A stretch of 46,379 bases of DNA from Fidelibacterota bacterium (GTDB taxonomy: Bacteria; Pseudomonadota; Alphaproteobacteria; Rhodospirillales; Rhodospirillaceae), in the NCBI GenBank assembly GCA_947475895.1, contig CANJMF010000022.1, positions 1 to 46,379 on the forward strand, read 5' to 3'. Positions 1 through 46,379 of this stretch are shown here, piece after piece; position 1 is the first letter of the stretch, and each line of letters begins with the position of its first letter. The translations under genes and the position numbers were made by a program. A model generated the notes under the pieces. That model saw nothing but the letters and a program-made list of their open reading frames with translations. It was not told the DNA's origin and searched no databases.

Positions 1-282
1 GACTGGCTGCAGCGGATCGGATCGAAGACCCTGTTCATTGCACCGGGCATCCCATGGGAGAATGGCTACAACGAAAGCTTCAACGGCAAACTCAGAGATG
101 AATTACTGAACGGCGAAATCTTCTACAGCCTGAAGGAGGCCAAGGTCGTGATCGAACAATGGCGCAAGCACTACAACACCAAGCGGCCCCATTCAGCGCT
201 CGGCTATAGGCCACCGGCGCCGGTGGCCGATAGCCCGATTCCAACACCACTCGAACAAAGCCAAAGTCATGCAGTAGACTAA
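1..282 (+). CDS. IS3-family transposase (integrase core), C-terminal part
   Basis: Partial CDS open from the first base, 93 residues to the TAA at 280-282. It is the C-terminal end of an rve integrase-core transposase (OrfB type). The signature is [19 protein letters not shown], which carries the last acidic residue of the DDE triad, followed by the typical [16 protein letters not shown] tail. It catalyses strand transfer during IS transposition. The N-terminal part and any OrfA lie upstream of the window. Confidence 0.93.
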
Positions 283-315
283 CATCTCGACTGGTACAGA
301 AAATCGGTCAGGTCA
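1..315 (+). mobile_element. Right end of an IS3-family insertion sequence
   Basis: The 3' end of an IS3-family element, cut by the window edge. It holds the transposase C-terminus (1-282) and a terminal inverted repeat that ends at 315. Read from the outside, the end begins TGACCTGACC and continues to about 282, resembling the ends of the IS407 subgroup. The outermost bases, TCA at 313-315, form the TGA stop of the adjacent truncated PEP synthase gene, which fixes the insertion boundary. The left end and the target-site duplication lie outside the window. Confidence 0.85.
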
Positions 316-2088
316 GCCTAACAGCGCCGCGTACTCGTTTGTCTTGAAGTCACTCGTGCGGACGATAACCGGCAGTGGGTAGGAAAGGGCGGCCAAACGG
401 GCCATGCCGCGGGCAAGCCGATCAACGAAGTATTCCTTTTTGTCCTCATTCTCCGTCAATGCCGCGATCGTTCGCCGTGCTTTTTGGTCAGCGAGCTCGG
501 AGAACCGTGCCAATGCCAGCGGATGGATCTTGATATGATTAGCGATGATGAACTCCATGCGCGCGAGGCCGATCCCCGCCGTCGGAAGGCGCCACCAGCG
601 CATGGCAGCGGCCGGGTTCGCGAGATTCACCATGATCTTCGTCCGTGTACGCTTTACGTGTGAAGGGTTAATCGACTTTGCGGCAAATCGAGCCGCACCG
701 GCATAGACCTTGCCCTCGTCTCCTTCGCAGGTGGATACGGTCACTACTTGCCCGTTCTTGAGGTCTCTGGTTAATGGGGCGCCGATGACAGCCGGTATGC
801 CGAACTCGCGGCTAACGATTGCCGCATGTGACGTCCGGCCTCCTTGCTCCGTAATAATGGCACGTGCCCGACGCATGACTGGAACCCAATCGGGATCCGT
901 ATGGCGTGCGACAAGAATACCGCCTTTCGGAAAGATCGCGGCATCCTTAGCGTTCGTCATACGAAAAACCGGACCAATAGCGATGCCGGCACCGACAGCT
1001 AAACCGCTTGCCATAAGTCGGCCCGCTCGTGTGATCCGGTAGCTTGTGAGAGTTGAAGGCGCATGAGATTGAAAGGTTTCAGGTCGCGCCTGCAGGATAT
1101 AGAGTCGATTTGACACGCCATCCTTGCCCCATTCGATGTCCATGGGCTTGCCATAGTGCGCTTCTATTGCGACGGCCCACTTAGCGAGCTTGAGGATTTC
1201 CCGGTCGCTGAGGACAAAAGACATTTGCTCGCGGCGGGACGTGGGAACGACTTTCGTCGCGGTTCTATGACCTTGGCCATAGACCATTTTTGACTTAGCG
1301 CCGCCTCGGGATTTTTCAACGATGGGCGTTAGCCGGGGTTGATCCAGGAGAGCTTTGAAGATCATATAAGAGTCGGGCGTTATCGTGCCCTTTACCACCA
1401 TTTCGCCGAGACCCCATGCGCCTTCAATGCGCACGACGCCGGGGAAGCCGCTCTCCGGATCAAGCGTGAACATGACGCCGGCACCACCCTTGTCGGACCG
1501 CACCATCGTTTGCACGCCGACCGAAAGCGCGACCTTCATATCGTCAAATCGATTGCGCGCGCGATAGACGATGGCGCGATCGTTGAAGAGGGACGCCATA
1601 CAACGACGACAAGAGGCAAGCAACGCGCGCTCACCGCGGATGTTCAGAAAACTCTCGTGCTGTCCCGCGAAACTGGCATTAGGCAAGTCCTCGGCCGTTG
1701 CGCTCGAACGCACGGCAACGGATCGCGACCCCGCGCGACGGACCAGGGCGCGATACGCCTTGAGAATGTCTTCGCGCAGGTCTATCGGAAGCGAAGCTTT
1801 CAGTATGAGGTTGCGAACGGCAGCACCCGCCGCCGACAACGCCAGTTCTCCCTTGTGATAGCGTTGCAGCAGAGTTGCAATGGGTTCGCGTAGCGCGTTT
1901 CCATCGATAAAGGCCCAATATGCCGTCGCCGTGATAGCAAACCCCGCGGGCACAGGAATATTCCTGCCCCGAAACGCAGTCACCATTTCGCCAAGTGACG
2001 CATTCTTACCGCCCACCTGGCCGATATCCTTCATACGCAAGCTCTCGAAGGGCCGAATGAAAGGGCGTTTTCGATCATGACCGAACAC
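313..2088 (-). pseudogene. ppsA: Phosphoenolpyruvate synthase, truncated by the IS
   Basis: PEP synthase makes PEP from pyruvate and ATP. The 591 residues hold the N-terminal ATP-binding domain (about 1-340) and the phosphohistidine swivel domain, with the catalytic His in GGRTSHAAIV near residue 418. Only the start of the C-terminal PEP/pyruvate barrel remains. The protein stops at TNEYAALLG, where family members continue for about 200 residues including the active-site Cys, so synthase activity should be lost. The TGA stop is supplied by the end of the IS. The start is GTG at 2088, 3 bp after the stop of the upstream L,D-transpeptidase gene, so the two form one operon. A truncated but expressed protein cannot be excluded. 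Confidence 0.9.
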
Positions 2089-2091
2089 GGC

Positions 2092-3699
2092 TCACGATCC
2101 TTCCGGAATGTGCGGGGCCGTCGGGTCACGCGATAACGGCGCGCTTCGCGCGCCGCGGAGGGCAGCGTCCCTTCCGTAGACGTCGGGTCGAAAATTCATC
2201 GACCCGTTCTCGTCGGCGTATGCCGTAAAATAAAGAAGGTAGACTGGAAGTGACTGCGCGAGATGCACAGTTGCTGTACGACCATCCGCAAGCGCGCCGG
2301 AAAGATCGCTTTCAAGCCAAACGGCGGGATTGTCGATGAGCCGCTCCGCCAGTTCGTTTGCGCACTCGACGCGAATGCATCCATGACTGAGCGCACGCGT
2401 CGGCTTCTCGAACAATGACCTGTCCGGCGTATCATGCAGGTACACATCGAATCCGTTTGGCATTTCGAACTTCACAAGCCCTAAAGCATTGTGCGGGCCA
2501 GGTATTTGGCGGAGCTGGAAGGGAAAAGTCGTCCGCGAGTAGGTCTGCCAGTCCAGCTGCAGTCCGAATGGGTCGGTGCTCCGGTCAAGAATTTCAATGT
2601 TGCTTCGCTCAAGGTAAGTCGGGTCGCGGCGCAAGCGCGGGAGGATTTCCTTGACAGCAATCGAGCGCGGTATTGTCCAACTGGGGTTGAACGTCACTGC
2701 CGCAATATTTGCAGTCATCACCGGCGTGGGATGGATCGGATCCCCGACAATGACGCGGGACGTATAAATGGGAGCGCCATTGTTCACCAATTCGAGCCGC
2801 GCGGCGGCTGTATTCACAGCGATGTAGCGTTTCGGCCAAACCCGCGGCAGGAGGCGCCAATATTCGAGATTGATGGCAATTTGCTCTGCCCGCGCAGCGG
2901 GCGACACGTTCAAGGCTGCTAATGTGGCGGGACCGACGCGGCCGTCAACCGCCAATCCGTGAAGGCTTTGAAAATGTTTAACGGCATTACTCACGGCGTC
3001 GCCCGATACATCCCCATCAAGCAAGTCGCCCAACAGGACGAGACGGCGCATCACCTCGGGTGTCCGGGCATCGTTTGTATCTAGATGCACCTCGACCGAT
3101 GTATCAAGCGGAGTCCAGGTTTCCACCGCCAGACGTAAGTAGCGCAGGAGGGCGACACGCAGATTGCGGTATGCGCTCGCGTTGGGCCGTAGGTCATCGA
3201 ATAGCGCACTCAGGCGATCATTTCGCACAGCGTCGATCGTGACATCAACGAGGGCTTTCTTTGGGACTGTCAGCGACCAGCCCGGGATCGTTTCCGGTGC
3301 TGTCGATCCCCCCGCGAGGATATATGCAGCGCGCAAGATCTCCTGCGTGGCGATTACATCGGCCCGCGCTTGCGATCTGACGTCAGGATTTTGAAAATTT
3401 CCCAATTGCTGGACATCGATTCCGTCTGACTCGAGACTTGCGAGCAATTTGATCAGAGTCAGCTGCCGCGACGGCGTGGCCCAGATCAAAGACCCGCCAA
3501 GACCTTCATAGATCGCACGCAGCTCGGTCCGCTCGGTCTCTTTAACGTCAACTGGGAGAATATCGTTCAGCGCAATCGGGGCAGCCGCAGTGGCGCCCAT
3601 GGCAACATTTGTTACGCCTAAAACGAAAACGATCACACCCCACCCACATATACGCTTCCAGTTACGCAGAAAGGTGGAAACGCGGCGCTTTAGCAGCAT
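2092..3699 (-). CDS. L,D-transpeptidase (YcbB/LdtD-like)
   Basis: A periplasmic enzyme of 535 residues, expected to form 3-3 peptidoglycan cross-links or attach proteins to the wall. It has an N-terminal hydrophobic segment ending near AMGATAAAP, a central peptidoglycan-binding repeat (LHGLAVDGRVGPATLAALN) and a C-terminal YkuD domain with the motif SHGCIRVE. The catalytic Cys is near residue 441 and the upstream HDTPDRS His is present. ATG at 3699 is preferred to TTG at 3714 because TGAGG sits about 7 bases before it. It precedes ppsA in an operon and is divergent from the fimbrial genes, with an FNR/FixK-type box about 61 bp upstream of the start. A paralog lies at 24588-26252. Confidence 0.92.
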   Translation of the reverse strand: MLLKRRVSTFLRNWKRICGWGVIVFVLGVTNVAMGATAAAPIALNDILPVDVKETERTELRAIYEGLGGSLIWATPSRQLTLIKLLASLESDGIDVQQLGNFQNPDVRSQARADVIATQEILRAAYILAGGSTAPETIPGWSLTVPKKALVDVTIDAVRNDRLSALFDDLRPNASAYRNLRVALLRYLRLAVETWTPLDTSVEVHLDTNDARTPEVMRRLVLLGDLLDGDVSGDAVSNAVKHFQSLHGLAVDGRVGPATLAALNVSPAARAEQIAINLEYWRLLPRVWPKRYIAVNTAAARLELVNNGAPIYTSRVIVGDPIHPTPVMTANIAAVTFNPSWTIPRSIAVKEILPRLRRDPTYLERSNIEILDRSTDPFGLQLDWQTYSRTTFPFQLRQIPGPHNALGLVKFEMPNGFDVYLHDTPDRSLFEKPTRALSHGCIRVECANELAERLIDNPAVWLESDLSGALADGRTATVHLAQSLPVYLLYFTAYADENGSMNFRPDVYGRDAALRGARSAPLSRDPTAPHIPEGS

Positions 3700-3768
3700 G
3701 ACGAACCTCAACAACAGATAACAGGACTCTCAGTTTGCCCAAATTAGAGTCGGGTGGCGGCCACTTCA

Positions 3769-3782
3769 TTGATTGTGATCAA
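3769..3782. promoter_or_regulatory. FNR/FixK-type box
   Basis: TTGATTGTGATCAA is a perfect match to the TTGAT-N4-ATCAA operator of FNR/FixK/Anr regulators. It lies between the divergent L,D-transpeptidase (start 3699) and fimbrial subunit (start 3849) genes. The same 14 bases recur at 11021-11034. A centre at -41.5 would put start sites near 3734 (minus strand) and 3817 (plus strand), both plausible. The regulator gene is not in the window. Confidence 0.75.
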
Positions 3783-3800
3783 GCGCAGTCTTTGGACCAA

Positions 3801-3814
3801 TTGACTGCAATCAA
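3801..3814. promoter_or_regulatory. Second FNR/FixK-like half-conserved box
   Basis: TTGACTGCAATCAA fits the looser FixK core TTGA-N6-TCAA. Its centre is 32 bp, about three helical turns, from the box at 3769-3782, on the same face of the DNA and close to the first fimbrial start codon. It could be a second binding site or a repressing one. Confidence 0.45.
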
Positions 3815-3848
3815 GGCGCGGCTCGCGCCGTCCCCCTCACATAACCGC

Positions 3849-4409
3849 ATGTATCGCATTTCTTTTCATCAGCCGGGCCGTAACATCGGCTTCGCGCCCA
3901 CCGTCGCTTTGGTGATGGTGGGACTCGCGTTTTTTGCGAGTGATCCCGTGACCGCCGCCACGCAAATCCTATTGTCGGGCAGCATCGCGCAGAAATGTTC
4001 CATTGCCGTTGCAGCGTCGGCGGAAGCGGCCGCGTTGATGCTCGACGATGGCGTTCAACACGTTGTCATCGGCACCGTTCTGCAAGATTGCAACGGGCGG
4101 CGTGGCTACACGCTCGAAGTCTTTTCTACAAACTGCTTGGCTGCGCCGGTTGGCGCGAAGCTTCTCACCGCCGGTTCCACGCAAGGAATCGGTTACTCGG
4201 TGGAGGCGCGCAATCCCACGAATGGAGGGAGCGCTTCGGTTGTCACCGGCCTATTGGCCAATACCTGTACCGGCCAGATAGCGCGGGATGTCACTCACGC
4301 GCTCATTAAGGACGAAATCAGCACGCTTTACATCAATTACACCGGCATCGCAGGGCTCGACGCCGGGGTCTATCAGGATGTCGTCACTGTCGCCATCACC
4401 ACAAAGTGA
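3849..4409 (+). CDS. Fimbrial subunit 1 (spore coat U-like pilin)
   Basis: A 186-residue exported protein, first of three tandem paralogs at the head of a chaperone-usher locus. It has a signal peptide to about residue 36 (SDPVTAA), then a beta-rich domain with four Cys in two likely disulfides (QKCSIAV, QDCNGRRGY, STNCLAAP, NTCTGQI). The pattern GSIAQ-C...VGTV.Q-C...GYTL is shared with the next two genes. Such proteins are secreted by the usher and assembled into a surface fibre. ATG 3849 gives the signal peptide directly at the N-terminus; there is no strong ribosome binding site. The assignment to the archaic (Csu-like) class is inferred from locus order and weak similarity. Confidence 0.7.
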   Translation: MYRISFHQPGRNIGFAPTVALVMVGLAFFASDPVTAATQILLSGSIAQKCSIAVAASAEAAALMLDDGVQHVVIGTVLQDCNGRRGYTLEVFSTNCLAAPVGAKLLTAGSTQGIGYSVEARNPTNGGSASVVTGLLANTCTGQIARDVTHALIKDEISTLYINYTGIAGLDAGVYQDVVTVAITTK

Positions 4410-4521
4410 CGACTACGTACGTAGTGACGCCTATCAACGCTGTACCAGGCCGGGCGCGCGAGATTTACCACCGTTAAGAGAATCGGCCGTCAGTAAGAGC
4501 ATCGAAAGGACATTGGTTTCC

Positions 4522-5085
4522 ATGGTTGCGAGGAACAAGAACGTACAGAAGGTACTGAAAAGCGGCACCGTTGCCGTTGTGAGTATCGCGGCGATTACCG
4601 CCGCGATCTTCGGTCTCGGTCCGGCCAACGCCGCAAACCAGATCATCCTGACCGGCAGCATCGCGCAAAACTGCACGCTCAATGTCACGCCCGATCCTGC
4701 GGCGCTGACCTTGAATCTCACCGGTGGAGCGCAACGCGTGACGGTCGGCACCGTCTCGCAGAACTGCAACAAGAAGGCCGGATACACGCTGGTCGTTAGC
4801 TCGGCCAACTGCGCTGCAGCCCCGACCGGCGCGAAGCTGGTTGGCACTGTGGGCGGTGAGGCTTTGGCTTACTCGGTGGAATCGCAAAACCCTACGACCG
4901 GCGGCAGCGCGGCCGGCGTCACGGGGCTGCTCGCCACCAGTTGTACGGCACAGAATGCCCGCGTCGTCAGCAATGCCAAGATCACCGGTGAGAACAGCAC
5001 CGTGTTCGTAAACTACACCGGCAACGCGGGCCTTGGCGCGGACACCTACCAGGACACGCTAACCCTCACCATGAACGTCAACTAA
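4522..5085 (+). CDS. Fimbrial subunit 2
   Basis: A 187-residue paralog of the preceding gene, with a signal peptide ending near GPANAANQ and the conserved domain GSIAQNC...VGTVSQNC...GYTLVVSSANC...TYQDTLTLTM. All four Cys positions match subunit 1. ATG 4522 follows GAAAGGACA by about 11 bases. The closer match to subunit 3 than to subunit 1 suggests successive duplication. A T7 tract after a short GC stem follows the stop and could reduce read-through to downstream genes. Confidence 0.72.
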   Translation: MVARNKNVQKVLKSGTVAVVSIAAITAAIFGLGPANAANQIILTGSIAQNCTLNVTPDPAALTLNLTGGAQRVTVGTVSQNCNKKAGYTLVVSSANCAAAPTGAKLVGTVGGEALAYSVESQNPTTGGSAAGVTGLLATSCTAQNARVVSNAKITGENSTVFVNYTGNAGLGADTYQDTLTLTMNVN

Positions 5086-5118
5086 GCGCGCCCCGCGGTT
5101 TTTTTGGAGCATCACATT

Positions 5119-5655
5119 ATGACTAAGACGACTTCTCTTTGGCTGCGCATCAGCGCGGGCGTTTCGGCCGCGATCCTCGCCGCCGCCGCCACGCCGGGAT
5201 TTGCCGCCAACACGATTCCACTTTCAGGTACGGCGGGTGCGGTCTGCAGCATCAGCACAACCGTCGACCCCGGTGCGGCCAATCTGCCAATCACGACGCC
5301 AGGCGCGCAGACCGTTACGGTGGGTACCGTGCTCCAATCTTGCAACATCGCCGCTGGTTACACGCTGACCGTGGCATCGGCTAACTGCGCCTCGGTTCCC
5401 ATCGGAGCAAAACTCGTTCAGGGTTCGAATAATTTGCCGTTTAGCGTGAATGCGACCAATCCGACCACTGGCGGTAGTACTGCCTCAGTGACTGGGCTGC
5501 TCGGTAGCACCTGCACCGGTCAGATCGCCCGCGATGTCACGGGGGCTACCATCACCAGCGAGACCAGCACCATCGCCGCCGCTTTTACCGGCAGCGCCAC
5601 CCTATTCCCTGGCACCTACCAGGACACGCTCACCTTCACCATGACCACGAAATAG
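5119..5655 (+). CDS. Fimbrial subunit 3
   Basis: A 178-residue paralog of subunits 1 and 2. Its signal peptide ends near TPGFAANT, followed by a beta-rich domain with the same Cys spacing (GAVCSIS, QSCNIAAGY, SANCASV, STCTGQI) and the same C-terminal TYQDTLTFTM strand. ATG 5119 is preceded by GGAG at 5106-5109. It ends 13 bp before the chaperone gene, so it is probably co-transcribed with it. Three near-identical folds in tandem suggest a major subunit plus minor or alternative subunits. Confidence 0.72.
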   Translation: MTKTTSLWLRISAGVSAAILAAAATPGFAANTIPLSGTAGAVCSISTTVDPGAANLPITTPGAQTVTVGTVLQSCNIAAGYTLTVASANCASVPIGAKLVQGSNNLPFSVNATNPTTGGSTASVTGLLGSTCTGQIARDVTGATITSETSTIAAAFTGSATLFPGTYQDTLTFTMTTK

Positions 5656-5668
5656 GGATTCAGCCATC

Positions 5669-6405
5669 ATGTCGTTCAAGACTTTTTTGTTCTCTACAGC
5701 TTTCGCCACCGTAATCGCCGGCGGCGCCGCTTCGGCCTTCGAAGTCACGCCGATCACCAAGGATTTCGACCCCAGCGGCCGTGGCGCCAACCAAAGCTTC
5801 CAGCTCACGAACGACCGTGACGAGCAAGTCACGGTCAGTGTTTCGGTCGCGACGCGCCAAGTCGATGCCGACGGCAAGGAAATTCATAATCCAACAACCG
5901 ACTTCACCGTGTTCCCGACGGAGGTGGTATTGCCACCGCGCGGGGCGCAGGTGGTGCGCGCCCGCTGGAACGGCGCGCCAACCCGAAGGCCGAACTCGCC
6001 TACCGCATCATTGCCGAAGAAACGCCGGTCAAACAGCGCCGCGACGCACCTGGTGCGGCGATCTATATGACCGTGCGCTACGTCGGCTCACTCTATGTCG
6101 TACCGAAGGGTGCTAAGGGCGACGTCACGGTGACGTCTGCGCAACGCGCTACGGCGCAAGACGGCAAGCCGGTGCTGGAACTTATGCTCGAGAACCGCGG
6201 CAACAGCCACGTCATCATGGAGGATCCTAGCCTCAAGCTGACCGTGGGCACCGTAAGCAAGACGCTCAATGCCGCTGCTCTTGAAGGCAGCGTCGCTGGC
6301 GAGAATGTACTCGCTCAGCACGCGCGTCGCTTCGCCATCGCTTGGCCCGAAGGTCTGCCGCAAGGCGCGATTAAAGCGGAACTCGCTTACACCGCGCAGC
6401 GCTAA
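5669..6405 (+). pseudogene. Fimbrial periplasmic chaperone, frameshifted
   Basis: A PapD-type periplasmic chaperone that holds subunits before usher delivery. The first part (5669 onward) has a signal peptide and the G1-strand region TDFTVFPTEVVLPPRGAQVV. After WNG, near residue 102, homology continues one frame back as ANPKAELAYRIIAEETPV and runs on to 6405 through MTVRYVGSLYVVPKGA. The shift lies in the GC run at about 5972-5980 and is equivalent to loss of one base. The rebuilt protein is about 245 residues, normal for the family. As written the gene cannot make a complete chaperone; a sequencing error is the alternative. Confidence 0.85.
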
Positions 6406-6429
6406 CGAAGACGACGGTGGGCCGGCTAC

Positions 6430-8924
6430 GTGATTGGGTGGGCACGCCGTTGCAGGCCGGTGGAGGCATTGATCGCCGCCGGCCTGCTCGCGTTCCTGCT
6501 AGGAACGTGCCCCGCCCAGGCGCAGACGCCGCACGATATGGCCACGGCTCACCACATGGACATTCCTGTGTTGATGGACAAGCTGGAGATCGGCATCGCC
6601 GACGCCGAATTCGGCCCTGGCTACGATCTTATCTCGCTCGATTCACAAGTCGTTCTCGGATGGCTCAAGCCGGTCCTCGCCGAAAAGGTCTACACTGAGC
6701 TTGCGCGTCGTCTAGCGGCAAATGCCCGCATGGCGCCAAGTGCGCTCTCGACCGTCGGTCTTGGCCTTGAGTTCGACGCTGCTGCACTCGAAGTGCATCT
6801 CGTCGTTCCGGCCCAATTGCGCCGGGGTGTGAATCTGCCGCTCAACCAGCGCGACACGTTACGGCTGGAGCGTGAAGTGCCGCTCGCACCCGCGCGCACC
6901 AGCGGTTATGTCAACATGCGCCTCGGCCAAGACTACGTGGCCTCCAAGGGCGATCCTGCCGCCGGTTGGCAATCGACCGTGGTTGATCTCGATGGCGCGG
7001 TATCGATGTTCGGCGCGACCCTCGAAGGGATTGCCACCCACCGCAGTGGCGCTGGCGGGGGGTGGACGCGCGGCGACGCGCGTCTCGTCTATGACTTCGT
7101 CGAGAGCCGCACGCGGCTCGCCGCCGGCGATCTCAGCTACGGCGTGGACGGTTTCGGCAGCTTTGCGCGAGCGGGCGGGCTCTCCTTCGGGCGCGATTTC
7201 GGCTTGCAGCCTTATCGATCCAGCGCGCCCATCGGCCAACGCAACCTGCTCATCGACCGGCGCTCGCGCGTCGATGTGATCGTCAATGGCCAACGTGTGC
7301 AAACGATAGACATCGCGCCCGGCCAATACAATGTCAGTGATTTTCCGTTCGTGGCGGGCGCCAACGATGTCATGTTGCGTGTCACCGACGAGGTCGGCCG
7401 CGTAGACGTTCTGACGTTTCCGTTCGTTTACGATTCCGCCGTCCTCGCGAACGGCGAACAGGACTTTCAATACGTGATGGGATTCGAGGCGACGCCGACC
7501 ACTCACGGGCGGCGCTACGACGCTACGCGCCCGTTGGTTTCGGCATTTCATGCTTTTGGCGTGACGAATCAGCTGACACTCGGCGCCAATGCCCAAGTGT
7601 CTAGGGATGTGGCGATGGCGGGGATTGAAGGCCGCTGGGCAACGCGCCTTGGCACTGTGCGCGCCGATATTTCCGGCTCGCGCGCCTTTGACATTAGTGG
7701 CACCGCCGCACGGCTGCAGTACCGTTATATGGATGCGACCGAACACAATGCCCTGGACCGCAATATCGAACTGAGCGCCACTTACCGAAGCACCGGGTTT
7801 GCAAGTCTGGGTGCTAACCGTGCCGCCAATCCCATCGCGCTGGACCTCGGCGTGCGTTACGGCCAGCGCCTGGTAGGCCCGATCACTGGCAGCATCGGCG
7901 CCAGTTGGCAAAAGGGCCGTGATGCGACGGGCAATTCCTATTTTTTTGATGCGGGGCTCAGCGCGCCAGTATCACGTGAACTAACGGCCTACGTGCTGTT
8001 CAGCCACAGCCGGTCGACGCAGATGCAGCGCGAGAGCCGCATTTTCCTGGCGCTGTCCTGGTTTCCCTCAGGGTCCGGTGTCATAGCGTCACGGCGACTC
8101 ACGATACCCGGGCAAACGCCTCGCGCCTCCAATGGCATTACACACCCGACCAGTACCTGCGCGGCGTCAGCGCCGATGCCTCGCTTGAACGCAATGACCA
8201 CGTGAACTCCGCACGGGCCGACGTTTCCTATGCCGATTACCGGTTCGATGCCCGGGTGTTTCAGGTCTCGGACTTCGCGCGGGAGCCCGGGGCGGAAGAT
8301 CGGCACCGCACCAGCATCGCTCTCGGCACCGCGCTCGCCTATGCCGATGGACACATCGGGCTCTCCCGGCCGATCACCGACAGCTTTGCACTGATCGCGC
8401 CGCATCCGAGCCTCGCAGGCCAGACCATCGACGTGAATGCCTTTGGTGCCAAACCCGAAGCCAAGACTGATTTCTTGGGACCGGCGATCCTGCCTGATCT
8501 TGCGTCTTACTATCGGTATCAAACCCTGATCGACGCCCAGGCGCTGCCCGCCGGCCTCGACCTCGGCACCGATCACTTTGCGCTGCTGCCGCGCTATCGA
8601 AGCGGTACGCTCATCCGCGTCGGCTCCGGCGCAAATGTTATCCTGCAAGCGGACCTTGTGGACTTCGCCGGGTTGCCGATGGACCTTGAACTCGGCGCGC
8701 TCGTGCTGCCTGCGCGCGAAAGCCATGCGCCCCTCGATTTTTTCACCGACAAGCAGGGTCAACTTCATGTCGCGGGCCTACGCCCCGGCAAGATTGTTAT
8801 TCGCTTGGCGAATTACCCGGAATCGGAAGTCACTCTCGACATTCCGGAGGGCACCGTTGGACCTTACGACGCAGGCACGATCACCATGCCCGTGGCGGTG
8901 CTTCCCCCCAATAGGCCGCATTAA
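6430..8924 (+). pseudogene. Outer-membrane fimbrial usher, frameshifted
   Basis: The usher forms the outer-membrane pore through which subunits are assembled. Visible parts are a signal peptide (to about AQAQ), an N-terminal domain, the long beta-barrel with a plug region (RRSRVDVIVNGQRVQTIDIAPG) and C-terminal beta domains (LASYYRYQ...LRPGKIVIRL). The first frame runs to a TGA at 8203 but homology leaves it near residue 551. The other frame reads TRANASRLQWHYTPDQYLRG from about 8100 and continues to the TAA at 8922-8924. The break, near 8080-8095, equals loss of one base. The rebuilt length is about 831 residues, normal for ushers. GTG 6430 is the best upstream start. Confidence 0.85.
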
Positions 8925-9845
8925 ATGAGACGTTTCCTGTTCCTGCTCATCATTGTTCTCTGCGACGCGCCTGGTCCAGCGCAGGCCTGCGCGCTTTCGA
9001 TCGAGACGACGAGCACGACGAGTTTTGCCGGAGCGGCGGGACGCGGTTATGACGTCTTCGATCCCACGACGTATTTTCAGCCGCTTACGTTTCGTGTACG
9101 CGCGGTTGAGGGCACGTGTCCGTTTTATATAACCGCCGGCCCGGCCAATTCTGCAACCGGTGTCGGCCAGCTTCTCGGGACAGGTGGTACGCTTTCCTTC
9201 GCGGTCTATCGCGAGGCCAACGATGCGCAAGTGTTGCGGGCCGGCGCGTTAGCGACGGCCGCGGAGGTGCTGACAGGACGCCTCAAAGAGAAGGAGACGG
9301 CGTCGTACCAACTCACCTACGCTATCCCCCCACAGCAAATCGTCGCCGCCGGCGCGTTCACTGGCGACGTAGAGATCGCAGTTTACGAAGGCAACGTCGG
9401 CTCGGGCGTGCTGCGCGCTCGCCAGATAGTTCCGCTCAGTACGATGGTCGCCGCCGTTACGGAGCTTTCGTTCGCGCAGGGGCAGTTTGATCCCAACGTC
9501 GGAGTCTATCTCCTCAACTTCAACACGATGCATCGCGGTGACATCAAGGGGGTGACTTTGCACACCCGCTCCAATGGTGGCTACCGCATCTACCTACGAT
9601 CCGTGAATGGTGGCGTCATGCGCCAGCTTGTCCCCCTTGATAACAGTGCCGTTCCCTATACGCTGAGCGTCGACGGCAAGACCATTCCGATCACCGATTC
9701 CGATATCCAGGTCGTCAGTTTTCCTGGCGCCACAAGCCCTTCGGGCAATGCGCATCGGGTCGACGTATTGATTGGTGATATCGCTGGAGTGGCCGCCGGG
9801 GACTATGCCGACCTCATTTCAATCAGTATCTATAGTTTCCGATGA
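8925..9845 (+). CDS. Fimbrial tip adhesin-like protein (two SCPU-type domains)
   Basis: A 306-residue exported protein, about twice the length of the other subunits and placed directly after the usher, as the tip adhesin CsuE is in archaic chaperone-usher systems. The signal peptide ends near GPAQACA. Domain 1 has Cys in the CALSI and GTCPFY contexts. Domain 2 begins around LSTMVAAVTELSFAQG and ends with the typical GDYADLISISIYSF final strand. Its ATG directly follows the usher stop codon (TAAATG), so translation is coupled. The tip role is inferred from position and two-domain size. Confidence 0.68.
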   Translation: MRRFLFLLIIVLCDAPGPAQACALSIETTSTTSFAGAAGRGYDVFDPTTYFQPLTFRVRAVEGTCPFYITAGPANSATGVGQLLGTGGTLSFAVYREANDAQVLRAGALATAAEVLTGRLKEKETASYQLTYAIPPQQIVAAGAFTGDVEIAVYEGNVGSGVLRARQIVPLSTMVAAVTELSFAQGQFDPNVGVYLLNFNTMHRGDIKGVTLHTRSNGGYRIYLRSVNGGVMRQLVPLDNSAVPYTLSVDGKTIPITDSDIQVVSFPGATSPSGNAHRVDVLIGDIAGVAAGDYADLISISIYSFR

Positions 9846-10381
9846 GGCGTTTTGCGCTTATAGTGCGCATGATACGTGCGAACCAAACGGGGACGGTGGT
9901 GTTTCGTAAGGCGGCGGTGACAAGTGCGGCGGTGTTCGCAATGACCGTAATCACGGTCAAGCCGAGCGCGGCCGATTCCTCGGCCAGCATTGCACTGCGT
10001 GGCATTGTCCCGCCGCGCGCGGTCGTTGCTTTCGCCAACATTGCCGGCGGCGCGGCCATCGAACTTGCTACAGCCGTCCGCGCGGGGACCGCCATGATTG
10101 ATCTCACCACGATGGGTAATAGCGTCGCGCGAGTGAAGATGAGCCTGATCGCCAGCGCATCGGCCCAGAAAAGAACTCTCGCCCTCACGACCGCCGACGG
10201 TTCATCTATTCCCTATCAAGTGCGCTTCGCAGGAGAAGATCTGCAATTCATTAATGGTGAGGCCTTGCTACGGCAGGCTTCGCAGGATGGCTTTGGCACG
10301 CTTGAGTTTATTGCGCCGCAGGCGGCGACCGTGACGAAAAATTACTCCGACCACTTGATCGTGGTCGTTACGGCGAAATAG
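9842..10381 (+). CDS. Small fimbrial-locus exported protein
   Basis: 179 residues whose ATG overlaps the preceding stop (ATGA), so it is the last gene of the fimbrial operon. The first about 45 residues hold a signal sequence ending near VKPSAADSS. The rest is a beta-rich domain with no Cys (ASIALRGIVPPRAVVAF ... NYSDHLIVVVTAK). The final strand resembles the ends of SCPU-type subunits. It may be a minor subunit or anchor; no firm family can be named. No terminator is visible after it. Confidence 0.6.
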   Translation: MRRFALIVRMIRANQTGTVVFRKAAVTSAAVFAMTVITVKPSAADSSASIALRGIVPPRAVVAFANIAGGAAIELATAVRAGTAMIDLTTMGNSVARVKMSLIASASAQKRTLALTTADGSSIPYQVRFAGEDLQFINGEALLRQASQDGFGTLEFIAPQAATVTKNYSDHLIVVVTAK

Positions 10382-10449
10382 GCTCCCCGCGAGCGCCAGA
10401 GTCCCAACCTCCATCTCCCATCGATCTCATAAGCGTTCCTTGCGTCCGG

Positions 10450-10947
<498 letters not shown>

Positions 10948-11020
10948 TCAACCCCTTGATCGGCGTCAACGCGCCCAAACGAGCTTGCACGAAAGCGGGG
11001 GTCAGCGTTCGGTCCGCGGA

Positions 11021-11034
11021 TTGATTGTGATCAA
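11021..11034. promoter_or_regulatory. FNR/FixK-type box before DUF2267
   Basis: TTGATTGTGATCAA, identical to the site at 3769-3782 and a perfect FNR/FixK operator. Its centre is 67 bp before the DUF2267 start codon; a -41.5 position would give a start site near 11069 and a 26-base leader. The minus-strand katG remnant starts 150 bp away and could once have shared it. Confidence 0.75.
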
Positions 11035-11094
11035 GGCGGATGCCTTTACTCACGCTTAGGGTTGCCCAACGTCGTAGTAACCCAGGAGCGCCAA

Positions 11095-11556
11095 ATGTCA
11101 TTTTCTGGTCTCAAAGAATTGGATCACGGGATTAACTCCGCCAATGTGTGGCTTAGTGAAGTCATGGATAAGCTTGATGTGGATCGCCATAAAGCCTGGC
11201 GGGTGCTCGGCGCAGTACTTCATACGTTGCGTGAGCGCCTTACGCTTGAGCAAATCGCGCATTTAGGCGATCAGCTGCCCTTGATTATCCGCGGCTTGTT
11301 CTACGACCAGTGGAACGTCGTAACCAATAATAAGAAACTGCGTACACGCGTAGATTTCCTGTCGCGTGTAAGGAAACACCTCAAAATGAAAGAGGTAAAC
11401 GTCGCGGATGCCGTGGAAGTCGTATTCGGCGTGTTGATGCATCACCCCAAAGGCGAGATCAAAAAAATAATAAAAACGCTTCCGCCGGCGATTCGCGCTT
11501 TTGCAACGGCCCGCCAGGACCCGTTCTCGGGCGAATCCAGCCTCGCGTGGGAATAG
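11095..11556 (+). CDS. DUF2267 family protein
   Basis: A 153-residue soluble helical protein containing one DUF2267 domain (AWRVLGAVLHTLRERLTLEQIAHLGDQLPLIIRGLFYDQW). The family is common next to Hsp20 and other redox or stress genes, but its biochemical function is unknown. ATG 11095 follows AGGAG; an upstream TTG at 11062 is less likely. It is followed after 86 bp by hsp20 on the same strand, and the FNR/FixK box upstream suggests induction at low oxygen. Confidence 0.85.
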   Translation: MSFSGLKELDHGINSANVWLSEVMDKLDVDRHKAWRVLGAVLHTLRERLTLEQIAHLGDQLPLIIRGLFYDQWNVVTNNKKLRTRVDFLSRVRKHLKMKEVNVADAVEVVFGVLMHHPKGEIKKIIKTLPPAIRAFATARQDPFSGESSLAWE

Positions 11557-11642
11557 AAGTCATCCTGGTACTTATAAATCCTCATTAACGCGCGTGACGA
11601 CGTCTCGGACGCTCACGCCACCAATATGAAGGGAACACACGA

Positions 11643-12143
11643 ATGACGAATACGAAATTGTTAGCCCCAAAATTCCCGGCCGATCATCTTTCGGCTGTCA
11701 CCACATTTGATGAATTGCATCATGAAATGAATTCACTATTCGGACGCTTCTTTCATCGTGATCCATTCCGTGCATTTAATTTGCCCGCGCAGATGAAGGG
11801 ATTCGACCTGATGCCTACAGTGGATGTGGCTGAGAAGGGTAATGCCTACGAAATCACGGTCGAGCTTCCAGGGATCGCCGAAAAAGATGTCGTCGTAACT
11901 TTGGAGAACGGCGTTTTGACGATTAGTGGCGAGAAGAAAGAAGACAAAAATGAAGAAAAGAAAAACGTTCATATTTCAGAGCGACGCTATGGCTCGTTCC
12001 AACGGTCTTTCAGCCTCCCTGATGACGCCGACGACCAAAAGATCTCCGCAGACTTCAAAAATGGCGTGTTGAAAGTTGCCGTTGCCAGAACCACGCAGGC
12101 AAAGAAAAACGGTGCGCGGCAAATTGCCATCAAGGCGTCATAG
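11643..12143 (+). CDS. Small heat-shock protein, Hsp20 family
   Basis: 166 residues with a complete alpha-crystallin domain (about 55-150: VDVAEKGNAYEITVELPGI ... ENGVLTISGEKKE ... FKNGVLKVAVAR) and a short basic tail. It is an ATP-independent holdase that binds unfolding proteins in the cytoplasm. The start ATG follows GAAGGGAA. It is probably in the same transcript as DUF2267. No CIRCE or ROSE-like element is evident in the 86-bp gap. Confidence 0.93.
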   Translation: MTNTKLLAPKFPADHLSAVTTFDELHHEMNSLFGRFFHRDPFRAFNLPAQMKGFDLMPTVDVAEKGNAYEITVELPGIAEKDVVVTLENGVLTISGEKKEDKNEEKKNVHISERRYGSFQRSFSLPDDADDQKISADFKNGVLKVAVARTTQAKKNGARQIAIKAS

Positions 12144-12229
12144 CTTTTTGCGGCGTCACTATCTGGGCACCGCGCTCGCTACGATAAAGGTACGACGCCA
12201 GCCTTTCAGTGGAATAAGTGGAGGGTGAC

Positions 12230-12568
12230 ATGATGTTGTTTGCGATTTTAATTCCGGCGACCATTCTGGTGGTTATCGGCTATTTCGTTCTCGCGAGCTC
12301 TGTAAAAGCCGACGGCGCCGTGCGCACCTTTGGCAAGTACTTAGCGGTCTGGATTTTCTTACTCGCCGCTCTTCTCTTTGTAGGTGTTGCCACGGCTCCG
12401 ATGTTTGACGGCCGGCCGTTCGGTATGCATGGGCGAATGATGGGTGGGCGTATGCACGGCATGATGGAGCGGCCGGGCCAGCGAGGCATGAATATGAACA
12501 CAAATAAATCTGATTCGCCCACGGGCGTAGATCAGAACTCGCAGATAGAGCCGGCACCGCAGAAGTAG
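12230..12568 (+). CDS. Small membrane protein with Met/His-rich tail
   Basis: 112 residues: two transmembrane segments (about 4-25 and 37-58), then a short polar tail rich in Met, His, Gly and Arg (FGMHGRMMGGRMHGMMERPG). The Met/His pattern could bind copper or another soft metal, but this is inference. ATG 12230 follows GGAGG by 5 bases. The next gene is the yeeE stub 13 bp downstream, so the two were probably one operon. No named family is recognised. Confidence 0.7.
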   Translation: MMLFAILIPATILVVIGYFVLASSVKADGAVRTFGKYLAVWIFLLAALLFVGVATAPMFDGRPFGMHGRMMGGRMHGMMERPGQRGMNMNTNKSDSPTGVDQNSQIEPAPQK

Positions 12569-12581
12569 ACGGAGTCTCCAT

Positions 12582-12763
12582 ATGATTCAATTTACACCGG
12601 TCGCATCCCTCATTGGCGGTGCCCTGATAGGATTGGCTGCGGCCTTTTTGATGGCTCTTAACGGACGAGTGGCGGGTATTAGCGGCATCACCGCGGGCTT
12701 GCTGTCGTGGGAGAAGCCAGAAGCCGACGCGGGTTGGCGGCTGGCGTTCGTATTTGGTCTCGT
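12582..12763 (+). pseudogene. YeeE/YedE-family transporter, N-terminal stub
   Basis: The first about 60 residues are the start of a YeeE/YedE (sulfur-compound transport) protein: PVASLIGGALIGLAAAFLMALNGRVAGISGI and the following GWRLAFVFGL. The match then stops abruptly near 12760 and the sequence continues as the 3' end of a recombinase in another frame. ATG 12582 has a good ribosome site (GGAGTCTCCAT). The remaining transmembrane segments are missing, so it is not functional. Confidence 0.82.
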
Positions 12764-13413
12764 ACCGTTACTACGTCAGTCAAGCATTTCTTCAACACAA
12801 CAAGGGCAATGCGGGCTCCTTGGCTCGTGTGCCAGCGTCCGCGATAGATGGGGTGGTCGAGCGTATAGTCTCCAAGATTTCAAGTGAGTCATCGCTGCAT
12901 GTGTTGTCCGAAAACGAAGATCAGGCGACACGTTTCAAACGACTAATTCAACGCGTGCAGATTTCGTCGGAACGGGCAGCGCTTTATTTCAATAGTGATA
13001 TTCGGAGCGATGATATCGACGTGAAAGAATATCGAGCGCTTGGTGGGGTGCTGAAGCAGAAAGATTCGCAAGTGATCCTCACAATACCCATGAAACTGAT
13101 TACGCGCGGCGGCGAGAAGGAGATCCTTGTTAATGGTGCTCGCCCTGAGGAATTGCTGCCTAATGAGCCGCTCGTCAAAGCGCTCGCCCGGGGATGGAGG
13201 TGGCGGCGAATGCTCGAAACAGCACAGGTCAAATCGATGCCGGCGCTCGCGCGCGCTGAGGGCGTCGATATGAGTTACGTAAATAAGCTCCTCAGATTGG
13301 CCTTCCTACCGCCGTCAGTTATTGAGGCAATTTTGGAGGGCGATCAGGGAGACAGCATTACCCTGGCTGGCCTCATGCAAGGCGATGTTCCATTGCGATG
13401 GGCAGCCATATAA
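12760..13413 (+). pseudogene. Large serine recombinase, C-terminal remnant
   Basis: About 218 residues match the C-terminus of large serine recombinases of the resolvase/invertase type: the end of the zinc-ribbon region (YRYYVSQAFLQHN), a middle segment, then a typical helix-turn-helix tail (LVKALARGWRWRRMLET ... YVNKLLRLAFLPPSVIEAILEG). The catalytic Ser domain and the recombinase core are absent, so it cannot recombine DNA. The 5' junction abuts the yeeE stub without an IS end, pointing to a deletion that removed the rest of an integrated element. TTG 12754 is only a formal start. Confidence 0.85.
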
Positions 13414-13647
13414 CGGCCGGCTCCCAAACAGGGGCTAACCCGGTTTAGCTCGCTCGCTAATCACTACATCGAAGTACAAAGTCAGGACCTTCTCCAAAGG
13501 GCCGGAGAAAATGGCCTTCATTCGGCGCAAAAGCTCTCTCTCAGGCCCGTCTATGGAGGCACAGAGAAAGTAGGATCGCCGAAAAGGCCCCGTTTTGGGG
13601 GCATCTTTCGGGCTAAGTCAGGACTAGGGGATTTCGCTTGGACTGGC

Positions 13648-13739
13648 TGGCGGAGGGGGAGGGATTCGAACCCTCGGTACCGGTTTCCCAGTACACTGGT
13701 TTAGCAAACCAGCGCCTTAAGCCACTCGGCCACCCCTCC
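13648..13739 (-). tRNA. tRNA-Ser (GCU)
   Basis: On the minus strand the sequence folds as a class II tRNA. It has acceptor stem GGAGGGG/CCCCTCC, anticodon arm CTGG-TTTGCTAAA-CCAG with anticodon GCU (plus-strand 13703-13705), a long variable arm, and a T arm containing GGTTCGAATCC. The discriminator is G and the CCA end is encoded (13648-13650). A long variable arm with a GCU anticodon identifies serine, reading AGC/AGU. The recombinase remnant ends 234 bp away, so this gene may mark an old integration site. Confidence 0.97.
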
Positions 13740-14264
13740 GTAGGACGCCATTGAAATCATTACACAATTTCGGCGGCTCAGTGCGCGTCGGAACATGGCG
13801 GTTCGCCCGCAGCTTGTCAACAATGTCTATCTCCCCAAAAACCGCGTTTTTCGAGCTGAGATTGGCTTCCGGATGTGTGGATTCGTCGGAAATCCGTCGC
13901 AACGATTCCGAGAAAATCGGCGACACTTAACCCGAGTATAGGATTTGTTCGGCACGCATGAGCGCGTGTAATTTGAATCTCAGTTTAGCGCGCGCGCTTT
14001 CCCGCACTAAAAAAAATCACCTAATTTGTTTTTTGATTTCAACGCGCCGCACGCATGAGGCGGCATGCGCGGAAAATTCTGGCTTGCTGCATTTAAATCG
14101 ATGCCACATCAAAGATGCGGCTATGGGGAGTCTCAGGGGGCTCCAAAAAACATAATCGCACTCGGAATTGGTGGGATTCCGTTCGCGTTTTTTCGCTCCC
14201 TTCGTCTCCCGACGTTTCACGCGCAGCAATGCGCGTCCACCGTGTACACCAGGGGAGACATTCA
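13740..14264. other. Gene-poor stretch
   Basis: About 525 bp between tRNA-Ser and the exported 677-residue protein. Short open frames here have no domain, no ribosome site and AT-richer composition than the genes. Nothing convincing is seen apart from the leader of the next gene. The stretch 13414-13647 on the other side of the tRNA is likewise non-coding and probably belongs to the decayed mobile element. Confidence 0.6.
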
Positions 14265-16298
14265 TTGGAAAAGTTCGGTCGGCGGCAAGCCTTGAGCATC
14301 GGGCTTGTAGCAGCAGCTATCTCACGTATTCATCCTGCGCAGGCGGCATCATATCCGCCCCTCACGGCAACGGTGTCGCTTGGGAGCAAGAGTTATGTCT
14401 TCCGCGAAGACCAGGGCACAGACCTCGGCGACTTCGTCTCCGATGTCGGCGGATTTACACAACGCTGTATCCGCACAGAAGTTACGGGATGTCCCCTAAC
14501 TATTTTCTTCCGCCCGGATCGGACGTCCGATCGCGCTGAAGTCGTGTTCGAGTTAGGACAGCTCTTCAACTCAACCCCTGCAAACCTTGGCGCGTATTCG
14601 GTGACAATCGCGCGCTCCGGCCAAACGCTCGCGACTGTGGCTGTCCCGCAGCACTACTGGTTTTCACGTTGGCGTTGGCAATCGGCCGCGCGTCCCGTGG
14701 TCGGTAAGATCGATACACTGATGACGCAAAACCTTTTGCCGCACTATGCGTTAAGCGCACCGGCCGCCGTGCCGTCGCAACCAGCGCCCCAAACACAGCC
14801 GGCCAGCCAGCAACCGGCAGCCAGTGCTATTATGTCGGGGCTGCCGGTCGGGGGTACGATTCTACCCATGAATATCTCAGGCACCTACCCGCTGAGCCTG
14901 AAGGCGGGACAAAAGTATATGTTCCAAAGCAGCGCGTCGGGTCTGGCCCAAGTGATGGTCGCTATCAGTCTCAATGGCGCGTATCTCGCGAGCAACGTCC
15001 TCGACGGCAGCACGATGCCGTTTTTCTTCTTCCAGCCCAGCGCAGCGGGCACGTACGCCCTAGTGGTCGCCTCGGTAAATAATTTTGCCGGAACGTACAC
15101 CGTGCAAGTCTTAGGCCCCAACGGCTCGCCCTTGCCGCAAACGGCTCCTGTTGCCGCGGCACCCGCGGCGGCTTCACCGGCCGCGAGCGCGGCTACCTAT
15201 ACTTACGCGGTGATGGGATTGGCGGGGATTACCCCGCGCATGGGACTAACCGGGGAACGCGCCGATATCGGTCTGGTGACCGGCCCCCAAGGCGAATACA
15301 TCTGCACAAGATCAGGCGCAGCACTCGCCGATCTACGTGCGCAAGCCGAAGGGGCAGGGACGCTTCCGTGGCATATGCGCGATGAAAACACCGGCGCACC
15401 CATCGATTTTCGGACCTATCCGAAAGCAGGTTGGTATTCGGACGCGCGCGTAAGTTCACCAAACATACCTCTAATCGACTCGCCCATGGAAATTGACAGC
15501 GCCCACCAGCCGGCGCTGGCATACCTTCCCTATCTGCTCACGGGGGATCCGTATCATCTCGAGGACATGCAGTTCGCCGCGAACTGGAATTGGGGTGTTC
15601 TGCCGCCGAACTATCGTCCCAGCATTCCGCAGGCGCGGGCGTTTGCCTGGAGCACGCGAACGCTTGCGCAATGCGCGCGCGTAACGCCGAAGAACGTGCC
15701 GTCCTGGCTGCTCCCGCAAATTTACTGGTCGCAAATGCTGACAACCACCCGGCAATACTTCGAGGCCGATTTCGTCAATAGCGCGCGTCCCGAGCGCGCG
15801 CGGTTTCGCGCTACGGGTAATGTGGACGTCTCGCGTGAAGAACCCCAAGCGCCGGCTGGAACGTGGGTCGATCCTTGGCAGGATGAGTTCGTCGGGACTG
15901 TGCTTGGCTGGGTCGTGTCCATGGGATTCAGCGATTGGCGCACGTCGTTCGATTGGGTTGTAGGGGGTTCCATTGCCCGCAGTAGCGGCAAGAGCGGATG
16001 GGCTCGGTCTTATGCATCGCCTTACCGCATGATTGTCCGCGCGAGCGCAAAGTCTCCGGTCGCCGGCACGTGGGCCGAGGCATGGCAGCTCTCGAAGCAG
16101 ATTGCCAAATTGAACGCCGTCGATACGGAAACTTGGGCGTCGAGCGATTTGACTTATCTGACGTATTTGCGCGGCGCGTTGACATATGCGCAGCGCCTCA
16201 ATACGGCCAATGTCAGCGAAGCCATTACCTGGGCCGATGCACAAATCGCAAAAGCTAAATGGCCGGTCGATTATAAATGGCGGCTGCTACCCTCATAG
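14265..16298 (+). CDS. Exported protein of unknown function, 677 residues
   Basis: Not a recognised named gene. TTG 14265 is chosen because AGGGGAG ends 7 bases before it and it places a Tat-like signal (GRRQALSIGLVAAAIS ... PAQAAS) at the N-terminus. Next come a 28-165 domain of unknown fold with two Cys, a Gln/Pro linker, a beta-sandwich of the pre-peptidase C-terminal type (about 190-284: GTYPLSLKAGQKYMFQS ... GTYTVQVLG) and an Ala/Pro linker. The C-terminal domain (about 316-677) is rich in Trp, Tyr and His (DSAHQPALAYLPYLLTGDPY), reminiscent of six-hairpin glycosidases or lyases. A polysaccharide-binding or degrading role is possible but not shown. An intrinsic terminator follows. Confidence 0.75.
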   Translation: MEKFGRRQALSIGLVAAAISRIHPAQAASYPPLTATVSLGSKSYVFREDQGTDLGDFVSDVGGFTQRCIRTEVTGCPLTIFFRPDRTSDRAEVVFELGQLFNSTPANLGAYSVTIARSGQTLATVAVPQHYWFSRWRWQSAARPVVGKIDTLMTQNLLPHYALSAPAAVPSQPAPQTQPASQQPAASAIMSGLPVGGTILPMNISGTYPLSLKAGQKYMFQSSASGLAQVMVAISLNGAYLASNVLDGSTMPFFFFQPSAAGTYALVVASVNNFAGTYTVQVLGPNGSPLPQTAPVAAAPAAASPAASAATYTYAVMGLAGITPRMGLTGERADIGLVTGPQGEYICTRSGAALADLRAQAEGAGTLPWHMRDENTGAPIDFRTYPKAGWYSDARVSSPNIPLIDSPMEIDSAHQPALAYLPYLLTGDPYHLEDMQFAANWNWGVLPPNYRPSIPQARAFAWSTRTLAQCARVTPKNVPSWLLPQIYWSQMLTTTRQYFEADFVNSARPERARFRATGNVDVSREEPQAPAGTWVDPWQDEFVGTVLGWVVSMGFSDWRTSFDWVVGGSIARSSGKSGWARSYASPYRMIVRASAKSPVAGTWAEAWQLSKQIAKLNAVDTETWASSDLTYLTYLRGALTYAQRLNTANVSEAITWADAQIAKAKWPVDYKWRLLPS

Positions 16299-16339
16299 GC
16301 AATCACACATAGCAAGAAACGGGCATGTCCCGTAGAGTG

Positions 16340-16375
16340 AGGTGAAGGTTGCTCTCGCGGCCTTCACCTTTTTTC
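16340..16375 (+). terminator. Intrinsic terminator
   Basis: Stem AGGTGAAGG / CCTTCACCT with a 12-base loop, followed by a T-rich tail (TTTTTTCTT). It ends the preceding exported-protein gene and argues that the eamA start is the GTG at 16391, not a TTG inside the loop. Confidence 0.85.
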
Positions 16376-16390
16376 TTGTCTGGCTGTCCT

Positions 16391-17275
16391 GTGTCGCGCT
16401 CATTGCCCCTCACTCATATCCTTCTCGCGACTGCGATAACCGCGGTGTGGGGTACGAATTTTGTGGTCATGCGTATTGGGCTGAACCACTTTCCGCCGCT
16501 GCTGTTCGCTGCGCTGCGGTTCGTGTTCGTTTTCCTGCCTGCGGCATTCTTTCTTAAGCGTCCCAAAGTTCCCATCCTGCAGCTGGTGGCCTACGGCTTG
16601 TTGGTGGGTGCGGGGCAATTCGGGATTTTGTATTTCGCCATCAGCGGCCATATTACACCCGGCCTCGCCTCTTTGATCGTGCAGACTCAGGTGTTTTTCA
16701 CGATTGGGCTGGCCATCCTCATCGAAGGCGATAAAGTAAAAGCAGCGCAATGGTTAGCCCTCGTGCTGGCCGTTGCCGGCATTGTGGTGATCGGCCTCCA
16801 TAGCGAGCGTGGCACGACACTGCTCGGAATCGTGATGGTTCTGGCAGCTGCTGCTTCCTGGGCAGGCAGTAATGCGGTCGCGCGGCGCGCGGGCCCCGTC
16901 AACCACTTGGCGTACGTCGTGTGGTCGGCGCTGTTTTCTTTTCCGCCGCTCTTTCTTGTATCGTGGATTTTTGAGGGCTGGCCGACCATGAGCGATGCAG
17001 TGATGACCGCGTCTCCCGCCATTTGGCTTACTGTCTTATGGCAGTCCGTCGGCAACACGTTGTTTGGCTACACGGCGTGGGTCTGGCTATTGTCGCGCTA
17101 TCAACCGGCGACCATCGCGCCCATGTCTTTGCTGGTGCCGGTGTTCGGAATGAGCGCTTCGTCACTCCTGCTGGGAGAGCCGTTGCCGGGCTGGAAGGTG
17201 CTTGCGGCCGGGTTGGTTATGGGTGGCCTGGCACTGAATATGCTGTGGCCGCGCTTTGTCAGAACGGACGCTTAG
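16391..17275 (+). CDS. EamA-family exporter (YdeD-like)
   Basis: A 294-residue inner-membrane protein with ten predicted transmembrane segments in two EamA repeats. It resembles E. coli EamA/YdeD, the O-acetylserine/cysteine exporter (VWGTNFVVMRIGL..FPPLLFAALRF; RPKVP near 47; SLLVPVFGMSASSLLLGE). Substrate is therefore possibly a small amino-acid-like metabolite. GTG 16391 lies after the terminator stem. Its TAG stop overlaps the TAA stop of the convergent PCuAC-like gene by two bases (TTAG, 17272-17275). Confidence 0.85.
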   Translation: MSRSLPLTHILLATAITAVWGTNFVVMRIGLNHFPPLLFAALRFVFVFLPAAFFLKRPKVPILQLVAYGLLVGAGQFGILYFAISGHITPGLASLIVQTQVFFTIGLAILIEGDKVKAAQWLALVLAVAGIVVIGLHSERGTTLLGIVMVLAAAASWAGSNAVARRAGPVNHLAYVVWSALFSFPPLFLVSWIFEGWPTMSDAVMTASPAIWLTVLWQSVGNTLFGYTAWVWLLSRYQPATIAPMSLLVPVFGMSASSLLLGEPLPGWKVLAAGLVMGGLALNMLWPRFVRTDA

Positions 17276-17736
17276 CGGCCGCGATTGCCCAGAAGCTGGT
17301 TGGTTACTTTGGCTTCCACTTGAACGTCGGGTCCATGCGTGAAGTGCAAGGTGAGGGGCACGACAGTGCCTGGCGCGACCGGGCCCTTAAGTTCCGCCAG
17401 CGCCAGATAGTAATTCCCCGGTTTCAATGTGGTGCGCCCCGCGGCGCTCACTTTTATTTCGCTTAAATCATCCACGCGCGGGTTTCCAGCTTTCATGCGC
17501 AGGCGATTGAGTGTCACTTTCTCGGCCACCGGCGTGGTGGCCGAGAGCAAGCTATTGCCGTCAGGACCGTGATTGAGAATATCGAAATAAGCGTTCACCT
17601 CGCCCGTTGTGCTGATGCGCGCCCAGGTGCCGGTGATTTCGATACCACGCGTTGTGGGCTGCGCGTGCGCAATGCCGCCACTTAATCCAGTTGCGATGAG
17701 AAGGCCGCCGGCCAGGTTTTTCAGAAATCCGCTCAC
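17272..17736 (-). CDS. PCuAC-like exported protein lacking the copper ligands
   Basis: 154 residues with a signal peptide ending near GGIAHAQP and a cupredoxin-like domain of the PCu(A)C family (WARISTTGEVNAYFDILNHG ... LKPGNYYLALAELKGPVAPGTVVPLTLHF). Family members bind Cu(I) for cytochrome oxidase through H-x10-M-x21-H-x-M. Here the first His position reads VTLNRL and the usual GYHIML reads NYYLAL, so the His/Met set is lost. The fold appears intact. It may have a non-copper role. GTG 17736 is the start. Confidence 0.82.
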   Translation of the reverse strand: MSGFLKNLAGGLLIATGLSGGIAHAQPTTRGIEITGTWARISTTGEVNAYFDILNHGPDGNSLLSATTPVAEKVTLNRLRMKAGNPRVDDLSEIKVSAAGRTTLKPGNYYLALAELKGPVAPGTVVPLTLHFTHGPDVQVEAKVTNQLLGNRGR

Positions 17737-17940
17737 TTATGCTGACCTTTGTGCCTTTTCGCTCGTGGAACGCGAATATCAAAATAAATATTCGCGTATG
17801 AGGCCCACGAAATGCGAGAGCTAAACGCACGCATTAGGATTGCGTTACGCGACACGCTCTTAATTCGCATCAAAATAGCTTTGGGGACGTTACTCATCAA
17901 GAGCTGCGAAACATTCTTAAATAAGCGGACGGAGGACACT

Positions 17941-18162
17941 ATGAGTGAAGTTACATCCGGGGGAGGCAACAACGGCCTCTATTTCATTGTCGGCGCCCTT
18001 GTCGTCGTCGTACTTGGCGCCATTCTCTATTTTGGCGGCTACTTTGGCGGCGGTAGTTCGTCGAGCAGTAAGAGCACTACGATCGAGCGTTCCGTCACGC
18101 CAGCGCCAGGTGGCGGCGAGACAACGGCGACAACTGTCACGAAAGAATCGACGGAGCTTTAA
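17941..18162 (+). CDS. Small single-pass membrane protein
   Basis: 73 residues: a short Gly/Asn-rich N-terminus, one transmembrane helix (about 13-33, YFIVGALVVVVLGAILYFGG), then a Gly/Ser run and a Thr-rich polar tail. ATG 17941 follows CGGAGGACACT. No family is recognised. It is convergent with the GNAT gene, whose stop lies 3 bp after its own. Confidence 0.65.
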   Translation: MSEVTSGGGNNGLYFIVGALVVVVLGAILYFGGYFGGGSSSSSKSTTIERSVTPAPGGGETTATTVTKESTEL

Positions 18163-18164
18163 AG

Positions 18165-18461
18165 CTACGGTGTGATGCTGCTTCGGGCGAGAAGATCAGC
18201 AAACTCTGGATGACGCCGAAACCAAGCCGCGGCATAACCGCATAACGGAACGACCTTTAATTGCCGTTCTTTGGCATGCGCGGCGATAGCTTCCATCAAA
18301 CGACCCGCAGCGCCGGTGCCGCGTAAAGCTACCGGCGCTTCCACGTGTGGAATCACCAACTGCGCATCCGCCAAGCGATAGCTTGCAAACGCGGTGTGAC
18401 CCTGCTCGTCCCACTCGAATCTGTGCAGCGCTGTGTTGTCGTTTAGAACCGTCAAGGCGTG
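18165..18461 (-). CDS. GNAT-type N-acetyltransferase (YjdJ-like)
   Basis: 98 residues, the size of the small COG2388/YjdJ acetyltransferase group. It shows a short N-terminal beta-sheet half (HRFEWDEQGHTAFASYRLADAQLVIPHVEAP), the acetyl-CoA pyrophosphate loop RGTGAAGRLME and the C-terminal VPLCGYAAAWFRRHPEF that is typical of the group. TTG 18461 is chosen because AAGGAG lies 6 bases before it; upstream extension would be family-atypical. The substrate is unknown. Confidence 0.85.
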   Translation of the reverse strand, partial: HALTVLNDNTALHRFEWDEQGHTAFASYRLADAQLVIPHVEAPVALRGTGAAGRLMEAIAAHAKERQLKVVPLCGYAAAWFRRHPEFADLLARSSITP

Positions 18462-18531
18462 CTCCTTATGGACGAGCGATAATTTTGATAGGGAATCTTT
18501 ACACCTATTGAACGCGAAGCTGAGCGGTTTC

Positions 18532-18545
18532 TGTAAAATTTTACA
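18532..18545. promoter_or_regulatory. Palindrome, possible enhancer-binding site
   Basis: TGTAAAATTTTACA is a perfect 14-bp palindrome centred 49 bp before the -24 GG of the sigma-54-type promoter, the usual distance for an enhancer-binding activator. A half-copy, TTTACAC, lies at about 18498-18504. Confidence 0.5.
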
Positions 18546-18584
18546 CTCAACTCTTAAGGACGTTGATTTACTTGAGTTTTTGAG

Positions 18585-18601
18585 TTGGCACGGTTCATGC
18601 A
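18585..18601 (+). promoter_or_regulatory. Sigma-54-type promoter
   Basis: TTGGCACGGTTCATGCA matches the -24/-12 consensus TTGGCACG-N4-TTGCA with one mismatch. GG and GC are separated by exactly 10 bases. Transcription would start near 18612, giving a 44-base leader before the PEP-CTERM gene. Confidence 0.6.
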
Positions 18602-18655
18602 CATATCTAATCCGAGTAGGCGGGCGGGATGAAGTATTTATAGGAGTTAGATGAG

Positions 18656-19285
18656 ATGTTTGCGCAATTAAAAAGCTCGTGGAAACAGTTGGCAGTCGCC
18701 GCGGGTCTGTTAGGTACTGTTATGCTTGGTTCCAACGCCGCATCGGCCGCGCCAATCGGCAATGCATCATTCGGCATCGGCGGTGCCTTCAACATTACCT
18801 CAGGCAGCAACCTGGGTAATACCAATTCCATCTTTATCGCTAATGGCGGCATGATCCTCGTCACTGCCGCCGATACGATGGACCTCTCGGGTATCGTCAC
18901 TTACGGGCAAACCGGCACATTGCAAGATTTGCCCAGCCTGTCGGGCTTCACGCCAATCAACGGCTACCTGACCTTGAGCAGCGGTGTATCGATCGATTTG
19001 AATACACTGGCTGTCATCGGCCAAACGGGCCCGATCCCGGGTTACATCAATATCGCCGGAAACGCGACTATCCACGCGCCGGGCTTTGATGCCACCAATG
19101 GAACGCTGACCTTCACCGGTACGAGCTCGGACAATAACTCCTTCACTCTGGCCGTAACGACCTCTGCGTCGTCGTCGCCAGTGCCGGAGCCGCTGTCGCT
19201 TTCTCTGCTCGGTCTCGGCTTGTTGGGAATGTTCTTCGTCATCCGTCGCCAGCGTAATACGCTGTCGATGAGTGCTGCCGCCTAA
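18656..19285 (+). CDS. PEP-CTERM sorting-domain protein
   Basis: A 209-residue exported protein with a signal peptide (to about NAASAAP), a beta-rich, Cys-free body and a C-terminal sorting signal: VPEP, a hydrophobic helix (LSLSLLGLGLLGMFFV) and a basic end (IRRQR). Exosortase (EpsH/XrtA) recognises such tails and releases the protein at the surface together with exopolysaccharide. No exosortase is in the window, so it must be encoded elsewhere. A sigma-54-type promoter lies upstream, as reported for PEP-CTERM genes under PrsK/PrsR. A terminator follows. Confidence 0.9.
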   Translation: MFAQLKSSWKQLAVAAGLLGTVMLGSNAASAAPIGNASFGIGGAFNITSGSNLGNTNSIFIANGGMILVTAADTMDLSGIVTYGQTGTLQDLPSLSGFTPINGYLTLSSGVSIDLNTLAVIGQTGPIPGYINIAGNATIHAPGFDATNGTLTFTGTSSDNNSFTLAVTTSASSSPVPEPLSLSLLGLGLLGMFFVIRRQRNTLSMSAAA

Positions 19286-19313
19286 CACTCCGCCTTTAAG
19301 TCACCAGAGAAAA

Positions 19314-19343
19314 GCCGTCGGTCCCCCAGGCCGGCGGTTTTTC
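19314..19343 (+). terminator. Intrinsic terminator
   Basis: Stem CCGTCGG / CCGGCGG (one G-U pair) with a 9-base loop and TTTTT, 29 bp after the PEP-CTERM stop. Confidence 0.75.
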
Positions 19344-19513
19344 TATTTGCGCTTTTCTCAGTTTTAGTTGGTTGCGTGCGTGATGCGCATGAACAACCTC
19401 GTCTTGGTCTTCTGCAGCTTTTTGCACGTGCGCAGCAGTAAGCACGGAACTTTCCAACGCACGCGGAGGTTAATGGCACGCTTGCACTAGAATCTCCACA
19501 AGGCTGCAAAAAA

Positions 19514-21567
19514 ATGTTCAAAGCACGTTCTCTGCGCCGCGCATTGTTGGCGCTTTCTTTCGCGCTTCCTGCATTCTCGGCGTTGGCCGACAATTTTTCT
19601 GACGCACCAGGCGCCGCCGCGCCGCCGCGCCGCCGCGCACGCTGAGCTTTGATGCTTACGATTGCACGGCCATCAAGACTGAGGTGCGAAGCCGGCATAT
19701 CGGACAGGTAATCGAAGGCTTTTATCGTGAATGGGTTGAAACCTACGGAACAAGCAAAAGCGGCCGATCCATTTACTGCGTGACGACGCTGCGTCCTGAT
19801 TCAACCCAGCTAACGCGCGACCAAGCACAAGAGCTTCTTACAAAATCGAGCACTATCGTTGCAACCGCTCAAGCGAGCAGCGAGAAAAAATGGGCAACGA
19901 CCTCAGAATCGTCCGCGACCCCGACCGGCGTTCTTCCGCGCGGTGTCGATGGTAAGGGGCCCGTGCAAGATGCGCCTCTAACGATGACCCCGTTGCAACG
20001 CTTGAATGGCGCGAAGGCAAGCGACAACGCCGTGCTCGATCTCGGATTTCCAAAAGCGGTGGATGTTGAAAAGAAAGCAAGTGTGGCGACGATCGAGAAA
20101 CCGGCTTCTATTGGTGCCGACGATCGCGTTCGTGTCGTGGACACCTCGAGCCAGCCCTGGTTGCTCATTGGTCAGATCATCGTTACGTGGAAAGACGGCA
20201 CTCAGTCCGCTTGCTCTGGTACGCTCGTCAGCCAGTACGTGGTCTTGACGGCCGGCCAATGCGCCCACAACCGCGATAAGGGCGGTTTTGCCGCCCGTGC
20301 GACATTTGCGCCGGGGCAAATTCAGGTTCAGGCGTTAGGTGGTGTTGGGCAACCTTTCAGCGCCCGCGCCGCGGACTTTGTGGAAACCAATAGCCGCTGG
20401 ACTCAGGTATCGGGTGGCGAAACAATTCAAACCATCGACTCACGTTCGGACTTCGGCGCGTATTATTTCGTTACGCCCTGGACGCACGCGACGACATTCA
20501 TGCCGATTGTTTACGGCGACACCACCGATGGCATCGTTAACGTTGCGGGATTTCCGGTCGAAGCCGGCGGCAATACCAGCTTCAATCAAGGCCTTTGGTA
20601 TTCCGCGGGCCTTGAAACGACGCGCTCAAAAAATCTGCTTCGCGTTTTCCAAGTGCGTGAATTCAATCTTGACGTTTCTGCCGGCCAGAACGGCGGACCG
20701 TTTTGGACCTTCGACGGCACGACCCGTAATATGGTGGGTGTTCTTTCTTACGGCGGTGATGAAGTCGCTGGTGGTGTGTGGTTCACCAATGACAACAAAC
20801 AAAGCCTGACCGCGCTTGTGAGTTGGGTTCCGACACAATCTGCGCCGCAGCACAATGCCGACGATCTGCGCGTTCAGCTGGTCTATCCCTCCAACTATAC
20901 AGCAGGGGCTGGATATTTCCGCTTTTACAACCCGACGCCGCAAGCCGGTTCCGTCACTGTCACGGTCGCCAACGGTGATACAGGCTCGGGTTTAGGGGTG
21001 TGGAAAAGCGTGAACATTCCGGCATTCGGATCTATTCAAGTGCCGGTGAGCGAGATGGAAGCGAACGCGGTGCCGACCATCAATTCGACGGGCAAAGACC
21101 GCTATACGTTGAATGTCGCTTCGAACTTTCCGGGATTCTTTCAGTACATTCTGTTTAATTCTAGCAGTGGCTGGCTGACTGACATTTCGGGTTGCTCCAA
21201 TGGTCTTTCGAGCGATGTGCTTTACCTCAATAACGTCCATACGTCGCTGATCAACGAGTACCCAAGCGCGATCATCGTGCACAACACGGGTACGAAATCG
21301 GGCAGCGCGATTGTCGGTGTGTATGCGGGCATAACCGGCGTGCGGTTGGGCGGCGTTATCGTGCCGAATATCGCGGCAAACGCCGACGCAGTGTTCAGCA
21401 TTAAAGACGCGGAAGGGGTTCTCGGGATTAAGCCAGGCCCCACCGATGTGCACTATAACCTCGTGATGGAGAGCGATTTCCAAGGTTATCTGCAACATAT
21501 TCTCTACAATTCGCGCTCCGGCGTGATCACGAATATGACCCCTAAATGCGCAATGCCCATTCACTAA
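19514..21567 (+). CDS. Trypsin-fold pseudoprotease, signal peptide out of frame
   Basis: A signal peptide starts at ATG 19514 (RRALLALSFALPAFSALAD), but the frame hits TGA at 19643 just after a GCGCCGCC tandem repeat. The body is open in the next frame from about 19640 (TLSFDAYDCTAIKTEV) to 21567. Removing one 8-bp unit joins them into a 681-residue protein. The middle resembles S1/V8-like proteases, but the His motif reads LTAGQC (codon 20257-20259, Gln for His) and the Ser motif reads AGQNGGP (codon 20689-20691, Asn for Ser). Only the Asp (SDFGAYYF) remains. Two similar beta domains follow (from about 20900 and 21220). It is probably secreted and non-catalytic; translation could also start internally at GTG 19684 without export. 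Confidence 0.75.
19611..19638 (+). repeat. 8-bp tandem repeat, 3.5 copies of GCGCCGCC
   Basis: Three full GCGCCGCC units plus GCGC lie inside the coding start of the pseudoprotease gene. Because 8 is not a multiple of 3, copy number sets the frame: three full units give a stop at 19643, two would restore the long frame. Confidence 0.85.
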
Positions 21568-21634
21568 CGTGATGCATCGCGGGCGCTGACCCGCTACCCT
21601 TAGGCCACCGTTTGGGGTCGAAGGGGAGGGGCAA

Positions 21635-23920
21635 ATGCCCGCCAAGAACCGTCGTTATCGAAATCTCATGCAAGCGGCCGGCGTTACGCTGGCCGTTGGC
21701 ATTTTGAGTATCTCCTCCGCGCACTCCGACGAAGCCGCCAAGATCGCCGCGATTTTTGGGTTCGGCGAAACGTCGGTGGCGGCCCAGCGCGAGATTGAAA
21801 AGAAATTTGACGCGGCCATCGATCCGGCCGACTTGCGCGCCTGGCTGCAAAATATGTCGTCGGCGCCTAATCATGTTGGCTCGCCTCACGACAAGGCCAA
21901 TGCGGAGTTCGTCCTTAAGCGCTTTAAGGCTTGGGGCTGGGACGCGCATATCGAAACCTTCGACGTGCTTTATCCCACACCGCGCGAAGTCGCAGTGGAG
22001 ATGCTCTCACCGAAACCCTACAAAGCGAAGCTGCGGGAGACGCCGGTCCCGGGCGATACCTCGTTGGGGAAGTTGGCCGAGCAATTGCCTCCTTATACCG
22101 TCTACGGCGCCGACGGCGATGTGACAGCCGATCTTGTGTATGTAAATTTCGGCATGCCCGACGACTATAAGGTTTTGGAGCGCGCCGGCATCAGCGTCCA
22201 AGGCAAAATCGTTATCGCGCGCTACGGCCAAGGCTGGCGCGGGCTTAAGCCCAAGCTTGCGCAGCAGCACGGCGCCATTGGGTGCATCATTTATTCCGAC
22301 CCCTCGGGCGACGGCTATGCCGACGACGATGTGTACCCAGTCGGAAGCGCGCGCCCATCCCAAAGCGTTCAACGAGGATCTGTGCAGGATATACCAGTGC
22401 GCCCTGGCGACCCGCTGACACCCAACGTTGGCGCCACCAAGGACGCCAAGCGTCTGTCGCGCGATAAGGCTGAAACGCTGCTGAAAATTCCCGTGCTGCC
22501 GCTTTCCTACGAAGATGCTCTGCCGCTCTTGCAGGCGTTAGATGGGCCTGTCACGCCGTCAGGCTGGCACGGCGCTTTACCGATCACCTACCACTACGGC
22601 CCAGGGCCGGCCAAAGTCCACCTGACCGTGAAATCCGATTGGTCGCTCAAGCCCGTGTACAACGTGATCGCGACATTGCGCGGCGCTGAGTTTCCCGATC
22701 AATGGATCGTGCGAGGAAATCACCGCGATGGCTGGGTGTTCGGGGCTTCCGATCCTTTGTCGGGCCACGTGGCCATGATGGCGGAAGCGCAAGCCATCGG
22801 CCGTTTGGTCGCGGGCGGTTGGCGGCCGAAACGCACCTTGATCTATGCCAGCTGGGACGGCGAGGAGCCGGGCATGCTGGGATCCACGGAGTGGGCCGAA
22901 GCGCATGCCGATGAACTGACGCGCAAGGCGGTGCTGTATCTCAATTCTGACAGCAACGGGCGCGGCTTCCTTCAGGCTGCCGGCAGCCATTCTCTCCAGC
23001 ACTTCGTCAACGACATCGCCAAAGACGTGACCGACCCACAAACCGGCGTCACCGTCCATGAACGCCTCCGCGCAAAGCTCGAAGCCGGAGCGTTTGAGAA
23101 TGGCGGCAGCGTTCCGGACTCGGTTGCGAAAGGCGAAATGCCCATCGGCGCCTTAGGAACGGGGTCGGACTTCACGCCTTTCCTCCAGCACCTCGGCATT
23201 GCCACGCTCAATCTCGAATACGGCGGCGAGGACGCCAGTGGCGGCGTCTATCACTCGGCCTATGACTCCTTCGATCACTACGTCCGCTTCGGCGACCCGA
23301 CATTTGCCTACGGCGCGGCCATGGCGCGTACCCTTGGCCGTGCTGTGCTGCGAGTGTCGCAGGCCGACGTGTTGCCCCACCGGTTCGCGGATCTCGCCGA
23401 CACCGTGAGCCGGTATGCCGATGAGGTCCAACACCTGGCCGACGAGCAGCGCACGCGCGCCCAACGGCTGGATAAGCTTTTGAGCGGCGGCACCTTTAAA
23501 CTAGCAGCCGACCCCACGAAGCCACGCCTCCCGCCTGCCGCGGAAGCCGTCGCGCCGCACCTCGAGTTCGCTGTCCTGGACAACGCCATTGAACGCTTGA
23601 AGAAAAGCGCCGGCGCATTTGATGAAGCCGTGGCCAAGCGCGGCAGCGGCACCGACCGGCTTATCCAGGTGAATGCGGTCCTGGCCACCATTGATCGAGC
23701 CCAGCTGGAGCCCGGCGGCTTGCCGGGGCGGCCCTGGTACAAAAGCTTGATCTACGCACCCGGCGTGTTGACAGGCTACGGCGTCAAAACCCTGCCGGGC
23801 ATCCGTGAAGCAATCGAAGATCACCGTTGGGACGAAGCCAACCGCTATATCGTCGCGACAGCTAAGGTGCTGGATGGCTATAGCGCGAAGTTGGATGGAG
23901 CGGCTGCGCTGCTGAAGTAG
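21635..23920 (+). CDS. M28 peptidase, glutamate carboxypeptidase II-like
   Basis: A 761-residue exported metallopeptidase with a signal sequence to about residue 30 (SSAHSDEAAK), then protease, PA-type apical and transferrin-receptor-like dimerisation domains, as in PSMA/GCPII. The di-zinc site is complete: NHRDGW (His), SDPLSG (bridging Asp), DGEEPG (catalytic Glu and Glu ligand), NSDSNG (Asp) and YHSAYDSFDHY (His). It would release C-terminal amino acids from peptides in the periplasm. ATG 21635 follows AGGGGAGGGG. It is convergent with the DUF882 gene, 3 bp apart. Confidence 0.93.
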   Translation: MPAKNRRYRNLMQAAGVTLAVGILSISSAHSDEAAKIAAIFGFGETSVAAQREIEKKFDAAIDPADLRAWLQNMSSAPNHVGSPHDKANAEFVLKRFKAWGWDAHIETFDVLYPTPREVAVEMLSPKPYKAKLRETPVPGDTSLGKLAEQLPPYTVYGADGDVTADLVYVNFGMPDDYKVLERAGISVQGKIVIARYGQGWRGLKPKLAQQHGAIGCIIYSDPSGDGYADDDVYPVGSARPSQSVQRGSVQDIPVRPGDPLTPNVGATKDAKRLSRDKAETLLKIPVLPLSYEDALPLLQALDGPVTPSGWHGALPITYHYGPGPAKVHLTVKSDWSLKPVYNVIATLRGAEFPDQWIVRGNHRDGWVFGASDPLSGHVAMMAEAQAIGRLVAGGWRPKRTLIYASWDGEEPGMLGSTEWAEAHADELTRKAVLYLNSDSNGRGFLQAAGSHSLQHFVNDIAKDVTDPQTGVTVHERLRAKLEAGAFENGGSVPDSVAKGEMPIGALGTGSDFTPFLQHLGIATLNLEYGGEDASGGVYHSAYDSFDHYVRFGDPTFAYGAAMARTLGRAVLRVSQADVLPHRFADLADTVSRYADEVQHLADEQRTRAQRLDKLLSGGTFKLAADPTKPRLPPAAEAVAPHLEFAVLDNAIERLKKSAGAFDEAVAKRGSGTDRLIQVNAVLATIDRAQLEPGGLPGRPWYKSLIYAPGVLTGYGVKTLPGIREAIEDHRWDEANRYIVATAKVLDGYSAKLDGAAALLK

Positions 23921-23923
23921 CGC

Positions 23924-24490
23924 TTACCAGTAACGGACGCGGCCCACGTCGACGTGAACGAAGTCGGATTTGGCGTAATAACCGACGCCGCCGGCGCCCA
24001 AGCTCCTAGCAGCGTCGCGCACGTGAGCCAAAGACACACCCGGAACCCGGATGTCGATGGCTTTGCCTTCCATATGCAAGCTGCGAACGGCAACGCCTTC
24101 ACTGGCGGCGTGAAGCGCCGCGTTGCTCGCCGGCGAGCGATAGCCGGAGATCACCTGAAACCCGGTGTGGATGCCGAGACGCTCACGCAGATTGCAAAGC
24201 GTGTCCAGAAGGGTGGTGTCGATGGCATGAACGGCATTGCTGCGGTGATCGCGCAAGACCGTGGCAATGCGGGCCAATCCGTCAGACAGATATTCGCGCC
24301 CGGCCCAATATTCGGCTTTGATTTTCTCGCCGGTATGCAGATTTTCAAGCGACAGGAAGCGCGGGCGAGCGGTGAGAATGGAGGCTGAGGCCGGCTTGGC
24401 CGCAAGCACCGTCAGCGCCGCCGCGCCGCCGGTGAAAAACGCACGTCGCGAAAGTCCGCGCGTGTCATCGAGACAATTGGAAGCCCCCAT
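23924..24490 (-). CDS. DUF882 / M15-like peptidase (YcbK family)
   Basis: 188 residues with a Tat signal (LSRRAFFTGGAAALTV) and the zinc-peptidase motifs of the YcbK/M15A group: SLHMEGKAIDIRV (His and Asp ligands) and SDFVHVDVG (His). The family is thought to cleave peptidoglycan cross-links; YcbK lies next to the L,D-transpeptidase ycbB in E. coli, the same pairing seen here. It follows the L,D-transpeptidase gene by 97 bp on the same strand. Confidence 0.92.
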   Translation of the reverse strand: MGASNCLDDTRGLSRRAFFTGGAAALTVLAAKPASASILTARPRFLSLENLHTGEKIKAEYWAGREYLSDGLARIATVLRDHRSNAVHAIDTTLLDTLCNLRERLGIHTGFQVISGYRSPASNAALHAASEGVAVRSLHMEGKAIDIRVPGVSLAHVRDAARSLGAGGVGYYAKSDFVHVDVGRVRYW

Positions 24491-24587
24491 AACCGATTCT
24501 TAGCATCGGCTCGGGATCTTTTTCAACTTTAGTTACGGGGTCCGTAAAAAGATTCCAATCATTCTACAGGCGTCGCGAGAGAGGCGC

Positions 24588-26252
24588 TTACTGTTCGCGC
24601 GTTGCGCGCGCAGCTTGTGCGACCATAGGCTGCTTTTCCCGCAGGCCTTGCGCGATGGCTGCATCGCGGTGATAAGCGTCATCAGCGAAGTGAATCTGAT
24701 CACCTTCGACGTAAGCGGTCCAATACATGACGTAGACTGGAAGCGTCGGCTTCAGGAGGATGGACTGTGTTTGGCCGCTCGCAATTGCGGCGTTTACAGC
24801 CTCCTCGTCCCATTTACCCGAGCCGGACAGCACTTCCTGCGCCAGGAGGCGCGGGTTTTCCACGCGGACGCACCCGTGACTGAGATGGCGGTCTGACTTT
24901 TCAAACAGGCTGCGCGACGGCGTGTCGTGGATATAGATGTTATACGGGTTCGACATCTGAAACTTCACGAAGCCCAAAGAATTATCGGACCCGGCCTTCT
25001 GACGCAGACGGAAGGGAAGACTCTTTGCGTCGTACTGTGTCCAATTCATATAGAGGCCATGCGGATCGGTCACGGATCCATTCACGACAATCATATTGTT
25101 AGACGAAAGATACGTCGGGTCTTTCTTCAATTTTGGCAAAATCTCTTTGCCCGCGATGGAAATTGGAATCTCCCAGGTCGGATTGAAGGTGACGGCCGTG
25201 ATCTTCGACATCAACACCGGGGTCTGATGCTTCCGGTCGCCCGTGATAGCACGCAATTTCATTTTCGGTGCCCCGTCGCTAATGACGGTAACGGTGCCTT
25301 CCGCCGTGTTCGCCATTACATAATCGGTGTTGAAGTCGCGCGGCAGGTGGCGCCAGCGCTCAAGATTTACAGCGATTTGTTCGACGCGCGTTTCGGCGGG
25401 AATGTTGAGTTCGGCTAAAGTCGATTTTCCGAGGCGGCCATCCGGCTTGAGGCCGTGTTTCGTTTGAAATACCGCGATGGACTTATTGAATTCCTCGGCG
25501 TTTTTAACGTCGTATTTTTCTGCGGCCAACCGCTCTTTCACCAAGGCGAGGCGCGGGTCTTCCCTGTCCAAAAGGATTTCGGTATCGCCCGGAATCGCGG
25601 TCCAGCCGCCATCGGCGGCGAGCTTGCGATAAGTCGCGAGCGCCTTAACAAGTCCAGCGTATGTCGTGTGGGTGGGGGCTAACGCTGTTAGGTTTTGCTT
25701 GAAGCGCGCGTTCTGAATAGCCGCGACCATGTCCGCGCTGGGATCGTAAACTTCAGCCGGGATTTTCCAGTAGTCGGCGGCCTGGTCGAAATCGACGACG
25801 CCCGTGCGCATGTCTTTAAAGAGCTCGACCGCCGCCGTCGTAAGGGCTACATCGCGGGCAGGGTCGGTTCCAACACCGGCCATCGCGGTGCGCAATTTTT
25901 GGGTTTCGATTCCCTGCGCCTCAGCAGCGTCTGCCGCGTCACTGAGCGAGGCGAGACGATCCTTCCCATGTTTTCCCTGCCACAGGAGCTGATTATCGAA
26001 TTCCCGATAAATACGTTCAACAGTTGAGTCGGCCTTAATCAATTCTGACGGCACGCGGAAGACGGGTTCCGATTGGGACGTCACGAGCGGCGCCGACGGC
26101 TTTGATATTGTCGAAACAGGTTTATGCGCGATCTCGATCTTACCTGGCGCAATGCCGAAAACGACCAAGCCAATACAGGCGACACTCGCGACAGACAACG
26201 CTGCGATGGTGCCGGGCGTGAAAAATTTCTGAGTTAGATCGTGGTGTTTCAT
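24588..26252 (-). CDS. L,D-transpeptidase (YcbB/LdtD-like), second copy
   Basis: A 554-residue periplasmic enzyme with an N-terminal membrane anchor (about 12-33), a scaffold region, a peptidoglycan-binding repeat (KHGLKPDGRLGKSTLAELN) and a YkuD domain with SHGCVRVE (catalytic Cys near 461) and IYIHDTPSRSLFEK. It has the same architecture as the gene at 2092-3699, but the sequences differ enough to indicate an old duplication. ATG 26252 is preferred over GTG 26261; neither has a strong ribosome site. This copy sits with the DUF882 peptidase in a conserved-looking pair, so it is probably the housekeeping one. Confidence 0.93.
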   Translation of the reverse strand: MKHHDLTQKFFTPGTIAALSVASVACIGLVVFGIAPGKIEIAHKPVSTISKPSAPLVTSQSEPVFRVPSELIKADSTVERIYREFDNQLLWQGKHGKDRLASLSDAADAAEAQGIETQKLRTAMAGVGTDPARDVALTTAAVELFKDMRTGVVDFDQAADYWKIPAEVYDPSADMVAAIQNARFKQNLTALAPTHTTYAGLVKALATYRKLAADGGWTAIPGDTEILLDREDPRLALVKERLAAEKYDVKNAEEFNKSIAVFQTKHGLKPDGRLGKSTLAELNIPAETRVEQIAVNLERWRHLPRDFNTDYVMANTAEGTVTVISDGAPKMKLRAITGDRKHQTPVLMSKITAVTFNPTWEIPISIAGKEILPKLKKDPTYLSSNNMIVVNGSVTDPHGLYMNWTQYDAKSLPFRLRQKAGSDNSLGFVKFQMSNPYNIYIHDTPSRSLFEKSDRHLSHGCVRVENPRLLAQEVLSGSGKWDEEAVNAAIASGQTQSILLKPTLPVYVMYWTAYVEGDQIHFADDAYHRDAAIAQGLREKQPMVAQAARATREQ

Positions 26253-26413
26253 GCACGTCACAACGCGTGCACGATGATTTGGTGACGCTAAGGATGTGCG
26301 TTATCTATAACTGCTGCGCATATGCGCACAGCTTAAAGACGTGTTCGGCGGTAATTGGTGAGCAGCACGAGAGATCGTGGCGGCTTTGCGACAAAATCTT
26401 TTTTTTGTCGTAA

Positions 26414-27818
26414 TTAGCGTGGCAAATCGGACGAGCCCATTAAGAATTCATCGACCGCCCGTGCTGCTTGGCGGCCTTCACGAATGGCCCACACCACCAA
26501 GCTTTGGCCGCGGCGCATGTCGCCGGCGGCGAAAACTTTGGGGTTGGAGCTTTGATACTTCAACGTGTCGGCCGCGACGTTGCCGCGTCCGTCCAATTTA
26601 AGTCCAAGGTTGGCCACAAGGCCGGTCTGCGTCGGGTGAATGAAGCCCATGGCCAGCAGGACGAGGTCGGCTTTTAATTCGAACTCACTGCCGGGGACTT
26701 CTTTGCCGTTCTCGATACGGACAACACGCTGCGCTTCAACACGGTCCTTGCCCGTGAAAGATTTTGTCACCACGGCGAAATCGCGCTCGACGCCTTCTTG
26801 CTGAGAGGATGACGTGCGGAACTTCAGCGGCCAGTAAGGCCACACCAACGGCTTGTTCTCTTGCTCCGGCGGGCGGGGCAGAATTTCCAGCTGCGTGATG
26901 GAGGCGGCACCCTGACGGCGCGAGGTGCCGATGCAGTCCGATCCCGTATCGCCGCCGCCGATCACAATGACGTGCTTGTCTTTGGCCGAGATAGCGACTT
27001 TGTCGTCGATCTTGTCGCCGGCGACGCGGCGGTTACCCTGGGTAAGGAATTCCATGGCGAAATGGATGCCCTTCAGATCGCGGCCCGGCACCGGCAGATC
27101 GCGCGGCACTTGGGCGCCACCCGTGAGCAGGATCGCGTCGTAGTCCTTCATTAGCTGATCGACAGTGATGTCGACGCCGACGTGCGTATTGGTCTTAAAC
27201 ACCACACCTTCGGCGGCCATTTGCTCCATGCGCCGGTCGATGATGTGTTTTTCCATCTTAAAGTCGGGAATGCCGTAGCGGAGCAAGCCACCAATCCGGT
27301 CATCCTTCTCGAACAACACGACCGCATGTCCTGTGCGCGCCAACTGCTGCGCGGCGGCTAAGCCGGCTGGGCCCGAGCCAACGACGGCAATGCGTTTGCC
27401 GGTGCTGCTTGAGGGGCGCTGTGGCTCGATCCAGCCTTCTTCCCATCCACGATCGATGATCTGGCATTCGATGGTTTTAATCGTGACGGCATCGTCGTTG
27501 ATATTGAGCGTGCACGCCGCTTCGCAGGGTGCGGGGCAGATGCGGCCGGTGAATTCCGGGAAATTGTTGGTGGAGTGCAGGGTGGTCAGCGCTTCGCGCC
27601 AACGGCCCTTGTAAACCAGGTCGTTCCAGTCGGGGATCAGGTTGTTAACCGGACAGCCGTTATGGCAAAACGGAATGCCGCAATCCATGCAACGCCCGCC
27701 TTGCGCCTTAACGGCGTCATCGGCCAAGGGCTGCACGAACTCGCGCCAAGTTTTGGTGCGTTCGGCGACCTTCTCATAGCCACGATCTTCGCGGCCGACC
27801 TCGAGGAATCCTGTCGGC

Positions 27819-27826
<8 letters not shown>
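26414..27826 (-). CDS. gltD: Glutamate synthase small subunit
   Basis: A 470-residue NADPH-dependent subunit that passes electrons to GltB for glutamate synthesis from glutamine and 2-oxoglutarate. N-terminal Fe-S cysteines lie in [17 protein letters not shown], the FAD motif is [13 protein letters not shown], the NADPH motif is [11 protein letters not shown], and a final FAD contact is [17 protein letters not shown]. Length is normal. Its ATG overlaps the end of gltB by 8 bp, so the two are translationally coupled. Confidence 0.97.
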
Positions 27827-32435
<4,609 letters not shown>

Positions 32436-32703
32436 TAAATTCAACGCTCCAAACCAGCCCTGCCGTGCGCCGACGCGCATAGGCCGCGTCTTGCTTTTAG
32501 CTGCAAACTGACGCGAAGCGCTTCGTCCACGGCACGGTAAAAAGGCCGCCCCCTCAGGCGGCAGCTCAAGGCCATCAATAAAGGCTGTGACACCGGCGTC
32601 AAGGCCCGTACCGTGGTCGAACCGCATTATTATGGGTCAACCATCGGGTTTGCCTATATGTGAGTCGGACGAGGCCGATAGCTCCGGAAAATCCGCGCTG
32701 AAA

Positions 32704-33136
32704 TCAGGGTTTTTTTGGCCGAATGGCGACGGTCAGGCGGGAGATGCAGACCATACGGTTTTCGGGATCGCGGATTTCGATTCCCCAGACTTGGCTGCTG
32801 CCGCCCATATGGATGGGGCGGGCGGTGCCGGTCACTACCCCCCGTCGCGGACACTCCCCGCAGGTGATTCGCGTTGATCTCCTGACCCACGGTGATCTGC
32901 TTATCGCCATCAAGCGTGAGCATGGAGCCTATGCCGCCGAGCGTTTCCGCGAAGGCGACCGATGCGCCGCCGTGCAGCAATCCAAACACCTGATGCGTCC
33001 GGTGATCGACCGGCATCGTTCCGCGCACGAAGTCGTCGCCGATTTCCGTGATCTCGATGCCAAGCTGCGACAATAGAGTGTTGGGGTATTTGCCGCGAAA
33101 ATCCGCCGGGCTCGCGGGTTTGAACCAGATGCTCAT
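32704..33136 (-). pseudogene. PaaI-type hotdog thioesterase, frameshifted
   Basis: An acyl-CoA thioesterase of the PaaI/YbdB type, with the hotdog motif HQVFGLLHGGASVAFAET (catalytic residues in the helix) and VGQEINANHLRGV. After SAT the frame is lost at a run of six G (plus-strand C run at 32838-32843). With five G the family sequence continues as GVVTGTARPIHMGGSSQVW to RPKKP at 32704, giving about 143 residues, normal length. As written it reads an unrelated tail to 32654. The ATG at 33136 follows GGAG. A homopolymer sequencing error is a real alternative. Confidence 0.85.
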
Positions 33137-33223
33137 AGCTGCTCCACTTCATTGACCAGAACGGAGAAGCATATCTGATTGCTGGTCCCGCGAAAGGTGC
33201 GGAATCGCAGGAGCCGTTATCCG

Positions 33224-33961
33224 TTAATGGCGCAGCTGACCCGGTTTTGGGTGGCTTGTGAGCGCGTCCAGAATAAAGGGCGGCAGGGATTCCGATGCAG
33301 CTCGGGCGGCGGCCAGCGCCGGCGTATCCTGGCGACGACGCACGGGGACCGTCGTTGTCGGATCGATGACAGTGACTTGGCGTACGGGCGGCACGATCCG
33401 GGGCGGCCTCATAACTGCGTAAATTTCGGCAAATTTCAGCCACCAATTAGGACCGAGGGCGAGGGGCTCACCAAGCGTCTGGCGCAGGAGAATTTGGGTC
33501 ATGAGGTGCTGTGTGGCCTTACGGCGGTCGACGCCAATGCGTTCCAGCAGTGTTTCGATAACCTGGTCGTGGTCGCGCTCATTACCTTCAAGGCGCGCCT
33601 TTTTCATACGCGTGAGCGCCATGAAAACGATATGCGAGACCACGCTGTCGTTCCGCCCGACACTGCTGTCGATCTGAACGGCCAACTCGCGCATAAGCCC
33701 TTCGGCCGCGTCGCTCGGAAACAGCTTACGCACGGCTTGTGCATGAAGGGCCACCACGCCGGCATAGAAATAGTCGTCAATCGGATGAGGCTTAAGAAGT
33801 GACGCGCGTTCCTGCGGCGACAGGGGGCAGTCGCTGATGGCCTCCATGAGAACCCGGTTCCAGCGCCGGAAAGACCGTTCCGCGGTCAGGCGCATATCAA
33901 CAAGAAATTTTTGGATGGCTTGCTTGGGGTGGATCGGGAAGCGTTCGGCGACGGCGAGCAT
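33224..33961 (-). CDS. Protein of unknown function behind an EcfG promoter
   Basis: 245 residues, no recognised domain, no signal peptide or membrane segment. It looks helical in the first 170 residues (RFPIHPKQAIQKFLVDMRLTAERSFRRWNRVLMEAI; LKPHPIDDYFYAGVVALHAQAVR) and ends in a Pro/Arg/Thr-rich, probably disordered tail. ATG 33961 is chosen because an exact GGAAC-N17-CGTT promoter sits at 34003-34028, inside any longer reading of the frame. Expected to be a general-stress gene; function unknown. Confidence 0.75.
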   Translation of the reverse strand: MLAVAERFPIHPKQAIQKFLVDMRLTAERSFRRWNRVLMEAISDCPLSPQERASLLKPHPIDDYFYAGVVALHAQAVRKLFPSDAAEGLMRELAVQIDSSVGRNDSVVSHIVFMALTRMKKARLEGNERDHDQVIETLLERIGVDRRKATQHLMTQILLRQTLGEPLALGPNWWLKFAEIYAVMRPPRIVPPVRQVTVIDPTTTVPVRRRQDTPALAAARAASESLPPFILDALTSHPKPGQLRH

Positions 33962-34002
33962 GTTTTTTTGAACCAAAATTGCACTGCCCCAACTCCTCAG
34001 CC

Positions 34003-34028
34003 AACGCGGCCCAGTTGCGGGTAGTTCC
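34003..34028 (-). promoter_or_regulatory. EcfG-type promoter for the unknown gene
   Basis: On the minus strand GGAAC, 17 bases, CGTT. The -10 end is 42 bp before ATG 33961. Confidence 0.75.
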
Positions 34029-34230
34029 GCGTTCCGCCGCAAAAATGGCGCTATGCCCTTGAAAAGCCACGATTTCCGGGGTACCGCGCGGTGCCTGAAC
34101 CCGTGTTAGGGGATTTTCGCTCGCCGCAGCTGATTACTCTGAATGTTTTTCATCTTAGTGGAGAACTTCTTCCCGCGAAGCGCGTTATCCCCATGTTCGT
34201 GTAATCGCGTTACCGAAAAGGAAGAGGGAC

Positions 34231-34755
34231 ATGGGCCTGCAAGAACGAGGAACTGAACTGGGAACTGCTCGACCGGCATTTACGGCGCTATCGCGCCCGT
34301 CGCCGAGCGATGACTCGCATGGCCGGCCAAATCCGGTCGACGCGCACGTCGGTAACCGCCTGCGGGTTCGCCGCACCCTTCTAGGCTTGAGCCAGGAGAA
34401 GGTGGGTGAGGCCATGGGCCTGACGTTCCAACAAGTACAGAAGTACGAACGCGGTGCAAACCGCATCGGCGCATCCCGGTTGTGGGACATGAGCCGCATT
34501 TTGAATTGCCCCGTCTCGTATTTCTTTGAAGAGATGGACGAAGCAACACAAAGCGGCAGCCCGCGCAATGCCAATGGCCCGGTTGCTTCACCCCGCGAAG
34601 ACGATCCGCTCCTGCAGCGTGAGACGCTGGAGCTGGTCCGCGCTTACTACAACATCACCGATTATGAGGTTCGCCGCCGCATCTACGATCTGGCGCGTTC
34701 GCTCTCACTGATGAACGGTGCCGCTCAGGACACGCCGGCTGAGAAAGTCGCGTAA
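34231..34755 (+). CDS. XRE-family transcriptional regulator
   Basis: 174 residues with one Cro/C1-type helix-turn-helix at about 37-93 (VGNRLRVRRTLLGLSQEKVGEAMGLTFQQVQKYERGANRIGASRLWDMSRIL), followed by a linker and a C-terminal helical region (ETLELVRAYYNITDYEVRRRIYDLARSL). It belongs to the alphaproteobacterial group that includes PraR of Rhizobium. ATG 34231 follows GGAAGAGGGAC. A near-consensus EcfG site (AGAAC-N16-CGTT, 34162-34186) lies upstream. A strong terminator follows. Confidence 0.9.
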   Translation: MGLQERGTELGTARPAFTALSRPSPSDDSHGRPNPVDAHVGNRLRVRRTLLGLSQEKVGEAMGLTFQQVQKYERGANRIGASRLWDMSRILNCPVSYFFEEMDEATQSGSPRNANGPVASPREDDPLLQRETLELVRAYYNITDYEVRRRIYDLARSLSLMNGAAQDTPAEKVA

Positions 34756-34783
34756 CTTCTTTTGATGCACGTTGCATAGAAAA

Positions 34784-34813
34784 AGCCCGGGCCCACCGCC
34801 CGGGCTTTTTTTT
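34784..34813 (+). terminator. Intrinsic terminator
   Basis: Stem AGCCCGGG / CCCGGGCT, 7-base loop, T7 tract; ends the XRE regulator transcript. Confidence 0.92.
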
Positions 34814-34840
34814 GACTTTCGCGCTGCTGCTCGCCCTGCG

Positions 34841-34865
34841 GGAACTTAATGTGGCTCTATACGTT
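34841..34865 (+). promoter_or_regulatory. EcfG-type promoter for the response regulator
   Basis: GGAAC, 16 bases, CGTT. The -10 element ends 8 bp before ATG 34874, so the transcript would start at or within a few bases of the start codon. Confidence 0.75.
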
Positions 34866-34873
34866 CAGGTCTC

Positions 34874-35269
34874 ATGACCAATCCCGTTCTCACTGGAAAA
34901 CGTATCGCCGTCATCGAGGACGAGGCGCCCTTGAGTCTGGTGCTCGGCATCATGCTCGACGAGTTGGGCTGCGTGCAGGCGGGTTCGGCGCGCACGCTCA
35001 CCGACGCGCTGCATTTGGCGAACGGTGTCGATGCTGACGCCGTGCTGATGGATTACCGTCTCAAGGACGAACGCAGCGAGCCTGCGGCGCTGCGGTTTCT
35101 CGAGCGCGGCATTAAGGTCATTCTGACGACCGGGGCCGAAGCGGAATCGCTGCCCGCGACGCTCAGCCCGTGCGATGTCATGCCCAAGCCATTTGGTCTG
35201 GCGAATCTTGAAGATCACCTCGTGCGCGCGTTCGAAACCGCACAAAAGCAAAGCCCGCCAACTCCGTGA
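34874..35269 (+). CDS. Single-domain response regulator (CheY-like)
   Basis: 131 residues, a lone receiver domain with an acidic pair in IAVIEDEAP, phospho-acceptor Asp in AVLMDYRL, the Thr in VILTTGAE and the Lys in VMPKPF. There is no output domain, so it probably acts by protein contact or as a phosphate sink. An EcfG-type promoter ends 8 bp before the ATG and there is no clear ribosome site, consistent with a leaderless mRNA. Single-receiver proteins under EcfG (for example SdrG in Sphingomonas) feed back on PhyR signalling, so a similar role is plausible here. Confidence 0.9.
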   Translation: MTNPVLTGKRIAVIEDEAPLSLVLGIMLDELGCVQAGSARTLTDALHLANGVDADAVLMDYRLKDERSEPAALRFLERGIKVILTTGAEAESLPATLSPCDVMPKPFGLANLEDHLVRAFETAQKQSPPTP

Positions 35270-35286
35270 GTTGACGGGCTTTTTTT
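35252..35286 (+). terminator. Intrinsic terminator overlapping the gene end
   Basis: Stem AGCCCG-C-CAACTC / GAGTTG-A-CGGGCT with a 3-base loop and T6. The 5' arm lies in the last codons of the response regulator. T-rich sequence on one side only. Confidence 0.9.
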
Positions 35287-35304
35287 AAAATCAAAAATCT
35301 TGGT

Positions 35305-36195
35305 TTAGATTTTAACGGTCTTGCTATCCGGTTCCATCTCGATCGGATTGCGCAAGATTCCGACGCCTTCGACTTCGCTCTCGATGACTTCGCCCGGCTT
35401 CAAGAAGGGCAGGCTTTCATCGCGCATGTCTTTTCCGCGGTTGGTATCGGCAACCGTGCCGCCGCAGGTGCCGGTCGTCATGACGTCGCCCGTTTCAAAC
35501 GACATGTAGCTGCTCGCCATTTCGATGGCTTCGTGAATCTTCCAGAACATGTTCTTCGTGTTGTCTTTCTGGACGACCTTGCCGTTGCGGCGCAGCTGGA
35601 TGGTGAGGCCATCGCAGCCCGGCGGAAGTTCGTCCGGTGTCACGAACTCAGGTCCGAGTGGACCGGTATTGTCGCTGCTTTTGTGAATGGCGAGCGTGAT
35701 TGCCGTGCCATAGCCGCGGACGGAACCGTCATTGAACACGGTGTAGCCGGCAACGTAATCCAGTGCGTTTTTCGCGGGCACATGCCATGCCGGTTTCTTG
35801 AACACGAACGCCAGTTCGACTTCGTGATCGAGGGTCTTTGATTTTTTCGGAATGTGCAGCGGCTGGTTATGGCCCGTCAAACGATAGTGGCTCGAGATGA
35901 AGAAGCCCGGCGTCTCGGGGCGTTCCGTCACGTGCGAGGCGTAGTTAGTGCCCAGGCCGAAGAACTTCGGCGGGCGGGGAATCACGGGTAGATATTTCAA
36001 GCCTTCGAGCGAGCGATGCGCGCTGGCCGGGGCTTTCATCGCCGCTTCGCCGGCTTGCTTCAGAAGGTCGTTCTGAATGAGGGCCAAAAGCGTACGCGGC
36101 AGTTTTGGATCTGCAAGGCTGAGATCCACCAGGTCCGATCCAACGCGCACGCCAACTTGATCGACGCCGTTTTTGTCAAAGGTGATAAAGCGCAT
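35305..36195 (-). CDS. Fumarylacetoacetate hydrolase-family protein
   Basis: 296 residues with the FAH fold: FGLGTNYASHV near 82, the metal-binding acidic residues in LDHEVELAFVF, FNDGSVRGYG, and a C-terminal GDVMTTGTCGGT followed by KPGEVIESEVEGVGIL. Family members hydrolyse or decarboxylate beta-diketo acids in aromatic catabolism. The exact substrate is not deducible. It lies 30 bp after the amidohydrolase-like gene on the same strand, suggesting a two-gene operon. Confidence 0.9.
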   Translation of the reverse strand: MRFITFDKNGVDQVGVRVGSDLVDLSLADPKLPRTLLALIQNDLLKQAGEAAMKAPASAHRSLEGLKYLPVIPRPPKFFGLGTNYASHVTERPETPGFFISSHYRLTGHNQPLHIPKKSKTLDHEVELAFVFKKPAWHVPAKNALDYVAGYTVFNDGSVRGYGTAITLAIHKSSDNTGPLGPEFVTPDELPPGCDGLTIQLRRNGKVVQKDNTKNMFWKIHEAIEMASSYMSFETGDVMTTGTCGGTVADTNRGKDMRDESLPFLKPGEVIESEVEGVGILRNPIEMEPDSKTVKI

Positions 36196-36225
36196 GAGAA
36201 TATTCCTTTCGCGGTCAAATCGCCT

Positions 36226-36999
36226 TTAGGCGACGACGTTTGATGTGAGGGGCAGGGTGATGGCCGAAGCCGTCGTTTGCTGGGGCAGCGTGTTCCACCA
36301 ATATGTGTGAACCGGAATGCCGGAGCCGGCGACGCTGGCCGACGCGTTCGAGAAGCGAATGTTGCTCCAACGCATTTTCAGTTTCGCCACAACACCGGCG
36401 GTATCGAGCCGCTGCGCTGCAAAGCCGCCAACAGGGGCTGCATCGGTGTGTACCGATGCTTGGACATAAACCAACGCGCCGCGGCGGTTGAGCTCATCCA
36501 ACACCGGCGCGAACGCCGTGTCGTTCAATAAACGATCGCCGTAGCTGCTCATGAGCGTAACGCCGTAGATTTGGCCCTGCGCATAAACGCGCGAAATTTC
36601 CTGCAGCGCGCCCGTTGTATCGTTCAAGTTCGGCAGGCTCGCCAACACGAAAAACTGCCCCGCATGTGTCCGTGCGATATCCACCGCGTGTTCATTGCAA
36701 AGACGGGCGAGGACGCGGCCGCTTTCAAGTCCCGCACCGGGAGCCGAATAGGATAGCAAAGCACGAACGTTGCGTGCGGCAACCCGCTCGGCCGACCAAT
36801 TGGTCCAGCCGGGACGAATGCCGCTCTTCGTCACGTCATCGTGCGCGACGACGTGGTGATGCATCTCACTGATCGTAACTGGTTCGGTATTAGCTGCGGC
36901 CATGCTCGGTGCTAAGCCGAGCGCGGCGGAGCCAACGGCCACACTTCCTAGGAAGTTTCTCCGTCCTAATGCCGCCGGTATTTGGGTGGGCTTTTTCAT
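36226..36999 (-). CDS. Amidohydrolase-2-like exported protein, short and degenerate
   Basis: 257 residues with a Tat signal (GRRNFLGSVAVGSAALG). The body follows ACMSD/amidohydrolase_2 proteins (ISEMHHHVV; NEHAVDIARTHAGQFFVLASLPN; GVTLMSSYGDRLLNDTAFAPVLDELNRRGALVYVQ). Family members usually reach about 330 residues and carry FSHAGG as a later metal ligand. Here the matching place reads RFSNASASVAG and the C-terminal about 80 residues are missing. It is probably not a normal metal-dependent decarboxylase or hydrolase. Start ATG 36999. Two copies of TAATTACC lie about 90-110 bp upstream. Confidence 0.78.
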   Translation of the reverse strand: MKKPTQIPAALGRRNFLGSVAVGSAALGLAPSMAAANTEPVTISEMHHHVVAHDDVTKSGIRPGWTNWSAERVAARNVRALLSYSAPGAGLESGRVLARLCNEHAVDIARTHAGQFFVLASLPNLNDTTGALQEISRVYAQGQIYGVTLMSSYGDRLLNDTAFAPVLDELNRRGALVYVQASVHTDAAPVGGFAAQRLDTAGVVAKLKMRWSNIRFSNASASVAGSGIPVHTYWWNTLPQQTTASAITLPLTSNVVA

Positions 37000-37322
37000 T
37001 TATGTTTCCTCCCTCACTGTGCAGAAGTTATTCGGGCGCAGACCAAGGCGCGGCCGCGCGAAACCGGTCCCATTTGTGTGGTGAAATGCGTAATTACCCT
37101 CCCGTGTAATTACCTCTCCCCTTCGATCATCCTTTGCAGGATGATAAACGCAGAGCGCGTTAGAGAGCACGGTAGCACGATCCTAGGGCGAGACAATTCC
37201 CTTAAACAGGGTAATTGAACGCAGATGCGTGTGCGCCAATGTGAGCAATGCCAATGGGATAGCGGCGGCAACGCGAGCTCTCGCGCAAACGTTTCAACCG
37301 CGAAAAATTATCTCTCAAAGCG

Positions 37323-37347
37323 GGAACTTCTGTCCTAAGCGGGCGTT
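37323..37347 (+). promoter_or_regulatory. EcfG-type promoter for a small RNA
   Basis: GGAAC, 16 bases, CGTT on the plus strand. No open reading frame follows; an intrinsic terminator lies about 80 bp further on. Confidence 0.8.
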
Positions 37348-37352
37348 TTATT

Positions 37353-37460
37353 ATTGATCCTGGCGCGTTCCCCCAAGCGCTTCCCCCCCCCCCCGCGCTA
37401 CGCTGGGATCCCTGTGACTAAATAAATGGCCCTTCCGTTTCTACGGAAGGGCCTTTTTTT
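37353..37460 (+). ncRNA. gsrN: Small RNA with C-rich loop, GsrN-like
   Basis: A predicted transcript of about 105 nt from an EcfG-type promoter (37323-37347) to a perfect intrinsic terminator (37428-37460). It contains no plausible ORF. Predicted folds are GAUCC (37356-37360) pairing with GGAUC (37406-37410) and, inside, AGCGC (37376-37380) pairing with GCGCU (37395-37399). The inner stem exposes a 14-base loop of UU and twelve C. A further C5 run lies at 37370-37374. GsrN of Caulobacter crescentus is EcfG-dependent, about this length, and pairs through a C-rich loop with G-rich sites in targets such as katG mRNA. Homology is inferred from architecture, not alignment, so the symbol is provisional. 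Confidence 0.72.
37428..37460 (+). terminator. Intrinsic terminator of the small RNA
   Basis: Perfect 10-bp stem GGCCCTTCCG / CGGAAGGGCC, loop TTTCTA, then T7. Confidence 0.95.
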
Positions 37461-37486
37461 CACCGACGGGACTGTGAATAGATAGC

Positions 37487-37518
37487 CCAAAAGCAAAGGG
37501 CGGCATGAATGCCGCCCT
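37487..37518 (-). terminator. Intrinsic terminator of the SH3 gene
   Basis: Perfect 10-bp stem AGGGCGGCAT / ATGCCGCCCT with a 2-base centre, followed on the minus strand by TTTGCTTTT; 24 bp past the stop of the SH3-domain gene. Confidence 0.85.
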
Positions 37519-37541
37519 AAAAACGCCGCTGAAGATATCGT

Positions 37542-37982
37542 TTACTGACGAGAACTCGTGTTGGGTAAGGCGTCCCGTTCGGCCCCGCCGGAAGCGCGAT
37601 ACCAATCGTCACGATCCGCGTACCACGGACGCGTTTGGTAATTTTTTTCCCAATAGCTGCGCACGTCAAAACTTACGTTCGGAATGTTTAAGCTACGGCC
37701 GAGATCGCTCACGGAAGTGGAGGCATCTTGATAGGCCAACGTTAAGGCGCCGCCCATGACCCAGCCGCGATTTCCGCGCCACTCCACATCGCACCAATTA
37801 TAGTTGGCGACGCATCCGTGGATGGTGATGGCTCTGCCTGAGCTTAGACGCATGACTTGAGGAAAGTTGTCCCCGGGGCCGGCGAACATATGAACTGCGT
37901 CGGTCGTAAAAGCTTTCGCAGCGAGCGCGGGACCGGCGGCAAGGACTAAGAGCGCGCCGGCAAAAATGGAGGCGTACTTCAT
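37542..37982 (-). CDS. Exported bacterial SH3-domain protein
   Basis: 146 residues with a signal peptide ending at GPALAAKA and an SH3b-type domain (about 27-80: VHMFAGPGDNFPQVMRLSSGRAITIHGCVANYNWCDVEWRGNRGWVMGGAL) with a likely disulfide (GCVANYNWC). A charged, aromatic C-terminal tail follows (YWEKNYQTRPWYADRDDW). Such periplasmic SH3 proteins often bind the cell wall. ATG 37982 gives the signal peptide; an exact EcfG-type promoter lies 44 bp upstream. A terminator follows. Confidence 0.88.
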   Translation of the reverse strand: MKYASIFAGALLVLAAGPALAAKAFTTDAVHMFAGPGDNFPQVMRLSSGRAITIHGCVANYNWCDVEWRGNRGWVMGGALTLAYQDASTSVSDLGRSLNIPNVSFDVRSYWEKNYQTRPWYADRDDWYRASGGAERDALPNTSSRQ

Positions 37983-38025
37983 GGGGTAAAAATAAAACTC
38001 CAATAGGGTGTTCGTTACCCTTTAG

Positions 38026-38051
38026 AACGTAGTGAAACCCCGCGTGGTTCC
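38026..38051 (-). promoter_or_regulatory. EcfG-type promoter for the SH3 gene
   Basis: On the minus strand GGAAC, 17 bases, CGTT, 44 bp before ATG 37982. Confidence 0.78.
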
Positions 38052-38215
38052 AAAATTCAATGAAAATTCGTGCATTAAATCAGGCGGCTAGGCCGCCAAG
38101 TGGCACGCTGCGCGTGCGTCGCCGCATGCGTAACTTTCTTCACCGCCCTGACGTTTCAACTTCGACAAGAAACGCGCTCAACTTTTAGCGCGCTCATTTG
38201 AAGAGGAGAGGCCGC

Positions 38216-38377
38216 ATGATGGATAAAACCGCCCCTATGCCGGCGAAAGATCCTGAAGCGCTGAGTACAAACGAAGTCCGTCAGGGCGAAACCGGACACG
38301 GCGTTCGCTATATGCTGATATTTTCGTTGGGTGCCGCTGTGGTCGCATTGGCCGCGGCATGGGTCTTCGTCGTTTAA
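38216..38377 (+). CDS. Small membrane protein, 53 residues
   Basis: A short ORF with a strong ribosome site (GAGGAGAGGCCGC before ATG). The first about 30 residues are polar (MMDKTAPMPAKDPEAL), followed by one transmembrane helix to the C-terminus (YMLIFSLGAAVVALAAAWVFVV). No family is recognised. The next gene on the same strand starts 77 bp later. Confidence 0.7.
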   Translation: MMDKTAPMPAKDPEALSTNEVRQGETGHGVRYMLIFSLGAAVVALAAAWVFVV

Positions 38378-38454
38378 AATACGACGTTCGATATTGACAG
38401 CGGGAGCGGTGGCTATTCTCACCCGCTCCCGTTTTCTTGAGGGGCTGCTAGAAG

Positions 38455-39558
38455 ATGCGATCGTTTAATAGCTTCACGTTCTCGCTTTTGTTGCTGGGAA
38501 GTATTCTTGTCGCGGGTCTCGTGTGGATGGCCGGCGACGTTTTCGCACTGTTCGTTGTGGGTTTCTTTCTCGCGTATTTGTTTGATCCCATGGCCGAGTG
38601 GCTTGTGCGGCGAGGGCTATCGCGTACGTTCGCCGCATTGATTATCACCGGAACGATGGTGATGATTATTGCGGCCATTCTCGTTTTTATCGGGCCTCTG
38701 GCCTACGCACAGCTCCAGGAAATGGCCCGTGTTCTCCAGGTCGTATTCGGACACGCAATGACTCGCATGCGTCATGAACTGGCCCCGTATTTCCCGGCGC
38801 TCAGTCAAATGGGCCTCGGCGGTCTCGTTGCCCCTGCTGCCGATCCGCCGCCTACCGCCATTGCCGGGCCGGCAGCGACATTGCTGGCAACCATCGGTCT
38901 TACGGCACTAACACCGGTCGTCACGTTCTACCTTTTGAAAGACTGGCCTAGCATGATGGCGCGCTTGCTGGCGGAAGTGCCGGCGCGCAATCGCCCCGTC
39001 GTCAAGCGGCTCGCGCGCCAGGTCGACGCCGTGCTCTCCGGATTCTTACGCGGGCAAGCGTGGGTTTGTCTTTGTGTCGGACTCATCTTCACGGCCGGCT
39101 ATTTATTCATCGGTCTGAAATATGCCATTGCCATTGGCATGATTTCGGGCGCGCTCAAATTCCTCCCGTACGTCGGCACGGCCATCGCGTTCGCCATGGC
39201 CATCGGTGCATCGGTCGGGCAGGGCGGCTGGGACGGCGGTCTGGTAACCGGGATCGTCATTACGCTTTTGGTCGCCGAGTTCGCGGAGTCGTGCTTTCTC
39301 TCGCCGCGCATCATTGGTAATCGCGTACGCCTAGCGCCGGCGCTGGTCATCTTCGCTGTGCTCGTTGGCGGCAAGCTCCTGGGCGTGCTTGGCGTCTTCA
39401 TGGCGATCCCAGTGTTCGCTGTGGGGCGCGTCATGATTTCATTCTGGTTCCATCGCCAACGCATGGGGCAGCCGGCGCGCCGCAAGCGCGGAACACTTTC
39501 GCTGGCCGACGCACGCGATCCTCAGGAAATTCGTCTGGTTCACGAAGGGAAGGGCTAG
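38455..39558 (+). CDS. AI-2E family transporter (PerM/YdiK type)
   Basis: A 367-residue inner-membrane protein with about eight transmembrane segments in the AI-2E family pattern. It shows an N-terminal pair (FVVGFFLAYLFDPMAEWLVRRG), a long central polar loop, then RGQAWVCLCVGLIFTAGYLFIGLKYAIAIGMISGALKFLPYVGTAIAF and VLVGGKLLGVLGVFMAIPV. The family includes TqsA and sodium/proton antiporters, so the name does not fix the substrate. ATG 38455 lies within AGAAG. No EcfG site is seen before it. Confidence 0.92.
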   Translation: MRSFNSFTFSLLLLGSILVAGLVWMAGDVFALFVVGFFLAYLFDPMAEWLVRRGLSRTFAALIITGTMVMIIAAILVFIGPLAYAQLQEMARVLQVVFGHAMTRMRHELAPYFPALSQMGLGGLVAPAADPPPTAIAGPAATLLATIGLTALTPVVTFYLLKDWPSMMARLLAEVPARNRPVVKRLARQVDAVLSGFLRGQAWVCLCVGLIFTAGYLFIGLKYAIAIGMISGALKFLPYVGTAIAFAMAIGASVGQGGWDGGLVTGIVITLLVAEFAESCFLSPRIIGNRVRLAPALVIFAVLVGGKLLGVLGVFMAIPVFAVGRVMISFWFHRQRMGQPARRKRGTLSLADARDPQEIRLVHEGKG

Positions 39559-39590
39559 GACGCGTCGAAAGCGCGTCATCGAAAACGGCG

Positions 39591-39809
39591 CTAGGCTTTC
39601 TCGTTTTTCTTTTCGTCCGCTTCATCGAGTTTTTCGAGAAGCTTGAGCAAATCCTTCGGCACCGGCTCCATCGCGACCGTGTCGAAGATGTTGTGAAGTT
39701 TTTTCTCCAGCCAATCGTCAAACGCCGGATTGATGCGCGCCTTGGATTCGCGGTGCGGCAAGTCTTTGCTGTCCGCAGGCGAGCGCTTTGAAGAATTTTT
39801 GTCGGTCAT
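39591..39809 (-). CDS. nepR: NepR anti-sigma factor
   Basis: 72 residues with the NepR core helices (WLEKKLHNIFDTVAMEPVPKDLLKLLEKLDEADE), the segment that binds EcfG and, after stress, PhyR. The N-terminal part is charged and disordered. ATG 39809 is chosen; a TTG at 39845 overlaps the ecfG stop but gives an atypical extension. It is downstream of ecfG in the same operon, the reverse of the usual nepR-ecfG order. Confidence 0.9.
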   Translation of the reverse strand: MTDKNSSKRSPADSKDLPHRESKARINPAFDDWLEKKLHNIFDTVAMEPVPKDLLKLLEKLDEADEKKNEKA

Positions 39810-39841
39810 GATGATCTGCTTCGGCTTGCTGGCTGGAAGGG

Positions 39842-40402
39842 TCAATAATTACCGGACGCGGCTTCCCGCGCTGGTTCCAGCATGGGACCGCCGTCGTCCC
39901 CGCCGCCGCTCTTCTTATCTTCGCCCATAATGAACGCGGCCATGCGCGCACGCGCGCGCCACAGCCGGCTTTTGATCGTGCCGACCGAACACCCCAACGT
40001 TTCGGCAGCTTCTTCGTAGCTGAGGCCGCTGGCGCAGATCAGGATCAGCACTTCGCGCTGACCTTGTTGGAGTTTGTTCATGGCCTGAATGACTTCGCGC
40101 GATAGCACGTCGTTCTCTTGCTCGCCTTTGCGCGCCAGAAACTCCGCGGGCATGTCTTCGATGGGCATCGGCTGGCGTTTTTTACGGCGTAGAGAGCTGA
40201 TGTATTCATTGCGCAGGATTTTATAAATCCAGGCCGTGAAGTTCGTGCCCATGGTGAATTGGCTCTGCGCGCGCAGGGCGCGGACTGATGTTTCTTGCAG
40301 CAGATCGTCGGCCAAGGCCCGATCGCGCGTGAGCATGATCGCATACGCCTGTAGGCGGGGCAGGTGTTGCAACAGCATGTCGTGGAATTCGTTCGTCGCC
40401 AT
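39842..40402 (-). CDS. ecfG: EcfG-type extracytoplasmic-function sigma factor
   Basis: 186 residues with sigma region 2 (LPRLQAYAIMLTRDRALADDLLQETSVRALRAQSQFTMGTNFTAWIYKILRNEYIS) and region 4 (LQQGQREVLILICASGLSYEEAAETLGCSVGTIKSRLWRAR). The region 2 and 4 sequences are typical of EcfG, the alphaproteobacterial general stress sigma factor. ATG 40402 follows AAGGGG. An EcfG-type promoter about 160 bp upstream (40560-40584) indicates autoregulation. The C-terminal tail (DKKSGGGDDGGP) is disordered. Confidence 0.94.
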   Translation of the reverse strand: MATNEFHDMLLQHLPRLQAYAIMLTRDRALADDLLQETSVRALRAQSQFTMGTNFTAWIYKILRNEYISSLRRKKRQPMPIEDMPAEFLARKGEQENDVLSREVIQAMNKLQQGQREVLILICASGLSYEEAAETLGCSVGTIKSRLWRARARMAAFIMGEDKKSGGGDDGGPMLEPAREAASGNY

Positions 40403-40559
40403 TCGCGGCTCATCCCCTTGCAGAAGCAATCATAGTCCCAATTTTCCGACGCCGTAAACCGCCGGAAATTGGCAGACAAACCGACAATAAAAGAGCACGG
40501 CCATCCGGCGGCTTCTGAGCGCCGGGACCGCGTGAACGAACTCCATCCCTCGCAACCAT

Positions 40560-40584
40560 AACGCGCTAATTGGAACTTTGTTCC
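40560..40584 (-). promoter_or_regulatory. EcfG-type promoter for ecfG-nepR
   Basis: On the minus strand GGAAC, 16 bases, CGTT. Its GGAAC is the other half of the palindrome GGAACTTTGTTCC that also supplies the plus-strand promoter. Confidence 0.82.
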
Positions 40585-40597
40585 TGATGCACCCGTT
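40572..40597 (+). promoter_or_regulatory. EcfG-type promoter for the 95-residue gene
   Basis: GGAAC, 17 bases, CGTT, 35 bp before ATG 40632. It overlaps the divergent ecfG promoter. Confidence 0.82.
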
Positions 40598-40631
40598 TGC
40601 CTGGGGCAGAAAGTTTTTAAGGAGAATATTC

Positions 40632-40919
40632 ATGGCAAGTGCCATCGACGTTAAAGCTGCGAAAGTTAATCCCAGCAAGTTTTTTAAAACGCCGTCGGAG
40701 GTCGCCACCTACCCTGGCCTCTCTCTGGAGGACAAAATCGCCATCCTGCGTCAGTGGGAAACGGACGCCCGTCTTATGGCTGTGGCCGATGAGGAAAGCA
40801 TGGGTGGCGGTGAAAACAGCCACTTGGGATCTGTCACTCAGTTGCTCATTACCCTGGGCGACGAGAACAAGCTTCCGGACGCCGATAAGAAGGGCACTCA
40901 CTCCAAGCTCGGCGGCTAA
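40632..40919 (+). CDS. Small protein of the ecfG neighbourhood
   Basis: 95 residues, soluble and charged. A conserved-looking segment, YPGLSLEDKIAILRQWETDARLMAVADEESMGGG, is one I associate with small uncharacterised alphaproteobacterial proteins next to ecfG. ATG 40632 follows AAGGAGAATATTC. It is divergent from ecfG and shares a bidirectional EcfG promoter with it. Function unknown; a stress-response accessory role is inferred from regulation. Confidence 0.85.
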   Translation: MASAIDVKAAKVNPSKFFKTPSEVATYPGLSLEDKIAILRQWETDARLMAVADEESMGGGENSHLGSVTQLLITLGDENKLPDADKKGTHSKLGG

Positions 40920-40972
40920 AAACCCTTTAAATCTATCCACTTGGTCATAGCGAAAGATTTCTCGCCCGGGCG

Positions 40973-40997
40973 GGAACTTAACGCAACGCGTCTCGTT
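40973..40997 (+). promoter_or_regulatory. EcfG-type promoter for the Gln-rich gene
   Basis: GGAAC, 16 bases, CGTT, 94 bp before ATG 41092. The element starts GGAACTTAA like the one at 34841. Confidence 0.78.
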
Positions 40998-41091
40998 ATG
41001 ACTGGGTGGCGTGGATGGAGGGGGATCGCGTCATATACCCCCGATCATTGACCCAGCAATGGCTTCATACCGACCAGGGGAGATTCCGAAT

Positions 41092-41334
41092 ATGACCGAT
41101 AAGAATCGCCAGGACGTTCAGCCGCAGCACCAGCAACAACAGCAGAGCCGGCCGCAGCAAGATGAGCGGCGCCAACAAAGCCAAGGCCAACAGAATCAGC
41201 AAGGTTCGCGCAACGCGAATCAGCCGCAGCAAATGCAGACCCACCCGCGCCAAAGCAATCAGCAGCAGGGTGATCAGCTAACCGATCAAAACCGCAATCG
41301 CCAACAGCAACAGGATCGAGATCAGCAACGCTAG
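41092..41334 (+). CDS. Gln-rich low-complexity small protein
   Basis: 80 residues composed almost only of Gln, Asn, Arg, Asp, Ser, Pro and Gly (about 40 percent Gln), with no hydrophobic core, so intrinsically disordered. ATG 41092 follows AGGGGAGATTCC. It is governed by an EcfG-type promoter. Such a hydrophilic stress protein could act like a hydrophilin, protecting against desiccation; this is inference from composition only. No homologous family is recognised. Confidence 0.72.
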   Translation: MTDKNRQDVQPQHQQQQQSRPQQDERRQQSQGQQNQQGSRNANQPQQMQTHPRQSNQQQGDQLTDQNRNRQQQQDRDQQR

Positions 41335-41430
41335 CAAGCGATAATGCGCAAAGAATCTGCGTTGTGTGTCACCCCATAGCCCCCAGCCACACACTTCGCA
41401 GCATCCGCAACTACCCCCGTTGCGGAACAT

Positions 41431-41473
41431 GTCCCTCCCGTGGAGCGAATTCCCTTCGCTTTGCGGGAGGAGA
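41431..41473 (+). other. Strong hairpin upstream of phyR
   Basis: Arms CTCCCG (41435-41440) / CGGGAG (41464-41469) and AGCGAA (41444-41449) / TTCGCT (41455-41460) with a 5-base loop and a 3x3 internal loop; GTC and GAC extend the base. No T tract follows, so it is not a standard terminator. It may be a leader element of phyR or a processing site. Confidence 0.6.
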
Positions 41474-41575
41474 CGTTGTTTGAGGGGATAACACTGCGCT
41501 TTTTCAGTAGCTTCGTCTGATTTCCCTGTTAGCTTCGCGAACGTGGATCTTTCTTTCGTTACAAGGGGACCTCAT

Positions 41576-42391
41576 TTGAAAAATACCGATCGCTCCATGT
41601 CGCTCTCACACGAGATCGCACCGCACCTTCCATTTTTGCGCCGCTACGCGCGCGCATTGGCGGGGTCCCAGGCCAGCGGCGATGCCTATGTACGTGCCAC
41701 GCTTGAAGCCATCATCGAGTCACCCGAGCGCTATCATCGCGACGTTCAGCCGCGCGTGGCGCTGTATCGTGTTTTCCACACCATTTGGTCGGGCACGCAC
41801 CCGGCGCGCGGCGCGGGCGAGATTTTGCCCGACGGCACCCTGCAAAGCCGGTTCCGCAATCGCCTGGACGCAGTGGGCGCGGCGCGGCGCCAAGCGTTAC
41901 TGCTAACGGCAATGGAAGATTTCTCGCCGGCGGAAGCCGCGCAAATTCTCGACACCACCACGGAAGATATCGGAGAGATGGTCGAAGGCGCTCTGTACGA
42001 TTTGGTGGCGCAGACCCCCACTTCGGTATTGATCATCGAAGACGAGCCCATCATCTCCATGGATCTTTCGAATATTGTGGAAGAGATGGGCCACAGCGTG
42101 CAAGCCGTGGTTACCACCCGCAAGGAAGCCGTTGCGGAAGCGAAGAAGGCCCAGCCGGGCCTCATTCTCGCCGACATTCAGTTGGCCGATAACAGTTCCG
42201 GCATCGACGCCGTAGGCGAGATTCTGGAGCGTATTAAGAGCCCGGTTATTTTCATTACGGCGTACCCTGAGCGTCTCCTGACGGGTGAGCGTCCGGAACC
42301 CACGTTCCTCGTCACGAAGCCCTTTGCTGCGGAAAGCGTCAAAGCGACCATCGCACAGGCCCTGCTGCTGGCCGAAGACGACGGGGCGTAG
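41576..42391 (+). CDS. phyR: PhyR general stress response regulator
   Basis: 271 residues from TTG 41576. The N-terminal sigma-like domain (SLSHEIAPHLPFLRRYARALAGS ... EAAQILDTTTEDI) mimics EcfG and binds NepR. The C-terminal receiver has LIIEDEP, phospho-acceptor Asp in LILADIQLADNSSGIDAV, the Thr of FITAYP and the Lys of VTKPF. On phosphorylation it takes NepR from EcfG. TTG 41576 is favoured by AAGGGGA about 7 bases upstream; the conserved family start would be ATG 41597, which lacks a well-placed site. No exact EcfG promoter is seen, only GGAAC-N17-CGAA at 41424. Confidence 0.94.
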   Translation: MKNTDRSMSLSHEIAPHLPFLRRYARALAGSQASGDAYVRATLEAIIESPERYHRDVQPRVALYRVFHTIWSGTHPARGAGEILPDGTLQSRFRNRLDAVGAARRQALLLTAMEDFSPAEAAQILDTTTEDIGEMVEGALYDLVAQTPTSVLIIEDEPIISMDLSNIVEEMGHSVQAVVTTRKEAVAEAKKAQPGLILADIQLADNSSGIDAVGEILERIKSPVIFITAYPERLLTGERPEPTFLVTKPFAAESVKATIAQALLLAEDDGA

Positions 42392-42545
42392 GAGCCACGC
42401 CTTAATAGGCATTGTGCACGTAAGGCTTTGTTTTTTCTGGCTGAAATGTAATTTGCGGAACATCGACGTTCCTCTTGAGTTGTAACCCGTAAGGAAGGCG
42501 GGCGGCATCTTGCCGTTGCGCGCCGAGTTTACGGAGGAAGGTTCC

Positions 42546-42722
42546 ATGCTCGGTTGGGCTCTTATGTTTCTGCTCGTAGCGTTGCTGGCCGGCCTTTTCG
42601 GCTTCGGTGGCATCGCATCTGCGTCGGTCGGAATCGCGCAGATTTTGTTTTTCATCTTCCTGCTCGGATTTCTCGTGTCGCTGGTCGTGCACTTGCTGCG
42701 CGGCCGTGCTCCGCCGATCTAA
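42546..42722 (+). CDS. DUF1328 small membrane protein
   Basis: 58 residues and two hydrophobic helices: [49 protein letters not shown] without the short polar ends. The pattern of a Gly-rich turn ([14 protein letters not shown]) is the DUF1328 (YtjA) signature. ATG 42546 follows GGAGGAAGGTTCC. Function unknown; the family is commonly stress-induced. A near-consensus EcfG site (GGAAC-N16-AGTT) lies at 42457-42481. Confidence 0.9.
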
Positions 42723-42735
42723 ATCGCTGCAATAA

Positions 42736-42757
42736 GCGACGCGTTTAAACGCGTCGC
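42736..42757. repeat. Perfect 22-bp palindrome
   Basis: A completely self-complementary 22-bp sequence, arms GCGACGCGTTT, 13 bp after the DUF1328 stop. It has no loop bases and no T tract, so it could be an mRNA-end stabiliser, a weak terminator or an operator. Confidence 0.7.
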
Positions 42758-42833
42758 AAAAACCGCCTCTCGCCTTCGTCCAGTTCAACTGGTGAAAAGG
42801 GGGAGACGGTTTTTGTTTTCCGAAGCGCACGCA

Positions 42834-42867
42834 TAAAAAAAGGCCCGTCTTTCGACAGGCCTTTTTT
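42834..42867. terminator. Bidirectional intrinsic terminator
   Basis: AGGCC-C-GTC / GAC-A-GGCCT with a 4-base loop, flanked by A7 on the left and T6 on the right, so it works on both strands between the convergent DUF1328 and DUF3309 genes. Confidence 0.88.
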
Positions 42868-42886
42868 CGCTGAGAACGGCTTCGCT

Positions 42887-43042
42887 TTAGATACGGCCAG
42901 TCAATAACAGTACGATCACGATGATCAACAGCACCGACGCCGTGCCGCTCGGATAGTAACCCCAGCCGCGGCTATGCGGCCACGTGGGCAGCGCGCCGAG
43001 CAGGATGAGGATCAAAGCAATCAGTAGGATTGTACCTAACAT
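42887..43042 (-). CDS. DUF3309 small membrane protein
   Basis: 51 residues, too short for most gene finders. It shows the DUF3309 pattern: a hydrophobic helix (TILLIALILILLGALPTW), a conserved WPHSRGWGYYPSG turn and a second helix (VLLIIVIVLLLTGRI). ATG 43042 follows GGAGAGTTGCT. An exact EcfG-type promoter lies 35 bp upstream. Function unknown; the family is widespread in stress-related loci. Confidence 0.88.
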   Translation of the reverse strand: MLGTILLIALILILLGALPTWPHSRGWGYYPSGTASVLLIIVIVLLLTGRI

Positions 43043-43076
43043 AGCAACTCTCCTTGAAATGTTGTCTCAGACCGAA

Positions 43077-43102
43077 AACGGACCTTTACGCGCAATTGTT
43101 CC
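43077..43102 (-). promoter_or_regulatory. EcfG-type promoter for DUF3309
   Basis: On the minus strand GGAAC, 17 bases, CGTT. Confidence 0.8.
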
Positions 43103-43153
43103 GTTCAAAACCCGCATGGTTGAGCAGGCACGGAAAAGCGCCGTAGGGCATGG

Positions 43154-43179
43154 GGAACAATCTCCGCGTGAAACACGTT
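43154..43179 (+). promoter_or_regulatory. EcfG-type promoter for DUF883 and the next gene
   Basis: GGAAC, 17 bases, CGTT, 91 bp before ATG 43270 and divergent from the site at 43077. Confidence 0.8.
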
Positions 43180-43269
43180 GTTCGGATGGGTAGTGACGGA
43201 TTTTCAAAAATGCCACTTTTACGCCGCCGCAGCGCGTTCATCCCCTTGATGCGAAAAAGGAAGTTTTCC

Positions 43270-43569
43270 ATGGATTTTAAAAAGCACGATCTCGACACCA
43301 TTGCCGCAGATATCAACGCCTTGAAGCGTGATCTCGCCAAGGCATTGGACCGGTTTAAAGACACGGCGCTGGATTCAGCCGTAGAACAAGCCCAGTGCGT
43401 TGCCGACGAGATCGGCGATGAAGTGCACGGCCTTTACAAAGATTTCGCGAAGCGCGGCCAGAAGACGGCCAAGACGTTTGGCAAGCGCATTGAAAATCAA
43501 CCGGTCACCAGTCTCCTGATTGCATTCTCGGTGGGCTACGTCATGAGCAAACTGATGTCGTCGCGCTAA
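43270..43569 (+). CDS. DUF883/ElaB-like membrane-anchored protein
   Basis: 99 residues: a long amphipathic helical region (about 5-75, ADINALKRDLAKALDRFKD ... VHGLYKDFAKRGQKTAKTFGKRIENQ) and a C-terminal transmembrane helix (VTSLLIAFSVGYVMSKLM). This is the architecture of the ElaB/YqjD/DUF883 group, C-tail-anchored proteins linked to ribosomes or membrane stress in E. coli. ATG 43270 follows AAAAAGGAAG. An EcfG promoter precedes it, and the next gene follows after 21 bp. Confidence 0.88.
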   Translation: MDFKKHDLDTIAADINALKRDLAKALDRFKDTALDSAVEQAQCVADEIGDEVHGLYKDFAKRGQKTAKTFGKRIENQPVTSLLIAFSVGYVMSKLMSSR

Positions 43570-43590
43570 CGCGCGCCGGCATTCGCCGTC

Positions 43591-44019
43591 ATGGAAAAGC
43601 TCATACGATTGGCGGTCATCGCCTGGTCCGAGATGCGCGTTGTCGAGCGTTTCGGACCTAAGATGGCCGCGGCCGCGGCCTGCGCCGTCTTCGCTTTCTT
43701 CGCCGTATTGGCAGCGACCGGCTTAGCGGTCGCTGCAATGTGGCTTGCTATCGCCGAAAGTTCTGGCCCGGTGGCGGCTTCGCTGTGGTCGGCTTTGCTT
43801 TTCTTGTTCATCGCGGTCGCTCTGCTCGTCACCGCTAAATTAGTTCTTCGCTCAAACGCGGCGCCGCGTATCCCACACCCGAGTACGTCGTCCGGTTTGC
43901 CCTTTAGTGAGGACTTGGTGCTGATGCTTCAAAAGACCTTCGGCAATCACAAAACCGCGACTGTGGTTTCCGCCATACTTGCCGGTCTTGCGTTCGGGAC
44001 GGGCCACCGACATCGCTAG
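43591..44019 (+). CDS. Phage holin-like (DUF1469) membrane protein
   Basis: 142 residues with two transmembrane helices (about 27-52 and 60-84), then a cytoplasmic tail and a third weaker hydrophobic segment (TATVVSAILAGLAFG). It matches the Phage_holin_3_6/DUF1469 pattern, normally paired with DUF883 and a small YqjK-like partner in the E. coli yqjCDEK type. It is co-transcribed with DUF883. Despite the family name there are no phage genes here. A terminator follows. Confidence 0.8.
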   Translation: MEKLIRLAVIAWSEMRVVERFGPKMAAAAACAVFAFFAVLAATGLAVAAMWLAIAESSGPVAASLWSALLFLFIAVALLVTAKLVLRSNAAPRIPHPSTSSGLPFSEDLVLMLQKTFGNHKTATVVSAILAGLAFGTGHRHR

Positions 44020-44040
44020 GCGCTCTTCAAATAAATAAAA

Positions 44041-44072
44041 ACCCCAGGCGCTTTCGCATCCGGGGTTTTTTT
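44041..44072. terminator. Bidirectional intrinsic terminator
   Basis: Stem ACCCC(A)GG / CCGGGGT flanked by A-rich and T7 sequences, between the convergent holin-like gene and pckG. Confidence 0.85.
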
Positions 44073-44092
44073 AGGTCTGCGTTTTGGAAGAT

Positions 44093-45934
44093 TTAGGTCT
44101 CGGGCTTCCAAACTTCTTGTGAAGCTTCGACGCGCTTGCGCACCCGCAATTGCTGCTCGATCAAAGTCTCCGGAGTCCGTTTTCCGAACTGCGCGAAGAA
44201 ATCTTTTTGATCTTCCAGTTCTTCGAGCGCGTCGCCGCGATCGATTTCCATGAGCTGCGCGTATTTGTGTTTATCGAAGGAAAGTCCATCCCACTTCAGA
44301 TCGAGGAAGCGCGGTACGTGGCCGAAGGGGCTCTCAACCGCTTCGCCGCGTCCGTGCGTACGCTCGACGATCCAGGTGAGCACGCGCATGTTCTCGCTGT
44401 AGCCGGGCCACATGAACTTGCCTTCCGGATTGCGGCGGAACCAGTTCACTCGGAAAATCAGCGGCGGGTTTTTGATTTTGTTCTTCAAGCCCAGCCAGTG
44501 CTTGAAGTAATCGGCCATGTTGTAGCCGCAGAAGGGCAGCATCGCCATGGGGTCGCGACGGATCGCGGCCTGATTGTCGGCCGCCGCCGTCGCTTCCGAA
44601 CCCATCGTCGCGGCCAGATAGACGCCGTGATCCCAATCGAGCGATTGGAAGACGAGGGGGAAGGTGTGGCTCAAACGTCCACCGAAGATGAAGGCGCTGA
44701 TCGGCACGCCCTTCGGATCGTTCCAGGCCGGATCCAGGATCGGGCATAAGGTCGAAGGCGACGTGAAGCGTGCGTTGGGGTGCGCGGCCGGACGGCCGCA
44801 GCCCGGCGTCCAGTCGGCGCCGGTCCAATCGATGAGGTGCGCGGGCGGCGTATCGGTCATGCCTTCCCACCACACATCGCCGTCGTCCGTCAGGGCGCAG
44901 TTGGTGAAGATCGCATCGCGTTCCACCAACTTCATGGCGTTGGGATTGGTCTTGTTCGACGTTCCCGGCGCCACGCCGAAATATCCGGCTTCGGGATTGA
45001 TGGCATACAGGCGGCCATCGGCACCCGGTTTAATCCACGCAATGTCATCGCCTACGGTCGAGGTCTTCCAACCTTCGAAGCCTTGCGGCGGGATGATCAT
45101 GGCCAGGTTGGTCTTGCCGCACGCACTCGGGAACGCGGCAGCGACATAGGTCTTCTCGCCCTTCGGCGATTCCAGACCGACGATGAGCATATGCTCGGCG
45201 AGCCAGCCTTCGTCGCGCGCCATGGTCGAGGCGATGCGCAAGGCGAAGCACTTCTTACCGAGAAGCGCGTTGCCGCCGTAGCCCGAGCCGTAGGACCAAA
45301 TCTCGCGCTCCTTCGGGAAGTGCACGATGTATTTCTGATCGGGATTGCACGGCCACGGCACGTCTTTCTCGCCGGGCGCCAAAGGTGCGCCGACGGAGTG
45401 AATGCACGGAACGAAATCGCCGTCGTCACCCAAAACCTCGAGGGCCTTTTTGCCCATGCGCGTCATGATGCGCATGTTGGCGGCGGCATAAGCCGAGTCA
45501 GTGACCTGAACGCCGAGTTGGGCGATCTTCGAGCCCAGCGGGCCCATGCTGAAGGGGATCACATACATCGTGCGGCCCCGCATACAGCCTTTGAACAGGC
45601 CTTGCAGCGTGTCGCGCATTTGACTTGGATCGGCCCAGTTGTTGTTCGGACCGGCGTCGTCTTTGTTGTCGGTGCAAATGAACGTGCGGTGCTCGACGCG
45701 CGCCACATCGCCGGGATGCGAGCGCGCCAGGAACGAGCCCGGACGCTTCTTCTCGTTGAGGCGGACAAACGTCCCGCCCTTGACCATCAGCTCGCACAGC
45801 GCGGCGTATTCTTCGTCGGAGCCGTCGCACCAGTGAATGCGATCAGGTTGGCACAACGTTGCGATATCGTTGACCAGGGCGTTCAGCTTGGCATTGCCAG
45901 TCGCCGGACGCAGATTAGCCTCCACCTTGTTCAC
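44093..45934 (-). CDS. pckG: Phosphoenolpyruvate carboxykinase (GTP)
   Basis: 613 residues. The GTP-type enzyme makes PEP from oxaloacetate for gluconeogenesis. The P-loop is [14 protein letters not shown] (kinase motif with the mobile-loop Cys), and the substrate loop ([12 protein letters not shown]), metal ligands and [12 protein letters not shown] are present. The length is normal. GTG 45934 is the start; there is no strong ribosome site. With ppsA truncated, PckG is the only complete PEP-forming enzyme in this window. Its upstream region (45935-46163) shows no recognisable operator. Confidence 0.96.
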
Positions 45935-46239
45935 GTCGAGTTCCGTATCCCACTAGTTATTAGGCGCAGTAAACACATCGGGCCTGCCGCCCGTGCCTGT
46001 GTTTCGCATTACAACCGGCAAAAGCGCAAGAGGAGCTTTTTGGTAACTGCCCGGAACTCGTACAAACCCATAGTTTTCCACAGGAAAATACGAGTGCAGG
46101 TGCAGCATTTTCGCGCGAAAAGCGCACTTTGGGCCCTTGGGACCCGCCGTGAGGGGTAAACATAAAAAAAACCGCCGGCTACCCTGGGGCAGCCGGCGGA
46201 GATCTTAGTCCAGAGCCTTAAACGGCTCCGTCGTTTTTA
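45935..46239. other. Intergenic region between pckG and the porin gene
   Basis: About 305 bp. It must hold the pckG promoter, but no clear motif is visible. The right part contains the porin terminator. No small ORF with a ribosome site is found. Confidence 0.6.
46164..46199 (-). terminator. Intrinsic terminator of the porin gene
   Basis: On the minus strand the 9-bp stem CCGCCGGCT / AGCCGGCGG with a 10-base loop, followed by T8. Confidence 0.9.
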
Positions 46240-46379
46240 TTAGAAGCTGCGCGACAGTGTGAGCACGCCTTTGGAACCGCACAGGGTGCGGCCGGCGAGC
46301 TTGCAGCTGGCTTTCGGGATGTCGGTGTCATAGTAGCGGGCATCGACATTGAACCAGCCGTTGACGTTCAACTTCGCGC
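46240..46379 (-). CDS. TorF-family putative porin, C-terminal part
   Basis: The last 45 residues, cut off by the window edge. NVNGWFNVDARYYDTDIP, two Cys (ASCKLAG and TLCGS) and the terminal VLTLSRSF* strand are typical of the Gcw_chp/TorF outer-membrane proteins, which end in an aromatic residue for barrel assembly. The protein would form a beta-barrel in the outer membrane. Confidence 0.82.
   Translation of the reverse strand, partial: AKLNVNGWFNVDARYYDTDIPKASCKLAGRTLCGSKGVLTLSRSF

Follow-up and report, generated by a model that had tools for sequence, protein, structure and literature searches.

A predicted C-rich small RNA of the GsrN kind, with a twelve-cytosine loop, beside the general-stress genes of a Rhodospirillaceae genome

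GsrN of Caulobacter crescentus is a small RNA of about 106 nt with an EcfG/SigT-type promoter, a 3′ intrinsic terminator and a structured 5′ domain that holds six C in a loop (PMC5869019). The C-rich 5′ loop pairs with the katG leader, as was proven with compensatory mutants; the RNA is cleaved to a stable 5′ isoform and affects peroxide and osmotic survival (PMC5869019). Predicted homologues usually lie near the general stress response (GSR) locus, with C. crescentus an exception, and EcfG-dependent C-rich RNAs near that locus are described for Caulobacteraceae, where they were found by BLASTn, and for Rhizobiaceae, where position, promoter and expression identified them (PMC5869019). As a kind, EcfG-dependent C-rich RNAs near the GSR locus are known already. 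Predicted RpoE2 promoter motifs precede 23 sRNAs of S. meliloti (PMC3616915).

C-rich RNAs are described in other bacteria as well. The C-rich loops of sX13 of Xanthomonas act on G-rich motifs near start codons (PMC3771888), the SigB-driven C-rich sRNA RsaA of Staphylococcus aureus masks a Shine-Dalgarno site (PMC3961350), and a C/U-rich loop of RepG of Helicobacter pylori pairs with a homopolymeric G run, the repeat length setting the outcome (PMC8295292). Among the titles and opening parts of abstracts listed by searches of open-licence papers, none describes the RNA reported here, or an EcfG-dependent sRNA that contains a long C homopolymer.

The window analysed here is a whole 46,379-nt stretch of DNA from a Rhodospirillaceae genome. 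We consider it likely that positions 37323-37460 encode an EcfG-dependent, C-rich small RNA acting in trans; transcription, EcfG dependence, trans action and targets are what we infer, and the computed support comes from promoter motif, structure, covariation, conservation, predicted C-tract exposure and gene neighbourhood. An earlier note had described an exact EcfG-type promoter followed by some 105 nt of transcript region instead of a gene, and both are there. On the plus strand, which also carries all other parts of the element, GGAAC (37323-37327) and CGTT (37344-37347), as read from the sequence, are separated by a 16-nt spacer (promoter, 37323-37347), and the predicted RNA runs for about 107 nt (37354-37460), its start being placed by promoter spacing to within a few nt.

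The structural parts listed in that note were likewise recovered. The outer stem pairs its 5′ arm GATCCTGGCG (37356-37365) with its 3′ arm CGCTGGGATC (37401-37410), and the inner hairpin (37376-37399) consists of AGCGC (37376-37380), UU (37381-37382), twelve C (37383-37394) and GCGCU (37395-37399). The intrinsic terminator (37428-37460) has a perfect 11-bp stem with arms at 37428-37438 and 37443-37453, followed by T7 (37454-37460). To these the analysis adds a further exposed tract, UUCCCCC (37368-37374, its C5 being 37370-37374), lying on the 5′ inner side of the outer stem next to the inner hairpin; a conserved linker after the stem, CCUGUGACU (37411-37419), in an alignment block that averages 0.92 column identity; and the shorter apical loops, C5-C6, of the relatives. 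The predicted fold energy of 37351-37460 is -42.3 kcal/mol, against a mean of -26.0 for 200 dinucleotide shuffles, none of which was as low (z -5.58). Both C tracts of the window RNA are predicted to be unpaired (probability 0.98 and 1.00), and the same holds for the predicted folds of all six known members, with a mean unpaired probability of 0.94-1.00 for the C run of the first tract and 1.00 for the apical run.

These members were found by a DNA search of 41 genomes, 18 of them congeners, which gave the own genome and five true congener matches (genomes G012, G013, G003, G002 and G004), the weakest being G004 (E 0.0022). GGAAC-N16-CGTT stands at the right distance in all five relatives, so that the exact motif is present in six members of six. 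A covariance model built from G012, G002 and G004 found the three members not used in it: G003 (E 2.1e-13), G013 (6.9e-13) and the window (6.4e-12). A model of all six (R2) places the RNA in 6 of the 19 genus genomes at E <= 9.9e-15, members matching by construction, and its best further match in the genus has E 0.005. The exact hairpin pattern, which a diverged copy would escape, occurs in the same six among 73 family genomes and in one of 23 genera.

Conservation is distributed as in an RNA gene. Across the six members the -35 and -10 boxes do not vary, column identity in the spacer is 0.56 on average, and the columns of the C tracts and loop average 0.85-0.94; the alignment behind these values has the inner hairpin out of place in three members. 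In a structure-fitted alignment, 98.6% of cells pair over 26 pairs (slid controls, at most 51.3%). Two-sided changes affect 9 of these 26 pairs, 5 of 10 in the outer stem and 4 of 11 in the terminator, against 4.1 by shuffle; none of 500 shuffles reached that number, and none reached the covariation score. Five covariation measures were computed; for one, further pair types, 74 of 500 shuffles equal or exceed the observed value, which is unremarkable. The inner stem AGCGC/GCGCU is identical in all six and is thus uninformative on covariation. Even a plain MAFFT alignment, with the inner hairpin misplaced, retains two-sided changes in 7 of 20 pairs, in the outer stem and terminator. The element is not a product of chance, since five other genomes of the genus carry it beside the same SH3-domain gene, with invariant boxes and compensatory changes in the outer stem. 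By such comparison the RNA gene is well supported, its transcription being presumed.

The gene neighbourhood is one of stress genes. Convergent with the RNA lies a gene with an SH3_3 domain (PF08239; 37542-37982, minus strand, ATG read at 37982), itself preceded by an EcfG-type promoter motif (38026-38051, minus), and an SH3-domain homologue is convergent with the RNA in all five relatives. From 2.1 to 4.9 kb downstream of the RNA follow nepR, for the anti-sigma factor (39591-39845, minus, frame from its TTG; PF18557 at its cut-off, 25.7 bits), ecfG, for the general-stress sigma factor (39842-40429, minus, frame from TTG with an ATG at 40402; Sigma70_r2/r4), and phyR (41543-42391, plus; PhyR_sigma2, PhyR_sigma-like, Response_reg), with nepR/ecfG at 2.1-2.4 kb. 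GGAAC-N16/17-CGTT occurs nine times in the window, where 0.98 would be expected and none of 100 shuffles reaches nine, and the region looks like a general-stress island. The order response-regulator gene, RNA, convergent SH3 gene is found in all five relatives; the window differs in having two enzyme genes between the first two. The single-domain response regulator gene of the window (34841-35269, plus) has an EcfG-type promoter motif of its own, and in the five relatives the homologous gene immediately precedes the RNA. A close ecfG shares the contig of the RNA in three of the five (G003, G012 and G002); in G013 and G004 the RNA contigs, only 6.2 and 7.7 kb long and too short to decide the matter, have no ecfG match.

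Presence of the RNA was also compared with the sigma factor. The window ecfG product is 82% identical to those of G003, G012 and G002, which have the RNA; the next congener, G007 at 76%, lacks it at a convincing score. The best ecfG matches of the two remaining carriers are not close (54% in G013, 33% in G004). Around ecfG in the genus genomes without the RNA, and around the second-best ecfG of G013 (stretches L039-L047), nothing scored below E 0.16, and reading parts of L039 and L041 by eye revealed no such RNA. An order-wide EcfG search with a strict cut (1e-30) matched 13 of 199 genomes, a count from which no lack of the stress response follows. RNA model R1, run over 199 genomes of the order, matched 15 of them at E <= 0.1 (best non-own match, 4.7e-4), and the non-own matches were rejected: none of the 19 non-own places listed, all of which were read, has GGAAC-N16/17-CGTT, although one (L072) has a looser GGAAC...TGTT, and they look like plain terminators. 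Members may have escaped this search, in which strict filters applied and no more than 20 first-look candidates of a genome were scored. Since 6 of 19 genus genomes carry it at a convincing score and 6 of 73 family genomes show the exact hairpin pattern, the RNA is young or often lost, and it is not a fixed part of the stress response.

The earlier note had called the C tract unusually long, which is true of this genome and not of the family. The apical run is 12 in the window and 5, 6, 5, 5 and 6 in G003, G012, G002, G013 and G004, and C12 is therefore special to the own genome; likewise the first tract is C5 in the window and C3-C4 in the five relatives. Among the 13 C/G runs of at least 8 that the own 3.3-Mb assembly contains, C12 ranks first in length, and it matches exactly once in the window and in none of 100 shuffles.

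A second C-rich RNA-like element of the own genome bears on this tract. It lies on another contig (C5:122426-122551, plus; L223:3927-4052) behind a GGAAC-N16-CGTT promoter, with C5 and C8 tracts in the loop of its stem and C6 in the terminator loop, and the C8 (C5:122482) is one of the other twelve C/G runs of at least 8. Relatives of it, with a main tract of C6 and a terminator loop of C6, are present in G012, in G003 and twice in G004 (L224:3305-3416, L225:2911-3022, L226:2720-2842 and L227:2613-2732, all minus), which makes at least five members in four genomes. Two more candidates, on contigs C64 of G001 and C22 of G015, have no such fold and were rejected. The stem of this second family displays tracts of C4-C5 and C6-C8, and among its five members there are four different stems: the one in G012 and one of those in G004 are near-identical, and the remaining stems differ in sequence while the C tracts are kept. 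Because two families keep C tracts while most stems differ, exposure of the C runs appears to be what selection keeps. On the five second-family members the first-family model scored E 0.00054, 0.011, 0.015, 0.019 and 1 (over 173 kb), weak values that fit a likeness of design, with distant kinship possible. Some 27 kb from the second RNA, a second EcfG-like sigma factor is encoded (C5:94551-95036), 59% identical to that of the window.

The main tracts are longer in both C-rich EcfG-promoter RNAs of the own genome than in their relatives (C12 versus C5-C6, and C8 versus C6), a comparison made after the fact on two loci only, and the two RNAs together hold 2 of the 13 C/G runs of at least 8 in the assembly. 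C12 is best explained as a lineage-specific lengthening. A more speculative reading, to which we give rather little weight, treats this run of C as a contingency repeat, prone to slippage, within a trans-acting stress RNA. Each C gained or lost would then alter the strength of pairing with every G-run target simultaneously, a reversal of the situation in RepG, whose variable repeat sits in one target mRNA. The C12 tract lends itself to a test of whether repeat length can serve for tuning in a regulator and not in a target.

By analogy with GsrN, sX13 and RsaA, the RNA most likely acts in trans and probably works like GsrN. EcfG would transcribe it when the general stress response is on, with the intrinsic terminator forming the 3′ end; the outer stem of the 5′ domain would hold out the two unpaired tracts, UUCCCCC and the apical loop of UU and C12; these would nucleate base-pairing where an mRNA leader or ribosome-binding site offers a run of G, and the translation and stability of the mRNA would rise or fall as a result, in the manner of GsrN in Caulobacter. 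The katG gene is hardly the target here because it is only a fragment (window 10504-10857, minus; C22:10504-10857) that covers 119 of 716 model positions and is the only katG match in the 36-contig assembly. The earlier note had recognised this remnant and had concluded that the target set must differ, a conclusion that fits the fragment. In the own genome G6 stands within 2-30 nt before ATG at 168 places, overlaps included, and the reversed pattern, as a control, at 89; this excess names no target, as Shine-Dalgarno bias explains it equally. The remaining eleven C/G runs of at least 8 in the own genome, read in context, gave no clear leader target. GGGG is present in 6 of the 11 window leaders examined and in 24% of random 130-nt stretches; that of the SH3 gene sits in the promoter spacer, and that of the ecfG leader recurs near the start in G003 and is absent there in G012 and G002. 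In the ecfG and phyR leaders of these three relatives GGGG is not steadily kept, and the searches of the own genome and the window leaders yielded no convincing target of the RNA.

Several other accounts of the element were weighed. The window RNA might be a true GsrN orthologue diverged beyond sequence recognition, as could be suggested by the same size and part order, the display of C at the 5′ end, the promoter of EcfG type and the location close to GSR genes. We hold this to be unlikely: the family model does not match the C-rich RNAs near ecfG in Rhizobiaceae, a convincing copy is missing from 13 of 19 genus genomes, so that descent from GsrN would need many losses, and the katG mRNA targeted by GsrN has only a gene fragment as its counterpart here. 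C-rich sRNAs, moreover, occur also in unrelated bacteria (sX13, RsaA; PMC3771888, PMC3961350). Another account takes the element as mainly the terminator of the convergent SH3 gene, which ends at 37542, with the upstream part as untranslated spacer. The hairpin is symmetrical, scores weakly when read on the minus strand (25.2 bits, E 0.0048), and could serve that gene as well; as the whole explanation this is very improbable, for it leaves unexplained the invariant EcfG boxes, the covarying outer stem and the conserved C tracts.

It is less credible still that the element encodes a micropeptide and acts as a short mRNA. Each of the six members does contain short frames that begin with TTG, GTG or ATG, but these are not common to the six, and the RNA, of about 107 nt with an intrinsic terminator, has no conserved reading frame; the only frame of at least 8 codons in G013 starts at a GTG in the linker and runs into the terminator. 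More weight, though still little, belongs to the view that the RNA is real and that its C12 is in truth a C5-C6 tract, misread in sequencing or assembly. Homopolymers are error-prone in sequencing, and every relative has the shorter run. This is nevertheless improbable, since the second RNA of the own genome is also longer (C8 versus C6), as is the first tract of the window RNA (C5 versus C3-C4), and a miscount by six bases or more is hardly to be expected of short reads, an argument that applies if the assembly is a short-read one. A small RNA gene with a lengthened C tract remains our preferred reading.

Known families and genomes were searched for a closer match. With a permissive threshold, Rfam gave none at gathering for 37250-37520 and 11 weak matches, of which the best, anti-hemB (19.8 bits against a gathering cut-off of 49.5), was rejected. 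In the whole genome of Caulobacter segnis two patterns of promoter and C run found no sure gsrN. One place (G219:C4:551117, minus; L196, L244), a short RNA candidate, combines a C5 tract and an EcfG-type promoter motif with a strong hairpin resembling a terminator; it was rejected as GsrN because it is shorter and its loop misfits the GsrN targets given in Table 1 of PMC5869019. At another (G219:C4:835704, plus; L231:2205) an EcfG-type promoter motif precedes a leader whose hairpin carries C5 in its loop, CCGUUCCCCCAAACGG, and a frame that begins MRKLIVMA comes next.

We also scanned ecfG loci, namely the genus stretches L039-L053 and 80 named loci, and obtained 18 candidates: five genus members, L085 (taken as G012) and 12 others. 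Five of the latter were accepted: L112:7253 (plus), L118:7219 (plus; Pelagibacterium limicola), L120:7434 (minus), L124:7255 (plus) and L164:8308 (plus; Rhodoplanes tepidamans), the remaining hosts being Rhizobium wenxiniae and two Neorhizobium. The weaker candidates at L101, L108, L139, L140, L158, L160 and L162 were not accepted, and a stricter scan kept only L085, L118, L124 and L164. The five accepted elements, four of which were folded, lie 1.6-2.8 kb from an ecfG homologue and have an EcfG-type promoter motif, C5-C8 tracts (C5 and C8 in R. tepidamans) and a terminator. Over the 80 named loci, model R2 was convincing only at L085; it gave E 0.023 at Rhodoplanes L164 and no match at the RNAs of L112, L120 and L124.

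The predicted RNA can thus be set against the described systems. By every feature that sequence can show, the promoter counting as a motif only, it is of the GsrN kind. The earlier note had called it the counterpart of GsrN, and promoter type, size, locus, 5′ C-rich display, terminator and RNA-gene-like conservation uphold this as to kind, though not as to common descent. Set against the published description, it shares with GsrN the EcfG-type promoter motif, the size (about 107 versus about 106 nt), the exposed 5′ C tract and the terminator; it differs in having two tracts, one of them of twelve, where GsrN has six C in its 5′ loop, and in that the GsrN target katG is only a fragment in the own assembly (PMC5869019). 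The Rhizobiaceae candidates (L112, L120 and L124), 2.5-2.8 kb from an ecfG, resemble it in promoter motif, exposed C5-C6 tracts (L112 and L120 were folded) and terminator, and differ in their stems, which the window-family model does not match. As described, sX13 is alike in having several C-rich loops that act on G-rich sites and unlike in its regulation, its locus and its three separate stem-loops with C4-C5 (PMC3771888). RsaA, by its description, is also a C-rich sRNA driven by a stress sigma factor, but that factor, SigB, is unrelated and the phylum another (PMC3961350). In RepG the variable repeat is in the target mRNA, whereas here a long repeat is in the sRNA, in one assembly (PMC8295292). 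The GsrN idea, of a stress sigma factor commanding a C-rich RNA, is hereby extended to a lineage outside those in section 14 of PMC5869019, and what is added is a whole family of RNAs, with covariation among its members, a model to search for it and a neighbourhood that is conserved.
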